Source: Roseobacter ponti | GTDB lineage: Bacteria; Pseudomonadota; Alphaproteobacteria; Rhodobacterales; Rhodobacteraceae | Direction: 5' to 3' | NCBI RefSeq assembly: GCF_012932215.1 | Contig: NZ_CP048788.1 | Location: 2,852,001-2,916,000, forward strand | Length of the DNA: 64,000 nucleotides | Made by a program: the position numbers and the translations under genes | Notes under the pieces: model-generated | Database searches by the model: none | What the model saw: only the letters and a program-made list of their open reading frames with translations | Told to the model about the DNA's origin: nothing | Shown here: positions 1-64,000 of the stretch, piece after piece | Layout of the letters: the number at the start of each line of letters is the position of its first letter | How positions within the stretch are numbered: the stretch's first letter is position 1

Positions 1-384
1 GACGCGTCGGTTGAATTCTACAAGCTGCTCGGGCTGGTAGAGACGCGGCGCTATGATAACGAAAAGGGGCGGTTTACGCTTTTGTTCATGGCGCCTCCCG
101 GTCAGGAAGAGTGCCCCGTTGAGCTGACTTATAACTGGGATGGCGACGACGCCCTGCCCGATGACAGCCGCCATTTCGGGCATCTGGCCTATCGCGTGGG
201 CAACATTTACGAAATGTGCCAGACACTTATGGACGCCGGTGTAACCATCAACCGTCCGCCGCGCGACGGACACATGGCGTTTGTCCGGTCACCCGATAAC
301 ATTTCCATTGAGCTCCTGCAGGAAGGCGATGATCTGCCACCTGCCGAACCCTGGTCCAGCATGGAAAACACCGGGCATTGGTGA
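1..384 (+). CDS. gloA: Lactoylglutathione lyase (glyoxalase I), 5' end missing
   Basis: The reading frame is open from base 1, so the N-terminus lies outside the window; 127 residues remain. Glyoxalase I isomerises the hemithioacetal of methylglyoxal and glutathione to S-lactoylglutathione in the cytoplasm, using a divalent metal. Visible family marks are the opening FYKLLGL helix of a VOC beta-alpha-beta module, the ELTYNW strand that carries a metal-ligand Glu, GHLAYRV with the metal-ligand His, and a C-terminal SPDNISIELLQ strand with the last Glu ligand. This is the usual gloA pattern. Its stop overlaps the start of the next gene by 4 bases (GTGA), so the two are probably translated together. 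Function assignment is firm; only the start is unknown. Confidence 0.88.
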   Translation, partial: DASVEFYKLLGLVETRRYDNEKGRFTLLFMAPPGQEECPVELTYNWDGDDALPDDSRHFGHLAYRVGNIYEMCQTLMDAGVTINRPPRDGHMAFVRSPDNISIELLQEGDDLPPAEPWSSMENTGHW

Positions 385-1085
385 TCCGGCAGGCCTGCAT
401 TGCGGTTTTTCTGTCAGCCGGGAGTGTCGCGGCTGACGGGTGCCGGCTGGCTCTTGTTCTGGCGCTTGATGTCTCAAGCTCGGTTGATGCCGGGGAAGAC
501 GCCCTGCAGCGGGGCGGTCTGGTTTCCGCGCTGACAGCGCCGGAAGTGTCTGCTGCATTCTTTGCAAACAGTCTGCCTGTGTCGCTTGCGGTGTTTGAGT
601 GGTCGGGGCGCTACAATCAGGAGCTGATCCTCGACTGGACTCTGATCGACAGCCCGGCGGCGCTCGAACGCGTGGCCGGGATCGTTGCGCGGTCGGAGAG
701 AAGCCATAACGATTTTCCTACCGCGATGGGATATGCACTGGGATATGGCGCAGGGCTGCTGGAGCGGGCGCCGCACTGTCTGTACAAGACCATTGATATC
801 TCAGGGGACGGGCAGAACAACGAAGGCTTCAGCCCGCGTCAGGCTTATGCCGCATTTCCGTTTGACGACGTCACGGTGAACGGGCTGGTGGTCAATGGTG
901 CAGATTATGAAGCCGAGACCGGGCTGATCGCCTTTTACAGAAGCCAGGTCATCTATGGCGCCGGTGCGTTCGTGGAGATTGCTCAGGGGTTTGAGGATTA
1001 TGAACGTGCAATGCGCCGCAAACTTGAGCGTGAACTGACCCCGCCGGTCATCGGAGCTGCGCCCGGTATGCCGCCGAAAGGATGA
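381..1085 (+). CDS. Exported DUF1194 protein, von Willebrand A-like (copy 1)
   Basis: A 234-residue protein of the DUF1194 family. A hydrophobic signal peptide (about residues 1-18) is followed by LALDVSSSVD, a DxSxS MIDAS-like motif typical of von Willebrand A metal-binding folds, and later by DISGDGQNNEG, a second metal-site-like loop. It is therefore expected to sit in the periplasm and bind a protein partner through a metal ion; no enzymatic role is known. I chose the GTG at 381, which overlaps the glyoxalase stop; an in-frame TTG at 378 is also possible. The next gene is a paralogue starting inside this gene's stop codon. Confidence 0.8.
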   Translation: MIRQACIAVFLSAGSVAADGCRLALVLALDVSSSVDAGEDALQRGGLVSALTAPEVSAAFFANSLPVSLAVFEWSGRYNQELILDWTLIDSPAALERVAGIVARSERSHNDFPTAMGYALGYGAGLLERAPHCLYKTIDISGDGQNNEGFSPRQAYAAFPFDDVTVNGLVVNGADYEAETGLIAFYRSQVIYGAGAFVEIAQGFEDYERAMRRKLERELTPPVIGAAPGMPPKG

Positions 1086-1804
1086 CAGGGATGCGTGCCG
1101 CGATCATTGCAGCCGCCCTGTCATGCGGCCTCGCGCAGGGCGCAACAGCGCAGTGCCGGCAGGCACTGGCGCTCGGGCTCGATGTATCGGGGTCGGTGGA
1201 CCTGCGGGAATACCGGTTGCAGCTGGACGGGCTGGTTGCAGCGCTCAATGACCCTGCGGTTATGCAGGTCCTTCTGGCGCAGCCCGGCGCGCCCGTGTCC
1301 CTGCTTGTTTATGAATGGAGCGGGCCGGACGACCAGGTGGTGCTGGTGCCATGGACCGCGATAACCGATCACGATGACCTTCGTGATATCAGCCTTACCC
1401 TTGCGCAGGCGGAACGTCGGGTAACTACGCCGGGAACAGCCCTCGGCACAGCCATGCAGTTTGGCGCAACCGTTCTGGCAGTCCAGAGCCGCTGCTGGAA
1501 GCGAACGCTTGATATCTCCGGAGACGGCAAATCCAATCAGGGTCCGCGACCGCGGGACGTAAGGGATAAAGTCGCAACCGGCGACATAACGATAAACGGG
1601 CTTGTGATCGGTGCGGATGCGCCCGCCTACGGAGACAGGCGTCAGTCAGATATCGGCGAGCTCTCCTCCTATTTCAGGGCAGAGGTGATCGCCGGGCCGG
1701 AGGCTTTTGTGCAGACTGCCCTCGGGTTTGAGGATTATCAGGCCGCCATGACGCAGAAACTTCTCAGGGAGCTCAGCGTGCTGGCCATCGGCGCGCTTCA
1801 GTAA
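1082..1804 (+). CDS. Exported DUF1194 protein, von Willebrand A-like (copy 2)
   Basis: Second DUF1194 protein, 240 residues, clearly homologous to the gene before it: signal peptide, then LGLDVSGSVD (MIDAS-like DxSxS), YEWSGPDDQ, DISGDGKSNQGPRPRDV and a shared GFEDYQAAMTQKLLREL C-terminus. The ATG at 1082 overlaps the upstream TGA by four bases; an in-frame ATG at 1091 has a better-spaced AAAGGA and may be the true start. The end overlaps the convergent MarR-type gene by 7 bases. Family function is unknown; a periplasmic metal-dependent adhesion or assembly role is inference only. Confidence 0.8.
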   Translation: MTGMRAAIIAAALSCGLAQGATAQCRQALALGLDVSGSVDLREYRLQLDGLVAALNDPAVMQVLLAQPGAPVSLLVYEWSGPDDQVVLVPWTAITDHDDLRDISLTLAQAERRVTTPGTALGTAMQFGATVLAVQSRCWKRTLDISGDGKSNQGPRPRDVRDKVATGDITINGLVIGADAPAYGDRRQSDIGELSSYFRAEVIAGPEAFVQTALGFEDYQAAMTQKLLRELSVLAIGALQ

Positions 1805-2310
1805 ATGTAGCGGATCTGATCAGACCAGTAGCGTTCCATGCGTTTCAGCGAACGGGTGATGTCGTCGATACCTGTCGGTCCAAGCACGCCTTTGTCTTCA
1901 AGGCCTTCCGCGTGACGCGCGAAAAGGGCTGCCACGACATCGCGGATTTTGCATCCTTTGTCGGTGAGCTTCACGCGCACGGACCGGCGGTCAATTTCGC
2001 AGCGCTGATGGTGCATAAAGCCCATATCCACAAGCTTTTTCAGGTTATAGCTGACGTTGCTGCCCTGATAATAACCGCGGCTCTTCAGCTCACCGGCGGT
2101 AACTTCATGGTCGCCGATGTTGAACAGCAACAGCGCCTGAACCGCGTTGATCTCAAGCACGCCGACACGTTCGAACTCATCTTTGATAACATCCAGAAGC
2201 AGCCGGTGCAGCCGCTCGACAAGCGACAGGGCCTCAAGGTAGTTCACCATAAAGCCTTGTGTCTGCCCCGACGCGGCAAGCGGTGCCGGGATCTGATCCT
2301 GAATACTCAT
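1798..2310 (-). CDS. LdtR-like MarR-family transcriptional regulator
   Basis: A 170-residue winged-helix repressor or activator. The recognition region (SRGYYQGSNVSYNLKKLVD) and the wing (QRCEIDRRSVRVKLTDKG) match, from memory, the LdtR group of alphaproteobacterial MarR proteins, first studied in Liberibacter, where it controls an L,D-transpeptidase gene and osmotic tolerance. The ATG at 2310 is chosen because CTCC at 2318-2321 (GGAG on the minus strand) lies seven bases before it; an in-frame ATG at 2328 has no such site. The gene stands alone between the convergent DUF1194 pair and sdhE. MarR-family membership is certain, the LdtR subgroup likely. Confidence 0.82.
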   Translation of the reverse strand: MSIQDQIPAPLAASGQTQGFMVNYLEALSLVERLHRLLLDVIKDEFERVGVLEINAVQALLLFNIGDHEVTAGELKSRGYYQGSNVSYNLKKLVDMGFMHHQRCEIDRRSVRVKLTDKGCKIRDVVAALFARHAEGLEDKGVLGPTGIDDITRSLKRMERYWSDQIRYIY

Positions 2311-2403
2311 AAACACGCTCCGATTCATTTTGTGTGATCAGAAAATGAGTCGGAAAGGCCAATATTTCGTTAAAAATCCGGAAAAACTGCGTGCTTTGCG
2401 TTT

Positions 2404-2653
2404 TCAGGACCTGACCTGAGGCAGCTGGTCCGCGATCCCGGAGATCATTTCAGAGTAGGTATCCGGTGTTTCAACCTGCCCGGTAACCCATTGATAAAGA
2501 TCATGATCATTCTCGCTGAGCATAGCATCATAGAGGGCCAGATCGGCGTCACTCATGGCGTCGAGATTCGCTTCTGCAAAGCGCTGCAGGATCAGGTCCA
2601 TCTCCTTGATGCCGCGGCGCATCGACCGCATTTTGAGGCGCCGGATCTTATGG

Positions 2654-2670
<17 letters not shown>
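2404..2670 (-). CDS. sdhE: Succinate dehydrogenase assembly factor 2 family protein
   Basis: An 88-residue protein of the SdhE/Sdh5 (DUF339) family, which helps attach FAD covalently to the flavoprotein subunit of succinate dehydrogenase and fumarate reductase. The family signature RRGIKEMDLIL, with the RGxxE motif, is at residues 19-29, followed by the expected helical stretch and the acidic SENDHDLYQWV segment. Length is normal for the family. Its first 17 bases overlap the end of the XRE regulator gene upstream, so the two are co-transcribed. No sdh genes are in the window. Confidence 0.88.
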
Positions 2671-4355
<1,685 letters not shown>

Positions 4356-4365
4356 GGAGCGAGGC

Positions 4366-4776
4366 ATGAGCGGCGACCTGCCAGAATACTACTTCCGGGT
4401 GCGCGAGAACGGTGCAGCAGTCTTTCGGGTCGATACCGGCAACCGCCAGCGCCGCATTGATATGGACCAGATCGCCGTCGCCAACATCCGCAACGGTGAG
4501 ATCCGCCCGCAGGGCAACCGTGAGCTTTCCGAGGGCGATCTCGACCAAATCAGATCGTGGATGGCAGAGCGTCGCGATATTCTTGCCGCTCGGGATCTCG
4601 ATGATATCCGCAGAGCGATCGACCACCTGAACCTGACGGCCCAGTGGGCACAGTCAAAGGCGGAACCCGAAGAGCTCGAGGCCATAACCGATGAGCTTTT
4701 ACTGGCCATGCACGACCTGCGTTCGGTTCTGGTGCGCAAAAAAGCTGACCGCCTGCAGGAACAGTCAGACGGGTGA
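4366..4776 (+). CDS. Conserved hypothetical protein, 136 residues
   Basis: I do not recognise a family. The protein is hydrophilic with no signal peptide or membrane segment. The N-terminal part (EYYFRVRENGAAVFRVDTGN) looks like a small beta sheet; the rest (residues 60-130) is strongly helical and charged. It starts 10 bases after the aspartate aminotransferase stop with a GGAGCGAGG site, so it is very likely in the same transcript. Codon use matches its neighbours. A cytoplasmic accessory role is inference from position only. Confidence 0.68.
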   Translation: MSGDLPEYYFRVRENGAAVFRVDTGNRQRRIDMDQIAVANIRNGEIRPQGNRELSEGDLDQIRSWMAERRDILAARDLDDIRRAIDHLNLTAQWAQSKAEPEELEAITDELLLAMHDLRSVLVRKKADRLQEQSDG

Positions 4777-4844
4777 GACAGACCGCTCTTAAGTGCGTCA
4801 TCCGTCGTCGCGTGACTGCGAAATACAGACATTACGATCTTTCT

Positions 4845-4878
4845 GCAGGACGGCATACCCTTTTGCGCGCTGTCCTGC
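4845..4878 (+). other. Imperfect inverted repeat in the gap before the binding-protein gene
   Basis: Arms GCAGGACGGC (4845-4854) and GCTGTCCTGC (4869-4878) can form a 10-base-pair stem with one G-U pair and a 14-base loop. No U-run follows, so this is not a clear intrinsic terminator. It lies in the 288-base gap between 4777 and 5064, in which I see no gene. It could stabilise the 3' end of the upstream transcript. Confidence 0.4.
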
Positions 4879-5064
4879 CGCACTCAGATCGACCTTTAAC
4901 CCACTGAATTATAGAAGGTTTCTGATTTCTCACCAGACTAACCTGGCGACATCCGGCAATGCCCATGGTCAGATGCACCTCAGCGACCCCTGAGACGTTA
5001 AATCTTTTTTCAAGACTGACGGGCTAACAGGGTGCAGTTTCAACAGTATCCGGGATTCTCACAA

Positions 5065-6219
5065 ATGTTCAGTTTAACGCGTATGTCAGCTTTCGCTGCA
5101 GCCCTTGTTGTGGCCGGCCCTCTCGCCGCCGGGCAGGGCGTCACAGACGATACCATCAATCTCGCCCAGGTCGCGGCCATGGACGGCCCCGCCGGCGCGC
5201 TGGGGACCGGCATGCGCCAGGGCATGATGGCTGCCTTTGAAGAAGCCAACCGTGCCGGTGGCATCAACGGACGTATGATTTCGCTGACCAGCATTGATGA
5301 CGGTTATGAGCCGGACCGCTCGATTACCGAAACGAGATCAGTCATCGGCAGCGGTAACTATCTGGCACTCGTCGGGCCCGTTGGCACGCCGACGACCAAA
5401 GCCACTCAGCCGATTGCCACCGAAGCAGGGATGCCCATGATCGCGCCTTTTACAGGTGCCGGATTTCTGCGTGCGCCTGAATTGTCAAACGTCGTCAATG
5501 TCCGCGCCACCTATGACGCAGAGACGCAGGCGTGGATTGATCATCTGGTCGATGTCGAAGGCCTGACCGACATCGCTATTCTTTATCAGGATGACGGTTT
5601 TGGCCGTGTCGGCCTGTCAGGTGTGACTAAGGCACTGGAAGCGCGGGGCATGTCTCTGGTTGCTGAAGGCAGCTATACCCGTAATACCGTCGCTGTAAAA
5701 TCGGCGCTTCTTGAAATCCGCAAGGCTAAACCGCAGGCCGTTGTCATGGTCGGAGCTTATAAGCCGCTGGCAGAATTCGTAAAACTTTCGCGCAAGATGA
5801 AAATGGATGTGACCTTTGTGACGATCTCTTTCGTCGGCTCAAAGGCACTGGCGGCCGAACTGGGTGCGGATGGTGACGGCGTGATCATCAGTCAGGTAGT
5901 CCCCCAGCCCTGGGACAGTAACCTGCCTGTAGTCGCAGAATACCAGGCCGCTCTGACAGCCCTCGACGGCACAGCCGAACCGGGCTTTGTTTCGCTTGAA
6001 GGTTATGTTGCCGGTCGCCTGACGGTCGAAGGTTTGCGCAAAGCCGGTCGGGATCTCACCCGGGAGTCCTTCATGGCAGCGATGAGTTCTCTTGGGACCG
6101 TGGACATGGGTGGAATGGTTATGACGTTCGGCCCGGGTGACAATCAGGGTTCTGACGACGTCTTTCTCACGCGCATTGAGGCGGACGGCTCGTTCACCGC
6201 AATGCGCCCCGGCAGCTGA
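5065..6219 (+). CDS. Periplasmic ligand-binding protein, Leu/Ile/Val-binding (type I) family
   Basis: A 384-residue ABC-type substrate-binding protein of the branched-chain amino acid receptor fold. A signal peptide (residues 1-22, ending near AAG) is followed by GVTDDTINLAQ and NRAGGINGRMISL, typical of LivJ/AmiC-like proteins, and by GPVGTPTTKA at a ligand-contact loop. No permease or ATPase genes are adjacent; instead a chemoreceptor gene follows after 98 bases. This suggests the protein presents a ligand to the receptor rather than feeding a transporter (inference). The ATG at 5065 begins a standard signal peptide; a GTG at 5032 is an alternative. Ligand unknown. Confidence 0.85.
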   Translation: MFSLTRMSAFAAALVVAGPLAAGQGVTDDTINLAQVAAMDGPAGALGTGMRQGMMAAFEEANRAGGINGRMISLTSIDDGYEPDRSITETRSVIGSGNYLALVGPVGTPTTKATQPIATEAGMPMIAPFTGAGFLRAPELSNVVNVRATYDAETQAWIDHLVDVEGLTDIAILYQDDGFGRVGLSGVTKALEARGMSLVAEGSYTRNTVAVKSALLEIRKAKPQAVVMVGAYKPLAEFVKLSRKMKMDVTFVTISFVGSKALAAELGADGDGVIISQVVPQPWDSNLPVVAEYQAALTALDGTAEPGFVSLEGYVAGRLTVEGLRKAGRDLTRESFMAAMSSLGTVDMGGMVMTFGPGDNQGSDDVFLTRIEADGSFTAMRPGS

Positions 6220-6234
6220 CAAGAACTATCTCCG

Positions 6235-6258
6235 GGTGCCCGCTGAACTGCGGGCACC
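6235..6258 (+). other. Perfect hairpin between binding-protein and chemoreceptor genes
   Basis: Arms GGTGCCCGC (6235-6243) and GCGGGCACC (6250-6258) pair perfectly over 9 bases with a TGAACT loop. The following sequence has no U-run, so it may partly terminate or protect the 3' end of the binding-protein message and lower expression of the receptor downstream. It sits 15 bases after the stop codon. Confidence 0.5.
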
Positions 6259-6317
6259 TGAACAGCTTTACCGACTGAAGCGGTCAGAGCGTCAGAACAG
6301 ATTTAACTGAGGTCAAA

Positions 6318-9101
6318 ATGCGCAGCACTCTTTCAGATTTTTTTGGTTCGGTTCTGGTCAGACTGCTTCTGATTTTCGGTTCACTGGCTGCGATGACGGC
6401 GGCGGCAATCGTGATCGGCTGGATGGTGTTTCAGTCTATTGCGACGAACATGGCTGTTCTGTCAGAAGAACGCCTGCCCGAACTGCGTGACAGCGCCGGG
6501 GTCGTCTCGGTAACTGACCGGCTGCGTGCTGTTCTGTCCGATATTCTGATCGCGTCTGAGCCAGAAGATCTGGATAAGCTTGCGTTCAAAACGTCGCTCA
6601 TCCTCGAAGACATCCGAACAGCGGCAGAGGCCTTCGGGTCCGAGCAGCAGACTGCGCTGACAGGCAGGATCGACAGGGTTGCAGCGGCGCTTAAAACGCT
6701 CACGGTCGCGCGGGGGGAAGAATTCCGCAGTGCCGAAGGGGTCGCCACCGCTGTGCAATCCGCGCTGGAACTGGCAAATGAAGCGACGGCACTTCTGACC
6801 ACTGCAACTGATGACGCCTATTTTGACCTGGTGATCGGAGGGGAAAATACGATCAGCAGCATCGACGCCACTCTGACGCAACTCATTGAGAAAGACTTTG
6901 TGATTTTTCAGGCAGCTCTGGGCGCACGTTCAGAAGTTAATCTGTTGTCCGGTATTGCGCTGAGTATCCTCCAGACGCGCGACGCAGCCATGATGACCAT
7001 TCTGCAGGATCTGGGAAGTGCCGCATCAGAGCGCCTGAGCATCTTTGCCGCACAGATTGACGACGCCGGTACCATGCCGGAACTTACCGGAACACTGACG
7101 GCGTCCAATGATTTTTTCAGCAATATAATTAAATCTCGCGGGCGTGGTGTTGGAACCGCTGAGACCCTGTCGCAACGTCAGAGTGTGGATGCTGCACTTT
7201 CGTCGGCCCTCGACAGTCTTTACTTCGATTTTGTGATTAACAGCGAGTCTGCAAAGGAAGAAAATGCGTCAGCGATACAAGCGCTGATGGACGACCAGGT
7301 TACCCAGATCAGGGATCAGGCTGCCGTAGATGCCGCAACCAAGTCATTTTTCGCTGCGGCGATGCAATCAGCACTGGCCAGAGATCCCTATGAACTGAGC
7401 CTCAGGGAGGCAGAATTGCAGTCCGCAGGTCAGCGCCTCACAGAAGCTAAATCGAAGGTCAGCCCTGATATTGCAGTACACCTCGATGCTATTCTCTCAG
7501 TTGCTGATCCCGGAACCGGTATATCAGCGATTCGTGCATCCGCATTTGATGCGCAAAGAAATGCTGCGGAAGCAACGACCGCCGCCGCCGCGACCGTACG
7601 TGACATCGCGGTTGCCGTCAGCGAATTCGCGAGCGCGTCGCAAACGCAGATTGAGCTTGCGGCAGACCGGCTGAACGGTGAAGTTTCCAACGCCCGGAAG
7701 CGCATGCAACAGATCGGATTGCTCAGCCTGCTGATTGTACTGGCTGCACCGGTTTTCGTATGGCTTATGGTGACGAGACCTCTGAACCGGGTGACCGTCA
7801 TTACTGAACGGCTCGCTGCCGGTGACCTTTCAGAAATCGTCGGCACTGATCGTTACAGGGGCGAGATCGGGAAACTGACGAGCGCTCTTCAGGTTTTTCG
7901 TGAAGGATCGCTTGAACGTCAGCGGATGCAGGAAGAGGAAAAGGCGCGCCAGACAGAACTGATAGAAGCGGAGCGGGAGTCAGAAAAGCTGAAACGCGAC
8001 GCGGAGATCGCCGAACAAAAGGCGAAAGAACGGCGCGAGGCAGAAGAGCGCGAACGGGAAGAAAAGGAGCGTGCGCGCGAGGAAAAGCTTCGCCGTGCGA
8101 CAGAAGAAGAGCGCGAGGCGCGAGCCCAAGAGCAGGAAGTTGTCGTCTCTCAACTCGCGTCCAGCCTCAAAAGCCTCTCCGTCGGAGATCTTACGCACAC
8201 AATCGCAACCGAATTTCCGGGTGAGTATGAAACCTTGAGGCAGGACTACAATGAAGCGGTGGGCAATCTTGCGGATCTCATCGGACGCATTGGACTGAGC
8301 GCTGAAGTGATCGATTCCAGCAGTGCGGAAATTGCCGTCTCGTCTCTGGATCTGTCCCGCCGCACAGAAAACTCTGCCGCAACACTGGAGGAAACTGCTG
8401 CGGCCCTCAGTCAGATGACCAGCAGTGTTTCTTCCGCAGCGGAAGGCGCGTCCGATGCGTCTTCAACGGTTGAAGCCGTAAAACGCGATACGGAAGCGAG
8501 CCGCACAGTTATGCAGGATGCTGTTTCAGCGATGAGCGAAATCGAAGAATCTTCCCGCGATATTTCCAAGATTGTCGAAGTTATCGATTCAATCGCATTT
8601 CAAACCAATCTGCTCGCGCTCAACGCCGGTGTGGAAGCGGCGCGTGCCGGAGAAGCAGGTCGCGGTTTTGCAGTAGTTGCGTCTGAGGTTCGCATACTGG
8701 CTCACCGGTGTTCAGAGGCGGCTCTTCAGATCGGCACGCTAATCAGCCAGTCAACCGATCATGTCGAGAAAGGCGTTTCACTGATTGACCAGACCAACCG
8801 GGCCCTCTCCGCGATTCTGGAAGGCATAACAAACGTCTCAAAGAATGTCTCCGAAATAGCGGTTTCTGCAAAAGAACAGTCGGGCGGTATCGGGGAGATC
8901 AACACAGCCGTCGAACAGCTGGATCAGACAACTCAGCAAAACGCGGCCATGTTTGAAGAAACCACCGCGGCAAGCCAGTCCCTTACTGAAGAAGCCGGAA
9001 AACTCGCCCGCATTGTGTCATCCTTCCGAATCGCCGGTGCATCGGACGTACCGGTCGAACCGAAGGACACGGGTGAATTCGATCAGTCCTCTGCCGCCTG
9101 A
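6318..9101 (+). CDS. Methyl-accepting chemotaxis protein with long periplasmic sensor
   Basis: A 927-residue inner-membrane chemoreceptor. Order of parts: transmembrane helix 1 (about 13-37), a roughly 425-residue all-helical periplasmic region, transmembrane helix 2 (466-486), HAMP (487-540), an extremely charged Arg/Glu/Lys helix (535-608), a second HAMP-like unit (610-660), and the MCP signalling hairpin with its conserved tip ([20 protein letters not shown] at 761-780) that contacts CheA and CheW. The periplasmic part holds two similar segments (DAYFDLVI near 167 and SLYFDFVI near 300), suggesting an internal duplication. The gene follows a solitary binding-protein gene, a likely ligand partner. 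No C-terminal CheR-docking pentapeptide is evident. Confidence 0.92.
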
Positions 9102-9211
9102 TCATCACTAAAAAAAATGTCGGCGCATGATGCCCATAGAAAAACTGTCACATTTCGTAAGACATTAAGAGACCAGCTTGCACAAATGCACGTTGCACTT
9201 CGGGCACAGCT

Positions 9212-10309
9212 TCAGGTGTTGAAGAGAAAATGCAGCACGTCCCCGTCTTTGACGATGTAGGATTTTCCTTCCGACCGCATTTTTCCTGCTTCCTTTGCAG
9301 CCGCTTCTCCGCCGTGTGAAACAAACTCTTCGTATGCAACGGTCTCCGCACGAATAAAACCTTTTTCAAAGTCACCGTGGATCACGCCCGCGGCACGGGG
9401 CGCCGTCGTGCCTGATCTTATCGTCCAGGCCCGTGCTTCTTTTGGCCCGACAGTAAAGTATGTCTCAAGATGCAGAAGTTCATAACCGGCGCGGATCAAC
9501 CGGTCGAGGCCGGCTTCGGAGAGTCCCATTTCCTCCAGAAAGAGCGAGGCCTCTTCCGGCTCCAGCTGGCTGATTTCTTCCTCAATGCGGGCAGAGATCA
9601 CAACGTGAGCATTTCCCTGCTGCGCGGCCAGCTCTGCGACCCGTGCTGACAACGCGTTACCATCAGCTGCATCGTCTTCACCAACGTTACAGACGTAAAG
9701 GACCGGTTTCGTGCTCAGCAGTTGCAGCATCCGCCAGGCTTTCGCGTCCTCCTCATCCACCTCCACTACGCGCGCGGGACGCCCGTCTTCAAGAGCTTCA
9801 AGAGCTGCTTTCATCAGCCTTTCCTGCTGGACGGCCTCTTTGTCTCCGCCGCGAACTTTGCGCACAATATTTTGCAAACGCTTTTCGATGCTTTCTATAT
9901 CCGCGAGCATCAGTTCTGTGTCGATAGTTTCGGCATCGGCCACCGGATCAACCCGCCCCTCAACGTGAGTAACATCACCGTCTTCGAAACACCGAAGGAC
10001 ATGCGCAATTGCGTCGACTTCACGAATATTGGCCAGAAACTGGTTTCCCAGGCCTTCTCCCTGCGATGCCCCCTTCACCAGTCCCGCAATATCCACAAAG
10101 GTCATACGCGTCGGAATAATCTGCCTGGAATTAGCAATTCCGGCAAGGCGATTAAGCCGCGCGTCTGGCACGGCAACCTCGCCCACGTTGGGTTCTATCG
10201 TGCAGAACGGAAAATTCGCGGCCTGCGCCGAGGCTGTCCGCGTCAACGCGTTAAAAAGTGTGGATTTGCCGACATTGGGCAGTCCCACAATTCCCATTTT
10301 AAAACCCAT
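9212..10309 (-). CDS. ychF: Redox-regulated ATPase YchF (Obg family)
   Basis: A 365-residue TRAFAC-class P-loop ATPase that binds ribosomes and dampens the oxidative stress response. Residues 1-20 carry the Walker A ([15 protein letters not shown]). The G4 position reads YVCNVGE rather than NKxD, as expected for YchF, which prefers ATP to GTP. A central coiled coil (about 130-200) and a C-terminal TGS domain (about 280-365, with [14 protein letters not shown] and [12 protein letters not shown]) complete the family layout. It is convergent with the chemoreceptor gene, with a 110-base gap in which I see no strong terminator. Confidence 0.95.
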
Positions 10310-10368
10310 GACGCTGTCCTTTTATGATGCCGGTTGCTCTTAGTGCCGGCAGCGGGCCAAGACAAGTG

Positions 10369-10560
10369 TCAGCGGGATCTGCGGTCTTCGCGGGCATGAA
10401 ATATTAAAGCCCAGGCAAGCAGTATAAACATCGGGTGCGTCAACCCGCCGGAAAAAAACAGCGCAGGGATCCAGATCAGAAATGTCAGAATCGCAACGAT
10501 CGGGCGGCCTGTTAACAGGATCGAAAGCGGGGGCAGCAGTATCGCAAGCAAATAATTCAT
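10369..10560 (-). CDS. YqaE/Pmp3-like small membrane protein
   Basis: A 63-residue protein with two hydrophobic segments (about 3-25 and 33-57) and a basic tail (REDRRSR). The opening LLAILLPPLSILLTGRP matches the start of the YqaE/Pmp3 (UPF0057) family of small stress-linked membrane proteins; the second half is less typical. The ATG at 10560 starts directly at the family motif; an in-frame GTG-type extension of eight residues is less likely. It stands alone between ychF and trpA. Family assignment is moderate because of the short length. Confidence 0.62.
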   Translation of the reverse strand: MNYLLAILLPPLSILLTGRPIVAILTFLIWIPALFFSGGLTHPMFILLAWALIFHAREDRRSR

Positions 10561-10717
10561 GACGTGAATATAGGGGCTGACCAACGGATTTTAACGGGGA
10601 AAAACATGATTTACGCGCACCCCGTGCGGCACAGGAGAAATCGCGCTCTTTGATGCATTGATTTCCGGCCTTTTTTTAGGCATGCCGGCGCAAACATTCT
10701 GCGCAAAGGCTGAGACA

Positions 10718-11509
10718 ATGACCCGGATTGACGATACATTCGCAGATCTTGCCCGCGAAGGCCGAAAAGCCTTTGTCGCCTATGTGATGGCCGGGCACCC
10801 GGGATATGATCAGTCGCTTGAAATCGTGAAAGGTCTGCCTGGCGCCGGAGTGGACATCATTGAACTCGGCCTGCCGTTCACGGATCCGATGGCTGACGGA
10901 CCGACCATCCAGCTTGCGGGACAACAGGCGCTTGAGGCCGGCATGACCCTTGAGAAAACGCTCGGCCTTGCACGCGCTTTCCGGGAGACGGACCAGAAAA
11001 CGCCAATCGTGCTGATGGGGTATTACAATCCGATTTACAGCCGCGGCGTGGAACGCTTTCTGCACGAGGCAAATGACGCCGGCATTGACGGTCTGATCAT
11101 TGTGGATCTGCCGCCGGAGGAGGATGCTGAACTCTGCCTGCCCGCGCAGGCCGCCGGGTTGAATTTCATCCGCCTGGCGACACCGACAACGGACGACAAA
11201 CGCCTGCCACGCGTGCTTCAGAACACCTCAGGATTTGTCTATTACGTGTCAATCACCGGCATCACCGGGTCAGCGGAAGCCGAGGCGAAGGATGTAGGCC
11301 CTGAGGTTGCGCGGATCCGCGATGAGGGAGGGCTTCCCGTTGTGGTCGGCTTCGGTGTGAATACACCGGAGAAGTCCAGAGCCATCGCAGAAGTTGCCGA
11401 CGGCGTCGTGGTTGGCTCCGCAATTGTCAGCCGGATTACCGCAGGTGACAGCACCGAGAGCGTGCTCAGCTTTGTCAGATCCCTGACGGATGCTGCGCAT
11501 TCAGTATGA
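10718..11509 (+). CDS. trpA: Tryptophan synthase alpha chain
   Basis: A 263-residue TIM-barrel enzyme that splits indole-3-glycerol phosphate to indole and glyceraldehyde 3-phosphate; indole is channelled to TrpB. With the ATG at 10718 the catalytic residues fall at canonical positions: Glu49 ([11 protein letters not shown]) and Asp60 (PMADGP). The phosphate loop GFGVNTPEK and VGSAIV near the C-terminus are present. trpB and trpF lie about 10 kb away on the other strand, so the subunits are made from separate transcripts. The 3' end overlaps the convergent MarR gene by nine bases. Confidence 0.95.
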
Positions 11510-11974
11510 TCCGGAATGCCGCACAGGGTGATTTCTGTCGTCATCGAGAAATATCCGCAGATCTCTGAGCACCGGCAGGACCGCACTCAGACGTGTGACA
11601 TCAAACCCGCGCTCAAGTCGGTGAAGGTCAGGCGCGAGCGTGGTGACAACATCCGATCGCAGGCTGCGACCTTCCGGGGTGAGCCACACAAGTTTTGATC
11701 TTCCGTCGTCCGGATTGGGCCGCACTTCGACCAGGCCGTGCCCTTCGAGCCCTTTGATCGTGTGGGTCATTGAGGTTTTCGGAACCTGAAACGCCCGCGC
11801 GATTTCAATTGGCGGGCGTCCGTCACCACGACGGACCAGGTGGCTGATCACTGCAAAATGAGGGGCGATCAGACCTTCAGGCAGCCGCGCTTCGAGCAGG
11901 GTGCGGCTGAGCTGTTCGATTATTCCGATCTCATTGAACACCTCAAAGAAGAGCGCGCCGGGGTCGTCAGCCAT
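11501..11974 (-). CDS. MarR-family regulator linked to nitroreductase gene
   Basis: A 157-residue winged-helix protein. The HTH lies around residues 55-80 ([20 protein letters not shown]) and the wing is [21 protein letters not shown], with the Asp-Gly-Arg-Ser seen in most MarR proteins. The start overlaps the nitroreductase stop by 8 bases, so the pair forms one operon transcribed from the palindrome-bearing promoter near 13100. Autoregulation with the oxidoreductase as target is the natural inference. The inducer is unknown. Confidence 0.85.
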
Positions 11975-13073
11975 TCATTAGTTTCGCCTCAAGGGGCCAG
12001 CGCGGGGTGCGTGGCGTTCGGGGACCGTAGCCCAGTCGGCCGAGCATTTGAACCGTTTTACCGCCCGTGCTCAGCAAACTGTGTGCCCGGTCATAGTGCG
12101 GCTTCATTTCGGCGAATTCCTGAAGGCACTGGCTGACCGGATGCAGGGCGAGCCCGAGCTCGGTGCACTTCAGATTAAGCCGCAACCAGCGACGGCCGGC
12201 TTCAATCTGGTCCGCACGGGTGTTGGCCGGAGACGTCAGAGCGGCATAAGCAGGTGTTGCGTGCAGCATTTCACGATAAATTTCAACGCCCTGACGGAAC
12301 CCTGCGCTCTGCGTGTCGGACTGCACCCGGCGGCTCACCACTCCTGCCAGCATCAGGCTTTCCAGAAACGGGCCGCCGAGATCAATGCCATCCGGGTTCG
12401 CGTTAATTTCAGATTTGCCGAACCGCATGAGATCTACCGATTCCTGCAGCGTTCGCGGTGTTTCCGCTTCAGTCATCCACGCCTGCCATGTCAGCGTTTT
12501 CAACGCTTCCACCATGCCCGCGTCGGTATAGATATCGGCGTAGAGCTCCAGCTCATTTGCAAAAACCGCGGGCACCGGCGCCGGTTCAAACGGCTCTTTG
12601 CAGGAGCGTCGCTGCATGATCTGACCAGCCAGCGGATCAGCCTCTGCCCCACCGGTGAAGACCGCCTGAGCGATCGGGCCCTGATCACCGTCGGGCCAGA
12701 GGTTGAGGTCAACGGAATATCCTGCCGCCCCCGCCGCAAGAACCATCTGTTCCAGAAAACAGCCCATGCCGATGATGATCTGGCGGTCATCCGGATCGGT
12801 CCGGGGCAACGCCCTGGCAGTGTCGCGCCAGAGCGTGACCGCATCCTTCCCCTCAAGAGCAACGATCCATGGCTGCAGATTGTGTGGGTTCGGTGCAAGC
12901 AGCGCGAAGCTGAGCGCATTCAGCCGCGGATCGCCGTAACTTCCGGCAGCCTCCCACGGCGCAAGCGCATCATGCGGCGTCCTGCTCGTCAGAAATCCGG
13001 CAGCTGATGCCGTCGCGGCGAGAACCGTTCCACCGCCGATTACGGTCAGAGCTTTTCGTCTTGAAAGTGTCAT
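11967..13073 (-). CDS. Tat-exported Acg-like nitroreductase family protein
   Basis: A 368-residue FMN-binding oxidoreductase of the nitroreductase superfamily, of the Acg type. The N-terminus has a twin-arginine signal (SRRKAL at 4-9) and a hydrophobic stretch ending near residue 30, so the folded flavoprotein should be exported. ALLAPNPHNLQPW is the usual FMN-contact segment at about 56-68, and RRSCKEPFEP marks the second half of the duplicated fold. Proteins of this group either reduce or sequester flavins; the substrate cannot be stated. It is the first gene of a two-gene operon with a MarR regulator. Confidence 0.8.
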   Translation of the reverse strand: MTLSRRKALTVIGGGTVLAATASAAGFLTSRTPHDALAPWEAAGSYGDPRLNALSFALLAPNPHNLQPWIVALEGKDAVTLWRDTARALPRTDPDDRQIIIGMGCFLEQMVLAAGAAGYSVDLNLWPDGDQGPIAQAVFTGGAEADPLAGQIMQRRSCKEPFEPAPVPAVFANELELYADIYTDAGMVEALKTLTWQAWMTEAETPRTLQESVDLMRFGKSEINANPDGIDLGGPFLESLMLAGVVSRRVQSDTQSAGFRQGVEIYREMLHATPAYAALTSPANTRADQIEAGRRWLRLNLKCTELGLALHPVSQCLQEFAEMKPHYDRAHSLLSTGGKTVQMLGRLGYGPRTPRTPRWPLEAKLMNG

Positions 13074-13086
13074 TTGAAATCCTTTC

Positions 13087-13131
13087 TGGTGCGATATCGT
13101 ACGATATATAGTTCAATATCGCACCAAACAA
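13087..13131 (-). promoter_or_regulatory. Promoter and palindromic operator of the nitroreductase-MarR operon
   Basis: On the minus strand a -35 TTGTTT (13131-13126), a 17-base spacer and a -10 TATATC (13108-13103) precede the nitroreductase start. Two inverted repeats cover it: an outer one with 11-base arms (13087-13097 TGGTGCGATAT and 13116-13126 ATATCGCACCA) and an inner perfect 14-base palindrome, ATATCGTACGATAT, at 13094-13107. A MarR dimer bound here would block RNA polymerase, fitting autorepression by the second gene of the operon. Binding is inferred. Confidence 0.65.
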
Positions 13132-13210
13132 GATCTGCCTTCCGTAAAATGCCAGATTGATCTTTGCTCGCCGAATTGGTAACTAAAATTTACCAAAATG
13201 AAGGTTCGTC

Positions 13211-14377
13211 ATGCCTACCATCACCAACATTAATGATCTGAAGCGGATTTATGAACGGCGCGTCCCGCGAATGTTCTTTGATTACACCGAATCGGGAAGC
13301 TGGACGGAGCAGACCTTTCGCGAAAACACGAGCGACTTTGAGAAAATCCGGCTGCGCCAGCGCGTCGCCGTCGATATGACAGGCAGGTCCACCACAGGCA
13401 CCATGATCGGCGAAGAGGTTTCTATGCCCGTTGCACTGGCTCCCGTCGGGATCACCGGGATGCAGCACGCAGATGGTGAGATGAAGGCGGCCTGGGCAGC
13501 AGAAAAATTCGGCGTGCCGTTCACCCTGAGCACCATGTCGATTAACTCGATCGAGGATGTGGCGGGGTTCACCAACAAACCGTTCTGGTTTCAGCTTTAT
13601 ATGATGCGCGATACCGACTACATCAGCCGGCTGATCCAGCGTGCGAAAGACGCAAAATGCTCCGCGCTGGTACTGACGCTGGATCTGCAGATCCTGGGCC
13701 AGCGGCACAAAGACCTTAAAAACGGACTGTCTGCCCCGCCGAAACTAACCATGAAATCAATCGCAAACCTTGCCACGAAGTGGTCCTGGGGCATCGAGAT
13801 GATGACCGCCAAACGCCGCGAATTCGGCAATATTGTCGGCCATGTGGACGGCATTTCCGACCCGACATCGCTGAGTGCATGGGCTGCGGAATCCTTTGAT
13901 CCGTCACTCGACTGGAACAAGGTCGCAAAGCTGAAAGAAGAATGGGGCGGCAAGATCATCATCAAGGGCATTCTTGATGCCGAAGACGCGAAAATGGCTG
14001 CCAGAACCGGTGCAGATGCGATCATCGTCTCCAACCACGGTGGCCGCCAGCTTGACGGCGCGCTCAGCTCCATCCGGATGCTGCCATCGATCCTTGATGC
14101 CGTTGGCGACAAGGTCGAAGTGCATCTCGATGGCGGAATCCGGTCAGGTCAGGACGTGCTCAAGGCGCTGGCGATGGGGGCAAAAGGCACCTACATCGGG
14201 CGTGCTTTCATCTACGGACTCGGTGCGATGGGTCAGAAGGGTGTCACGAAAGCTCTTGAGATCATTCACAAGGAGCTCGACACGACAATGGCGCTTTGTG
14301 GTGAGACTAAGGTCGCGGATCTGGGGCGCCATAACCTGCTGATTCCGGAAGACTTCGAAGGGCGTTGGCAGAAGTAA
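13211..14377 (+). CDS. lldD: FMN-dependent L-lactate dehydrogenase (alpha-hydroxy acid oxidase family)
   Basis: A 388-residue flavoprotein that oxidises L-lactate to pyruvate and passes electrons to the quinone pool at the inner membrane. Family marks: FFDYTESGSW near residue 22, substrate-binding QLYMMRDTDYISRL around 128, and SNHGGRQLDG with the catalytic His276, followed by the FMN phosphate sites DGGIRSGQDV and GRAFIYGLGAMG. Length is typical of the family. It is preceded by the divergent nitroreductase promoter and followed after 22 bases by a sulfotransferase-like gene. Another 2-hydroxy acid substrate cannot be excluded. Confidence 0.88.
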   Translation: MPTITNINDLKRIYERRVPRMFFDYTESGSWTEQTFRENTSDFEKIRLRQRVAVDMTGRSTTGTMIGEEVSMPVALAPVGITGMQHADGEMKAAWAAEKFGVPFTLSTMSINSIEDVAGFTNKPFWFQLYMMRDTDYISRLIQRAKDAKCSALVLTLDLQILGQRHKDLKNGLSAPPKLTMKSIANLATKWSWGIEMMTAKRREFGNIVGHVDGISDPTSLSAWAAESFDPSLDWNKVAKLKEEWGGKIIIKGILDAEDAKMAARTGADAIIVSNHGGRQLDGALSSIRMLPSILDAVGDKVEVHLDGGIRSGQDVLKALAMGAKGTYIGRAFIYGLGAMGQKGVTKALEIIHKELDTTMALCGETKVADLGRHNLLIPEDFEGRWQK

Positions 14378-14399
14378 CTCGTGGCGCTACGGTGCCGTC

Positions 14400-15032
14400 A
14401 TGCTGATTTTTCTGGCCGAACGCCTCGCCTATCTTGCCACGCCCAAAACCGGCTCGACGGCTGTCGAAACGGCTTTGCGCTCCCGTGCCGACATCGTTTT
14501 CGCGCGCGGGCGAAAACATGTGACTGCACAACGTTATCAGGCCCGTGTCCGCCCGTTTCTGAAGGAAACATTCCGGGTCGCCCCGGACAGCGTTGCGGTC
14601 ATGCGCGAACCGGTTGACCAGCTGCGCAGCTGGTATCGCTACCGCATGCGCGAGGCCAGAGACGGCGCGCCGCAGTCCACACGCGGATTGAGTTTCGATG
14701 AATTCATCTGTGCGGTGATTTCAGACGACCCGCCCGAATTTGCCCGCGTCGGCAGCCAGTTTGCCTTTCTGACAAACGGCAAAGGCCGGCTGGTGGCGGA
14801 TCACGTATTCGCCTGGGAAGATCAGCCGCAGTTTCTGGCGTTTCTGAGCAGGCGCCTCAAGGACCCTGTCGCCCCTGAGCAGCGCAATGTCTCACCCGAT
14901 ATTCCTGCACCTCTGGATCAGATCACGGAAGCAAAGCTGCGCGAGGCTCGTGCGGCGGAGTTTGCGCTCTATCAGCAGATCATCGACGCCGGTGGTCAGC
15001 TCAGGCGCGGCGAAGACCGGACCGCGCCGTAA
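14400..15032 (+). CDS. Sulfotransferase-like P-loop protein
   Basis: A 210-residue protein. LATPKTGSTAVETALRSRAD at residues 13-32 resembles the 5'-phosphosulfate-binding loop of PAPS-dependent sulfotransferases (K-T/S-G-S/T-T), and VAVMREPVDQLRSWYRYRMR around 70-89 resembles the 3'-phosphate loop (R-x-P-x-x-x-x-x-S-x-Y). A sulfotransferase fold is therefore likely, though the acceptor is unknown. It begins 22 bases after lldD. Its last 32 bases overlap the 3' end of the convergent MFS gene. Confidence 0.7.
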   Translation: MLIFLAERLAYLATPKTGSTAVETALRSRADIVFARGRKHVTAQRYQARVRPFLKETFRVAPDSVAVMREPVDQLRSWYRYRMREARDGAPQSTRGLSFDEFICAVISDDPPEFARVGSQFAFLTNGKGRLVADHVFAWEDQPQFLAFLSRRLKDPVAPEQRNVSPDIPAPLDQITEAKLREARAAEFALYQQIIDAGGQLRRGEDRTAP

Positions 15033-16173
15033 CCGCGCGCGACAGCGACGGCACCAGCACCAGTGCGGCAAAAACCATGACGCCGCCAACCACAAAAAAA
15101 CCTGCGCGCAGACCCAGCATCTCGGATGTGAGACCCATGAGTGGCGGCCCCACGAAAAAGGCACCGTACCCCATCACTGAGGCCCGGCTGATCGCGGCAA
15201 GCCGGTCCTGCGGATCAACAAGCCGACCGACGAGGGCGAGAGCCAGCGGGGCCACGACGGAGACCCCCAGACCGGTCAGTCCGAACCCGACGTAGGCGAC
15301 AACAAGACCCGGTGCGGCCCCTGCAATGAAGAGACCGAGAGCCGCCGTCAGGGCGGCCGCCGCCATCAGCCGCAGTTCCGGCAGGCGCGCGGACAAAAAG
15401 TGCCCGGCGAGCCGCCCGATGCCCATTGTCAGCCCGAGGATCGCAGGCCCCAGTGCGCCCTGCGCCGGCCCGCCGCCCAGCGTCCGCTCCAGATGCAGTG
15501 CCGACCACCCTTCGGCAGAAGCCTCAACAAGGAAGGCGGCCAGGACCAGCGCCCCGCCCAGCCAGACCAGCGCGTGTGGCAAACCATCGGGTGAAAGCGA
15601 AGGCACCGCCTCGCGCACGGCGACCTTTCTGCGTCCTGTCATGACAAAACAAAGCACGATCACCAGCACGGTGAACCCGGTGAAAACCTGAACCGGCGTG
15701 AATGACATCTCACGCAGCACACCTGTCAGCAGCGCAGCGCCCGCGTAAGCAAAGGCATAGACCGCATGATTGAGGTTCATGAGCGGCCGGCCATGGCGCT
15801 CTTCTGCTTCGGAAACACGCACATTGACCAGCACATCAACAATCCCGGAGCCCACCGAGGCCACTGTCATCCCGATGGTAAAAGACACAAGTCCGCCCGA
15901 TGCGCCCGCCGTCAGCATGCCGGCCGCGACCAGCAGTGCAGCCCCCGGCATGGCCAGCCGGCCCGCGATCCGGTGCGCCAGCGGTGCCAGCCACATGGCC
16001 GCCAGCGCGCCCAGTGAGGCCAGCAGCACCACCGAGCCATAGGTCCCGTCGGACGCACCGATTGCCGCCTTGATCACCGGCATCTGGGCAAAAAAACACG
16101 CCCAGGCACCGGCAATGACGACAAAGCCCGCAAGCGCGCGGCGCGACAACCACAGATCGTTCAGAAACACCAT
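15001..16173 (-). CDS. MFS transporter
   Basis: A 390-residue inner-membrane carrier with about 12 predicted transmembrane segments, of the major facilitator superfamily, resembling the YbjJ/FucP-like branch. A loop-2-type signature follows the second helix (MWLAPLAHRIAGRLA), and a VRVSEAEERHGRPLMNLNHA segment follows helix four. The ATG at 16173 is chosen because AGAGGGGAG lies directly upstream on the minus strand; an in-frame start 24 residues earlier lacks such a site. The substrate is not identifiable. The 3' end overlaps the sulfotransferase-like gene by 32 bases in convergent orientation. Confidence 0.82.
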   Translation of the reverse strand: MVFLNDLWLSRRALAGFVVIAGAWACFFAQMPVIKAAIGASDGTYGSVVLLASLGALAAMWLAPLAHRIAGRLAMPGAALLVAAGMLTAGASGGLVSFTIGMTVASVGSGIVDVLVNVRVSEAEERHGRPLMNLNHAVYAFAYAGAALLTGVLREMSFTPVQVFTGFTVLVIVLCFVMTGRRKVAVREAVPSLSPDGLPHALVWLGGALVLAAFLVEASAEGWSALHLERTLGGGPAQGALGPAILGLTMGIGRLAGHFLSARLPELRLMAAAALTAALGLFIAGAAPGLVVAYVGFGLTGLGVSVVAPLALALVGRLVDPQDRLAAISRASVMGYGAFFVGPPLMGLTSEMLGLRAGFFVVGGVMVFAALVLVPSLSRAVTARSGLRRA

Positions 16174-16229
16174 GCTCCCCTCTTTCACGGGCGTGCAGCC
16201 CCCGCAAGAGACGGGAGCTGAAAAACCCC

Positions 16230-16258
16230 TTTTCACGCGGGCCAAACCGGTCTATACG
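16230..16258 (+). promoter_or_regulatory. Candidate promoter of rplY
   Basis: TTTTCA at 16230-16235, a 17-base spacer and TATACG at 16253-16258 fit a housekeeping sigma factor promoter. It lies 64 bases before the rplY start and divergent from the MFS gene. The match is by eye only. Confidence 0.45.
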
Positions 16259-16269
16259 CGCGGCTTCAT

Positions 16270-16298
16270 GCGGGCATACAGCCTTGGAGGATGCCCGC
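16270..16298 (+). other. Hairpin in the rplY 5' leader
   Basis: Perfect 8-base arms GCGGGCAT (16270-16277) and ATGCCCGC (16291-16298) enclose a 13-base loop containing TTGGAGG. It lies in the transcribed leader if the promoter above is used. Ribosomal protein leaders often carry autoregulatory structures; whether this one does is unknown. Confidence 0.4.
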
Positions 16299-16321
16299 CC
16301 TAACATATTGGAGAGACAAAG

Positions 16322-16993
16322 ATGGCTGGAGAAATTCCGGATCTTGAAGCTCAGGAACGGACGGGGACAGGCAAGGGCGCCGCTCGTCAGGCACGCCGCG
16401 ACGGCATGGTTCCTGGTATCGTATTTGGTGGTGACACGGACCCGCTGCCGATTAACATTCCGTTCAACACGCTTATTCAGAAACTGCGCGCAGGCCGGTT
16501 CAAGTCCACACTGTTCAACATGAAAGTGGACGGGCATGACGATGTGCGCGTGATCTGCCGTGACGTTCAGCGCCACGTGGTCAAAGATCTGCCGACGCAT
16601 ATCGATTTCATGCGCCTTAAGCGGACCACTCAGATCAACCTCTTTATCGCGGTTGAAGTCGACGGCGAAGAAGAAAGCCCCGGTCTCAAGCAGGGCGGCG
16701 TTCTGACCATGATTCGCCCCGAAGTCGAGCTGATTGTGACTGCTGGCGATATCCCCGATCACGTTACGATCGATATCTCCGAGCTTGAAATCGGCGACAG
16801 CGTCACGATTTCTGCGGTCAAACTGCCCAAGGGCGCCAAACCGACCATCGACCGCGACTTTGTCATTGCACAGATTTCCGCACCTTCCGGCCTTGCATCG
16901 CAGAGCGATGATGAGGACGAGGATGACGTGGATGTGGATGAAGTTCCGACCACTGAGATGGGCCCGCCGGATGGAGAAGAAGCGGAGGATTGA
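16322..16993 (+). CDS. rplY: 50S ribosomal protein L25 (CTC family)
   Basis: A 223-residue long-form L25, which binds 5S rRNA in the large subunit. Residues 1-90 are the 5S-binding domain ([20 protein letters not shown] and a [20 protein letters not shown] strand), and residues 95-185 the CTC-type second beta domain. The tail (about 195-223) is strongly acidic ([13 protein letters not shown]), as in other Rhodobacterales. A GGAGAG site precedes the ATG. A hairpin terminator follows the stop. Confidence 0.94.
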
Positions 16994-17020
16994 TTTTCCA
17001 CTTCAGAAAAAGACAGTGAT

Positions 17021-17044
17021 TACGGGGCCCTTTGCGGCCCCGTA
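17021..17044 (+). terminator. Intrinsic terminator after rplY
   Basis: Arms TACGGGGCC (17021-17029) and GGCCCCGTA (17036-17044) form a perfect 9-base-pair GC-rich stem with a CTTTGC loop, followed by TTTCGTT. It lies 28 bases after the rplY stop and before the start of pth. Confidence 0.78.
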
Positions 17045-17099
17045 TTTCGTTCAGGCCGGCGCCCTGCTATGCTGCATCGCAACATGAGGGAGCATTGCA

Positions 17100-17810
17100 A
17101 TGAAGCTGTTGGTCGGCCTTGGGAACCCGGGCGCAAAATATGCCGGACACAGGCATAATATCGGGTTCATGGCGCTGGACCGCATCGCCTCTGATCACGG
17201 CTTTCCTGCATGGAAGGGAAAGCATCAGGGCAGTATCTCAGAAGGGCGCTTCGGGTCTGACCGCGCCGTTCTGCTTAAGCCCGAAACATTCATGAACAAT
17301 TCCGGCCAGTCGGTGCAGGCCGCCATGCGGTTTTACAAACTGGGCCCTGCCGATGTGATCGTGCTGCACGATGAGATCGATCTTGCCCCGGGCAAAGTGA
17401 AACACAAGACCGGCGGCGGGCACGCCGGTCACAACGGCCTGCGCTCGGTGCATGCCCATATCGGCCCGGATTACGGGCGGGTCCGGCTTGGCGTCGGCCA
17501 TCCCGGTCACAAGGACCGCGTGCCCTCTTACGTGCTGCATGATTTTGCAAAGGCAGATCAGGACTGGCTTGATGATGTGCTGCGCGGCGTCAGCGACGGC
17601 GCGCCGTGGCTGGCCGCGGGTGATCCGGCGAAGTTTATGAACGCCGTGGCGTTGCGCGTAAACCCGCCGCGCTCAGGGACCGGGACCGAAGGCGAGAAAA
17701 AGCAGACGGCCGGTGCGTCGGGCACGGCGGCCGCATCTGACCCGCCGGCGCCGGAACCCGGAATTGACCCGCGCTCTGCGATGCAAAAGCTGATGGACCG
17801 CTTCAGGTGA
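17100..17810 (+). CDS. pth: Peptidyl-tRNA hydrolase
   Basis: A 236-residue cytoplasmic esterase that frees tRNA from prematurely released peptidyl-tRNA. GLGNPGAKYAGHRHNIGF at 6-23 holds the catalytic His and substrate Asn; NNSGQSV and VLHDEIDLAPG carry the remaining active-site Asn and Asp; GGGHAGHNGLRS is the tRNA-contact region. The core ends near residue 190; the last 45 residues form an Ala/Pro/Gly-rich extension (GASGTAAASDPPAPEPG) not needed for catalysis. The stop overlaps the GTG start of the next gene by 4 bases. Confidence 0.94.
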   Translation: MKLLVGLGNPGAKYAGHRHNIGFMALDRIASDHGFPAWKGKHQGSISEGRFGSDRAVLLKPETFMNNSGQSVQAAMRFYKLGPADVIVLHDEIDLAPGKVKHKTGGGHAGHNGLRSVHAHIGPDYGRVRLGVGHPGHKDRVPSYVLHDFAKADQDWLDDVLRGVSDGAPWLAAGDPAKFMNAVALRVNPPRSGTGTEGEKKQTAGASGTAAASDPPAPEPGIDPRSAMQKLMDRFR

Positions 17811-18847
17811 CGCTGGCCCGGGCCTTTGCCGATCAGGCGATCAGCTGCGGCCGTCTTGGCTCACCCTTCATGCAGCAACTGCTCAGTATGCTGAGCGCAC
17901 ACTGGCCCGGGGACACTGCGCTGGCGGCAAAGTTTGCGGCGTTCAGCGGGGATATCGGGCCTGCCGGGCATTCGCTGCCGCTGCGCCTTGCCGGCGGGCT
18001 GCATGCGCTGGTGCTGACCGGTCGTGCGCCGGAGCTTGCCGCCCTATACCCGCCCTCCCGGGTCAGCGACCACGCTTTGCGCGAGGGTGTCCTTGACGCT
18101 CTCGGCGCGCATGAGGCCTTTTTGCTCAACTGGGTCGAGAGCCCGCCCCAGACCAATGAGGTCCGCCGGTCCGCCGCGCTGATGGCCGGCGCGACCGTTG
18201 TCGCTCAGCATTCCCAGCTGCCTGTGGTCCTGTCAGAACTGGGGGCCAGTGGCGGTCTGAACCTCATGTGGGATCATTACGCGCTCGACCTGTCCGGTGG
18301 CGGGCCGGGAACGGCTGCGCCGGTGGTCCGCCTCACGCCCGAGTGGGAAGGCCCCCTGCCCCCGACCCGCCTGCCTGTCGTGGCGGAGCGGGCAGGCGTC
18401 GACCTAAACCCGCTCGACCCTCAGAACCCTGACGATCTTTTGCGGCTCACAGCCTATCTCTGGCCGGATCAGCCGCACCGGCTTGCGATGACGCGGGCTG
18501 CAGCAGGCGTGATGACCGCCCGGATTGACCGCGCCGATGCCATCGACTGGCTGGAGCAGCGGCTCACAGCCGCGCCGGACGGCCATCTGCACCTGATCCA
18601 GCACACGGTTGCCTGGCAGTATTTTCCCGAAGCGGCCCGGGCGCGTGGCCTGGCACTGATCGAGGCTGCCGGTGCTGCGGCCACTCATTACCGCCCGCTC
18701 GCCTGGCTCTCGATGGAAAGCGAAGGAGATGTGCATGCCGCAGAGGGTGCAGCCCTGGTGCTGCGGTTCTGGCCGGGCGACGTCACCCTGCGGCTCGGAA
18801 GGGCAGATTTCCACGGCCGCTGGATCCGCTGGCAGGGAGGTGTCTGA
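17807..18847 (+). CDS. DUF2332 family protein
   Basis: A 346-residue protein of the DUF2332 family; no activity is established for it to my knowledge. Family-like segments include QTNEVRRSAALMAG and SELGASGGLNLMWDHYAL, the latter like the glycine loop of a methyltransferase-type Rossmann fold, so SAM binding is possible (inference). The GTG at 17807 overlaps the pth stop (GTGA) and the stop overlaps the next ATG (TGATG), so pth, this gene and the serine hydrolase are read in one unit. Confidence 0.8.
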   Translation: MTLARAFADQAISCGRLGSPFMQQLLSMLSAHWPGDTALAAKFAAFSGDIGPAGHSLPLRLAGGLHALVLTGRAPELAALYPPSRVSDHALREGVLDALGAHEAFLLNWVESPPQTNEVRRSAALMAGATVVAQHSQLPVVLSELGASGGLNLMWDHYALDLSGGGPGTAAPVVRLTPEWEGPLPPTRLPVVAERAGVDLNPLDPQNPDDLLRLTAYLWPDQPHRLAMTRAAAGVMTARIDRADAIDWLEQRLTAAPDGHLHLIQHTVAWQYFPEAARARGLALIEAAGAAATHYRPLAWLSMESEGDVHAAEGAALVLRFWPGDVTLRLGRADFHGRWIRWQGGV

Positions 18848-20010
18848 TGCGCACGGCGGGTAAATGGCTTGGCCGGGTGCTCCTGATGCTGATCTGCGCG
18901 CTCATTGCGGCCGGTGTCTGGAAACGGGACGAGATCAACCGCCTGATGGCCGTGAACAGCCTCTTTGAGCCCGACCGGATCGTCGCCAATTTCAGCAATA
19001 TGGACGCCGCCTTTCTGCATACCCGTCTGGAGACCGGTACGGCTCCGGCATCGCCCCTGTCCGCGGGCACTGCGGCCACAATGCCCGATGGATTTGACGC
19101 CTTCGTAAGAGCACGCCGGGTCACCTCCGTGGTCGTGCTGCATAACGGCAGACTGGTCCATGAAAGCTATCATCTCGGCACCGGCCCGGACGATCTGCGC
19201 ATCAGTTGGTCAGTTGCCAAGAGTTTCCTGTCTGCGCTGACCGGAGTGCTCGTCTCCGAAGGTGCCATCAGCAGCCTTGATGATCCGGTTGTTCAGTATG
19301 CGCCGTCTCTGGCCGGCGGAGCATACAATGACACCACGATACGACACGTGCTGAACATGGCAACCGGCGTTACTTTCGACGAGGATTACCTGGATAAATC
19401 TTCCGATATCAACAGGATGGGCAGAGTTCTGGCGCTGGGTGGCCGGATGGATGATTTCGCTGCCGGCCTGACCGAAACCTTCGCGGAACCGGGCACCGAC
19501 TGGCAGTATGTCTCGATTGACACCCATGTGCTTGGCATGGTGCTCCGCGGGGCCACCGGACGCTCCCTCTCTGATCTGATGCAGGAGAAAATTATTGCGC
19601 CCCTCCGACCAGAACGTGCGCCCTACTACCTCACCGACGGGGCCGGCGTTGCCTTTGCTCTTGGTGGGCTCAATCTGACGACACGCGATTATGCGCGCTT
19701 TGGTCAGATGTTTGCCCAGAGCGGTCTCTGGCAGGGAAAACAGGTCGTGCCGGCCGCCTGGGCAAAAGCGTCGACAACCCCGAGCGCCCCCACCCAGCAG
19801 GGCGAGATGGGATACGGCTATCAGTGGTGGATGCCCCGCGACGCCCGCCCGCGGGAATACATGGGTCGTGGCATTTACGGCCAGTACCTCTATATCAGTG
19901 AACCGGAAGGTGTGGTGATCGCACTCACAGCTGTGGATCCTGTCTTTCGCCGGCGTGAGATCGTGCGCGAAAACATCGCGATGTTCCGCCGGATTGCAGA
20001 CAGTCTCTGA
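18847..20010 (+). CDS. Serine hydrolase, beta-lactamase (class C-like) family
   Basis: A 387-residue protein with an N-terminal hydrophobic segment (about 6-23) acting as signal peptide or anchor, so the catalytic part is periplasmic. The nucleophile motif SxxK appears as SVAKSFLSAL near 121, and YVSID near 218 fits the second YxS/N motif. The third KTG-like motif is replaced by GIYGQYLYI, common in esterase and 6-aminohexanoate-hydrolase relatives. True beta-lactamase activity is therefore doubtful. Starts one base inside the preceding stop. Confidence 0.82.
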   Translation: MRTAGKWLGRVLLMLICALIAAGVWKRDEINRLMAVNSLFEPDRIVANFSNMDAAFLHTRLETGTAPASPLSAGTAATMPDGFDAFVRARRVTSVVVLHNGRLVHESYHLGTGPDDLRISWSVAKSFLSALTGVLVSEGAISSLDDPVVQYAPSLAGGAYNDTTIRHVLNMATGVTFDEDYLDKSSDINRMGRVLALGGRMDDFAAGLTETFAEPGTDWQYVSIDTHVLGMVLRGATGRSLSDLMQEKIIAPLRPERAPYYLTDGAGVAFALGGLNLTTRDYARFGQMFAQSGLWQGKQVVPAAWAKASTTPSAPTQQGEMGYGYQWWMPRDARPREYMGRGIYGQYLYISEPEGVVIALTAVDPVFRRREIVRENIAMFRRIADSL

Positions 20011-20023
20011 GAAAGGCCCCGCG

Positions 20024-20392
20024 ATGGAAAAGGACGAAAGCATAAATGTTCTGGGCGAGCCCCTGGCGGTTTGTGGCACGGATCCTGTGACCGGGTTTTT
20101 CCGGGACGGGTCATGCAATACCTGTGCCGCCGATCAGGGCAGCCATACCGTTTGTGCCGTGCTGACCGCGGAATTTCTGGCCTATTCCAAATATGTCGGC
20201 AACGATCTGAGCACGCCGCGCCCGGAGTACGGGTTTGCCGGACTGAACCCGGGCGACGCCTGGTGTCTTTGCGCGGCCCGCTTCCTGCAGGCGCATGACG
20301 AAGGATGTGCGCCACAGATTAATCTTGAGGCCACCCATGCACGTGCGCTCGACATCGTCCCTCTGGAAGTGCTCCGAAAATACGCGGCCTGA
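20024..20392 (+). CDS. DUF2237 family protein
   Basis: A 122-residue, cysteine-rich cytoplasmic protein of the DUF2237 family. Typical features are NVLGEPLAVCGTDPVTGFFR, GSCNTCAADQGSHTVCAVLT, STPRPEYGFAGLNPGDAWCL and a VPLEVLRKYA end. The ordered cysteines suggest metal or redox chemistry, but no function is established to my knowledge. The ATG at 20024 follows GAAAGG and lies 13 bases after the hydrolase stop, so it is likely in the same transcript. Confidence 0.82.
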   Translation: MEKDESINVLGEPLAVCGTDPVTGFFRDGSCNTCAADQGSHTVCAVLTAEFLAYSKYVGNDLSTPRPEYGFAGLNPGDAWCLCAARFLQAHDEGCAPQINLEATHARALDIVPLEVLRKYAA

Positions 20393-20405
20393 GCGCACAG
20401 AGTTG

Positions 20406-20424
20406 CCCGGTCCGGGTCTTTTTT
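20406..20424 (+). terminator. Short U-tailed hairpin after the DUF2237 gene
   Basis: CCCG (20406-20409) and CGGG (20413-20416) enclose a three-base loop and are followed by TCTTTTTT. The stem is only four pairs, so it may be weak. It separates the pth-DUF2237 run from the protease gene. Confidence 0.45.
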
Positions 20425-20479
20425 ACGGCACAATCCCCGGAGAGACTCCGCATTAACTGTATTTTTGCGGAGCGTGCCG

Positions 20480-21151
20480 GTGACCGGATCAGATAAACCG
20501 ATTTACGAGTTCCGGGGGCCGTTTGGTGTGCCGGTACAGATTCAGCCCGGCATATTGCTGCTGTTTCTGATTTTCCTGTCGGTCAGCGGGTCACCGTCAG
20601 ACCTGATATATGATCTGATTTTCGTAAGCCTCCTGGTCCTGTCGATTTTTCTGCATGAGGTCGGACACGCTTGGGGGTGTCTCATCCAGGGCATCCCGGT
20701 GCGCCGGATCGTGCTGCATGCAGGTGGCGGATTCTGCGAACACAATCGCTCACCTTCGCCCTATGAGAACGAACTGATCGTGGCAATGGGACCGATTGTG
20801 AATCTGGCAATCTGGGCGCTGGCCTCGATGACCTGGCCGCTTTTCGGCAACGGTGATCTGAGCTGGTGCGTCTGGGTGCTGGGCTACATCAATCTTTTTC
20901 TGGCCGTGCTCAATCTGCTGCCGGTGCATCCGCTCGACGGTGGCAAGCTTTTTGAGCTTGCACTGATGCGCGTCCTGCCGCCACAGACAGCCCACCGGAT
21001 CTCCGGCGGCGTCGGATTTGTGATCGCGCTGGCCTGGATCCCGGCAATGATCCTGTGCTTTTTCACCCTGGGACTGGTGCTCTTTTTCATTCCCTCAGTG
21101 CGCGCGCACTGGGAGATGATGCGCGGCGAGGACCTGCGACGCCGCACCTGA
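20480..21151 (+). CDS. Site-2-type membrane metalloprotease (M50 family)
   Basis: A 223-residue multispan inner-membrane protein. HEVGHAW in the second hydrophobic segment is the zinc-binding HExxH, and NLLPVHPLDGGK in a later segment is the NPDG-like motif supplying the third zinc ligand Asp. About five membrane helices can be counted; there is no PDZ or CBS domain, so it belongs to the short S2P group. Substrate unknown; members cut within membranes to release anti-sigma factors or remnant signal peptides. I prefer the GTG at 20480, seven bases after GGAG at 20469-20472; TTG 20465 and GTG 20474 are alternatives. Confidence 0.82.
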   Translation: MTGSDKPIYEFRGPFGVPVQIQPGILLLFLIFLSVSGSPSDLIYDLIFVSLLVLSIFLHEVGHAWGCLIQGIPVRRIVLHAGGGFCEHNRSPSPYENELIVAMGPIVNLAIWALASMTWPLFGNGDLSWCVWVLGYINLFLAVLNLLPVHPLDGGKLFELALMRVLPPQTAHRISGGVGFVIALAWIPAMILCFFTLGLVLFFIPSVRAHWEMMRGEDLRRRT

Positions 21152-21161
21152 CAGGACCGGC

Positions 21162-22409
21162 TTACTGGACGCTGCGCCCTTCGGGGCCGTCCATGTCAAA
21201 GCCCAGGGCACGGGCAACGGTAAAGATGTCTTTGTCACCGCGGCCGCACATGTTCATGCAGATGATGTGATCGCCCGGCAGATCCGGTGCGATCTTCATG
21301 ACATGGGCGAGTGCGTGGCTGGGCTCAAGCGCCGGGATGATCCCTTCAAGCTCACAGCAGACCTGGAAAGCCTTCAGCGCTTCGCGGTCAGTGATCGCCA
21401 CATATTCTGCGCGCCCGATGTCGTGCAGCCAGGCGTGTTCCGGCCCGATGCCCGGATAGTCTAGCCCTGCGGAGATCGAGAACCCTTCGAGGATCTGCCC
21501 GTCGTCGTCCTGCAGAAGATAGGTGCGGTTGCCGTGCAGCACGCCAGGGCGCCCGCCGGTCAGTGATGCGCAGTGCTCCATCTTTTCGTTCACGCCCTTG
21601 CCGCCGGCTTCGACGCCGATGATCCCGACCTCTTTGTCGTCAAGAAACGGATAGAAGAGCCCCATCGCATTGGACCCCCCACCAATCGCCGCAATCAGGG
21701 TATCCGGCAGCCGGCCCTCGGCGGCGTTCATCTGTTCGCGGACCTCTTTGCCGATGATCGATTGAAAATCGCGCACCATCGCAGGATAGGGGTGCGGGCC
21801 GGCAACGGTGCCGATGCAGTAAAAAGTATCGCGCACATTGGTCACCCAGTCCCGCAGCGCATCGTTCATCGCGTCCTTAAGAGTGCCGCGCCCTGAGGTC
21901 ACGGGCACAACTTCGGCGCCCAGCAGTTTCATGCGGAAAACGTTGGGGGCCTGACGCTCGACGTCATGCGCGCCCATATAAACAATGCATTTCAGGCCGA
22001 ATTTCGCACAGACCGTGGCCGTGGCCACGCCGTGCTGTCCCGCGCCGGTTTCCGCGATGATACGTGTTTTACCCATGCGGCGGGCCAGAATAATCTGGCC
22101 CAGCACATTATTGATCTTATGCGCGCCGGTGTGGTTGAGTTCGTCACGCTTCATATAGATTTTCGCACCACCAAGGTGCTCTGTGAGACGCTCAGCGTGG
22201 TAAAGGGGGCTGGGGCGGCCGACGTAATGGGTCCACAGATCATGCATTTCCGCCCAGAAGCTTTCGTCAGTTTTGGCTTTTTCGTATTGCTCTTCAAGCT
22301 CCAGAATGAGCGGCATCAGCGTCTCGGAGACAAACCGTCCGCCGAAATCACCAAAGCGGCCGTTTTCATCCGGACCGGTCATGAAGGAGTTGAAAAGATC
22401 GTTTGCCAT
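21162..22409 (-). CDS. trpB: Tryptophan synthase beta chain
   Basis: A 415-residue PLP enzyme that condenses indole with serine to tryptophan. The Schiff-base Lys98 lies in HTGAHKINN, the catalytic Glu in [14 protein letters not shown], and the phosphate-binding loop is [18 protein letters not shown] near the N-terminus is the COMM-side opening motif of trpB1-type proteins. It follows trpF by 122 bases on the same strand; trpA is about 10 kb away. It converges with the protease gene with only 10 bases between stops. Confidence 0.96.
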
Positions 22410-22531
22410 TGCGCCACCTCGTCTCGTCGCATGGCGTTCTGCCTATCCTGCGCCGGACCGGGAAACAAGGCGTTATGGGCGCTCAGCCCCCTGCGGTAAG
22501 GTGACGCCGGAAAAACCCGCGCATTTTGCGA

Positions 22532-23179
22532 TCAGGCCCGGGCGTTCTGCACAAAACTGCTGAACAGGCTGCTGTCTTTTTCACCGGGCGACGTCTCAAG
22601 TCCGGAAGAGACATCAACCTGACGCGCGCCCGTGCGTCTGACCGCCTCCGCCACGTTGTCGGGGGTCAGTCCGCCGGCCAGCATCCAGGGCCGGGTCCAG
22701 TATTTACGGTCCGCCAGCAACTGCCAGTCAAAAGCAAGACCGTTACCTCCGGGCAGATCAGCCCCTTCCGGCGGTTTCGCATCAATCAGCAACTGATCAC
22801 AAACCGGCGCATAGAGGTCAATCGCAGCGAGGTCCTCCGCTCCGGCAATACCGATCGCTTTCATTACCGGCAGCCTGTAGCGCGACTTTATCTCTGCCAC
22901 GCGTTCCGGTGTCTCCCTGCCGTGGAGCTGCAGCATATCAAGCGGGACAGCGTCTGTGAGGGCGTCGAGAAATACATCATCCGGGTTAACAACCAGCGCG
23001 ACCCTGGCAAGGCCAACCGGAGTGCCCGTGGCAAGAGCGCAGGCCAGTTCCAGCGTCACGTTTCGGGGAGATTTTTCAAAAAACACAAACCCGCAGTAGC
23101 GCGCGCCCGCATCAGCCGCGGCATCGACATCGGCTGCTGTACGCAGCCCACAGATTTTTACGGCGACACTGTCAGACAT
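22532..23179 (-). CDS. trpF: Phosphoribosylanthranilate isomerase
   Basis: A 215-residue TIM barrel that carries out the Amadori rearrangement of N-(5'-phosphoribosyl)anthranilate in tryptophan synthesis. The opening [15 protein letters not shown] holds the catalytic Cys, [10 protein letters not shown] the catalytic Asp, and [10 protein letters not shown] and [14 protein letters not shown] the phosphate sites. It sits between lapA and trpB, as in other Rhodobacterales. Confidence 0.95.
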
Positions 23180-23219
23180 GCCGGGGTTTGATCATAACCG
23201 CCGGGGCGGTGCAAGAGCC

Positions 23220-23570
23220 TCAGCCGGCTTCGTCAAGCAGAGCGAGCACCTCGTCTTTGCCGTGGTGTTTCTCGCCTTTGAGCTTAGCGACCTCACGCTG
23301 AAGCCGGCGCATCTCACGTGCCTGTCTCGCCGCCTCTGCACGCTGATTGTGCTCGCGGATCCATTCCCAGACAAAGCCGACGAAAAGGCCCATAATGATA
23401 CCGCCGAAAATAACGATATAAAGCGGCAGACTGATCTGCGGGGTCACGGCAAACCAGCCGGCGACCTCTGCCGGAACAAGCTGAAGGGACACGATCGACC
23501 GGTTGGCCAGCGCAACCCCGATCAGAGCGATGGCGAAAACCGCAATACAGGCATAACGGATGTAACGCAT
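23220..23570 (-). CDS. lapA: LapA-domain inner-membrane protein
   Basis: A 116-residue protein with two membrane helices (about 5-23 and 48-70) and a cytoplasmic charged coiled coil (72-105, rich in Arg and Glu). This is the DUF1049/LapA layout; in E. coli LapA works with LapB in lipopolysaccharide biosynthesis control. Its ATG overlaps the ihfB stop by one base (ATGA-type coupling), and trpF follows after 40 bases. No lapB is in the window. Confidence 0.85.
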   Translation of the reverse strand: MRYIRYACIAVFAIALIGVALANRSIVSLQLVPAEVAGWFAVTPQISLPLYIVIFGGIIMGLFVGFVWEWIREHNQRAEAARQAREMRRLQREVAKLKGEKHHGKDEVLALLDEAG

Positions 23571-23854
23571 CAGGCCTTACCGTTCAGCCGGTCGCGCAGC
23601 AGCTTGCCGGTCTTGAAAAACGGCACGTGCTTTTCTTCGACATGCACCGTTTCGCCGGTGCGCGGATTGCGACCGATACGGGCATCGCGCTTTTTCACGG
23701 AAAAGGCGCCGAAGCCGCGCAGTTCAACACGGTCACCGCGGGACATTGCCCCTGTGACCTCTTCGAAAATGGTGTTGACGATACGTTCGACGTCCCGCTG
23801 ATAAAGATGTGGATTCTCATCTGCGATCTTCTGGATCAGCTCAGACCGGATCAT
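23570..23854 (-). CDS. ihfB: Integration host factor subunit beta
   Basis: A 94-residue HU/IHF-fold DNA-bending protein that pairs with Ihf[18 protein letters not shown] opens the helical dimerisation part; [20 protein letters not shown] and [20 protein letters not shown] form the beta arms, with the Pro of RNPRTGE that intercalates into DNA. Length is normal. The gene heads the ihfB-lapA-trpF-trpB run; its upstream gap holds inverted repeats. Confidence 0.95.
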
Positions 23855-24324
23855 TGCAACACCCCCTGATTTACCGGCGCTTTATCGCACCCTGCGCGGA
23901 CGACTATAGAAACTTTCCGGCGTCACGGAAAGTGACACTGCGCCCGGCGGAGCGCTTTTTTTGGAACGAAGGCTCTGTATTTGTGATGTTTTTCATCGCA
24001 CGGGCGCCGGTTTTGATGAACTCCTCCGGACCCGTTCCGCGCTGCAACGCAGCATAAGAGTATGATTCGCGAGCGCTTTTCCGCTTCGCCGAAAAGGAAC
24101 GCGGCTGACAGCAGATCAACCCACAGGCGAAAAGCTGCCGATCACGATAATCTGTGATTAACCCGGCTGAATAAATGGTAAATAAAACAGGAACCTTCGG
24201 TAAGGCTGAGGGTTATCGTTCTACCATAGTGCGATAACTCGTCAGACGAAGTGTTACGGACTACCCTGCTTAATGAGGCCGGGCGAACTTTCGTAGATTT
24301 TTCACGCAGTAAAGGAGCATTTTA
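23855..24324. other. 470-base non-coding gap between divergent ihfB and porin genes
   Basis: I see no convincing gene here. Structures include a perfect 8-base inverted repeat (ACTTTCCG 23912-23919, CGGAAAGT 23926-23933), a GCGC-type stem with a seven-T tail ending near 23972, a GATG-TTTTT-CATC hairpin near 23984-23997, and a 7-base inverted repeat (GTTATCG 24212-24218, CGATAAC 24232-24238) within the likely leader of the porin gene. The first two together could form a small plus-strand RNA with a terminator; a TATAGA at 23905-23910 could be its -10. All of this is inference. Confidence 0.4.
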
Positions 24325-24960
24325 ATGCTTAAGACTACAACGGCTCTGACCGTTCTGATCGTTTCAACTGCCGGCATGGCCTTCGCCGCCGGCCCCGAAC
24401 CGACGCCCGTTGCACCGGTGGTTGTCGCTCCGCCGCCTCCGCCTTTCTGGGCCGGTGGTTATGTTGGTGCGCAGCTGGGGTATGCCTTCAGCGACTTCGA
24501 TCTGGGGTCGATCACTACGCCGGATGATTTCAACGAGGACAGCGTCATCGGGGGTATCACCGCAGGCTATCTCTGGGATCTCGGCAACGGCTGGTACCTT
24601 GGCCCGGAATTCCAGTACGACTTCGCTGATCTGTCAGTCGCTGACTCGACAACCGGCGACTCTGCGGATTTTGATGAAATTGCGCGCCTCAAGCTGATTG
24701 CCGGCTACGAGCTGGGCAATGGCCTGCTGTTTGGCAGCGTCGGTGTTGCTTATGCAAGCCTCGATACAGTTGGCGGTGTGTTTGATGCAATTGACGGCAG
24801 CGACACCAGCTATGTTGTCGGTGTGGGTTATGACTACCGGGTCGGTGACAACTGGACCGTTGGTGGCGAATACCAGTATCATAACTTCACCGGCATCGGC
24901 GATGCGGGCGGCGACGTGGACGTAAATACGATCCACCTGCGGGCGATGTACCGCTTCTGA
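24325..24960 (+). CDS. Outer-membrane beta-barrel protein (OmpA-like/Opa-type porin family)
   Basis: A 211-residue exported protein. Signal peptide about 1-21 (cleavage after AFA), a Pro/Val-rich linker (PVAPVVVAPPPPPFWAG), then about eight amphipathic strands with aromatic girdles (GGYVGAQLGYAFSDF, GWYLGPEFQYDF, NWTVGGEYQYHNF) and a terminal aromatic residue (RAMYRF), the outer-membrane insertion signal. Size fits an eight-strand barrel without a peptidoglycan-binding domain. AAAGGAG lies before the ATG. It interrupts the usual rpsA-ihfB neighbourhood. Confidence 0.86.
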   Translation: MLKTTTALTVLIVSTAGMAFAAGPEPTPVAPVVVAPPPPPFWAGGYVGAQLGYAFSDFDLGSITTPDDFNEDSVIGGITAGYLWDLGNGWYLGPEFQYDFADLSVADSTTGDSADFDEIARLKLIAGYELGNGLLFGSVGVAYASLDTVGGVFDAIDGSDTSYVVGVGYDYRVGDNWTVGGEYQYHNFTGIGDAGGDVDVNTIHLRAMYRF

Positions 24961-25007
24961 TAAGGGATGGCGCGCCGGAAATTTCCGGTGCTGCCCTGCC
25001 AGACGAA

Positions 25008-25039
25008 AAAGGCCCCGTGGTTTGCACCACGGGGCCTTT
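25008..25039. terminator. Bidirectional intrinsic terminator between porin and rpsA genes
   Basis: Perfect 13-base arms AAAGGCCCCGTGG (25008-25020) and CCACGGGGCCTTT (25027-25039) with a six-base loop. Both strands continue with T-rich sequence (TTTGCTTTT on plus, TTTTTCGTC on minus), so it can end both convergent transcripts. Confidence 0.9.
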
Positions 25040-25060
25040 GCTTTTCCGGGGATGCCGGAC

Positions 25061-26740
25061 TTATTTGTCGTCGTCGCCTTTGAGGGCTGCGCCGAGGATA
25101 TCGCCCAGCGATGCACCGGAGTCCGAGGAGCCATACTGTTCGACGGCTTCTTTTTCTTCCGCAATCTCACGGGCTTTGATCGACACGCCAAGACGGCGGG
25201 CTTTATTGTCGACGTTGGTGATGCGCACATCCACCTTGTCACCGACCGAGAAACGCTCAGGGCGCTGCTCTGCGCGGTCACGGCTGAGGTCAGACCGGCG
25301 GATGAAGGATTTCATGCCCTCATATTCCACTTCGACACCACCGTCTTCGATCGCAGTCACAGTCACGGTCACGATCGAGCCACGCTTCACGCCGCCCACC
25401 GCTTCTGCGAACTTGTCGCCGCCGACGGCTTTGATCGAGAGGCTGATGCGTTCTTTCTCAACGTCCACTTCGGAGACAACCGCCTGAACAGTGTCGCCTT
25501 TGCGATAGTTCTGGATCGCATCCTCGCCACGCTCGTCCCAGCTCAGATCGCTGAGGTGAACCATGCCGTCGATGTCGCCGTCGAGACCAACGAACAGACC
25601 GAATTCAGTGATGTTCTTGACCTCGCCCTCAACCTCGGTGCCCTCAGGATGCGTTTCCGCAAAGATTTCCCACGGGTTGCGCATGGTCTGCTTGAGACCA
25701 AGAGACACGCGGCGCTTGGCACCGTCGATTTCCAGCACCATGACTTCCACTTCCTGCGAGGTGGAGACGATTTTGCCGGGGTGGACGTTCTTTTTGGTCC
25801 AGGACATCTCGGAGACGTGCACAAGGCCTTCAACGCCAGCTTCAAGCTCAACAAAGGCACCGTAATCAGTGATGTTGGTCACGCGGCCTTTGTGAACGGA
25901 ATCAAGCGGATATTTGGCCGCAACCAGATCCCACGGGTCTTCCTGCAGCTGCTTCATGCCGAGGCTGATGCGGTGCGTCTCTTTGTTGATCTTGATGACC
26001 TGAACTTTGATGGTCTCGCCGATCGACAGGATCTCGGACGGGTGGTTGACCCGGCGCCATGCCATGTCTGTTACGTGCAGCAGACCGTCGACACCCCCGA
26101 GATCCACAAAGGCACCGTATTCGGTGATGTTCTTGACCACGCCGTCGACCGTCTGGCCTTCGGTGAGGTTGCCGATGACTTCGGCGCGCTGTTCTGCTCG
26201 GGATTCTTCGAGGATCGCACGGCGCGATACCACGATGTTGCCACGACGACGGTCCATTTTCAGGATCTGGAACGGCTGCTTGAGACCCATCAGCGGGCCC
26301 GCGTCACGCACGGGGCGCACGTCAACCTGAGAGCCGGGCAGGAAGGCCACCGCACCGCCGAGGTCGACAGTAAAGCCACCTTTGACACGGCCAAAGATGG
26401 CGCCTTCGACGCGCTCTTCGTCCGCATATGCTTTTTCCAGACGGTCCCATGCTTCTTCGCGGCGCGCCATCTCGCGTGAGATAACAGCTTCGCCGCGCGG
26501 GCTTTCGACCTGCCGAAGGAACACTTCAACCTCGTCGCCGACTTCGATTTTGGGAGCTTCGCCCGGATCAGCGAATTCTTTAAGCTCAACGCGGCCTTCC
26601 ATCTTATAGCCTACGTCGATAATGGCCTGGCCCGCTTCGATCGCGATCACCTTGCCTTTGACAACAGACCCCTCTTCGGGCGTGTCCATTTCGAAGCTTT
26701 CTTCAAGGAGTGCTTCAAACTCATCCATCGTATTTGCCAT
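25061..26740 (-). CDS. rpsA: 30S ribosomal protein S1
   Basis: A 559-residue RNA-binding protein that helps mRNA dock on the small subunit. Six S1 (OB-fold) repeats can be placed at about 24-89, 109-174, 195-263, 281-350, 368-437 and 453-523, the central ones with clear GAFVDLGGVDGLLHVTDMAW-type cores. The acidic tail ends in GDDDK. It ends at a shared bidirectional terminator and is preceded by a 145-base leader. cmk, its usual neighbour, is 2.3 kb upstream because three unrelated genes intervene. Confidence 0.97.
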   Translation of the reverse strand: MANTMDEFEALLEESFEMDTPEEGSVVKGKVIAIEAGQAIIDVGYKMEGRVELKEFADPGEAPKIEVGDEVEVFLRQVESPRGEAVISREMARREEAWDRLEKAYADEERVEGAIFGRVKGGFTVDLGGAVAFLPGSQVDVRPVRDAGPLMGLKQPFQILKMDRRRGNIVVSRRAILEESRAEQRAEVIGNLTEGQTVDGVVKNITEYGAFVDLGGVDGLLHVTDMAWRRVNHPSEILSIGETIKVQVIKINKETHRISLGMKQLQEDPWDLVAAKYPLDSVHKGRVTNITDYGAFVELEAGVEGLVHVSEMSWTKKNVHPGKIVSTSQEVEVMVLEIDGAKRRVSLGLKQTMRNPWEIFAETHPEGTEVEGEVKNITEFGLFVGLDGDIDGMVHLSDLSWDERGEDAIQNYRKGDTVQAVVSEVDVEKERISLSIKAVGGDKFAEAVGGVKRGSIVTVTVTAIEDGGVEVEYEGMKSFIRRSDLSRDRAEQRPERFSVGDKVDVRITNVDNKARRLGVSIKAREIAEEKEAVEQYGSSDSGASLGDILGAALKGDDDK

Positions 26741-26832
26741 GTGGCGTCGTTTTCCTAACTATGACTGTTTCTGGCCGTGCGGTTGTCTCCGCCGGTCTTC
26801 GGGTTTCAGTTGGTCGAAGCGCGGAACAAAGA

Positions 26833-26853
26833 AGGGCCGGTAAAACCGACCCT
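26833..26853 (-). other. Terminator-like hairpin in the rpsA leader
   Basis: On the minus strand AGGGTCGG (26853-26846) and CCGGCCCT (26840-26833) pair over 8 bases with one G-U and a five-base TTTTA loop, followed by TCTTTGTT. It lies about 93 bases before the rpsA start and could act as an attenuator or S1 autoregulatory element. The U-tract is imperfect. Confidence 0.45.
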
Positions 26854-26891
26854 GCCCGCCTTGCGGTGTTTTCCCCGCTTCAACGGGTGCG

Positions 26892-26920
26892 CGTATAGGG
26901 GCTTTTGAGCCCCGTCGCAA
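26892..26920 (-). promoter_or_regulatory. rpsA promoter
   Basis: On the minus strand TTGCGA (26920-26915), a 17-base spacer and TATACG (26897-26892) make a good housekeeping promoter. The spacer itself contains the inverted repeat GGGGC-TCAAAA-GCCCC, which could be an operator or merely chance. Transcription from here would give a leader of about 145 bases. Confidence 0.6.
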
Positions 26921-27156
26921 GTGTTAAGAGCGATGCGTGCTGTGGTTTGACCATAAGTCGCTTAAACCGTTTGCCCGCGCTTCGGCGAACACCGGTGTCC
27001 GGGGCCTTTTGACCGGGCTGTCAGTGTCTGTATGCCGCCTCGTCGCAATCTGTTCCGGGGCCTGTTGCGCAAGGGGGCCGCGAGCCCGGACGGCGGTAGG
27101 TTCAACGGAGCGCGATCCGGCCGGCATTCAGCACCTGTTAATGTCTGTGACTTACT

Positions 27157-27171
27157 TTGACCTGAGGTCAA
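27157..27171 (+). promoter_or_regulatory. Perfect palindrome upstream of the BLUF gene
   Basis: TTGACC-TGA-GGTCAA, 6-base arms around a 3-base centre, ends 14 bases before the chosen ATG. Its size and symmetry suit a dimeric repressor site. The regulator is not known; no TetR or GntR gene lies nearby. Confidence 0.5.
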
Positions 27172-27185
27172 TCTGCGGACATATC

Positions 27186-27614
27186 ATGGATCTCCATTAC
27201 GCTCTTTATCACAGCAAATCACTGGAGCCCGCGAGCGCGACACTGCACAACGATATCCTGCAGGTCAGTGCGCGGAACAACGCGCGCGACCACCTCACCG
27301 GCTTTCTGCACCGGGAGGCCGACTATTTCATCCAGTACATCGAGGGGCCGAAGACGCGGCTTTACGGTGCTCTCGCGCGGATCGGCCGTGATACCCGCCA
27401 CAGCAATTTCGAGGTCATCCAGAACGGCCCTGCGGAAAAACGGCTGCTGCCGGACTGGACAATGGGGTTTGTGGATCCGGGGCTTCTGAACCTGTCTGAC
27501 CTGCTGGATGTCTCCCACGGGCGCCTTGATATCCGCACGATCGATCCTTTCGATCTGGTCATCTTTCTGGTCAGCAACGCCGGGGCGCTGCGATCCGGAG
27601 CGGCTGCGGCCTGA
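27186..27614 (+). CDS. BLUF-domain blue-light sensor protein
   Basis: A 142-residue protein consisting of a BLUF flavin domain (about 1-100) and a short helical tail. The FAD-contact residues are present: Tyr in LHYALYHSK, Asn in ARNNARDHLTGF, Gln in YFIQYIEG, and the Trp/Met pair in LPDWTMGF. The DTRHSNFEVI strand is typical. No output domain is fused, so it must signal through a partner, as PixD/YcgF-type short BLUF proteins do. The ATG at 27186 gives the standard N-terminus; an in-frame ATG at 27141 would add 15 residues. Confidence 0.88.
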   Translation: MDLHYALYHSKSLEPASATLHNDILQVSARNNARDHLTGFLHREADYFIQYIEGPKTRLYGALARIGRDTRHSNFEVIQNGPAEKRLLPDWTMGFVDPGLLNLSDLLDVSHGRLDIRTIDPFDLVIFLVSNAGALRSGAAAA

Positions 27615-27623
27615 TCCGAGCCG

Positions 27624-28187
27624 TCAGAGTTCCTGATCTTTGCGCAGATCGTCGAGCAGGTCCTGATAAATCCGGTTTGAATCGCCTCCGCCGAAAACAT
27701 CTGCGCCACCCGAATAGGTCTGACCATAAGTCCTCGCGAGATTAATCGTCTGCGCAATTCCGGACAGAAACTGATCACGCTCCAGCGGCGAGAGCGGGTG
27801 GATGAAGACACCCCAGAGTCGCCCCTGCGCCACGGCATACCGCGCATCGAGTGCTGAATCGAAATTGGCCTGCATCAGGCGCATCAGCTCATCCGCACCA
27901 ATCCCGTCGGCGGCGCGGATCGGCACCATCGCCCGCATCCGGTCCGCACGCGCATCCGCAATCACAATGACCGGGATATCCTGAACGGTGAATTCAATCG
28001 TAGGGCCGCGCGCAACGGCGTCCGGATCGATGATGCGGATGATCTCTCCCAGCCGTGGCACCGTCATTGCAGGCTCCGGCACCCCGTTTTCGGGCTTAGC
28101 GCCCTCCGGCGTGGCCGGTGCATCACTCTGAGCAAGAACCAGCGATGCTGTCAGCATCAGAATCAAGCACAGTATCAGTCGGGTCAC
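27624..28187 (-). CDS. Exported protein of unknown function
   Basis: A 187-residue protein with a clear signal peptide (about 1-20, cleavage after VLA) followed by a Pro-rich linker and a mixed alpha/beta domain (PRLGEIIRIIDPDAVARGPT and RMRAMVPIRAADGIGADELM). I do not recognise the family with confidence; the fold pattern faintly recalls YbjN/type III chaperone-like domains. The GTG at 28187 follows AGAGGAGG on the minus strand at good spacing; longer frames upstream have no such site. It converges with the BLUF gene, nine bases apart. Confidence 0.68.
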   Translation of the reverse strand: MTRLILCLILMLTASLVLAQSDAPATPEGAKPENGVPEPAMTVPRLGEIIRIIDPDAVARGPTIEFTVQDIPVIVIADARADRMRAMVPIRAADGIGADELMRLMQANFDSALDARYAVAQGRLWGVFIHPLSPLERDQFLSGIAQTINLARTYGQTYSGGADVFGGGDSNRIYQDLLDDLRKDQEL

Positions 28188-28382
28188 GGCCGGCCTCCTC
28201 TCACGTTCCCGCCGACGGTACTGAGCGGAACGATCAAATACCATGCACCCTTTGGTGATCGTGCTGCAACATCCGATCCGGGCTGGATTGGCCCGAAGGA
28301 AGATGCGAGGGTCACTTCGACGACAGGCATAAGGGACGCTGCTCTGGAACTCACACTGGAATCCGCACTCTCTCCGGGCGGC

Positions 28383-29036
28383 ATGGTCGGACATCTGTCC
28401 TATCTGCTGCTGGTTTTGTCCATGCTTATGCGGTCAATGACGAAGCTCAGGATTCTGGTAATCGCGTCCGCCTTTGCGGCCATCGCCTATGACGTGATCT
28501 GGCTTAAGGACCCGGTGGGCGTGTTCTGGGAGACGCTGCTGGTTGCAGTAAACATAATGCAGATCGCGCGCGAATGGTATGCCGAGCGGCGGGTGCGGCT
28601 GACTGCGGAAGAGGAGCTTTTCGTCTCTGCCCGCCTGCGTGGGGTCTCCAAGCGAAATGCGAAACGCCTGCTGAACCTCGGCACCTGGGAGAACGGCGTG
28701 TCAGGCATGGTGCTCACAACCGAAGGCGAACCGGTCTCTCATGTGGTTTATCTGATCAGCGGCGAGGTCGAGATCCTCGTTTCCGACGTTGTGGTTGCGA
28801 CGTGCGGGGCGGGTAATTTCGTCGGGGAGATGTCAATCGTCGGCAATGCGCCGGCATCCGCGACCGCGACAGTTTCACGGCCGGCACGATTCTGGCGGAT
28901 CGAAACCGGAAAACTACAGGTCCTGCAGGAAACCGACCCTGAGATTGCCGGAGCGCTCGATGTGGGCATTGCCAAAGACCTGCGCAACAAGATCATTTCG
29001 CTCAACACCAGCCGCAGCGGGGAAGGTCTCGCCTGA
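28383..29036 (+). CDS. Popeye-like membrane protein with cyclic-nucleotide-binding fold
   Basis: A 217-residue protein with three hydrophobic segments (about 3-17, 22-40 and 46-62) and a C-terminal cNMP-binding-type beta roll (about 95-195: SHVVYLISGEVEILVSDVV, NFVGEMSIVGNAP). This is the layout of Popeye-domain proteins. The phosphate cassette keeps Gly-Glu (GEMS) but has Ala-Pro-Ala-Ser where CRP-type sites have an Arg-Ser/Thr, so nucleotide binding is not assured. No start codon occurs in the long open frame upstream, so ATG 28383 is the first possible start. Confidence 0.75.
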   Translation: MVGHLSYLLLVLSMLMRSMTKLRILVIASAFAAIAYDVIWLKDPVGVFWETLLVAVNIMQIAREWYAERRVRLTAEEELFVSARLRGVSKRNAKRLLNLGTWENGVSGMVLTTEGEPVSHVVYLISGEVEILVSDVVVATCGAGNFVGEMSIVGNAPASATATVSRPARFWRIETGKLQVLQETDPEIAGALDVGIAKDLRNKIISLNTSRSGEGLA

Positions 29037-29038
29037 CG

Positions 29039-29650
29039 CTATCGCCGCTCTGTCACTACCGCCAGAGCGGCGTCAACGGCGGCATCAATGCTCATATCCG
29101 ATGTGTCTATCGTTACGGCATCTTCTGCAGGAACCAGCGGCGATGCGGTGCGCGAGCTGTCACGCGCATCACGCTCCCGCACATCTGCCAGGACCTGTTC
29201 GGGGCTGATCGCTGAACCGGCTGCGACCAGTTCGGCATGCCGCCGCGCGGCACGCACCGGTGCACTGGCTGTGACAAAAAGCTTCACCTCGGCGTTCGGG
29301 CAGATGACAGTGCCGATGTCGCGCCCGTCGAGAACTGCGCCACCCGCCCGTCGGGCAAAGCTGCGCTGAAAATCAAGAAGCGCGGCGCGTACTTCGGGCA
29401 CCACAGCCACGCGGCTCGCCGCGTCCGCAACCTCCGGACCCCGCAGATCGCCCGCCTCGAGATCAGCCGCTGCCAGTTCCCGCGCCGCAGTCGCCGGGTC
29501 CTGCCCCAGCAGCATTCTAGCCCCGACCGCCCGATAGAGCAGTCCGGTATCAAGATGTGCAAAACCGAAGTGTGCGGCAACCGCTCTGGACACCGTGCCT
29601 TTGCCCGCAGCAGCCGGTCCGTCGATTGCAATGGTATAAGGCCCTTTCAT
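29039..29650 (-). CDS. cmk: (d)CMP kinase
   Basis: A 203-residue nucleoside monophosphate kinase that phosphorylates CMP and dCMP. The P-loop is [15 protein letters not shown] at 9-23; [15 protein letters not shown] holds the CMP-contact residues, and the LID is [10 protein letters not shown]. It follows aroA by eight bases on the same strand, the usual pairing. The plus-strand Popeye-like gene ends 2 bases away. In relatives rpsA follows directly; here it does not. Confidence 0.95.
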
Positions 29651-29658
29651 CCGGGCAC

Positions 29659-31011
29659 TCAGCGGTTGGAGCGCTGGATCTGCGCGCCCAGACCGGACAT
29701 CAGCGGCTCGAACACCGGGAAGGACGTAGCAATCGGCCCGCCATCATCAAGAGAGACAGGCTTCTGCGTCGCCATTCCAAGGATCAGAAAAGACATCGCG
29801 ATGCGGTGATCAAGATGGCTGGCACAGGTAGCGCCACCCGGTACGTTACCGTGACCGGCACCTGTGACCGTCCACCAGTCCGGGCCGTCCTCCACCGTCA
29901 CGCCGTTGGCGCGCAGCCCGGCAGCCATCGCATCAATGCGGTCGCTTTCCTTGACACGCAGTTCCCTGACACCGCGCATCACGGTTTCGCCCTTTGCAAA
30001 GGCCGCAACAACAGACAACACCGGGTATTCGTCGATCATACTGGCTGCACGGGCCGGTGGCACTTCGATGCCCTGCAGATCCGGCGAAAAACGTGCGCGC
30101 AGATCGGCCACCGGCTCACCGCCTTCGGTCCGTTCGTTTTCATAGGTAAGATCAGCGCCCATGTCGCGCAGGGTAGCGAAAAGACCGGCCCGCGTCGGGT
30201 TGAGACCAATGCCCGGCACCAGCACATCCGAGCCCGGTACAATCAGCGCTGCACAGACAGGAAAAGCCGCGGACGACGGGTCGCGGGGCACGTCGATCTG
30301 TTGTGGTTTCAGTTCAGGCTGGCCGGTCAGCGTGATGACCCGGCCTGCCTCTGAATCTGCAACAGTGATTTCAGCGCCAAAGCCTGCCAGCATGCGTTCT
30401 GTGTGATCGCGGGTGGCCTCCGCTTCGATGACCACGGTTTTGCCCGGCGCATTGAGACCTGCCAGAAGGACCGCCGATTTGACCTGGGCCGAGGGCACAG
30501 GCACGGTATAATTCACCGGCACAGGGTCGGCTGCCCCGACCACTGTCATCGGCAGCCGACCGCCTGCCCGCCCATAAGAGCGCGCGCCGAAAAGCGCCAG
30601 AGGATCGGTAACACGGGCCATAGGGCGCCCGTTGAGCGAGGCGTCGCCGGTAAAGGTCACGGTCACCGGAGAGGTCGCCATAGCGCCCATGATCAGTCGG
30701 ACGCCGGTGCCGGAATTGCCGCAGTCGATGACGTTTTCCGGTTCGGCAAAACCGCCCGTGCCGACTCCGTGAACGCTCCAGTTTCCCTCACCGTGATCGG
30801 TGACTTCCGCGCCAAAGGCCCGCATGGCCTTCGCCGTGTCCAGAACGTCCTGCCCTTCGAGCAGACCGGAAATCCGGGTTTCGCCCACCGACAAAGCGCC
30901 AAGGATCAGCGCGCGGTGAGAGATTGATTTGTCGCCGGGCACACGGGCCTCGCCTTTCAGCGGGCCGCAGGGGCGGGAAGTCATCGGGATCGGCACGCCG
31001 TGGCTCGACAT
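29659..31011 (-). CDS. aroA: 3-phosphoshikimate 1-carboxyvinyltransferase (EPSP synthase)
   Basis: A 450-residue enzyme of the shikimate pathway joining shikimate 3-phosphate and phosphoenolpyruvate. [17 protein letters not shown] near residue 24 contacts substrate, and [20 protein letters not shown] the phosphoenolpyruvate side. Overall the sequence resembles the class II (Agrobacterium CP4-like) type ([23 protein letters not shown]). The loop GNSGTGVRL has Gly where CP4 has Ala, a position tied to glyphosate tolerance, so tolerance is not implied. Followed by cmk. Confidence 0.95.
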
Positions 31012-31091
31012 AGGGTCAGGTCCTGCTTTGCTCAGTTTTGCAGTGGCTTACCTGCTGACCCCGCCATGGTCCAGCCCTGGCATGCGCGGAC

Positions 31092-31796
31092 TCAGTGTCT
31101 TCGGAAAGTCAGATAGTGCGGTGTGCGCTCTTCGCGGATGGCTTTCTGCTCATAGCGCGTGGGGATCCAGTCGTCCCAGGGCTTTTGCCAGTCCGACGGA
31201 CGCTCCGCCAGCCAGTCAAACCCACAGCGCGGCACCTCTTCGAGCGTCTGGCGCACGTAATCCCCAATATCCGTGGCAACACGGAAGATCGCGCCCGGCT
31301 TCATCGCCCGCGCAAGCGGCTCAAGGTGCTCAGCTGTGACGAACCGGCGCCGGTGGTGGCGGGTTTTCGGCCAAGGGTCGGGATAGAGCAGAAACGCCCG
31401 CGCCACCGAAGCCTCGGGCAGCACATCCATCAGATCGCGCGCATCGCCGGGATAGACCGCGACATTGTCCACGCCCGCCCGACGGATTTTACCGAGCAGC
31501 ATCGCCACACCGTTGATATAGGGTTCCGCGCCGATGATACCCCTGTCCGGGTTCTGCTGTGCCTGATGCACCATATGCTCGCCACCGCCAAATCCGATCT
31601 CGAGCCAGAGCGGTCGCCCGGAAAACAGCGCCGCGACATCCAGCGGCCTGCGTTCAGGGTTCTCTTCCCAGCTGACAGCACCAGGCGACAGCCCGGCCAG
31701 ATCCGCATCGAGATACCCCCGCTGGGATTTCTTCAGCGTTTTACCTTTCAGGCGACCATAAAAATTGCGGCGCGGGCGTTGGGGCATATCTGTCAT
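31092..31796 (-). CDS. trmB: tRNA (guanine-N7-)-methyltransferase
   Basis: A 234-residue SAM-dependent enzyme that makes m7G46 in the tRNA variable loop. LEIGFGGGEHMVHQAQ is the SAM-binding motif I, IGAEPYINGVAMLL follows, and LLYPDPWPKTRHHRRRFV is the TrmB-specific catalytic segment. The ATG at 31796 gives the normal length; a frame 27 residues longer exists but overlaps the metK terminator hairpin. It follows metK, an apt neighbour since MetK makes its SAM. Confidence 0.92.
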   Translation of the reverse strand: MTDMPQRPRRNFYGRLKGKTLKKSQRGYLDADLAGLSPGAVSWEENPERRPLDVAALFSGRPLWLEIGFGGGEHMVHQAQQNPDRGIIGAEPYINGVAMLLGKIRRAGVDNVAVYPGDARDLMDVLPEASVARAFLLYPDPWPKTRHHRRRFVTAEHLEPLARAMKPGAIFRVATDIGDYVRQTLEEVPRCGFDWLAERPSDWQKPWDDWIPTRYEQKAIREERTPHYLTFRRH

Positions 31797-31876
31797 GCCC
31801 GCCGTGTAACCAGGCGTCTGAGCGACTGCAACGCCCTCTCCGCCCGGGATGAGTTTGCGGGCACCGCAAACGAACA

Positions 31877-31907
31877 CGCCCGTTTCTGCCGGAGGCAGAA
31901 ACGGGCG
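31877..31907 (-). terminator. Strong hairpin after metK
   Basis: A perfect 14-base stem (CGCCCGTTTCTGCC at 31877-31890 and its complement at 31894-31907) with a three-base loop lies 33 bases after the metK stop on the minus strand, followed by TGTTCGTTTG. It likely ends or attenuates the metK transcript before trmB. Confidence 0.75.
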
Positions 31908-31939
31908 GCATGTCGTGCAGCGTCAGCTGCGCCTTCGGA

Positions 31940-33121
31940 TCAGACGGCCGATTTCAGCGCATCGACCAGATCTGTTTTTTCCCAGCTGAACCCGCCGTCG
32001 TCGTCAGGCGCACGCCCGAAGTGGCCATAGGCCGCCGTGCGCTCGTAAATTGGCCTGTTGAGTTGCAGGTGGTTGCGGATCCCGCGTGGCGTCAGGTCGA
32101 TTATCTGCCTGATCGCTTTCTCAATCGCCGCATCCTGTACGTCGCCGGTTCCAAAGGTATCGCAGTAAATGGACAAAGGTTTCGAGACCCCGATCGCATA
32201 GCTGAGCTGGATGGTGCATTTGTCCGCCAGACCGGCTGCAACGACATTTTTTGCCAGATAGCGTGCGACATAAGCCGCAGAGCGATCAACTTTTGTCGGG
32301 TCTTTGCCGGAAAACGCGCCGCCGCCGTGTGGTGCTGCACCGCCATAGGTGTCCACGATGATCTTACGCCCTGTCAGGCCCGCATCACCGTCCGGGCCAC
32401 CAATCACAAAGGTGCCCGTTGGATTTACCCACCATTCAGTGTCTTCAGTGACCCACCCCTCGGGCAGGACCTCCCGGATATAGGGTTCCACGATGGCGCG
32501 GATGTCAGCGGAGGTCTGCGAGGCATCCGCGTGCTGAGTAGACAGAACAATTGACGATACCCCCACCGGTTTGCCGTTTTCATACCGTACCGAGAGCTGG
32601 CTCTTGGCATCGGGACGCAGCGTCGGCTCGGTGCCGTCTTTTCGCACCTCTGCGAGACGGCGCAGGATCGCATGAGCGTAATGGATGGGCGCCGGCATCA
32701 GTTCGGGTGTCTCGCGCGTGGCAAAACCGAACATAATGCCCTGATCCCCCGCCCCTTCGTCCTTATCAGCTGCTGCATCTACCCCCTGGGCGATGTGTGC
32801 CGACTGCTCATGCAGCAGGTTGGTGATCTGGCATGTGGCGTGGTGAAATTTATCCTGCTCATAACCAATGTCCCGGATGCAGGCGCGCGCGATCTCTTCG
32901 ATCCGCCCCATGTATTCGTTCAGCTTGTTTTTGTCGGACAGTCCGACCTCTCCGCCGATCACAACCCGGTTCGTTGTGGCAAAGGTTTCCGCAGCGACGC
33001 GCGCTTCAGGTTCTTCCCCGAGAAAGGCGTCAAGCACCGCGTCGGAAATCCGGTCACAGACCTTATCGGGGTGACCCTCGGAAACGGATTCCGAAGTAAA
33101 AGTATAATTCTGTCGGGACAT
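31940..33121 (-). CDS. metK: S-adenosylmethionine synthetase
   Basis: A 393-residue enzyme forming SAM from methionine and ATP in the cytoplasm. [19 protein letters not shown] at the N-terminus holds ATP- and metal-binding residues, [19 protein letters not shown] the second signature. The start is ATG 33121 with GGAG at 33131-33128; an in-frame ATG at 33133 lies inside that ribosome binding site and is rejected. The leader carries a SAM/SAH riboswitch that should hide the GGAG when SAM is plentiful, giving product feedback on translation. Confidence 0.97.
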
Positions 33122-33126
33122 GTATC

Positions 33127-33174
33127 GCTCCATTGAAAAAACCGTGCGCCGTCAGGAAGCCGTTGGAACACGTT
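33127..33174 (-). promoter_or_regulatory. SAM/SAH riboswitch in the metK leader
   Basis: The minus strand reads CGTG (33172-33169), then CAACGGCTTCCTGACG, then CACG (33146-33143), a T-run, and CAATGGAGC ending at 33127. This matches the known Rhodobacterales SAM/SAH element: a short P1 hairpin whose loop GCUUC (33160-33156) pairs with GGAGC (33131-33127) as a pseudoknot, binding SAM or SAH. GGAGC is also the metK ribosome binding site, so ligand binding should block translation. The class and its link to metK are established knowledge; the match is by eye. Confidence 0.88.
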
Positions 33175-33212
33175 CGGCTGTGGTTACGTGGCAGGCACGC
33201 GGGCGTCAAATG

Positions 33213-34769
33213 CTATTTTCTGAATCTCGCGGCGGCGTTACGGTTTTTCAGGTTCCGCAGGATCAGACCTGCGAGTCCCGCACCCAAAACGATAAATACC
33301 GGCAGATTGCCGGTCCGGCTGAAGAGCGTAGGCGCCCCGGGTGCAGGCAGTCGGGCATCAAGCCCCCCGGCGATACCTGTTGCAAGGCTGGCGGTGATGC
33401 GGCCCCGGGGATCAATCATGGCCGAAATGCCGGTGTTGGCCGATCGCATCAGGGGCAGACCCTGTTCGATCGCGCGCATACGGGCCTGTGCCAGATGCTG
33501 CGCTGGACCTGCACCCTGCCCGAACCACGCGTCATTGGTGATCTGCAACAGAAAGTCCGGCCTTTCCGGAGTGCCGAACAGACCACGCGAGAAGACGGCC
33601 TCGTAACAGATAAGTGGCAGCGCCTGGCCCAGCGGCCCGAAATCAAGCAGCCCCGGACCGGGCCCGGCGCTGAAGCCACGTCCGTTTGCTGCCAGCCCGC
33701 TGATCCCCAGCCGGTCGGCAAGGGAACTCAGCGGAATGTATTCACCAAAGGGCACCAGGTGGTGTTTGTCGTAGACCTGACCGGGGGCTCCGTCCTCCTG
33801 CAGCACCACGAGGGAATTATAGAGCCCGGTCGTATCCAGCCTCAACGCGCCCAGAACCACAGGAGCCGTAGTCGTCTGCACGATCTGTTCAAGCGCCGGG
33901 CCCGCGCGGTCAAGGGTCCAGGGAATGGCGGTTTCAGGCCAGATCACCAGAGCGGGCGGGTTGTCAGGATCCGAAGGCGCCTCTGCCGTCAGCTCAAGCT
34001 GGCGCCGGAAAAAGAGCTCTGCGTTGCCGGGCTGCCATTTCAGGTGCTGCGCTGCATTGGGCTGTATTAGCCTGACGGTGTGGTCTGTAAGCGCGGGCGG
34101 TGGTGCGGAAAGCGGCAGATGAAAGAGCAGTGCAGCACAGACCAGCGCGGTAACCTGGGCCGCACGCATGACCGGACGATCGCGAAAAACAGCCGGGAAA
34201 GACAGCAGCCACGCAAGACACATCAGCCATAGCATCGCCCCGTGCGGGCCGGAAAGAGCCAGCGCCTTGCTGGCCGGTCCGTCGATCAGCGACTGCGCGG
34301 GGCTTGCCCAGGGAAAGCCGGTGAATACGTATGCCCGCAGAATTTCCGCGGCCGTCCAGGTCAGGATCAGCGGCCATGTACGCGGTGAAAGCGCGCGGGC
34401 GGCCCAGAAAGCCCCTCCCCAGAACAGCGCAAGCCCGGTGCTCAGAAACAGCAGTGCGAAAGGCGCCATCCAGGCATGTCGTGCCGCATCCACCTGAAAC
34501 GGCTCAACGATCCAGTGCAGAGCCAGAGCAAAATAACCGGTGCCAAAAGCCCAGCCCACAGCACCTGCGTGCCGGGCCGTCTTCTGGCGGCGCAGCATCA
34601 GGAAACCGATCGACAGAAGGAGCAGCATCAGCAGCGTCTGATCCCAGGGTGCCTGCCCCAGCGCCGCACCAGCGCCGGTCAGCGCGGCGATAGCCATGCG
34701 CTGCCAGAGCGGCATGCGGGCATACCAGCGCCAGGGTTTCTGCCGCGACGCCGTTTTGTTTTCCGTCAA
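33213..34769 (-). CDS. lnt: Apolipoprotein N-acyltransferase
   Basis: A 518-residue inner-membrane enzyme adding the third acyl chain to lipoproteins. About seven hydrophobic helices occupy residues 20-215; the periplasmic carbon-nitrogen hydrolase domain covers about 225-485, with the catalytic Glu (ALVIWPETAIPW), Lys (YDKHHLVPFGEYIP) and Cys (LICYEAVFSR). A final helix ends the protein. Its start overlaps the corC stop by four bases. metK follows after the riboswitch leader. Confidence 0.94.
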   Translation of the reverse strand: MTENKTASRQKPWRWYARMPLWQRMAIAALTGAGAALGQAPWDQTLLMLLLLSIGFLMLRRQKTARHAGAVGWAFGTGYFALALHWIVEPFQVDAARHAWMAPFALLFLSTGLALFWGGAFWAARALSPRTWPLILTWTAAEILRAYVFTGFPWASPAQSLIDGPASKALALSGPHGAMLWLMCLAWLLSFPAVFRDRPVMRAAQVTALVCAALLFHLPLSAPPPALTDHTVRLIQPNAAQHLKWQPGNAELFFRRQLELTAEAPSDPDNPPALVIWPETAIPWTLDRAGPALEQIVQTTTAPVVLGALRLDTTGLYNSLVVLQEDGAPGQVYDKHHLVPFGEYIPLSSLADRLGISGLAANGRGFSAGPGPGLLDFGPLGQALPLICYEAVFSRGLFGTPERPDFLLQITNDAWFGQGAGPAQHLAQARMRAIEQGLPLMRSANTGISAMIDPRGRITASLATGIAGGLDARLPAPGAPTLFSRTGNLPVFIVLGAGLAGLILRNLKNRNAAARFRK

Positions 34770-35662
34770 GTAACCGGGGGCGCGGTGCGTACGCGCAACC
34801 GTTTGATGCGCCGCGGATCAGCGTCCAGAACCTCGAATTCGGGGCCGTCCGGGTGCACAACCACTTCACCGCGCGCCGGAACCCGGCCCGACAGCATAAA
34901 GACGAGACCGCCAAGCGTGTCGATCTCTTCTTCATCGACCTCATCATGGTCTGTCAGGGACTGACCTATCTCTGCCTCGAAGGCGTCGAGCGGCGTCTTG
35001 GCAAGCGCGAGGTAGCAGCCCGGCTTTTCCTCGGTCCAGAAAAGTCCTTCGTCCACGTCATGTTCATCTTCGATCTCACCGATTACCTGTTCGATCAGAT
35101 CCTCGATAGTGACCAGTCCGTCGACGCCGCCGTATTCATCGATGACAAGCGCCATGTGGCGGCGTTCAGACTGCATTTTTGTCAGCAGCACACCGATGCT
35201 CATTGAGGGCGGCACGAAAAGCAGCGGCCGGACCATCGCCTGCATGTCGAAATCAGCGCCGCCACCGTTAAACCCGTGGGTCAGCGCGATGTCTTTCAGG
35301 TGCAGCATGCCAACCGGTGTATCCAGCGTGCCGTCATAGACCGGCAGGCGCGTCAGCCCGCTGTCCTTGAACACCTGCACGGCCTCATCAAGGGTCGCGG
35401 TTTCGGGAAGCGCGGTGATATCGGCTTTGGGTACCGAGACGTCCTCGACCCGCATACGGCGCAGATTGATCATGCCGTGGGTCTGGCGCCTGTGTTCGGT
35501 GTCGCCGTCCAGCGGGCCGGCCTCTCCGGTTTCTCCGGGGCTCAGTGCATCGAATACCCGGCTGAAAAAGCCTCCCGGCCTGGAAGGTTCCGCCTCGGTC
35601 GGTGTATTGCTTTCCGGCTGCGCGCTACGCGCCGCCTCAGAAGATCCGTCGTTGTCGCCCAT
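34766..35662 (-). CDS. corC: CorC/HlyC-family CBS-pair protein
   Basis: A 298-residue protein with two CBS domains (about 70-190; VSVPKADITALPETATLDEA and LVIDEYGGVDGLVTIEDLIE) and a C-terminal CorC/HlyC transporter-associated domain (about 205-290). No DUF21 membrane domain is present, so it is the soluble CorC type tied to Mg/Co efflux, and its usual position beside lnt and ybeY supports that. The N-terminal 40 residues are low-complexity and hydrophilic. Hemolysin naming in some databases is historical. Confidence 0.88.
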   Translation of the reverse strand: MGDNDGSSEAARSAQPESNTPTEAEPSRPGGFFSRVFDALSPGETGEAGPLDGDTEHRRQTHGMINLRRMRVEDVSVPKADITALPETATLDEAVQVFKDSGLTRLPVYDGTLDTPVGMLHLKDIALTHGFNGGGADFDMQAMVRPLLFVPPSMSIGVLLTKMQSERRHMALVIDEYGGVDGLVTIEDLIEQVIGEIEDEHDVDEGLFWTEEKPGCYLALAKTPLDAFEAEIGQSLTDHDEVDEEEIDTLGGLVFMLSGRVPARGEVVVHPDGPEFEVLDADPRRIKRLRVRTAPPVT

Positions 35663-35700
35663 CGGGTCCTTTTCCGAATAGTGACGGCGCGATGCCGCCC

Positions 35701-36201
35701 TTATGTCCTGTATGGGTCATCAAGACCCATTTTGCCAAGTATTTCAGTTTCCAGCCGCTGCATCAGCGTGGCATCGGCGTCACGGATGTGGTCATAGCCC
35801 AGAAGATGTAACAGCCCGTGAACGATAAGATGCGTTACATGACCGTCCATGGGAATCCCCTGGTCCGTTGCTTCGCGCCTGCAGGTCTCGAAAGCAATCG
35901 CGATATCTCCCAGTTCGAGCGTGCCGTCAATGCCCGGCACGGGCGGTTGCGGGGTTCGGCCGGGCTCTGCCGCCGCAAGTTCAGCCGCGGGCCAGCTCAG
36001 CACATTGGTGGGCCCTGCTTTGTCACGGAAATCCGTATTCAGGCCGGCGATGCGTGCGTCATTGCAGGCGAGCAGGGAGATTTCGGCAACCGCATCCGCA
36101 AGCCCCAGATGCGCCAGCGTGGTCGCCAGAGCCCTTGTTGCAAGGCGTTCGAATTCGCAGTCCTGCCAGCGAGGGTCTTCGATCAGGATATCCGGTGCCA
36201 T
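35701..36201 (-). CDS. ybeY: Endoribonuclease YbeY
   Basis: A 166-residue zinc metalloenzyme needed for 16S rRNA 3'-end maturation and ribosome quality control. The zinc motif [11 protein letters not shown] is at about 128-138 and [17 protein letters not shown] gives the family core. A Pro-rich insertion ([13 protein letters not shown]) lies before the [10 protein letters not shown] strand. It sits between phoH and corC as in most proteobacteria. Confidence 0.94.
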
Positions 36202-36210
36202 TCAGGAACC

Positions 36211-36262
36211 CATGGGGGCCAGCCCCCATACCCCCGGGATATTTGCAGCCAGAGAAGATTTC
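36211..36262. repeat. Candidate Roseobacter dispersed intergenic repeat
   Basis: The gap between phoH and ybeY contains ATGGGGG-CCAG-CCCCCAT (36212-36229) followed by ACCCCCGGGATATTTGCAGC and CAGAGAAG. I recall very similar CCCCCGG...ATATTT...GCCAGA elements between genes in many Roseobacter genomes. Only one copy is seen in this window, so the repeat status rests on memory. Confidence 0.45.
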
Positions 36263-36266
36263 GGCG

Positions 36267-37280
36267 TCATGAGCTGTCTGTGTCAGCCTCATAGGCTTCG
36301 ATGATGGCCGCGACCAGCGGGTGGCGTACGACATCTTTCGACGTGAAGTAACTGAAGCTGATTTTCGGGATCGTTCTGAGCAGTCGTTCAGCGTCGGCGA
36401 GGCCTGAGGAGACACCGCGCGGCAGGTCGATCTGTGTGCGGTCGCCGGTGATGACCATGCGCGAGCCTTCACCGAGGCGGGTGAGAAACATTTTCATCTG
36501 CATGGAGGTGGCGTTCTGTGCTTCGTCAAGCACGACAAAGGCGTTGGAAAGTGTGCGCCCGCGCATGAAGGCAAGGGGCGCGATTTCGATCTGCTTTTCC
36601 TCGATGAGTTTCGCCAGCTGCTTGCCCGGCAGGAAATCCCCCAGCGCGTCGTAGAGCGGCTGCATATAGGGATCGACTTTGTCTTTCATGTCGCCGGGCA
36701 GAAAGCCCAGACGTTCACCCGCTTCAACGGCGGGACGCGACAGGATGATTTTATCCACCTGACCTGTCAGAAACATCGACACGCCAACGGCCACGGCGAG
36801 ATAGGTTTTACCGGTGCCTGCCGGACCGATCCCGAAGGCCAGTTCATTTTCGAAAAGTGCCTGGACATAGTTTTTCTGAGCGTCGGTGCGTGGCTCAACG
36901 CGCTTTTTGCGGGTCTGGATTTCGATACGGTTGCCGATCGGCATTTCGAGCTGGTCGCCGTCTTCGGGCGTGGCTTCCTCAAAGGGGCCCATGCGCAGCT
37001 CGCGGTCAACGTCTGCGGTTTCGACCACACGGCCGCTTTCCAGCCGCGTATAGAGTGCGTGCAGCACTCGCATCGCGTCGGTGCCGGCATCGGCATCCCC
37101 GATGACGGCAAGCTGATTGCCGCGCCGCACAATCTGGACGCCCAGCGCCTTTTCGATCTGTGCAAGGTTGGCATCGTAGGGGCCGCACAGGTCAATCAGC
37201 AGCCTGTTGTCGGGAAACTCAACCACACCGCCCGGGGCCGCAGTCAGGGTGTCGGTGGCACTTGTGTCACTGGAGGGCAA
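36267..37280 (-). CDS. phoH: PhoH-family ATPase
   Basis: A 337-residue protein with an N-terminal KH-like region (about 10-110) and a PhoH ATPase domain (about 130-330). Walker A is GIGPAGTGKTYLAVAVGVSM, Walker B FVVLDEAQNATSMQMKMF, and GDRTQIDLPRG the sensor segment. It is the PhoL-type protein encoded beside ybeY and thought to act in RNA metabolism. The TTG at 37280 is chosen as start because AAGGAG lies six bases before it; upstream frames to 37424 have poor protein character. Confidence 0.92.
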   Translation of the reverse strand: MPSSDTSATDTLTAAPGGVVEFPDNRLLIDLCGPYDANLAQIEKALGVQIVRRGNQLAVIGDADAGTDAMRVLHALYTRLESGRVVETADVDRELRMGPFEEATPEDGDQLEMPIGNRIEIQTRKKRVEPRTDAQKNYVQALFENELAFGIGPAGTGKTYLAVAVGVSMFLTGQVDKIILSRPAVEAGERLGFLPGDMKDKVDPYMQPLYDALGDFLPGKQLAKLIEEKQIEIAPLAFMRGRTLSNAFVVLDEAQNATSMQMKMFLTRLGEGSRMVITGDRTQIDLPRGVSSGLADAERLLRTIPKISFSYFTSKDVVRHPLVAAIIEAYEADTDSS

Positions 37281-37463
37281 TACCTGCTCCTTGAGGAATG
37301 GGGCCTGAGAGAACGGTGCCAATTCCCGACCTGCTGTGCAAGCTGTTCCGGAGGTGTTTTGACGGTCGCAGTGCAGAAAACGGATAAAGGCACCAGGCAA
37401 AGCGCCGGAATTGTCGCCAGCCACGGTCGGAAGGCGTCGTGCCGGCTCTGTGCACTATGATTT

Positions 37464-38786
37464 TCAGCGGCTGACAGCAGAGAGTGAGTTGCGTTTGGCC
37501 TCAACGATTCTCACCCGGACCATGTCGCCGACCGCAGCATCCGAATTTTCGATGTGAACCGCGTGCAGGTATTCGGATTTGCCTACCATCTGCCCTGCCT
37601 CGCGGCCGGGCTTTTCGACGAGCACATTCAGGTCGCGCCCGACCATATCCGCCTGGATTTCCTGCTGCTGCTTTGTGATCAGCGCCTGGATCCGCTGCAG
37701 CCTGTCATCGGCCTCCGCCGGATCGACCTGGGCGCGTTCTGCGGCCGGCGTGCCAGGACGGGAGGAGTATTTGAACGAATAGGCATAGCCATAGTTCACT
37801 TCCGAAATCAGATCGAGTGTTGCCTGGAAATCGGTTTCTGTCTCTTCGGGAAAGCCCACGATGAAATCGCCCGACATCAGAATATCGGGACGGGCGGCCC
37901 GGATCTTTTCAATGAGCCGCAGATAGCTTTCTGCTGTGTGGCTGCGATTCATGCGTTTGAGGATCCGGTCGGATCCCGATTGTACGGGCAGATGCAGATA
38001 GGGCATCAGCTTGTCGCATTCAGCATGGGCCGCGATCAGATCGTCATGCATGTCGTTGGGGTGCGAGGTGGTGTAGCGGATGCGCTCCAGACCGTCGATC
38101 CCGTTGAGACGCCAGATCAGCCCGGCCAGTGTCTGTTCGACGCCATCTGACCCGTCGCCGTGATAGGCATTCACATTCTGGCCCAGCAGGGTGATCTCGC
38201 GCACTCCGCGTTCCGTAAGATTCCGCGCTTCTTCCAGAATGCGGCTCACAGGGCGGCTTACTTCGGCGCCGCGGGTGTAGGGCACCACGCAGAAGGCGCA
38301 GAATTTATCGCACCCCTCCTGCACGGTCAGAAAAGCAGACGGCGCGCGGCGGGCTTTGGGGCGCGATTTCAGCACCTCGAATTTGTCCTCCTGCGGGAAG
38401 TCTGTATTGAGCGCTTTTTTGCCCTCACGCAGACTTTGCTCCATCTCAGGCAGCCGGTGATACGACTGCGGCCCGACGACCAGATCCACGGCGGGCTGGC
38501 GGCGCATGATCTCCTCGCCCTCGGCCTGAGCCACACAGCCTGCGACGCCGATCTTAAGATCAGGGTTCGCGGCCTTGAGAGGTTTCAGCCGGCCAAGCTC
38601 TGAATATACTTTCTCAGCGGCTTTTTCGCGGATGTGGCAGGTGTTGAGCAGGATCATGTCTGCCTCTTCCGCACGCTGCGTTTCCACATAGCCCTGACCG
38701 CCGAGGGATTCGGCCATGCGCTCGCTGTCATAGACGTTCATCTGACAGCCGTAGGTCCTGATAAAGAGCTTTTTGGGCGCGGTCAT
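37464..38786 (-). CDS. miaB: tRNA-2-methylthio-N6-dimethylallyladenosine synthase
   Basis: A 440-residue radical SAM methylthiotransferase that modifies A37 of tRNAs reading UNN codons. The N-terminal cluster domain has its cysteines in [24 protein letters not shown] and [11 protein letters not shown]; the radical SAM cluster is [15 protein letters not shown]; a TRAM RNA-binding domain forms about the last 65 residues. The ATG at 38786 begins at the family N-terminus; 73 extra residues upstream in frame are rejected. Followed by phoH after 183 bases with no feature seen. Confidence 0.95.
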
Positions 38787-38898
38787 CGCATCGGTCCGGT
38801 CTGAGGGTGACTGGCGCGCTGAGTACCAGCCTGCGGCGGGGCTTGCAATGCGGTGTGAAATCCCTGATTCTGCCGCCGCAGATGAGGTGGAGCACAAC

Positions 38899-39771
38899 AT
38901 GCGGTACGAAACCCTGCCGGAGTTTCTCGAAACGGGGAAACATGCGCTGAGCAAAGGGCCGGTTGCGATCGTGCTGGTCGAGGATGATGTCGAAGTGGAT
39001 ACCACGCTGCGCCATCATCACCAGTCAGGATTTAAGACTGTCATCGCGCTTATGCCCGCCGGCTTTGATCTGCCGCGCGATCTGCAGACCGTTGTGCACC
39101 GGATTGATTATGACGCCACCGCCGAAGGCGCCATGGAGCACGCGGTCAACAGCATCTGTGCGGCTTCGACGCCTGGCGTGTGGATGTATTACTGCTTTAA
39201 CGCGGAATATCTCTTCTTCCCGTTCTGCGAGACCAGAACCATCGGGGAAATGCTGGCCTTTCATACCGAAGAGCGACGTGACGCCATGCTGACCTATGTG
39301 GTCGACCTTTACGCGCATGATCTTGGGGCTTTTCCCGATGCGGTGTCGCTGGAGAACGCGCATCTCGACCGGTCGGGGTATTACGCACTTGCCCGAAAGA
39401 ATCCGGCCGATCATGACCATCCCAAAGAGCGGCAACTGGATTTCTTTGGCGGGCTGCGCTGGCGGTTTGAAGAGCACGTGCCCGGTGAGCGGCGCAAAAT
39501 CGACAGGATCGGCATTTTTCGCGCCAGACCTGATCTGAAGCTGCGGTCCGATCACACGTTTTCAGACGAAGAGTACAATACTTTTGCCTGCCCGTGGCAT
39601 CACAACATCACGGCAGCGATCTGTTCGTTCCGGACGGCCAAAGCGCTGAAAACCAATCCCGGGAGCCGGCATGACATCGAAAATTTCACCTGGCATAACT
39701 CAGAGCGGTTTGAATGGCATTCCCGCCAGCTTCTGGATCTGGGGCTGATGGAGCCGGGGCAGTGGTTCTGA
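38899..39771 (+). CDS. Glycosyltransferase family 2-like conserved protein
   Basis: A 290-residue cytoplasmic protein that I recall as conserved in Rhodobacterales and often labelled glycosyltransferase family 2. [20 protein letters not shown] resembles the start of a GT-A fold, but no clear DxD motif is seen. Later marks are [39 protein letters not shown] and [12 protein letters not shown]. The ATG at 38899 follows GGTGGAG at six bases; earlier in-frame starts would overlap the divergent miaB gene. Function uncertain. Confidence 0.72.
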
Positions 39772-39970
39772 TTGCAGTTGAATTCTTCTGCGGGTTACCG
39801 ACTGCTGATTGGACGATTTCCGGCCTTGCGCAACGTATCACAAACGGCCTGATCCCGATCAGCCGGCATATCATGCCTGCGGTGTACAATCTGCCGGTGA
39901 TCCCGCATTAATCGCGGCGGAAACTGTGGCCGCTCTGGTCGCGGATGCCAGGGCGCAAAGAGACATCTCA

Positions 39971-40981
39971 ATGGGCGTATTTGAAAAGTATCTCTCAGTC
40001 TGGATCGCGCTGGCGATGATCGCAGGCATTATACTCGGCAATCTGGTCCCCGGGCTGGTGACGACCGTTGCCGCCGCGGAATTTGCACAGGTCAATCTGG
40101 TGGTGGCCGTTCTGATCTGGGCGATGGTTTACCCGATGATGGTCGGCGTTGATCCCGGATCGTTGCGGGATGTGGCGCGCCAGCCTGCCGGTCTGATGAT
40201 CACGCTGGTCGTCAATTGGCTGATCAAACCCTTTACCATGGCCGCTCTTGCGGTGGTTTTCTTTGAGTTTGTATTCGCGCCGTGGATAGCACCTGAGGAT
40301 GCGTCGCAGTATATCGCGGGGCTTATTCTGCTGGGGGCGGCCCCCTGCACGGCAATGGTCTTTGTCTGGTCCCAGCTGACCCGGGGCGATGCCAGCTACA
40401 CGCTTTTGCAGGTCTCAGCCAATGATCTGATCATGGTTGTGGCATTTGCGCCCATTGTGGCGTTCCTGCTGGGTGTGACAGATATTGTTGTGCCTTGGAG
40501 CACGCTTGTGCTGTCGGTGCTGCTGTTTGTGGCGCTGCCGCTTGCGGCGGGTCTGCTGACGCGCCGGCATCTGGGCAGTCCGGAGCGGATTGAAGCGTTT
40601 CAGGCAAAGGTGAAGCCTTATTCCATCGTCGGTCTCGTCGCCACTGTGGTCATCCTTTTCGGACTACAGGGACAGACAATCGTCGCGAAGCCGCTTGTTA
40701 TTCTGCTCATTGCAGTGCCGATTATTCTGCAGAGCTACGGGATTTTCGCCATCGCCTATGCGGCGGCTTTCGCGATGAAAGTACCGCACCGGATCGCGGC
40801 CCCCTGCGCGCTCATCGGGACCTCGAATTTCTTTGAGCTGGCTGTTGCTGTGGCAATCAGCCTCTTTGGCCTGAACTCCGGTGCGGCCCTGGCCACAGTC
40901 GTCGGCGTGCTGGTCGAGGTGCCCGTGATGCTGACGCTTGTGGCCTTTGCCAACCGCACCAGAGCGCGTTTTGCGGTCTGA
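39971..40981 (+). CDS. acr3: ACR3-family arsenite efflux transporter
   Basis: A 336-residue inner-membrane carrier with about ten helices. The conserved cysteine lies in [20 protein letters not shown] in the fourth helix, and [20 protein letters not shown] near the end is equally typical; both mark the ACR3 group within the bile acid/arsenite transporter superfamily. It exports arsenite by proton antiport. No arsR, arsC or arsH is nearby. The 199 bases before it hold an in-frame open stretch to 39809 with no recognisable domain. Confidence 0.88.
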
Positions 40982-41009
40982 CCTGTCCAGCGCCTTGCTG
41001 TTGGGGGCG

Positions 41010-41798
41010 TCACTGCAAAAAGGGAAACCAGTCCTCACGCAGCACCTGCCCCGGCGCCATATCATGGCCCGGAAAGGGTGGAGACGTCGGACCGGGCCGC
41101 GCAACATAGCGCGCATCATCCCCCACAAGCCGCAGCGAAAACGCCCGCCGGCGACTCCCCGCGCTGTTACCACGCGCGCCGTGCAGGGTCCGGAAATGAA
41201 ACGCCACGGCGTCTCCGGGCTGCATCTGGTATTCAGTGACCGGCATGCCTTCGGCTTCGGGGTCGGGGACAGGCATATAAGGCGCGGGATCAAAGAAGGC
41301 ATCGCCCCTGGCCCAGCGTGTGGGCAGCACGTCCTTCTCCCACAGATGCGAGCCTGCCACGCAGCGCAGGCTTGCCTCGCGGACCGGATCAAGCGGCACC
41401 CAGAAGCTCACGGTGTGCTGCCCTTCGACAAAGTAATAAGGCGCATCCTGATGCCAGGGCGTGGCCATCGAAGTGCCCGGTTCCTTGACCAGAACGTGAT
41501 CATGGAAAAGCTGCACCCGCTCAGATCCCATCAGGGTGGCGGCGGCAGATGCGATTGCGGGGTCTCTGGCGACCTGCTCAAATTCAGGGATGCGCTGCCA
41601 GTTGCAGTAATCGTCAAAAAAGCGGCCCGTCTCACCGCCACGCTGGTTCTCGGACGCAAAGGGCCCGGGCTCAGCCATGTTCCGTTCCACGCCAGCGCGC
41701 AGGGTCTCCACATGCTGCGAAAAAAGCCCCCGGATCAGCACAACCCCGTCGCGCTGATAAGATGTGATGTCCTGACCGCTGATCAAAGGCTGCGCCAT
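41010..41798 (-). CDS. Phytanoyl-CoA dioxygenase (PhyH) family protein
   Basis: A 262-residue Fe(II)/2-oxoglutarate-dependent oxygenase. WHQDAPYYFVEG near 117 gives the His and Asp of the iron triad, and FRTLHGARGNSAGSRRRAFS near 205 the distal His and the Arg that holds 2-oxoglutarate. The order QHTVSFWVPLDP and CVAGSHLWEKD between them is standard for the family. The substrate could be any of many small molecules; no neighbour points to one. Confidence 0.85.
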   Translation of the reverse strand: MAQPLISGQDITSYQRDGVVLIRGLFSQHVETLRAGVERNMAEPGPFASENQRGGETGRFFDDYCNWQRIPEFEQVARDPAIASAAATLMGSERVQLFHDHVLVKEPGTSMATPWHQDAPYYFVEGQHTVSFWVPLDPVREASLRCVAGSHLWEKDVLPTRWARGDAFFDPAPYMPVPDPEAEGMPVTEYQMQPGDAVAFHFRTLHGARGNSAGSRRRAFSLRLVGDDARYVARPGPTSPPFPGHDMAPGQVLREDWFPFLQ

Positions 41799-41864
41799 AC
41801 CCGTCTCCCTGATGAACCTGAGGAGACCTTATCCGCCCGATCCGTCAGCGCGGGTCCGTTTGCG

Positions 41865-42284
41865 TCATTTTTTGCGACGTAACCGGATGACCACATCCAC
41901 GGAGGCAATCTCGGCACCCTCGGGGGCATCCGGCACGCGCGAAATCACCAGCTGGTCGGAGGGGGCATCTGTCAGCCGCGCCTCATCTTCCCAGTAAAAA
42001 TGCGGATGATCATGCGTGTTGGTGTCAAAATAGCTTTTGGAGCCGTCCACGGTGACTTCCTGCATCAGCCCCACGTCACAAAAGGCGCGCAGCGTATTAT
42101 AGACGGTCGCCAGCGAAACGGCTTCGCCCTGCGCTTTGGCGGCATCGAAAAGGCTCTCGGCAGTCACATGCCTGTGCTGCCCGTCGCCGATCAGAAGACC
42201 CGCCAGCGTCACCCGCTGGCGCGTAGGTCGCAGGCCTGCCCTCGCAAGCCAGGTCGCTCCGATGTCATTTTGCTGCAGTGTCAT
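41865..42284 (-). CDS. irr: Iron response regulator Irr (Fur family)
   Basis: A 139-residue Fur-family transcription factor. LRPTRQRVTLAGLL and SLATVYNTLRAFCDVGL form the winged helix; HDHPHFYWEDEARLTD holds the metal/heme-binding HxH of Irr proteins. The N-terminal heme motif GCPWHD of Bradyrhizobium Irr is absent, as in other Rhodobacterales. In this group Irr regulates iron and heme genes in response to heme. ATG 42284 gives normal length. The gene is divergent from fabA. Confidence 0.9.
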   Translation of the reverse strand: MTLQQNDIGATWLARAGLRPTRQRVTLAGLLIGDGQHRHVTAESLFDAAKAQGEAVSLATVYNTLRAFCDVGLMQEVTVDGSKSYFDTNTHDHPHFYWEDEARLTDAPSDQLVISRVPDAPEGAEIASVDVVIRLRRKK

Positions 42285-42310
42285 TGCGGCCTCATCCGGT
42301 TCCTGTGGGT

Positions 42311-42340
42311 AATATAAGGGCTTATCTGCCGGGTTTTCAA
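42311..42340 (-). promoter_or_regulatory. irr promoter
   Basis: On the minus strand TTGAAA (42340-42335) and TATATT (42316-42311) are separated by 18 bases, close to the housekeeping consensus. The -10 ends 27 bases before the irr start, leaving a short leader. No clear Irr box was recognised. Confidence 0.65.
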
Positions 42341-42419
42341 TTCCATTCGTCGTATTTCGGGTGCGGCAGATCCGACTGTTGCAGGCCTGTTGCAGCCGGT
42401 CAGCACGCCCGGCGCACCC

Positions 42420-42448
42420 TTGCAGGACAGGTAAACGCGGTGCTAGAG
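42420..42448 (+). promoter_or_regulatory. Candidate fabA promoter
   Basis: TTGCAG (42420-42425), a 17-base spacer and CTAGAG (42443-42448) precede fabA by 45 bases. It is a moderate match by eye and would drive fabA-fabB-fabI. Confidence 0.45.
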
Positions 42449-42492
42449 GGGTCAGAGCATAAAAAAAACGGCCGCGCAGGAGGCACCGGAAA

Positions 42493-43002
42493 ATGAGCCA
42501 GTATCCCAACAGTTTCGCAAAAGAAGACCTGCTGAAATGCGCGCGCGGAGAGCTTTTCGGCCCCGGCAACGCACAGCTGCCCGAGCCGCCGATGCTGATG
42601 ATGGACCGGATCACCGATATCTCGGGCGACGGCGGCGAGCATGGCAAAGGCCATGTGGTGGCCGAATTTGATATCACACCCGATCTGTGGTTTTTCGACT
42701 GCCATTTTCCCGGCAACCCGATCATGCCCGGCTGTCTCGGCCTTGACGGGCTGTGGCAGCTCACCGGTTTCAATCTCGGCTGGCGCGGCTGGCAGGGGCG
42801 CGGTTATGCGCTTGGCGTGGGCGAGGTCAAGCTCACCGGCATGGTGCGCCCGGACCGCAGGATGCTGACCTATTACGTGGATTTCACCAAGGCCATCCAG
42901 ACCCGGCGCTTGACAATGGGCGTGGCCAATGGCCGTGTGGAGGCAGATGGCGAGACCATCTATCAGGTCACCGATATGAAGGTTGCGCTGTCAGAAAACT
43001 GA
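42493..43002 (+). CDS. fabA: 3-hydroxydecanoyl-ACP dehydratase/isomerase
   Basis: A 169-residue hot-dog-fold enzyme that dehydrates 3-hydroxydecanoyl-ACP and isomerises the trans-2 product to cis-3, the branch point to unsaturated fatty acids. The active-site His71 and Asp85 lie in [13 protein letters not shown] and [24 protein letters not shown] precedes the ATG. It heads the fabA-fabB-fabI run and is divergent from irr. Confidence 0.96.
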
Positions 43003-43039
43003 TCTGACGCCACCGGATACGAACAATAAGGAGAGCGCC

Positions 43040-44269
43040 ATGCGCCGCGTCGTTGTGACAGGACTGGGCATCGTCTCATCCATCGGAAATAATGCTGAGG
43101 AAGTTCTGGCATCTCTGAAAGCGGGCATCAGCGGCATCGAAGCAAGCTCCGAGATGGCGGAGCACGGATTCCGCAGCCAGGTCGCCGGCACGCTCAAGAT
43201 CGACGTCTCAGAGCATATCGATAAGCGCGCTCTTCGCTTCATGGGCCCGGGTGCGGCCTATGCCCATATCGCGATGGGTCAGGCGATTGCGGATGCAGGC
43301 CTCGATGAAAGCATTATCTCCAACCCGCGCACCGGGCTTGTCGCAGGCTCCGGCGGGCCGTCGACCTCTGCCATGCTGACCGCGCATAATGTGGTGCGTG
43401 AGACCGGTGCCACCAAACGCATCGGCCCCTTTGCCGTGCCCAAATGCATGTCCTCCACCGTCAGCGCCAATCTCAGTACGGCCTATAAGATTAAGGGCAT
43501 CAACTATTCGATCACCTCGGCCTGCTCGACATCGCTGCACTGTATCGGCAATGCCGCCGAGCAGATCATGCTGGGCAAACAGGATGTGATGTTCGCAGGC
43601 GGCGGCGAGGAGCTGGACTGGACACTGTCTTGTCTCTTTGACGCCATGGGCGCAATGAGCAGCAAGTATAACGACACCCCGAAAGAGGCGAGCCGCGCTT
43701 TCGACGCCAACCGCGACGGGTTTGTCATCTCTGGCGGTGGCGGCATCGTGGTGCTGGAAGATCTCGATCACGCGCTGGCGCGGGGGGCAAAGATCTATGC
43801 CGAGGTCACCGGCTATGCCGCGACCTCGGACGGGCATGACATGGTCGCGCCCTCAGGCGAAGGCGGCGAGCGCGCTATGCGCCTGGCACTGAGCACCCTG
43901 CCCGAGGGGCGCAAAGTGGGCTACATCAACGCGCACGGCACCTCGACACCGGTGGGCGATGTGGGCGAGATCGAAGCGGTCCGCCGTGTCTTCGGCGAGG
44001 GCAGCACCCCGCCGGTCAGTTCCACTAAATCGATGACCGGTCACGCCCAGGGGGCCGCCGGTGCGCTGGAAGCCATCTTCAGCCTGCTGATGCTGGAAAA
44101 TGACTTCATTGCGAAATCCATCAACGTGCAGGAACTCGACCCGGCCATTCAGACCGGCGAGGTAGCCCTGAAATCCGTACAAAACGCAGGGCTTGATTCC
44201 GTGATGACGAACTCCTTCGGGTTCGGCGGCACCAACGGCTCGATGATTTTGTCGAAGTATAACGGCTGA
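43040..44269 (+). CDS. fabB: 3-oxoacyl-ACP synthase I
   Basis: A 409-residue thiolase-fold condensing enzyme that extends cis-3-decenoyl-ACP and later acyl-ACPs. The nucleophile Cys162 is in [12 protein letters not shown], with the catalytic histidines in [11 protein letters not shown] and [12 protein letters not shown]. The Lys in the latter completes the set. The ATG at 43040 has AAGGAGAG before it; it follows fabA by 37 bases. Confidence 0.96.
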
Positions 44270-44280
44270 GGAACACTCAT

Positions 44281-45072
44281 ATGTCAGGTCTTCTTGCAGG
44301 AAAACGCGGTCTTATCATGGGCGTGGCGAACGAGCGCTCGATTGCCTGGGGAATTGCAAAAGCGATGGCCGGCGCCGGTGCTGAACTGGCTTTTACGTAT
44401 CAGGGAGAGGCCTTTGGTTCGCGTCTGAAACCACTGGCTGAATCCGTGGGGTCGGATTTCATGGTCGATGTGGATGTGACCGATGATGCCTCGCTGGATG
44501 CAGCTTTTGAGGCCCTCGGCAACCGCTGGCCAACGATTGACTTCGTCGTGCACGCCATTGCTTTTTCTGACAAATCCGAGCTTACAGGACGGTTCCTGAA
44601 CACCTCACGGGCCAACTTCCGCAATTCGCTTGATATCAGCGCTTATTCCTTTATCGAGATCGCCCGCCGGGCGCATCCGCTGATGAAAGACCAGGGCGGC
44701 ACCCTGCTGACCCTGACCTATATGGGATCGAACCGGGTGACGCCGAGCTATAACGTGATGGGCGTGGCCAAGGCCGCACTCGAGAGTGCCACGCGGTATC
44801 TTGCAAATGATCTCGGGCCTGAGGGCATCCGCGTCAATGCGATCTCTCCGGGGCCGATGAAAACGCTGGCCGGGGCCGCGATCGGTGGCGCGCGGCGCAC
44901 CTATAAACATACCGATCAGAATGCGCCTTTGCGCTCGAATGCCACGCTTGAGGCTGTCGGCGGCACGGCCGTCTGGCTTGCCTCGGATGCGGGTGCCTGC
45001 ACGACGGGCGAGATCGTGCGTGTCGATGGCGGATTTCACGTGCTTGGCATGCCACAGAGCGAGAACCTCTGA
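44281..45072 (+). CDS. fabI: Enoyl-ACP reductase (NADH)
   Basis: A 263-residue short-chain dehydrogenase-fold enzyme for the last step of each fatty acid elongation cycle; the target of triclosan-type inhibitors. IMGVANERSIAWGIAKAMA is the FabI cofactor loop, and the catalytic pair Tyr157 and Lys164 fall in SYNVMGVAKAAL, the YxxxMxxxK pattern. It follows fabB by 11 bases. Confidence 0.95.
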   Translation: MSGLLAGKRGLIMGVANERSIAWGIAKAMAGAGAELAFTYQGEAFGSRLKPLAESVGSDFMVDVDVTDDASLDAAFEALGNRWPTIDFVVHAIAFSDKSELTGRFLNTSRANFRNSLDISAYSFIEIARRAHPLMKDQGGTLLTLTYMGSNRVTPSYNVMGVAKAALESATRYLANDLGPEGIRVNAISPGPMKTLAGAAIGGARRTYKHTDQNAPLRSNATLEAVGGTAVWLASDAGACTTGEIVRVDGGFHVLGMPQSENL

Positions 45073-45080
45073 ATTCTCCC

Positions 45081-45100
45081 CCGGCAAAACTCTTTGCCGG
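45081..45100 (+). terminator. Hairpin after fabI
   Basis: CCGGCAAA (45081-45088) and TTTGCCGG (45093-45100) form a perfect 8-base stem with a four-base loop, 8 bases after the fabI stop. No U-run follows, so termination may be partial or need Rho. Confidence 0.5.
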
Positions 45101-45156
45101 TATCAATCCATGTTTTCGCCGCACTCGCGCCCTAATCTGCTTTTACAGATGCCGGC

Positions 45157-45498
45157 ATGACACCAGGACTGAATAAAAAAGACCGTCGCCAGATCGCCTG
45201 CCTGCAGCGTGCTGCAAGCGCGCGTTTTTACGCAAAGGTTCTGATGCCGATCACAGCGATCGTGTTCTCGACCGCGATGTGGTCGGATCCGGTCATCCAG
45301 CCGCAACTGCAGCAGAAGATCGACGACTTCAAACCAATGGTTGAAACCGCTCTGGACGGCGGATCTGTCGAGGAAATTCTGGCAGCAGGCCGACCGCAGC
45401 CGCAGGCGGCAGGAGGTCAGCCCTCTCCGGAACTGGCCAGCCTGCCAGGCTCACAGCTGCCCGTGAACAGGCCCGAAGCGGACCAGGCGACCAACTGA
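45157..45498 (+). CDS. Hypothetical single-span protein
   Basis: A 113-residue protein with a basic N-terminus (NKKDRRQIACLQRAAS), one hydrophobic segment (about 26-43) and a Pro/Gln/Gly-rich tail (GRPQPQAAGGQPSPELA) likely in the periplasm. No family is recognised. It lies between fabI and the convergent FKBP gene. Its codon use matches the region, and the frame ends cleanly 19 bases before the neighbour's stop, so I take it as real but of unknown role. Confidence 0.55.
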   Translation: MTPGLNKKDRRQIACLQRAASARFYAKVLMPITAIVFSTAMWSDPVIQPQLQQKIDDFKPMVETALDGGSVEEILAAGRPQPQAAGGQPSPELASLPGSQLPVNRPEADQATN

Positions 45499-45517
45499 GC
45501 CGCCCGGTCGCCGGCCT

Positions 45518-45946
45518 TCAGCCGATTTTCGTAAGTTCGATATCAAACCGCAGGTCTTTACCGGCCAGCGGGTGATTTGCGTCGAGCGTTACGGTCGCCT
45601 CGTCTACCTCGACAACCATCACAGGCATCGCCTGGCCATCCGGTGTCTGCATCTGCAGCTGCGTGCCGATCTCAAGCGGGATCTCATCCGGGATACCTTC
45701 GCGCGGCACAGCCTGGCGCATTTCAGGATTGACCGGACCGTAGGCCTGCTCGCTGGGGATCTCGACGGTCTTTTTGTCCCCCTCTTTCATGCCCGGCATT
45801 GCGGTGTCGAGGCCGGGGATGATCTGTCCGGATCCGACAACGAACTCAAGCGGGTCACGGCCCTCGGAGCTGTCGAATGTAGTGCCATCTGTCAGCGTTC
45901 CGGTGTAGTGAATGGCAACTGTATCGCCCGATTTTACTTCGGTCAT
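45518..45946 (-). CDS. FKBP-type peptidyl-prolyl isomerase (SlyD-like)
   Basis: A 142-residue folding helper. The FKBP core reads VAIHYTGTLTDGTTFDSSEG and IIPGLDTAMPGMKEGDKKTV, with an insert-in-flap domain (EMRQAVPREGIPDEIPLEIG to LDANHPLAGKDLRF) as in SlyD/SlpA. The His-rich nickel tail of E. coli SlyD is lacking. The ATG at 45946 has GGAGG just upstream on the minus strand; longer frames are rejected. Confidence 0.9.
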   Translation of the reverse strand: MTEVKSGDTVAIHYTGTLTDGTTFDSSEGRDPLEFVVGSGQIIPGLDTAMPGMKEGDKKTVEIPSEQAYGPVNPEMRQAVPREGIPDEIPLEIGTQLQMQTPDGQAMPVMVVEVDEATVTLDANHPLAGKDLRFDIELTKIG

Positions 45947-46130
45947 AAGTCCTCCGATAATGTATGGGAAAGAATGCAGGAGGCCGCGTATCTGCGCGGG
46001 TTCTCCGGATATGGCAGCAACCTGCCTGTCCTGCCCGCGCGAGTAAACCCGAAAATCCCGTGTTTTCTCCCTTTTCGCGCGGACGCAGGCGTGACACTCT
46101 GTCTCTGACCTTCCGGGAGATCCCAGACTT

Positions 46131-46817
46131 ATGCCAGTCACCACGTGTGTGTTTGACGCCTACGGCACGCTTTTTGACGTCGCCGCAGCAGCCCGTCAGG
46201 CGGCTTCAGAGCCCGCCTTTACCCAGATCAGCGACACCTGGCAGGTGCTGGCCGAGCACTGGCGGCTGAAACAGCTGCAATACACCTGGCTGCGGGCTGT
46301 CGCGGGCGCGCATGAGGATTTCTGGCAGGTCACGCAGCAGGGTCTCGACTGGGCGCTGGAGCGCAACGGTGTGGCGGGCAATCCGGACCTGCGCGAAAGG
46401 CTGCTGGCGCTTTACTGGGAACTGCAGGCCTATCCGGAGGTGCCGGCCATGCTTGCGGCCCTCAAAGCGGGCGGAATGAACACCGCGATCCTTTCCAACG
46501 GCTCACCGGATATGCTCTCGGGGGCCGTCAACTCGGCCGGCATCGGCGATGTGCTGGATGACGTGCTGTCAGTAGAATCCGTTGGTGTTTTCAAACCCGA
46601 TGCGCGGGTCTATGACCTTGTCGGGAAACGTTTCGACTGCGCGCACGACGAGGTGCTCTTTGTCTCGTCCAATGGCTGGGACGCCGCCTGTGCTACCGGT
46701 TACGGCTTTACCACAGCCTGGGTTAACCGCTCAGGCGAACCGGTGGATCGCCTGCCCTGGACGCCGGCACACACCATGCCCGATCTGACGGGTATTCCTG
46801 CGCTTGCGGGCCTCTGA
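46131..46817 (+). CDS. (S)-2-haloacid dehalogenase-type HAD hydrolase
   Basis: A 228-residue HAD-superfamily hydrolase of type II. The nucleophile Asp is in VFDAYGTLFDV, followed by AILSNGSPDML (motif II), the motif III Lys in VGVFKPDARVYDL, and FVSSNGWDAACATGYGF (motif IV), the set typical of L-2-haloacid dehalogenases. Dechlorination of 2-haloacids is the family activity; the natural substrate may differ. The stop overlaps the next ATG by one base. Confidence 0.87.
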   Translation: MPVTTCVFDAYGTLFDVAAAARQAASEPAFTQISDTWQVLAEHWRLKQLQYTWLRAVAGAHEDFWQVTQQGLDWALERNGVAGNPDLRERLLALYWELQAYPEVPAMLAALKAGGMNTAILSNGSPDMLSGAVNSAGIGDVLDDVLSVESVGVFKPDARVYDLVGKRFDCAHDEVLFVSSNGWDAACATGYGFTTAWVNRSGEPVDRLPWTPAHTMPDLTGIPALAGL

Positions 46818-47641
46818 TGAGCGAATTTCTCACCTCTGATGGTCTGACGCTTTATTATTCCGATGAAGGCACCGGGCTGCCTCTGCTGTGCCTCGCCGGT
46901 CTGACGCGCACTACTGCCGATTTCGATTATGTCGCACCGTATCTGCGGGGCTGCCGGATGATCCGGCTTGATTACCGGGGACGGGGCAGATCTTCATGGG
47001 ACCGCCACTGGCAGAACTACGCGCTGCCGGTTGAGTGCAGGGACGTGATTGAACTGCTCGATCATCTGGGTCTCGACAGGGTTGCGATCCTGGGCACCTC
47101 GCGCGGCGGCCTCAACGCGATGGGGCTGGCGATGGGGCACAGGGAGCGGCTCTGTGGTGTCGCCCTGAATGATATCGGTCCTGAAATTGATCCCAAAGGT
47201 CTGGAATTCATCATGGGATATCTCGGGCGGAACCCGGGCGCGAAGACCCATATGGATGCCGCACGGGCGCTGGAACGCACGATGACCGGCTTTAAAGACG
47301 TGCCTTTTTCACGCTGGATGGAAGAGTCGCTGAAGCATTTCAGAATGTCCGGCGATGGCCTTACGATCACGTACGATCCGAAGCTGCGCGACGCGGTCGC
47401 AAGCCAGGGCGCGCAGGCTGCTCCGGATCTGTGGCCCTTTTTCGATGCGATGGAGGGCCTGCCGCTGGCCTGTATCCGTGGCGAGAACTCCGATCTTCTC
47501 ACGCCTGAAACGCTGGCTGAGATGCAGCGGCGCAGACCGGATATGATTACGGCAACGGTGGTCGGACGCGGGCATATTCCTTTTCTGGACGAGCCCGAGG
47601 CCATCGCAGCCCTGCAGACCTGGACTGAGGCGCTGAAATGA
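46817..47641 (+). CDS. Alpha/beta hydrolase
   Basis: A 274-residue alpha/beta-fold hydrolase. The nucleophile elbow is LGTSRGGLNAMG with Ser95; an oxyanion LAGLTRTTADFD lies near 27; the catalytic His is in VVGRGHIPFLDEP near the C-terminus. The substrate is unknown. It is coupled to its neighbours: one base overlap with the dehalogenase and four with the threonine dehydratase gene. Confidence 0.82.
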   Translation: MSEFLTSDGLTLYYSDEGTGLPLLCLAGLTRTTADFDYVAPYLRGCRMIRLDYRGRGRSSWDRHWQNYALPVECRDVIELLDHLGLDRVAILGTSRGGLNAMGLAMGHRERLCGVALNDIGPEIDPKGLEFIMGYLGRNPGAKTHMDAARALERTMTGFKDVPFSRWMEESLKHFRMSGDGLTITYDPKLRDAVASQGAQAAPDLWPFFDAMEGLPLACIRGENSDLLTPETLAEMQRRRPDMITATVVGRGHIPFLDEPEAIAALQTWTEALK

Positions 47642-48612
47642 ATATTGAAATGATCCGTGCCGCCGCTGAGCGGATCCGCGGCCATGTGGTCGAAACACCG
47701 CTTTTGCGCTCGGCCTTTCTGGACCGGGTTGCCGGAAGGCGTGTCTGGATCAAACCTGAATGCCTGCAACATACAGGCAGCTTTAAATACCGTGGTGGGC
47801 GGGCTGCTGTCTCCGCCCTGTCCGATGAAACCCGCAGGCGCGGTGTCATCGCCTATTCCAGCGGCAATCATGCGCAGGGCGTAGCGCTCGCTGCCTCCGA
47901 ATTCGGCACGCCTTCGGTGATCGTCATGCCGTCAGATGCGCCAAAGATGAAGATCGACAATACCCGCGCTCTGGGCGGTGAAGTGGTGCTTTATGACCGC
48001 TCCACCGAAGACCGCGATGCGATCGGATCTGAGATCGCCACAGCGCGTGGTCTGACCCTGATCCGGCCCTTTGACGAGCCGGAGGTGATCGCCGGACAGG
48101 GCACAGCCGGGCTCGAGATTGCCCGCCAGGCCGCTGCCGCGGGCATCGAAAAGGCAGATGTTCTGGTGTGCTGCGGAGGCGGCGGCTTTGCCTCCGGGAT
48201 CGCCCTTGCTCTCGAAGCCGAAGCGCCCGGCCTGCGCATGCGTCCGGTGGAGCCCGAGAACTTTGACGACATGATCCGGTCACTTGCTGCCGGTGAGATC
48301 CGGCGCAATGCGACCCTTACAGGCAGTATCTGTGACGCCATCATCTCGCCCGAGCCCGGGCAGATCACCTTTCCGATCCTGCAGCGTCTCGCAGGCCCCG
48401 GCATTGTCGTCACCGATGCAGAGGCGCTGCACGCGGTCGCACATCTTTTCAGCCGGCTGAAACTGGTGGCCGAACCCGGAGGTGCCGTGGCCGTGGCCGC
48501 AGCGCTCTTTCACGCCGACGAGATCGCGGGCGAGGATGTCATCGTCACCATATCGGGCGGCAATGTGGATCCGGACGTTTTTATCACAGCCCTCAGCCGT
48601 TACACCGTCTGA
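47638..48612 (+). CDS. Threonine/serine dehydratase (fold-type II PLP)
   Basis: A 324-residue enzyme. The PLP Schiff-base Lys50 is in HTGSFKYRGG, AYSSGNHAQGVALA is the substrate loop, and LVCCGGGGFASGIALAL the phosphate loop. There is no C-terminal ACT domain, so it is the catabolic, serine racemase-like type rather than feedback-inhibited IlvA. It deaminates threonine or serine to 2-oxo acids; a hydroxy-aspartate substrate is also possible. Confidence 0.85.
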   Translation: MNIEMIRAAAERIRGHVVETPLLRSAFLDRVAGRRVWIKPECLQHTGSFKYRGGRAAVSALSDETRRRGVIAYSSGNHAQGVALAASEFGTPSVIVMPSDAPKMKIDNTRALGGEVVLYDRSTEDRDAIGSEIATARGLTLIRPFDEPEVIAGQGTAGLEIARQAAAAGIEKADVLVCCGGGGFASGIALALEAEAPGLRMRPVEPENFDDMIRSLAAGEIRRNATLTGSICDAIISPEPGQITFPILQRLAGPGIVVTDAEALHAVAHLFSRLKLVAEPGGAVAVAAALFHADEIAGEDVIVTISGGNVDPDVFITALSRYTV

Positions 48613-48627
48613 CCCCGGAGAGTGCCC

Positions 48628-49416
48628 ATGAAGATCGCTGATTTCGGAGATGTCCGCCTTCACTACCGCACGGACGGGCCCGACGACGGCCCGCCGGTGG
48701 TCTTTGCCAATTCGCTGGGCACCGATATGCGGCTCTGGGATCCGGTGCTGCCGCTGCTGCCGGCCGGGCTGCGGGTGATCCGCTATGACAAACGCGGGCA
48801 CGGGCTGTCCGGCTGCCCTGCGGCACCCTATTCCATGGGCTCTCTGGTGACCGACGCTGAAAAGCTGCTGGATCATCTCGGTGTGAAAGACTGCATCTTT
48901 GTCGGGCTGTCGATCGGCGGCATGATCGCCCAGGGGCTGGCGGTAAAGCGGCTGGATCTGGTGCGCGGTATCGTTCTCTCCAATACCGGCGCGCGGATCG
49001 GCACACAGGCGCTTTGGGATGACCGGATCGCCGCCGTGCGTGCGGGCGGGATAGAAAGCCTCGCGGATGCCGTTATGGAACGCTGGTTTTCAAAGGCCTT
49101 CCGCGCCACGCCCGAACTCGAACTCTGGCGCAACATGCTGGCGCGGCAGGAGGACACCGGCTATGTCGGGTGTTCAGCCGCTATCTCAGGCACCGACTTT
49201 TACACCACAACGGCCAGCCTGCGTCTGCCTGCTCTTGGCATTGCGGGGGATGAAGACGGCTCCACCCCGCCGGATCTGGTCCGTGAGACCATCGGGCTGA
49301 TTCCCGGTAGCAAATTCCACCTGATCCGCAAAGCGGGCCACCTGCCCTGCGTTGAACAGCCCGAAGAATACGCCCGCGTGCTCACCGGCTTTCTGCGCGA
49401 CACCGGACATATCTGA
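48628..49416 (+). CDS. pcaD: 3-oxoadipate enol-lactonase
   Basis: A 262-residue alpha/beta hydrolase that opens 3-oxoadipate enol-lactone in the protocatechuate branch of the beta-ketoadipate pathway. Ser95 sits in FVGLSIGGMIAQGLA, and the His in IRKAGHLPCVEQPEEY; NTGARIGTQALWDDRIAAVR and SLGTDMRLWDPVLP are PcaD-like. ATG 48628 has GGAG seven bases upstream. The next gene is pcaB, which fits the pathway. Confidence 0.86.
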   Translation: MKIADFGDVRLHYRTDGPDDGPPVVFANSLGTDMRLWDPVLPLLPAGLRVIRYDKRGHGLSGCPAAPYSMGSLVTDAEKLLDHLGVKDCIFVGLSIGGMIAQGLAVKRLDLVRGIVLSNTGARIGTQALWDDRIAAVRAGGIESLADAVMERWFSKAFRATPELELWRNMLARQEDTGYVGCSAAISGTDFYTTTASLRLPALGIAGDEDGSTPPDLVRETIGLIPGSKFHLIRKAGHLPCVEQPEEYARVLTGFLRDTGHI

Positions 49417-49420
49417 GCCG

Positions 49421-50746
49421 ATGGCAGCCAGCGTCTTCGACAGCCCTCTCCATGCACAGCTTTTTCCGACCGGCGAGGTGGACCGACTCTTTTCAGACAG
49501 TGCGGCTTTGCGCGCCATGCTGCTGGTTGAAGGGGCGCTGGCCAAAGCTCAGGGCAAAGCCGGGATCATCCCGGAGATCAGTGCAGCCGCCATTCACCGC
49601 GCGTCGCTCGAGATCCAGATCGATCCCGGGGCGCTGGCCGCCACGACAGGGACAAACGGCGTCCCTGTACCGGGGCTGGTGGCGGCATTCCGCAGCGAAA
49701 TGAACGCGCCGGAACATGCGCAGTTTGTGCACCGGGGGGCCACGTCACAGGACATAGTCGATACCGGTCTGATGCTGCGGCTGCGGCAGGTTCTGCTGCT
49801 GGCCGAAGACGATCTGCGCGCCGTGCTGACCCTGCTTGCCGATCAGGCGGAGGCACATGCGCAGACACCGATGGCCGCGCGCACCTGGGGCCAGCAGGCG
49901 ACACCGACGAGCTGGGGCGCGGTTCTGGCCGGCTGGGGCATGCCGCTGGCGGATGCGCTGGAAGCGCTGCCTGATCTGCGGAACCGGAGCCTGTGGGTCT
50001 CGCTTTCGGGGGCTGCGGGCACGGCTTCGGAGCTTGGACCTGATGTGCCGGCCCTGCGCGCGGCACTGGCAGAGGGCCTCGGGCTGCACGACCCGGGCCG
50101 GTCCTGGCACACAGATCGCGGACCGGTGCAGCGCATCGCTTCCTTTATGGCCGGGCTTACCGCAACACTGGGCGGGATGGGACAGACGCTCACCGCCCTT
50201 GCCGCCACCGGCATCGGCGAAGTGCAGCTTTCGGGCGCCGGCGCGTCCTCAACCATGCCGCAGAAACAGAACCCCGTGGCCCCCTCGGCGCTCGCCGCTC
50301 TCGCGCATCAGGTTTCGGGCCTGCAGGCGGCGCTGCATGCATCGGCGCAGCACCAGCATCAGCGCGATGGTGCTGCATGGTTCACCGAATGGGCGGTCGT
50401 GCCTCAGATCGCGCTGAGCACTGCTGCCGGCCTGCAGATCGCGAAACAGGTGCTGAGCGACCTCGCACCGGATCCGAAAACCATGCGCGATGGCATCACC
50501 GCCGGGCAGGACATGGTTTTTGCCGAGGCGCTGAGCTTTGCGCTGGCCCGCGATACGCCGCGACCCGAGGCTCAGGCCGCCACGAAAAAGCTGGTGCAGG
50601 AGGCGCTGCGCACCGGCAGCAGCCTCAGCGCGGTTGCGCGCGCAGCACATCCCGATCTGCCCGACGGGCTCTTTGACCCGGAGGCCCGCATGGGCGAGGC
50701 ACCGGCTGCCGCACGTGCCTTTGTTGCCAGGGTACGGGCGCTCTGA
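49421..50746 (+). CDS. pcaB: 3-carboxy-cis,cis-muconate cycloisomerase
   Basis: A 441-residue member of the fumarase/argininosuccinate lyase superfamily that lactonises 3-carboxymuconate. HRGATSQDIVDTGLML and the superfamily signature SSTMPQKQNPVAPSA are clear. The flow of opening residues (VFDSPLHAQLFPTGEVDRLF) is PcaB-like. It starts four bases after pcaD. Genes for protocatechuate dioxygenase and PcaC are not in the window. Confidence 0.86.
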   Translation: MAASVFDSPLHAQLFPTGEVDRLFSDSAALRAMLLVEGALAKAQGKAGIIPEISAAAIHRASLEIQIDPGALAATTGTNGVPVPGLVAAFRSEMNAPEHAQFVHRGATSQDIVDTGLMLRLRQVLLLAEDDLRAVLTLLADQAEAHAQTPMAARTWGQQATPTSWGAVLAGWGMPLADALEALPDLRNRSLWVSLSGAAGTASELGPDVPALRAALAEGLGLHDPGRSWHTDRGPVQRIASFMAGLTATLGGMGQTLTALAATGIGEVQLSGAGASSTMPQKQNPVAPSALAALAHQVSGLQAALHASAQHQHQRDGAAWFTEWAVVPQIALSTAAGLQIAKQVLSDLAPDPKTMRDGITAGQDMVFAEALSFALARDTPRPEAQAATKKLVQEALRTGSSLSAVARAAHPDLPDGLFDPEARMGEAPAAARAFVARVRAL

Positions 50747-50750
50747 ACGG

Positions 50751-51959
50751 ATGCAGCCTTCGGTCGTTTTCATCCTGATCACGGTGATGATCGACGCGAT
50801 GGGCATCGGTCTGATCATCCCGGTCATGCCCGACCTGATACAGGAGGTGCAGGGCAGCAATCTGGCCAGTGCAGCACTCTGGGGCGGCGTACTCTCCACC
50901 ACCTTTGCCGTGATGCAGTTCCTGTTCGGACCGGTGATCGGTGGTCTCTCGGACCGTTTCGGACGCCGCCCCGTTCTGCTGATTTCCCTCGTCGTGATGG
51001 CACTCGATTATCTTGTCATGGCGGTCGCTGGCAGCATATGGCTGCTTCTCGCGGGCCGCGTTGTCGGCGGCATTACCGCAGCAACCCAGTCAACCGCCAA
51101 TGCCTATATGGCCGACATCTCCGCGCCTGAAAACCGCGCCGCCAACTTCGGGCTTGTGGGCGCGGCCTTCGGGCTGGGGTTTGTTCTTGGCCCGCTCATG
51201 GGTGGCCTGCTGGCGGGCTTCGGCACCCGTGCGCCGTTTTACGCCGCCGCGGCACTTGCCGCACTCAACGGTGTCTTCGGCTACTTTGTGCTCAAAGAGA
51301 CCGTAACGGATGCGATCCGCCGCCCCTTCAGCCGCGCGCGTGCAAATCCGATGGGCAGCCTGCGCCAGTTGCGCCGGCTTCCCGGTCTGGGACGGCTGCT
51401 GATGGTCTTTTTCATCTACCAGGTGGCCTTCATGGTCTATCCGGCAATATGGTCGTTTTTCGGCAAAGCCCGCTTTGGCTGGGATCCGGCGATGATCGGG
51501 CTCAGCCTTGCCCTTTTCGGGATCATGATGGCAGTGGTCCAGGGTGGTCTCATCCGGCCGGTGCTGCGTCTGCTGGGCGAGCGCGGCACAGTGGTTTATG
51601 GCCATGTCTTTGACATCGCGGCCTTTCTGGCGCTGGCTTTTGTCACCAGCAGCACGCTGGCGCTGATCCTGACACCGCTGGCAGCCCTCGCGGCGGTGAT
51701 CACCCCGGCGCTGCAGGGGATCATGTCGCGGGCGGTCAGCGCGGATGCCCAGGGCGAATTGCAGGGCGCGCTGACCTCTTTGTCGGCCCTTGCCATGATC
51801 CTGTCGCCGATGGTGATGACCGGCACATTCGCCTGGTTCACCAATGCCGACGCGCCGCTGTGGATGCCCGGTGCACCGTTTGTCCTGTCTGCTCTGCTGA
51901 TGGTCGCAGGGCTTGGCGTTTTTCTCTCCGGCCCGAAAGTGCAGACACAAAACCGGTAA
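50751..51959 (+). CDS. TetA-like MFS efflux transporter
   Basis: A 402-residue inner-membrane proton antiporter with 12 helices. The DHA1/TetA marks are the helix 1 segment VMIDAMGIGLIIPVMPDL, the loop 2-3 motif GGLSDRFGRRPVL, and helix 5 motif C-like GLGFVLGPLMGG. It is close to class A-G tetracycline pumps in layout, but substrate specificity cannot be read from sequence. It starts four bases after pcaB, so it may export a pathway-related aromatic acid. Confidence 0.85.
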   Translation: MQPSVVFILITVMIDAMGIGLIIPVMPDLIQEVQGSNLASAALWGGVLSTTFAVMQFLFGPVIGGLSDRFGRRPVLLISLVVMALDYLVMAVAGSIWLLLAGRVVGGITAATQSTANAYMADISAPENRAANFGLVGAAFGLGFVLGPLMGGLLAGFGTRAPFYAAAALAALNGVFGYFVLKETVTDAIRRPFSRARANPMGSLRQLRRLPGLGRLLMVFFIYQVAFMVYPAIWSFFGKARFGWDPAMIGLSLALFGIMMAVVQGGLIRPVLRLLGERGTVVYGHVFDIAAFLALAFVTSSTLALILTPLAALAAVITPALQGIMSRAVSADAQGELQGALTSLSALAMILSPMVMTGTFAWFTNADAPLWMPGAPFVLSALLMVAGLGVFLSGPKVQTQNR

Positions 51960-52061
51960 CGCGACATTGCCTGTCGTCTTCGGACTTGCACCGGGCGCGT
52001 CGCGCCTTCAGGCTGGCCGGACTTCAGCCCGGAGCCACCTGATCAGGAAAGACCCGACCCC

Positions 52062-53153
52062 ATGCAGACCATCAAAGCGGCCGTCTGTCACAAATTCGGC
52101 GACCCGTTGAGCATAGAAGATATCCTGCTGCGCGCGCCCGGCAGCGGAGAGGTCGAGGTGACCCTTGAGGCCGTCGCGATCTGCCATTCTGACATTTCCT
52201 TTGCTGAAGGCGCCTGGGGCGGATCCCTGCCTGCTGTCTACGGCCATGAGGCTGCAGGCATCGTGACGGCCACCGGGCCGGGTGTGGGCAGCGTCGCCAA
52301 AGGCGACAGTGTCGTCGTCACGCTGATCCGCGCATGCGGCTGCTGCGGCAACTGTGCCTCAGGTCGCCCCACGCTTTGCGAGACGCCCTATGACGGCGAT
52401 CACGGGCCCATCACCACCGCCGACGGTGGCAGGCTGCACCAGGCGATGGCAACGGGCGGCTTTGCAGAGAAAGTCGTCGTGGATCAGAACCAGGTCGTGC
52501 GCATCAGCGCGGATATCCCCAAGGACGCAGCCAGCCTGATTGCCTGTGGCGTGATCACCGGCGTTGGCGCCGTGGTCAATGCGGCCAGGCTGCGCGCGGG
52601 TCAGGATGTGGTCGTGATCGGCGCAGGCGGCGTCGGGCTCAATGCCATCCAGGGCGCGCGCATTGCCGGTGCCCGGCGCATTGTGGCGGTAGACATGAGC
52701 GGGGAAAAGCTCGCCATGGCCCGCGATTTCGGCGCAACGCATGGCGTGCTGGCGACCGACCCGAAACCATGGCGGCTGGCGCAGGAGGCTCTGGGCGGGC
52801 GCGGTGCCGATGCGGTAATTGTGACCGTCGGTGCGATCCCCGCCTATGATCAGGCACCGCGTTATCTGGGTTATGGAGGCAAGGTCATCATGGTCGGAAT
52901 GCCCCATTCCGGCGACGTATCTACCTATGAGCCTGTCGTGCTGGCCGCCACGGCCCAGGGCATGACCGGCTCGAAAATGGGAGATGTGGTCATTCAGCGG
53001 GATATCCCCTGGATGGTGGATCTGTATCAGCAGGGACGCCTTAAACTGGACGAGCTGATCTCCGGGCGCTGGCGGCTGGAGCAGATTAACGAGGCGATTG
53101 CCGATACCAGGGCCGGCGGCGCGCGGCGCAACGTGATACTTTTCGGACAGTAA
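52062..53153 (+). CDS. Zinc-dependent alcohol dehydrogenase
   Basis: A 363-residue MDR-family dehydrogenase resembling class III enzymes. Catalytic zinc ligands appear in AICHSDISFAEG and VYGHEAAGIV; the structural zinc loop holds four cysteines (ACGCCGNCASGRPTLC). The Rossmann NAD motif is VVIGAGGVGLNAIQGARIAG. It oxidises an alcohol or hydroxymethyl adduct; true formaldehyde dehydrogenase is less likely. The next gene, an enolase-superfamily enzyme, follows after 25 bases. Confidence 0.87.
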   Translation: MQTIKAAVCHKFGDPLSIEDILLRAPGSGEVEVTLEAVAICHSDISFAEGAWGGSLPAVYGHEAAGIVTATGPGVGSVAKGDSVVVTLIRACGCCGNCASGRPTLCETPYDGDHGPITTADGGRLHQAMATGGFAEKVVVDQNQVVRISADIPKDAASLIACGVITGVGAVVNAARLRAGQDVVVIGAGGVGLNAIQGARIAGARRIVAVDMSGEKLAMARDFGATHGVLATDPKPWRLAQEALGGRGADAVIVTVGAIPAYDQAPRYLGYGGKVIMVGMPHSGDVSTYEPVVLAATAQGMTGSKMGDVVIQRDIPWMVDLYQQGRLKLDELISGRWRLEQINEAIADTRAGGARRNVILFGQ

Positions 53154-53178
53154 GCCGCAGGCGCTCGGGAGACAGCCA

Positions 53179-54411
53179 ATGATCCTCACAGATCTCGATA
53201 TCATCGTCACCGCCCCCCCGGCACCGGGATGGGGTGGCCGCTACTGGATCCTGGTGAAAGTCACGACGGATGACGGCATCACCGGCTGGGGGGAATGCTA
53301 TGCCTCCAGCGTCGGACCGGAAGCGATGCAGGCCGTGATCAGCGATGTTTTTGAGCGGCACATGGCGGGCGAAAGCGCTGAAAACATAGAGCTGATGTTT
53401 CGCCGCGCCTATTCGTCGGGCTTTACACAGAGGCCGGATCTCACTGTCATGGGCGCTTTCTCGGGCCTCGAGATCGCCTGTTGGGATATCCTTGGCAAGG
53501 CGCGCAACCGGCCTGTTTACGCGCTGCTCGGCGGGCGGATGAATGACCGGGTCCGGGCTTATACCTATCTTTATCCGCAGCCCGGGCATGATCTGTCGGC
53601 GTTCTGGACCTCCCCTGAGATGGCTGCCGAAAGCGCGCTTGCGATGGTGGAAAAGGGCTATACGGCTGTTAAATTTGATCCCGCCGGTCCTTATACGATG
53701 CGCGGCGGTCACATGCCGGCGATGCGTGATATCTCGCAGTCCGTGGCGTTCTGCAAAGCCATTCGCGACGCGGTGGGCGACCGGGCCGATCTGCTTTTTG
53801 GCACGCACGGTCAGTTCTCGACGGCGGGTGCAATCCGGCTGGGACAGGCGCTGGAGCCGTTCAGCCCGCTCTGGTATGAAGAGCCCATCCCCCCCGATGC
53901 GCCGGAAGAGATGGCAAAGGTCGCGCGCGCCGTCAGGATCCCGGTGGCGACAGGCGAACGGCTGACCACCAAAACCGAATTTGCACAAGTGCTGCGATCC
54001 GGCGCGGCGACCATTCTGCAGCCTGCGCTCGGGCGGGCCGGTGGGATCTGGGAGATGAAGAAGGTGGCCGCCATCGCCGAAGTCTATAACGCTCAGGTGG
54101 CCCCGCATCTTTATGCCGGACCGCTGGAGTGGGCGGCTAATATTCACCTGGCCGCTTCAATTCCAAATCTGCTGATGGTCGAAACCATCGAGACACCGTT
54201 TCATGACGCTCTGATCAGCGGCACGATCCGTGTGGAAGAGGGCTTTGTGACGCCGCCCGAGGCCCCCGGTCTGGGAATAGAGGTCAACGAAGCGCTGGCC
54301 CGGGCGCATCCCTGGACCGGCGAAGGCCTGCACCTGCAGATGCAGGAAGAGCCCTGCGACTACGTGAACGGAAATGCCTTTGAGGGCGGTGCTCCAGCGC
54401 CCAGATCCTAA
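53179..54411 (+). CDS. Mandelate racemase/muconate lactonizing family enzyme, sugar-acid dehydratase-like
   Basis: A 410-residue enolase-superfamily protein. The capping domain (1-125) is followed by a barrel with AVKFDPAGPYTMRGG (putative catalytic Lys), LLFGTHGQFSTAGAIRLG, LWYEEPIPPDAPEEM (metal Glu), ATGERLTTKTEF (metal Glu) and QVAPHLYAGPLEW (catalytic His region). This pattern resembles gluconate/galactonate dehydratases, but the expected first metal Asp appears replaced in FGTHG. Substrate unknown. Confidence 0.82.
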   Translation: MILTDLDIIVTAPPAPGWGGRYWILVKVTTDDGITGWGECYASSVGPEAMQAVISDVFERHMAGESAENIELMFRRAYSSGFTQRPDLTVMGAFSGLEIACWDILGKARNRPVYALLGGRMNDRVRAYTYLYPQPGHDLSAFWTSPEMAAESALAMVEKGYTAVKFDPAGPYTMRGGHMPAMRDISQSVAFCKAIRDAVGDRADLLFGTHGQFSTAGAIRLGQALEPFSPLWYEEPIPPDAPEEMAKVARAVRIPVATGERLTTKTEFAQVLRSGAATILQPALGRAGGIWEMKKVAAIAEVYNAQVAPHLYAGPLEWAANIHLAASIPNLLMVETIETPFHDALISGTIRVEEGFVTPPEAPGLGIEVNEALARAHPWTGEGLHLQMQEEPCDYVNGNAFEGGAPAPRS

Positions 54412-54490
54412 AGCATCCGGTGCATGCCTGCGCTGTCAGTCGGGTGCATGGCAGCATGCGCCGCGCCGGCTGCAACCGGCTGACCGGCGC

Positions 54491-55615
54491 CTACCGTTCT
54501 GAGGCCAGTTTTGCCCCCGCGCTCAGCGCTTCGAGTTTGGCATAGGCGATATCAGGATCAACTGATCCATAGCCTGCAAAAGTGCCAAAACCGCAGTCTG
54601 ATCCGGCAATCACACGGTCGTGACCAACAATCCCGGTAAAGCGTTCGATCCGCTGGGCCACCACTTCGGGATGCTCAACGAAGTTTGTGGTGGTATCGAC
54701 GACCCCCGGCACAAGCACCTTGCCGTCCGGAATGTCGGCTTTCCGGTCGCGAAAGACTGTCCATTCATGCGCATGCCGCGGGTTTGACGTTTCAAAAAGC
54801 ACATAACGCGCCTTTGCCTGCATCAGCGTGTCGAAAACCTTTTCCATGCCGATGTCGCAGACATGCGGCCCCTCATAATTGCCCCAGCAGATGTGTATCC
54901 TGACACTTTCTTCGGGCACGTTCTCCAGCGCGTGGTTCAGTGCCTCGACGTGACCGGCGGCAATCTTCACAAACTCCGCATCGCTCAGATCGTTGAACAG
55001 CATATGGCGCGACAAAGCGAGGTCCGGGCAATCAAGCTGCAGCATCAGCCCTGCGCCCACAATGGTTTCATATTCAGCGCGCATGGCATCCGCGAGGGCA
55101 GCGAGATAGGCGTCACGGCTCGGGTAATGCTCGTTCTGCAGAAAGAGCGATATCACCCCGGGGCTTGCCGCGTTCATGAACCCCTGCGCGGCCCCATGCT
55201 CCGCCATGCCGGCTTTGAGGTTGGCGATATCCTTCTCCAGCTCGTTCTGCCCCTTTGACGTCACCTCGCCGGTGCACATCGGGCGAGCGTATTGCGGCGT
55301 GCCACCATCCTCGGCCAGCCTTTTAAGAAACCCCGGGAACTTCTTCAGGTCCGCCGGCGCGTTACGTTTGCTGTCGCCCGAAAACCCGGTGTAGCGGTCT
55401 TTCACATAGGTGGCGTAAGAGATCTTGGACGTCTCGCCATCACTCACAATACCGACGCCGGCAGCCACCTGACGGCGCACGGTCTCTGATACAGCCGCAG
55501 TCATCGCCGCGTCGAATGCCGCCGGGTCGTATGCTTCTTCGCGTTCGCGGGCGAAGATAAAATCCACCACGTCCTGGGTTCTGGGCAGGCTGCCCACATG
55601 TGTTGTCTGTACCAA
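54491..55615 (-). CDS. MetE C-terminal-like cobalamin-independent methionine synthase family protein
   Basis: A 374-residue single-barrel protein like the C-terminal half of MetE (core-type MetE). Zinc ligands can be placed: His and Cys in VRIHICWGNYEG, Glu in YVLFETSNPRHAHEW, and Cys in VIAGSDCGFGTFAGYG. The N-terminal MetE half is missing, so methyltetrahydropteroyl-triglutamate is unlikely as donor; such proteins may use methylcobalamin-bearing partners or demethylate other compounds. Opening TTHVGSLPRTQDVVDF is typical. It is the last gene of the minus-strand run. Confidence 0.83.
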   Translation of the reverse strand: MVQTTHVGSLPRTQDVVDFIFAREREEAYDPAAFDAAMTAAVSETVRRQVAAGVGIVSDGETSKISYATYVKDRYTGFSGDSKRNAPADLKKFPGFLKRLAEDGGTPQYARPMCTGEVTSKGQNELEKDIANLKAGMAEHGAAQGFMNAASPGVISLFLQNEHYPSRDAYLAALADAMRAEYETIVGAGLMLQLDCPDLALSRHMLFNDLSDAEFVKIAAGHVEALNHALENVPEESVRIHICWGNYEGPHVCDIGMEKVFDTLMQAKARYVLFETSNPRHAHEWTVFRDRKADIPDGKVLVPGVVDTTTNFVEHPEVVAQRIERFTGIVGHDRVIAGSDCGFGTFAGYGSVDPDIAYAKLEALSAGAKLASER

Positions 55616-55671
55616 GTGTCTCTCCCTTCAGCGCCGGGCCCCGCCACGAAGGGCAGACCCGGCATCAGTAT

Positions 55672-56874
55672 TCAGGTTTCTGCCGGTTGCCGTGCCAGAA
55701 ACCAGGTGTTCAGGCGCCACATTCCCCAGGCGAGCGGGATTGCAGCAAACCCGCCGGCAGCATAGGCCAGCGGCTCGTCATAAAAAGTCTCGAAAGCCTG
55801 GGTATAGGCATGAATCGCCGCAAAGGTGACCGCCGCGTTGAAAATCCCGCGCATGTTTTTGTGGGCCGACCAGAAGATGATCCCCGCCAGTGAAAGTGCC
55901 CAGACAATCGTAAAAACATTCTCATGCACAGTGAGGGCTGTGTCGCGGAAAGCAGCAAGGCTGTCGCGCCAGTCTTCATAAGACAGACCGGACCGGTGCA
56001 TCGCAGACCCCGGACCCCAGATTGTTTCGCCCACCACATCTCCCCAGAGGCTGCCGACGAGCGCGCAAAGACTGGCGACGATAAACGCCATGATCAGATG
56101 GATGCGTGCATGGCGCGCCGTGCGTTCGGGCGTTCGGCGTGCGACCAGCACCATCAGCACGACCAGCGCGCACATCTGCATGATTGAGAGCGTCGGTTCG
56201 GGGGAGTAAAACACGTAGGCCGCGTGGAAGTAAAACGTGCCGGTGTCGAGGGCCTGGGCAAAGGGCACGATCGCGAGTGCGGAAACAAGGCGCACGTCGG
56301 TAAACCAGCCTGCCCCGGCAATGGCTGCAGCCGCATAGAGCCAGAAGGCCGCAACCGGCAGACCGCTGGCCCCGCTTTCATGCACCAGATACCCGACACC
56401 TGTGAGATGAAGCGCCAGCGCCATGAGGGTCACTGCACCGGTCACAAAACGCGTGGTCAGCCGGTTATGGTGCATCGCCCAGGCTACAGGCACTGCCACG
56501 ACGGCGCCTGCGATTGCCATCACCGGCCCGGCAATACTCTCAAAGTTGCCGGCAAGTTCAAACCCCGCTCCGCCGATCAGCATGCCCGCACCGATCAGCG
56601 ATGCGGCATTGCCGAACATTGCATAAAGCGCAGGACCCTGGCGGAGGGTCAGCAAACCGGCACCGGCCAGCAGAATACCGGAAACGGCAACCAGCATTGC
56701 ATCGGCAAGCCAGAAGATCAGGCCAAAGGTTGCAAAGACGATTCCGGTGCACAAAACGGCATTGATGGCGAGCGTTACCATTGTGCTGCGCGCGCGGGCT
56801 TCGATGATTCTGGCCGCGGTTTGGGAGATAACCCCCTCTTCCAACAGTATTTCTGTATCTGCGATCGTGTACAT
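55672..56874 (-). CDS. Multispan membrane protein of unknown function
   Basis: A 400-residue protein with about 10-11 hydrophobic helices after a cytoplasmic N-terminus that has a short helical DUF2157-like segment (LLEEGVISQTAARIIEARAR). One longer extracytoplasmic loop occurs near 290-325 (WGPGSAMHRSGLSYEDWRDS). No transporter family is recognised. It lies downstream of a promoter flanked by two identical-type operators, so it is strongly suspected to be separately controlled from the bicupin run upstream. Confidence 0.7.
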   Translation of the reverse strand: MYTIADTEILLEEGVISQTAARIIEARARSTMVTLAINAVLCTGIVFATFGLIFWLADAMLVAVSGILLAGAGLLTLRQGPALYAMFGNAASLIGAGMLIGGAGFELAGNFESIAGPVMAIAGAVVAVPVAWAMHHNRLTTRFVTGAVTLMALALHLTGVGYLVHESGASGLPVAAFWLYAAAAIAGAGWFTDVRLVSALAIVPFAQALDTGTFYFHAAYVFYSPEPTLSIMQMCALVVLMVLVARRTPERTARHARIHLIMAFIVASLCALVGSLWGDVVGETIWGPGSAMHRSGLSYEDWRDSLAAFRDTALTVHENVFTIVWALSLAGIIFWSAHKNMRGIFNAAVTFAAIHAYTQAFETFYDEPLAYAAGGFAAIPLAWGMWRLNTWFLARQPAET

Positions 56875-56885
56875 TACTCACTCCA

Positions 56886-56953
56886 TGAACGTTGTTCACG
56901 CCGTAAATAACCTGATCTTCCTGGTCGTTCAAGCATTTTGTGAACAGTGTTCA
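56886..56953 (-). promoter_or_regulatory. Promoter flanked by paired TGAAC-N3-GTTCA operators
   Basis: Two 13-base inverted repeats, TGAACGTTGTTCA (56886-56898) and TGAACAGTGTTCA (56941-56953), share both half-sites and lie 55 bases apart. Between them, on the minus strand, are TTGAAC (56932-56927), a 17-base spacer and TATTTA (56909-56904), a good promoter for the membrane-protein gene starting at 56874. The layout suits a dimeric regulator that closes a small loop. Its identity is unknown. Confidence 0.7.
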
Positions 56954-56954
56954 T

Positions 56955-57920
56955 TTATGCCAGCCAGGTGGCACCTGCCGGATCATCCGTGCCGACGATG
57001 TGATACATGCTTGCCTCCCCGGTCATCGCCGGTACGGCAGTATGCTGCAGATCCGCAGGTATCGAGCAGGTATCTCCGGGGTTCAGCACCGCCTCACCAC
57101 CCTCCCAGATCAGCCGCCAGTGTCCGCGCACAGGCATAAGCACCGAAGGCCGGTCATGCGCGTGCATGTCGGTGCTGGCAGACCCGCGCGTCAGGAAGCC
57201 AACCTCGAAACCGGGCTTGTCGCGGATCACGCCCTTTTCACCGATGACGAGAACCGGCTCTTTGCCGGCCAGGGACATCAGGTCATTATACCGGCGCACC
57301 CCATACCCCACGACCTGCGCAGGCGTCATCTCGGGATAGCTTTTCAGCTCCTCTTCGTTCAGCACAGGCATCGGGCTGACACCATCGGGCAGGCTCTCCC
57401 CTTTTTTGCTGTCATAGAGTTTGCCGTTCTGCCCCAGGACAAGGCCGTGGTCACGCGCGTCTTCGATGACCTGGGGCGCCCAGATGACGCCGCCGCCCGC
57501 ATCATCCCCGCCAAGGACCGCCATAATCATCCCGTAATCAGTTCCGATGTTCTCAAAACCGCGGAAAATGCCGGTGGGGATATTGATTATATCGCCTACT
57601 TCCAGCACCACTTCGCCGGCGTCGCCGTAGCGTCCCCAGAAAAACCGCCAGCGGCCCTTGAGCACAAAGAAGACCTCGGCCGTGCGGTGGCTGTGCAAGG
57701 AGTTCCGGCATTTCGGCGGCTGTCCCGCGGCACCGATGTTGAACCCGTGCGGGATTGTAATATGCACGTGCTGGTCCGCGCTCTCCGACACGCCGCCGCC
57801 GATGATCGTGAAGTTTTCCTTCTGATCACTGCCCGGCGTATGGGCGTCGATAAAGGCGGTTTTACAGGGTTGCAGGTCACCATACCGGACGATGCGGGCT
57901 TCCATCTCAGACGGGGTCAT
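56955..57920 (-). CDS. Bicupin domain protein (gentisate dioxygenase-like)
   Basis: A 321-residue cytoplasmic protein with two cupin barrels. The first has NSLHSHRTAEVFFVLKG (His-x-His and Glu ligands) and GDIINIPTGIFRGFEN, in which the usual motif-2 His is Arg. The second has TDMHAHDRPSVLMPVRG and GDTCSIPADLQHTAV, which keeps the distal His but lacks the Glu. Such bicupins include ring-cleaving dioxygenases and isomerases; the activity is unknown. Its start overlaps the PNPOx-like gene by four bases. Confidence 0.8.
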   Translation of the reverse strand: MTPSEMEARIVRYGDLQPCKTAFIDAHTPGSDQKENFTIIGGGVSESADQHVHITIPHGFNIGAAGQPPKCRNSLHSHRTAEVFFVLKGRWRFFWGRYGDAGEVVLEVGDIINIPTGIFRGFENIGTDYGMIMAVLGGDDAGGGVIWAPQVIEDARDHGLVLGQNGKLYDSKKGESLPDGVSPMPVLNEEELKSYPEMTPAQVVGYGVRRYNDLMSLAGKEPVLVIGEKGVIRDKPGFEVGFLTRGSASTDMHAHDRPSVLMPVRGHWRLIWEGGEAVLNPGDTCSIPADLQHTAVPAMTGEASMYHIVGTDDPAGATWLA

Positions 57921-58549
57921 TTCGTTTCTCTTTCTGTTTGCGCACGCAGAGCCGCCAGTTCGGCCTCAAGCTCTGCATTGCGTTTTTCAAGACGTTCCAT
58001 TTCGGGGCCGACGAGCCGCGCGATTTCGTTCGTGTCAAACCGGGGGGTGATGAACTGCGGACAGTTCCAGTCAAAGGCCTCAATGCGAATGCGCACCGTA
58101 CGCTCGACCTTTCCCCCGCCTTCTGTGTGTAGCGCCTTTGCCAGGTCCGGGTCGGCATCGGCAGCGATCATCGCCGCGTGACCGATCAGTTTCAGCCGGG
58201 CCTGACGCGCATAATCCATTGCGAAAAGGCTCACCCGCCCGCTGCCGCGCAGATGCCCGGAACTGACGTACTGCCGGTTCCCGCGGTAATCGGCAAATCC
58301 GATGGTCTGCGGATCGAGCACTTTGATAAACCCCGCGGGGCCGCCCCGGTGCTGCACATAGGGCCAGCCGGTCGCGGACACTGTGGCCATATAGAGCGAG
58401 GTGCGCGCGGTCAGAAAGGCAGTCTCGTCCCCGCCGAGACCTTCAGGTGCCGGACGTTCGGCCATGCGGGCATAGGTGTCATAAGAGCCCTGTGCCCGCT
58501 GCTCGGCCTCGACCGCGCCGGTAAACATGATCCTGCCGAAGTGCTCCAT
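57917..58549 (-). CDS. Pyridoxamine 5'-phosphate oxidase-family (flavin split-barrel) protein
   Basis: A 210-residue split-barrel protein. ARTSLYMATVSATGWPYVQH and GGPAGFIKVLDPQTIGFADY followed by GNRQYVSSGHLRGSGRVSLF match PNPOx-like FMN-binding proteins rather than PdxH itself. The C-terminus (about 178-208) is a charged coiled coil (ERLEKRNAELEAELAALRAQ), unusual for the fold and probably for oligomerisation. Start and stop are close-packed with its neighbours (4-base overlap and 3-base gap). Confidence 0.82.
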   Translation of the reverse strand: MEHFGRIMFTGAVEAEQRAQGSYDTYARMAERPAPEGLGGDETAFLTARTSLYMATVSATGWPYVQHRGGPAGFIKVLDPQTIGFADYRGNRQYVSSGHLRGSGRVSLFAMDYARQARLKLIGHAAMIAADADPDLAKALHTEGGGKVERTVRIRIEAFDWNCPQFITPRFDTNEIARLVGPEMERLEKRNAELEAELAALRAQTERETK

Positions 58550-58552
58550 CGC

Positions 58553-59521
58553 TCAGCCTGTTTGCAGCAGGATCTGTTTCCAGACCGCCGTTTCGTCAAA
58601 GATCACATATTCGCGCCGCAGCCCCCATGGGCCGAACTCGGCGTGACACATGCCGAGCAGATAGATATCCGTGCCCGTCGGTGTGCCGAAAGTGCCCCAG
58701 CCGCTGTGTTTCCCGCTCAGCGACCAGCGCAGGGCCGCACGGGGCGGCATCAGAAGGTCATCGCGCCCGATCTGGTGATCAATCTGAAATGTGGCATCGG
58801 GAAAAGACGCGCGCAGCCCCATCCAGAACTGATCAACGTCCCCATGGCTGTGCCCCGTCACGCCGCCGGGGTATTCCACGTGCACGGCACGATCGTATTC
58901 TTTCGGGATCGCGGCCATATCGGCGCCCATGATCCGTGTCACGATATCCGCGTATTTCTGCCCCCAGGCGTTATCATTGCCGCGCCCCTTATAAGGACCA
59001 GGCCTGTCATTGGCCGGGCTCAGCGGTTTGACGCAGTGTTCCGGCCCGCCCTCTTTCTCGATCAGCGCCGCCGCGTATTCGCGCGGGTCCTGACCGAGCT
59101 GGCGCACGATCGCACCCTGATCCCGGATCAGCCATTCATCGTTGATCTGATTGTTTATGGCATGGCAGTCCGCAAGAATACGGTAGGTCAGCCGCTTTCC
59201 CGTCGCTTTGCCATAAACACCGTCGCGGGCATGTGTCGCTGTGCTCAGCAGACGATGCGAGGACAGCATCCCCTCCTCGGGTGTGCCCGACCAGATAACG
59301 TCTTCCCCCAGCAGCGTCCGGTCGGGGAATTCAGCCAGCGTGGCCATCGTCGCCCCGATGACATTCCGGTTGCCCACCACGACCGACGCAGGTGTGCGCA
59401 CAACGATATCGTCCGAGTAATACCGGTGCAGGGTGGCAATGCCGCGGTCTTCCCAGATTTCTTTGGTTATACCGATGATATAATCGGGAAAATCCGTGAA
59501 TTTCTCGTCAAAGCCTTGCAT
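58553..59521 (-). CDS. Two-domain SnoaL-like (NTF2-fold) protein A
   Basis: A 322-residue protein of two NTF2-like alpha+beta barrels. The first (about 1-150) has WEDRGIATLHRYYSDDIVV and a RTLLGEDVIWSGTPEEGML segment; the second (about 180-320) has GVTGHSHGDVDQFWMGLRAS and GTFGTPTGTDIYLLGMCHAE. This is the SnoaL/ester cyclase pattern. Family members isomerise, cyclise or hydrolyse small molecules without cofactors. It ends three bases before the PNPOx-like gene. Confidence 0.75.
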   Translation of the reverse strand: MQGFDEKFTDFPDYIIGITKEIWEDRGIATLHRYYSDDIVVRTPASVVVGNRNVIGATMATLAEFPDRTLLGEDVIWSGTPEEGMLSSHRLLSTATHARDGVYGKATGKRLTYRILADCHAINNQINDEWLIRDQGAIVRQLGQDPREYAAALIEKEGGPEHCVKPLSPANDRPGPYKGRGNDNAWGQKYADIVTRIMGADMAAIPKEYDRAVHVEYPGGVTGHSHGDVDQFWMGLRASFPDATFQIDHQIGRDDLLMPPRAALRWSLSGKHSGWGTFGTPTGTDIYLLGMCHAEFGPWGLRREYVIFDETAVWKQILLQTG

Positions 59522-59524
59522 GGG

Positions 59525-60532
59525 TCATACCTTTGGTTTGCGGGCGGAGCCGCGGATAATCAGCGGGCCGTCCAGCGCAATGCGCCGGGGCGGCGTTTCC
59601 TCATCGTTCAGACGGTCCATCAGAACCGAAACGGTCTCGGCGACCATGCGGTTGGCCGGCTGGCGCACGGTGGTGAGATCATAACTTGGCCAGTGCGAGA
59701 GTGTCACGTCGTCATAGCCCACAACAGAAACGTCCTGCGGCACGCGCAGGCCCAGCTCAAAGCGCAGCACATCCATCACGGCAAAGGCCATGTGATCATT
59801 GGCGACAAAGACGGCGTCGGGCTTTTCTGCGACTGAAAACATTGAGCGTGCGGCAGCTTTGGCGACCTCGAAGTTAAAATCGCCCGCGGCTCGCGCAAAA
59901 AGCACATGGCCTGCATCCCTGAGGCCGGCAATGAACCCCGCCTCGCGGTCGATCTGGGTCGAGGCACCTTCCCAGCCGGCAATATGTGCGATGCGTTCAT
60001 GACCGCCGGCCACAAGAAACTCTGCGAGTTTGCGCCCGCCGGACACGTTGTCCGAGGTGACACTGGACAGACGGTTGTCATACTGATGCCGGTTGAAGAG
60101 AACGATCGGAATGCCCAGCCCCTCGCAGCGTTCGGTCAGATTGTTCGACAGGCCGACAGAAGCCGCAATGATACCATCCACCTGATAGTCGAGCAGTTCA
60201 TCGATTACCTTCCCTGTGGTCTCTGCGTCGTTGGAAGCCATGAAGACCAGCACGTGATAGCCCTGCGCCTGCAACGCGCGTGAGAGCCGCTCGATGGCTT
60301 CGGGGTAGAACTGGTTTTCAAGATAGGCGACCACCAGACCGATGATGCGGCTGCGCCCCGTGATGAGCGAGCGCGCCAGCACGTTCGGCCGGTACCCCAG
60401 GCGCGTTGCGGCCTTGCGCACCTTGTCGCGGGTGCTTTTGCTTACAGAGGCGCCGGGCGTAAACACCCGGCTGACGGCCGAGCGGCTGACCCCGGCCATT
60501 TCGGCCACATCGAGAGAGGTCACCTTCCCCAT
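59525..60532 (-). CDS. LacI-family transcriptional regulator
   Basis: A 335-residue repressor. The N-terminal HTH (VTSLDVAEMAGVSRSAVSRV) and hinge helix (YRPNVLARSLITGRSR) are canonical; residues 65-330 form the periplasmic-binding-protein-like sensor, with IVLFNRHQYDNRLSSVTSDN and GYDDVTLSHWPSYDLTTVRQ in the effector cleft region. It is embedded in the catabolic run, four bases from a SnoaL-like gene, so it likely senses a pathway substrate. No CG-centred LacI operator was recognised by eye. Confidence 0.9.
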   Translation of the reverse strand: MGKVTSLDVAEMAGVSRSAVSRVFTPGASVSKSTRDKVRKAATRLGYRPNVLARSLITGRSRIIGLVVAYLENQFYPEAIERLSRALQAQGYHVLVFMASNDAETTGKVIDELLDYQVDGIIAASVGLSNNLTERCEGLGIPIVLFNRHQYDNRLSSVTSDNVSGGRKLAEFLVAGGHERIAHIAGWEGASTQIDREAGFIAGLRDAGHVLFARAAGDFNFEVAKAAARSMFSVAEKPDAVFVANDHMAFAVMDVLRFELGLRVPQDVSVVGYDDVTLSHWPSYDLTTVRQPANRMVAETVSVLMDRLNDEETPPRRIALDGPLIIRGSARKPKV

Positions 60533-60563
60533 GGCGCACTCCGAAATATATGCTGCGCGGGCA

Positions 60564-61325
60564 TCATCCTGCCGTCCAGCCGCCGTCGATCAGCATTGAG
60601 GTGCCCGTGACCATGGCCGAGGCATCGCTGGCCAGAAAGACCGCAGCCCCCATAATATCCTCAACCTCACCAACGCGCGGCAACCTGATCTTTTCCATAA
60701 TCCAGGCGAGGCGCTCCGGGCTGGCAAAGGTCTCTTTTGTGAGTGGCGTGCGGATAAAGGTGGGGCAGATCGTATTGATCCGGATGCCCGCCCTGCCCCA
60801 TTCGATGGCCATGGACTTCACCATGCCCTCAAGGGCGTGTTTGGAAGCGCAGTACACCGCGCGGTCCACACCGCCGACGTGCCCCATCTGGCTCGAGATA
60901 TGGATGACCGAGCCTGGCCGGCCGGCCGCAATCAGCGCCCGTGCGGCACAGACCGAGAGGAAGTAGGCGCTGCGCAGATTGATATTCATTACCGCATCAA
61001 AATCGTCAGGCGTCGTTTCGGTGGCCGGGCTGTGCCGCGCAAGCCCCGCAGAATTGATCACCACGTCAAAAGGGTCGGCAAAAGCGGCCTCTAGGGCGCC
61101 GAGATCCGTCTGATCAAGAACCATGGCTTCGGCTGAAAGGCCGGCGGCGGCCATCGCATCTGTGCACTCCTGCAGGGGGCCTGGACGCCGCGCAGCACAA
61201 ACCACATGCGCCCCCGCCTCCGCCAGCGCCACCGCGCAGCCCAGACCGATGCCCGAGGAGGCGCCGGTGACCAGCGCCCGCCGTCCGGTCAGATCAAAGC
61301 CGGGCGATTTCGGCAGATCGCTCAT
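60564..61325 (-). CDS. Short-chain dehydrogenase/reductase
   Basis: A 253-residue classical SDR. The cofactor loop is VTGASSGIGLGCAVALAEAG, NSAG follows the fourth strand, and the catalytic tetrad ends in YCASKHALEG after HISSQMGHVGG (Ser). It uses NAD(P)H to oxidise a secondary alcohol or reduce a ketone; Ala-Ala-Arg-Arg after the second strand hints at NADP. Its start overlaps the upstream SnoaL-like gene by four bases. Confidence 0.88.
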   Translation of the reverse strand: MSDLPKSPGFDLTGRRALVTGASSGIGLGCAVALAEAGAHVVCAARRPGPLQECTDAMAAAGLSAEAMVLDQTDLGALEAAFADPFDVVINSAGLARHSPATETTPDDFDAVMNINLRSAYFLSVCAARALIAAGRPGSVIHISSQMGHVGGVDRAVYCASKHALEGMVKSMAIEWGRAGIRINTICPTFIRTPLTKETFASPERLAWIMEKIRLPRVGEVEDIMGAAVFLASDASAMVTGTSMLIDGGWTAG

Positions 61326-62368
61326 AAGGCCACCCCCGTTTCCGGATCAAACCCGGTGCGTGCCTTGTTGAACTCGCGCATCCGCGCCAGCACATCGACA
61401 CCGATCTGGTCATACATATGCAGCAGATCGACCAGTACCCAGTTCTCGCGGATCAGTCCCTCTTCGATCCGCCAGAAATCAAGACTGCGCATCGCGATCT
61501 TTTTGTCCGGCGGTGCGATGCCCAGCCAGCCGCCATGACTGATCGTCTGATACATATCCGGCCAGCCGGTCACTGCCGCATAGGCTCTGTCGCCAAAAAA
61601 GTGGTATTCAATCTCGTCCACATACTTCCCGCGGTCGGGCATCGCGTTCAGAAACGGGATCTGGTGCCAGTGCCGGAACCCGCGCTGGCCGCGACCGGTG
61701 CCGATACCGGCAGGCCCGTACCAGGACATGCGCGGGTGCCAGAAACGGTCCATCTCCATCACCTCCGGGCCGCCTTCGGCGGGGTGTTTCTTGAGATGCT
61801 CCAGCATATCGATGATCAGTTGACAGCTGGCCTCGCCGGCTGTCGCGTCGCAGGGGCCGGGAACAAGCCCGTCTGAGCTAGCAGGTCCCGGCACATGCCA
61901 TTCCCGGCCCAGCGACGGGCTCATCGGCCAGGCGCCGGCCTGCATCATCACCTCAGGCAGATCCCAGAGCGCCTGCATCTCGGTGATTTTGCCGTCTTCG
62001 AACCGGTAAAACTCATGAAACCGCATATGCACCATGTGCCCGGTCGGCGGGATATCCAGCCAGGGCGCCATGAAAGCCCCGGTCCAGTATCCACCGCAGC
62101 CGACCCAGTCCGCACCCTCGGGCGTCGGCCCTGCCATGACAATATAGTCGCGCCGCTCCAGATCGGGCCAGGCCCGCAGCAACGGCCCGAAAACCCGCTC
62201 CGTAAACGCATCCACCCCGTGAATGGTCTCAAAGGGAAACGAGAGCCGGAAAATGACATCCGGCGCGCAGATTTCATGAAGCGCCCGGCGCACGGCTCCG
62301 GCGTCAAAATTATACATCGCTGCGCGCAGAGGCCCGATCAGCTTCTTATGGTCTGTGTGTTTGTCCAT
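61322..62368 (-). CDS. Two-domain SnoaL-like (NTF2-fold) protein B
   Basis: A 348-residue protein with two NTF2-like domains: about 1-135 (YNFDAGAVRRALHEICAPDV, GCGGYWTGAFMAPWLDIPPT) and 175-330 (MDRFWHPRMSWYGPAGIGTG, GRGQRGFRHWHQIPFLNAMP). It is related in layout to the other two-domain SnoaL-like protein. The ATG at 62368 follows GGAAGA; an in-frame TTG five codons earlier is rejected. Activity unknown. Confidence 0.75.
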   Translation of the reverse strand: MDKHTDHKKLIGPLRAAMYNFDAGAVRRALHEICAPDVIFRLSFPFETIHGVDAFTERVFGPLLRAWPDLERRDYIVMAGPTPEGADWVGCGGYWTGAFMAPWLDIPPTGHMVHMRFHEFYRFEDGKITEMQALWDLPEVMMQAGAWPMSPSLGREWHVPGPASSDGLVPGPCDATAGEASCQLIIDMLEHLKKHPAEGGPEVMEMDRFWHPRMSWYGPAGIGTGRGQRGFRHWHQIPFLNAMPDRGKYVDEIEYHFFGDRAYAAVTGWPDMYQTISHGGWLGIAPPDKKIAMRSLDFWRIEEGLIRENWVLVDLLHMYDQIGVDVLARMREFNKARTGFDPETGVAL

Positions 62369-62418
62369 TACGTCTTCCGGCAATGATTACTGCACAGGCG
62401 GCGCAGCGCCCGGGCCCC

Positions 62419-63747
62419 CTATTCCGCGGCTTCGCGTGCGGGTGCGCCCTCTCCGTAGGGCACATTCACACCGCCATAGCGCCGCACCCGCAGGTTGCAT
62501 TGCTCGGCATGCCCGACAAATCCTTCAAGCATGCACAGCCGCGAGCCGTAAGCGCCGATTTCAGCTGCGGCCTCATCCGTCAGAATCCTCTGGTAGCTGT
62601 GCGTTTTCAGGAACTTGCCCACCCACAATCCGCCGGTATAGCGCCCGGCTTTGCGGGTCGGCAGCGTGTGGTTCGTCCCGATGACCTTGTCGCCGTTGGC
62701 GACATTCGTGCGCGGTCCCAGAAAAAGTGCGCCGTAGCAGGTCATATGCTCAAGGAACCAGTCATCGCGTTCAGTCATCACCTGCACATGCTCAGACGCG
62801 ATGTCATCGGCCACCTCCAGCATCTCCTCCCAGGTGTCACAGACAATCACTTCGCCGTAGTCTTCCCAGCTTACCCGCGCGGTGCCCGCCGTCGGCAGTA
62901 TCCCGAGGATGCGGTCAATCTCTGAAAGCGTTTCTTCTGCCAGACGGCGCGAGTTTGTCAGCAGCACGGCAGGCGAATTATACCCGTGCTCAGCCTGCCC
63001 CAGCAGATCGGTGGCGCACATTTCCGCATCCACCGTTTCATCCGCGATCACCATGGTTTCGGTCGGTCCGGCGAAGAGATCAATGCCGACACGCCCGAAA
63101 AGCTGTCGCTTGGCTTCTGCCACAAAAGCATTACCCGGCCCGACCAGCATGTGCACCGGCTCGATGGTATCTGTGCCGATCGCCATTGCACCCACTGCCT
63201 GGATGCCGCCCAGCACGTAAATCTCATGCGCCCCGCCCAGATGCATCGCCGCAATGACGCCAGGGTTTGGCTTCCCCTGAAAGGGCGGCGTGCAGGCGAT
63301 GATCCGCGGCACGCCGGCAACGCTGGCCGTGGCCACAGACATGTGCGCGGAGGCGACCATCGGAAATTTGCCACCCGGCACATAGCAGCCAACCGACTGA
63401 ACGGGGATATTTTTGTGCCCCAGAATCACCCCGGGCATGGTTTCCACTTCGATGTCGAGCATCGATGCACGCTGCGCCTCGGCAAAGTTGCGTACCTGGG
63501 TCTGAGCAAAGCGGATGTCTTCCAGTTCGCGCGGGCTGAGCTGTGCGATCAGATCCTCGATCTCCGCAGTGCTCAGCCGGAAAGATGCCGGTGTGTAACT
63601 GTCAAAGCTTTCGCTGAGTTCGCGCACCGCCACATCGCCGCGCGCCTCGATATCGGCCAGGGCTGTCTCAACCGCTGCCCGCGTTTTTGCATCATCATCT
63701 GCCCGCTCTGTATCGGACTTGCCGCGCTTCAGATACTCAATCGCCAT
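62419..63747 (-). CDS. Histidinol dehydrogenase-family NAD-dependent dehydrogenase
   Basis: A 442-residue HisD-fold enzyme. [56 protein letters not shown] and [20 protein letters not shown] are family marks. The GLWVGKFLK segment and surrounding sequence resemble, from memory, the catabolic HisD paralogues such as sulfopropanediol dehydrogenase (HpsN) rather than the histidine enzyme. The neighbours are catabolic, not his genes. It would oxidise a small diol or alcohol to the acid in two steps. Confidence 0.84.
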
Positions 63748-63759
63748 CTCTCTCTTCCC

Positions 63760-64000
63760 TCACTGACCGGGACGCGGGGGCGTTTTTTCGCCCCGGTCAA
63801 AGGCCTCCCAGCCCTCGCCCCCGAAAACATCTTTGTCGAGCTGCGCCAGCACATGCGGAAAATCCACCATGACGTGGTTGTCCGTGATTTTTCCGTCCAC
63901 GACCTTCCAGAAATCCATATACCGGATCTCAACCCGCCTGCCGGTTGGCGCGATGCCCATAAACTCCCCCGAGTGGGTCGCTTCCTGGCGGCCGAATGCG
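63760..64000 (-). CDS. SnoaL-like ester cyclase family protein, 5' end missing
   Basis: The frame is open to the right edge, so only the C-terminal 79 or so residues are present. EFMGIAPTGRRVEIRYMDFW followed by KVVDGKITDNHVMVDFPHVL is the classic C-terminal half of SnoaL/ester cyclase proteins (GIxPTGxxV...DxxRxxxGKIxE). It is 12 bases upstream of the HisD-family gene on the same strand, so it heads the visible part of the catabolic run. Confidence 0.78.
   Translation of the reverse strand, partial: AFGRQEATHSGEFMGIAPTGRRVEIRYMDFWKVVDGKITDNHVMVDFPHVLAQLDKDVFGGEGWEAFDRGEKTPPRPGQ

Follow-up and report, generated by a model that had tools for sequence, protein, structure and literature searches.

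Introduction

Several chemoreceptors of Escherichia coli sense ligands that a periplasmic binding protein presents to them, as in the pairings of MBP with Tar, RBP and GBP with Trg, DPP with Tap, and LsrB with Tsr. These carriers also serve transporters, and the sensor of Tar is a single four-helix bundle. In the TorT-TorS system for TMAO sensing in E. coli and Vibrio, the genes of a binding protein and of a membrane receptor, which has a helical sensor and a kinase output, are neighbors. The complexes of TorT and TorS have been crystallized both with TMAO and without ligand, according to the titles of the structure entries. Passages of one paper (PMC6829864) state that binding proteins can stimulate each of the four E. 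coli receptors that have a periplasmic domain, and that for phosphate in Pseudomonas aeruginosa the binding protein PstS interacts with the chemoreceptor CtpL and also with the PstABC transporter. In the open literature, which leaves most subscription papers outside its scope, we found no description of a chemoreceptor that has a TorS-like sensor and a binding protein as its partner.

Here we describe such a pair from Roseobacter ponti, encoded in a stretch of 64,000 nucleotides of contig NZ_CP048788.1 (hereafter the window; Table 1). We consider it probable that the two proteins form an indirect-sensing module resembling TorT-TorS, with a LivJ-family carrier, a chemotaxis output and a sensor enlarged by a duplicated helical module.

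Results

Organization of the Locus

As the original prediction had it, the binding protein gene lies just upstream of a gene for a chemoreceptor with a very large periplasmic region: both are on the + strand, separated by 98 nt, and the region between the two hydrophobic segments of the receptor spans about 431 residues. The pair is thus co-directional, whereas torT and torS are divergent. We place the start of the binding protein at the ATG at 5065; a GTG upstream, at 5032, is a possible alternative.

Table 1. Features of the binding protein–chemoreceptor locus (positions are those of the window)
Feature	Position	Strand	Basis
Solitary periplasmic binding protein, PF13458 (Peripla_BP_6), 384 aa	5065..6219	+	Profile match, AlphaFold2 model
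Likely signal peptide of binding protein	5065..5133	+	Hydropathy; low model confidence at residues 10-20
GC-rich hairpin, 11-bp stem, no T run, in intergenic gap	6233..6260	+	
Methyl-accepting chemotaxis protein (MCP), 927 aa	6318..9101	+	Pfam domains
Transmembrane segment 1, receptor aa 16-34	6363..6419	+	Hydropathy
All-helical periplasmic sensor, aa 38-465	6429..7712	+	Model pLDDT 90.8; VIA-align
Sensor repeat unit 1, aa 152-262, with D165-x-A-x-F169	6771..7103	+	hhalign
Sensor repeat unit 2, aa 286-396, with D299 and F303	7173..7505	+	hhalign
Transmembrane segment 2, receptor aa 466-484	7713..7769	+	Hydropathy
HAMP domain, receptor aa 484-529	7767..7904	+	PF00672
Second HAMP-like segment (HAMP_2), aa 613-648	8154..8261	+	PF18947, E 1e-6
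MCP signalling domain (MCPsignal), aa 720-871	8475..8930	+	PF00015, E 1.1e-46

Hairpins such as the one in the R. ponti gap are common in related pairs. When the 65 pairs that remained after setting aside 6 of 76 with overlapping genes and 5 with gaps of at most 11 nt were examined together with R. ponti, a stem of at least 7 bp was present in 43 of the 66 intergenic gaps (all longer than 20 nt), as against 14.1 expected from composition shuffles.

The Pair Is Conserved among Close Relatives of the Binding Protein

Conservation of the pair across genomes had been set beforehand as a test of the original prediction. Among the best-scoring 80 of 562 relatives of the binding protein, kept from named genomes, a receptor with the same kind of sensor lies directly downstream in 76 loci, a pairing far from chance. 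The training set of the profiles behind this count comprised 68 of these 80 loci (59 in alignment A6 and 9 in A4); of the 12 loci outside the training, 4 lack the receptor and the other 8 have one that scores 320-454 bits with the better-matching profile. A single-sequence search with the R. ponti sensor alone recovered the pairing in 58 of these best 80 of 562 loci. The 80 include near-copies and contigs drawn twice (for example L143/L197 and L148/L051), so that the counts are not independent events. An MCP signalling domain was found in 72 of the 76 downstream receptors; three of the four exceptions (L104, L150 and L153) are truncated at the end of a contig, and the fourth (L139) is a histidine kinase.

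The surrounding genes are not conserved. Those that flank the pair in R. ponti recur in only 2 of the best 80 of 562 loci, and no other family of neighbors (open reading frames of at least 150 aa, with more than 35% identity over more than 60% of the shorter chain) was present in more than 6 of 92 loci. We had considered gene neighbors as a clue to the ligand and rejected them, as nothing recurs widely.

The persistence of this gene pair across many related species suggests that the binding protein probably hands a chemical signal to the receptor. Could the receptor instead bind a small molecule itself, the binding protein being a neighbor with an unrelated task? Among 24 loci whose receptor has a similar sensor, eight lack an adjacent relative of the binding protein; one of the eight is cut by a contig end, and the test used phmmer with the R. 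ponti binding protein, a query that also misses the other PF13458 proteins of the genome, so that a remote PF13458 neighbor could be overlooked. Among the fold matches of the sensor, moreover, are PilJ and the ligand-binding domain of McpS, the latter in structures with bound succinate or malate. Direct sensing is nonetheless very improbable in our estimation, given that the pairing holds in 76 of the best 80 of 562 loci without other shared context, that it extends to kinase outputs, and that the two functions are fused in one chain in one genome (see below).

The four loci without the receptor, of the best 80 of 562, form together with three further rows (one of them a copy) a single nested clade in a quick tree of the binding protein, and members of this clade mostly stand beside a PBP_like_2-OmpA protein. 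The pairing weakens at the phylum level: of 23 further loci found in a phylum search, the sensor is downstream in 4, in one of them weakly. Within the family the pair is accessory, with the receptor in 23 and the binding protein in 27 of 295 genomes; the only other genome searched from the genus lacks it. The module occurs in Roseobacteraceae, Paracoccaceae, Rhodovibrionaceae, Stappiaceae and others.

The Binding Protein Has the LivJ Fold and No LivJ-Like Pocket

The N-terminus of the binding protein is hydrophobic, as is typical of a signal peptide, and the protein matches Peripla_BP_6 with an E value of 1.2e-58 (199.9 bits, compared with a curated cut-off of 31.7). Its AlphaFold2 model (pLDDT 88.1) has the class-I binding-protein fold, matching 4kv7, 3lop and entries for LivJ and LivK; the nearest solved structure is 4kv7 (36% identity, TM 0.83). 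The protein had been called Leu/Ile/Val-type, and it does share its Pfam family and fold with LivJ and LivK of E. coli. Its identity to both is 19%, however, and it differs at three residues of the LivJ pocket, Thr102, Tyr202 and Glu226, which become Gly131 (38 of 38 rows), Ala231 (35 of 38) and Ser255 (38 of 38) in a mapping that is approximate at this identity. As a control, we inspected seven other PF13458 proteins of the genome: Glu226 is kept in none and Thr102 in one, and the pocket test therefore says only that the protein is not LivJ-like. Leu, Ile or Val as the ligand is not supported.

TorT, in turn, is not detected by the profile of the binding protein and shows 17% identity to it in an alignment; the carrier was not recognized as a relative of TorT.

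No PF02653 Permease Is Left without a Binding Protein

The claim that the binding protein has no transporter genes held up. The first 20 kb of the window encode no LivH-, LivM- or LivG-like protein, and the nearest PF02653 permeases in the whole genome are more than 210 kb from the gene. A transporter elsewhere had been named as what would speak against a dedicated carrier. We rejected an orphan PF02653 permease as such a partner: all 13 PF02653 permease loci in the genome have a binding protein of their own, and no orphan permease of this family is left. LivH/LivM-like proteins lie near 2 of the best 80 of 562 related loci, versus 7 of 10 other PF13458 loci in the R. ponti genome. In L148 (the same DNA as L051), the pair is immediately preceded by a liv operon that has a binding protein of its own.

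These results bear on a dual role, in which the carrier would, like MBP in E. coli, supply both the chemoreceptor and a transporter, here one already equipped with another binding protein. The E. coli locus indeed has two binding proteins, LivJ and LivK, for one LivHMGF set, and the L148 arrangement would suit such sharing. With no LivH/LivM-like protein near 78 of the best 80 of 562 loci and no orphan PF02653 permease, an argument that does not cover sharing of an occupied permease, we regard dual use as quite unlikely. Our preferred reading, a carrier devoted to signaling, would set R. ponti apart from the E. coli pairings and from PstS-CtpL, which likewise join a carrier to a chemoreceptor and in which the carrier has a transporter partner.

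The Modeled Sensor Resembles TorS and Contains a Duplicated Module

The receptor is an MCP by its PF00015 and HAMP domains, and the genome has two adjacent frames with CheW domains, one of them as large as CheA. The long sensor could not be placed by comparing sequences directly. Pfam gave nothing convincing for the sensor alone: 4HB_MCP_1 was below the cut-off, and TorS_sensor_domain (PF21689) had no match in the sensor at E 10 and none in the genome at E 1. A phmmer search against PDB sequences yielded only matches at E 0.3 or worse, and a profile of 33 long sensors matched a designed bundle, apolipoproteins and the like and did not match E. coli TorS. A profile of 19 mixed sensors matched mainly HAMP regions and no TorS.

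The predicted structure, all-helical in the periplasm, was more informative. Its best match by VIA-align, a method by which helical models without clear relatives reach best Z scores near 14, was TorS 3i9w (Z 16.5; 265 of 270 residues; 3.5 Å), with TorS 3o1i_A at Z 16.4. Next came 8f7n, which we take to be McpZ of Sinorhizobium meliloti (Z 15.3; 319 residues aligned), a chemoreceptor that likewise has a long helical periplasmic region, of three stacked modules, and superposes on the model with an rmsd of 9.2 Å. The first match that is not a receptor sensor had Z 13.8 over 144 residues. Foldseek was weaker (3o1h_A, E 8.6e-3). The model thus superposes on solved TorS sensors over the greater part of their length. 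Related receptors beside the same binding protein match the Pfam TorS_sensor_domain or solved TorS, and when 20 proteins encoded near such binding proteins were scanned, 7 exceeded the cut-off for this domain. The R. ponti sensor is linked to TorS through these intermediates and through its fold.

At about 431 residues, as against 275 positions in the Pfam model, the sensor owes its length to duplication of a module (hydropathy-based sensor lengths of relatives are less secure, some rows looking misread, with an inner helix taken for a membrane segment). Two units of the sensor were aligned by hhalign at 99.0% (E 3.6e-18); reversed and shuffled controls gave at most 0.7%, other registers up to 87.4%. 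In unit 2, D299 is present in 60 of 60 rows of alignment A6 and F303 in 58 of 60. The large sensor is best read as a TorS-type bundle to which duplication of a helical module has added length.

Outputs Are Exchanged

The output beside this family of binding proteins varies. It is mostly an MCP, as in R. ponti and in difference from the kinase of TorS, and sometimes a histidine kinase (L139, L188, L190, L192, L194, L260 and L261); that of L139 has a TorS domain. In L195, from one genome, MCP signalling and a PF13458 binding protein are fused in one chain.

Discussion

The idea that the binding protein is the receptor's ligand carrier gains support from the pairing in 76 of the best 80 of 562 loci and from the occupancy of all 13 permease loci. 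The model offered for it, MBP acting on Tar, captures the partnership of carrier and receptor and is less apt than TorT-TorS: the sensor model resembles TorS and McpZ, and the carrier looks dedicated to signaling. We propose that the binding protein, free in the periplasm, would close on a small molecule, probably an attractant, and that the closed form would dock on the helical sensor. Docking would shift the membrane-spanning helices and so, by way of the HAMP domains and the MCP hairpin, alter the activity of CheA. The mode would be that of TorT on TorS, except that chemotaxis replaces the two-component output and a PF13458 carrier replaces TorT.

Docking need not require ligand, since TorT-TorS complexes have been solved in both states. 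The ligand-free binding protein might hold the receptor in one state, which ligand would change or release. The sequence offers no way of telling this from docking induced by ligand, and we judge the ligand-free reading unlikely. Somewhat less unlikely, though still doubtful, is a broader view of the module we propose: that a subfamily of the LivJ fold left transport to become a plug-in carrier for TorS-like sensors, the duplicated module serving as a second docking site. If so, the outputs of the carrier would be interchangeable (chemotaxis, histidine kinase, perhaps diguanylate cyclase), and a single chemoreceptor chain might take input from two carrier molecules.

For many chemoreceptors no ligand is known, and screening isolated sensors will miss it wherever a loaded binding protein is the real stimulus. 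The module described here names both partners, carrier and receptor, so that ligand screening can start directly, and it links the TorT-TorS mechanism to chemotaxis.

A Binding Protein and a Chemoreceptor Kept Side by Side

The coordinates of the two genes and of the other features discussed here are collected in the table. The window's binding protein is 97% identical to its counterpart in a metagenome-assembled genome labelled Roseobacter sp. The chemoreceptor has a membrane segment at about residues 16-34, some 431 periplasmic residues, a second membrane segment at about 466-484 and a HAMP domain, followed by a charged stretch, a second HAMP-like segment and the MCP signalling domain. The genome has five MCP-signal matches and carries paired CheW-domain frames, one of CheA size.

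Features of the pair, its surroundings and a fused relative
Feature	Position	Description
Window	2852001-2916000	of a 3,861,689-base contig
DUF1194 genes (PF06707)	378-1804	two in tandem
Binding protein	5065-6219	384 aa; PF13458; N-terminal hydrophobic segment
Hairpin	6233-6260	gap between the two genes; strong, GC-rich, 11-bp stem, without a T run
Chemoreceptor	6318-9101	927 aa; begins 98 bases downstream of the binding-protein gene, same strand
Fused chain in L195, a relative's locus	L195:6140-8263 (-)	708 aa, single chain; MCP signalling domain 165-328, PF13458 domain 352-694

We investigated the conservation of the pair. A scan of named genomes with an alignment yielded 562 relatives of the binding protein, and at 76 of the best 80 of these 562 a receptor with such a sensor lay on the same strand and started at most 150 nt past the end of the binding-protein gene. 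An MCP signalling domain was found in 72 of the 76 receptors, and the window's sensor, used alone as a single-sequence query, was recognised at 58 of the 80 loci. The nine window genes flanking the pair were found at only two of the 80 loci, those of the pair's two closest relatives, and no other neighbour family was present at more than six of 92 loci. That the pair is kept together in otherwise unrelated surroundings argues that the two genes very likely act together. It also supports the original prediction that the binding protein would be the chemoreceptor's ligand carrier, as do the ties to signalling outputs described below.

Searches of 295 genomes of the family gave matches to the periplasmic region in 23; at 24 fetched receptor loci a relative of the binding protein was directly upstream in 16 and absent in eight, one of which ends at a contig edge. 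The binding-protein profile found 29 places in 27 genomes, with a sensor-type gene directly downstream at 23 (the window's own counted), and 17 genomes were common to both lists, versus 2.1 expected (23 x 27 / 295). At the level of the class, 32 of 385 genomes matched, 30 of the 38 matches came with loci, and the sensor was downstream at 23 of 29 given loci (the window's excluded). At the level of the phylum, 55 of 398 genomes matched, and the sensor was downstream at four of 23 further given loci (weakly in L255).

The gap between the genes tends to hold a hairpin: stems of 7 bp or more, with G-U pairs allowed, occurred in 43 of 66 such gaps, versus 14.1 expected from composition shuffles. 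The stems are similar in many related loci; their sequence letters differ. Such a hairpin could keep more binding-protein than receptor message.

Absence of a Dedicated PF02653 Permease

The binding protein had been described as lacking transporter genes, and this was borne out: it lies more than 210 kb from any locus of the PF02653 permease family. The genome has 11 PF13458 matches and 25 PF02653 matches, the latter collapsing by position to 13 loci, at which the partner is a PF13458 protein (seven), a Bmp protein (three) or a PF13407 protein (three). Our counts cover PF02653 and LivH/LivM, and all 13 PF02653 loci have a binding protein of their own; a less likely possibility is that the window's binding protein shares an already occupied permease or uses one of another family. 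PF13458 matches near 433480 and 3397993 likewise have no adjoining PF02653 permease. As judged by phmmer with E. coli LivH/LivM, a permease is present at seven of the genome's ten other PF13458 loci versus two of the 80 relatives of the window's locus, one of these two being L097 (24.6 bits). The other is L148, the stretch also numbered L051, where the pair is immediately preceded by a liv-type operon that includes a binding protein of its own.

A Long, Probably TorS-like Sensor

As judged by sequence comparison, a duplicated module accounts for the extra length of the sensor. Residues 152-262 and 286-396 of the receptor align at 99.0% (E 3.6e-18), whereas reversed or column-shuffled controls stay at or below 0.7%. 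Alternative registers of that profile, of which some overlap unit 2, reach as high as 87.4%. A D..F motif recurs in both units: in unit 1, 53 of 60 rows keep D165 and 54 keep F169; in unit 2, all 60 keep D299 and 58 keep F303.

A model of the sensor built from 60 sequences is all-helical (mean pLDDT 90.8). Its top VIA-align match is the TorS sensor domain (3i9w; Z 16.5, 265 of 270 residues, 3.5 A), and the second is the chemoreceptor McpZ (8f7n; Z 15.3, 319 residues, yet 9.2 A). Outside receptor sensors, the highest-ranked entry is alpha-catenin (Z 13.8, 144 residues), and, because helical bundles reach a Z near 14 by chance according to VIA-align's own note, the fold match by itself is suggestive of a TorS-like sensor. 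In Foldseek the best match was McpZ (E 2.2e-5), with TorS-TorT entries in places four to seven (E about 0.01).

Relatives provide a bridge in sequence from the long sensors to TorS. Of 20 proteins examined next to such binding proteins, seven exceeded the cut-off of PF21689 (TorS_sensor_domain): five are among the nine receptors of alignment A4, with sensors of about 300 residues, and two are long sensors (L098, L154), whose match is confined to the initial ~110 of the model's 275 positions. The A4 profile matched solved TorS at 2.4e-13, E. coli TorS at 85 bits and the long sensors with 99.9% probability, membrane and HAMP parts being included in the last alignment. PF21689 did not match the window's own receptor sequence, nor did the long-sensor profile match TorS.

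The Ligand

Branched-chain amino acids did not find support as the ligand: Thr102, Tyr202 and Glu226 of LivJ align with Gly, Ala and Ser in the binding-protein family. However, identity in this alignment is just 19%, and the genome's other PF13458 proteins likewise differ at these positions. The titles of the nearest solved relatives, 4kv7 and 3lop, name no ligand. Many residues are invariant across 38 members, a hint that the family may bind one conserved ligand class.

Other Partners and Outputs

The receptor is absent at four of the 80 loci. Their binding proteins and three further rows (together L138, L143, L146, L156, L193, L197 and L198, L143 and L197 being the same stretch) group in a quick tree as a single clade (support 100) within those linked to chemoreceptors. 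The gene alongside encodes a PBP_like_2-OmpA protein in L138, L156, L193 and L198 and a relative of it in L143 and L197, that is, in six of the seven. Thus, one lineage seems to have swapped its partner.

Other members adjoin histidine kinases. That in L139 has a TorS_sensor_domain; those in L188, L190, L192 and L194 match the A4 sensor profile at 174-219 bits and gave no PF21689 match at E 0.001. Upstream of the L188 pair lies a response regulator that carries a SpoIIE phosphatase domain (Pfam), with relatives, by similarity, in the other three. The L195 chain, which the sensor profiles do not match and whose hydropathy exceeds 1.25 in no window, may be a cytoplasmic chemoreceptor that uses its binding-protein domain as the sensor. 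On the evidence of these kinases and this fusion, and of the L260, L261 and L271 proteins below, the binding-protein family is tied to signalling independently of the window.

Wider stretches around 18 of the loci that are distant or lack the pair contained MCPs (L269, L270), kinases whose two membrane segments are separated by ~330 residues (L260, L261; not recognised by the sensor profiles, in a search where they are L232 and L233) and a GGDEF protein that matches the sensor weakly (L271; 26.8 bits). In L257 and L274, whose genomes (8.0 and 7.0 Mb) belong to a single genus, the binding-protein gene is divergent from one for a CHASE-GGDEF-EAL protein. An M20 peptidase gene, a possible clue to the ligand, lies near or beside the binding-protein gene in distant relatives L267, L268 and L272. 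Nothing informative was seen among the genes scanned in the rest of the 18. Conversely, receptors with a similar sensor and no adjoining relative of the window's binding protein lie near DctP of TRAP operons (L059, L060) or a PF13407 protein (L055), a lead pointing to possible alternative carriers for sensors of this type.

Finally, we note that binding-protein-mediated chemotaxis is well known (PMC6829864), that TorT-TorS is known from solved structures, and that PMC6381276 includes TorS in its list of structures matching the sensor of a nitrate receptor. Our searches of open-access papers turned up no chemoreceptor in which a TorS-like or trimodular sensor is paired with a dedicated LivJ-family carrier. 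In light of these related systems we judge the module to be a variant on an established theme: the general principle is already known, and what would be new, in contrast to TorT-TorS and known binding-protein-mediated chemotaxis, is the pairing of a chemoreceptor bearing a putative TorS-like sensor with a dedicated carrier of the LivJ family.
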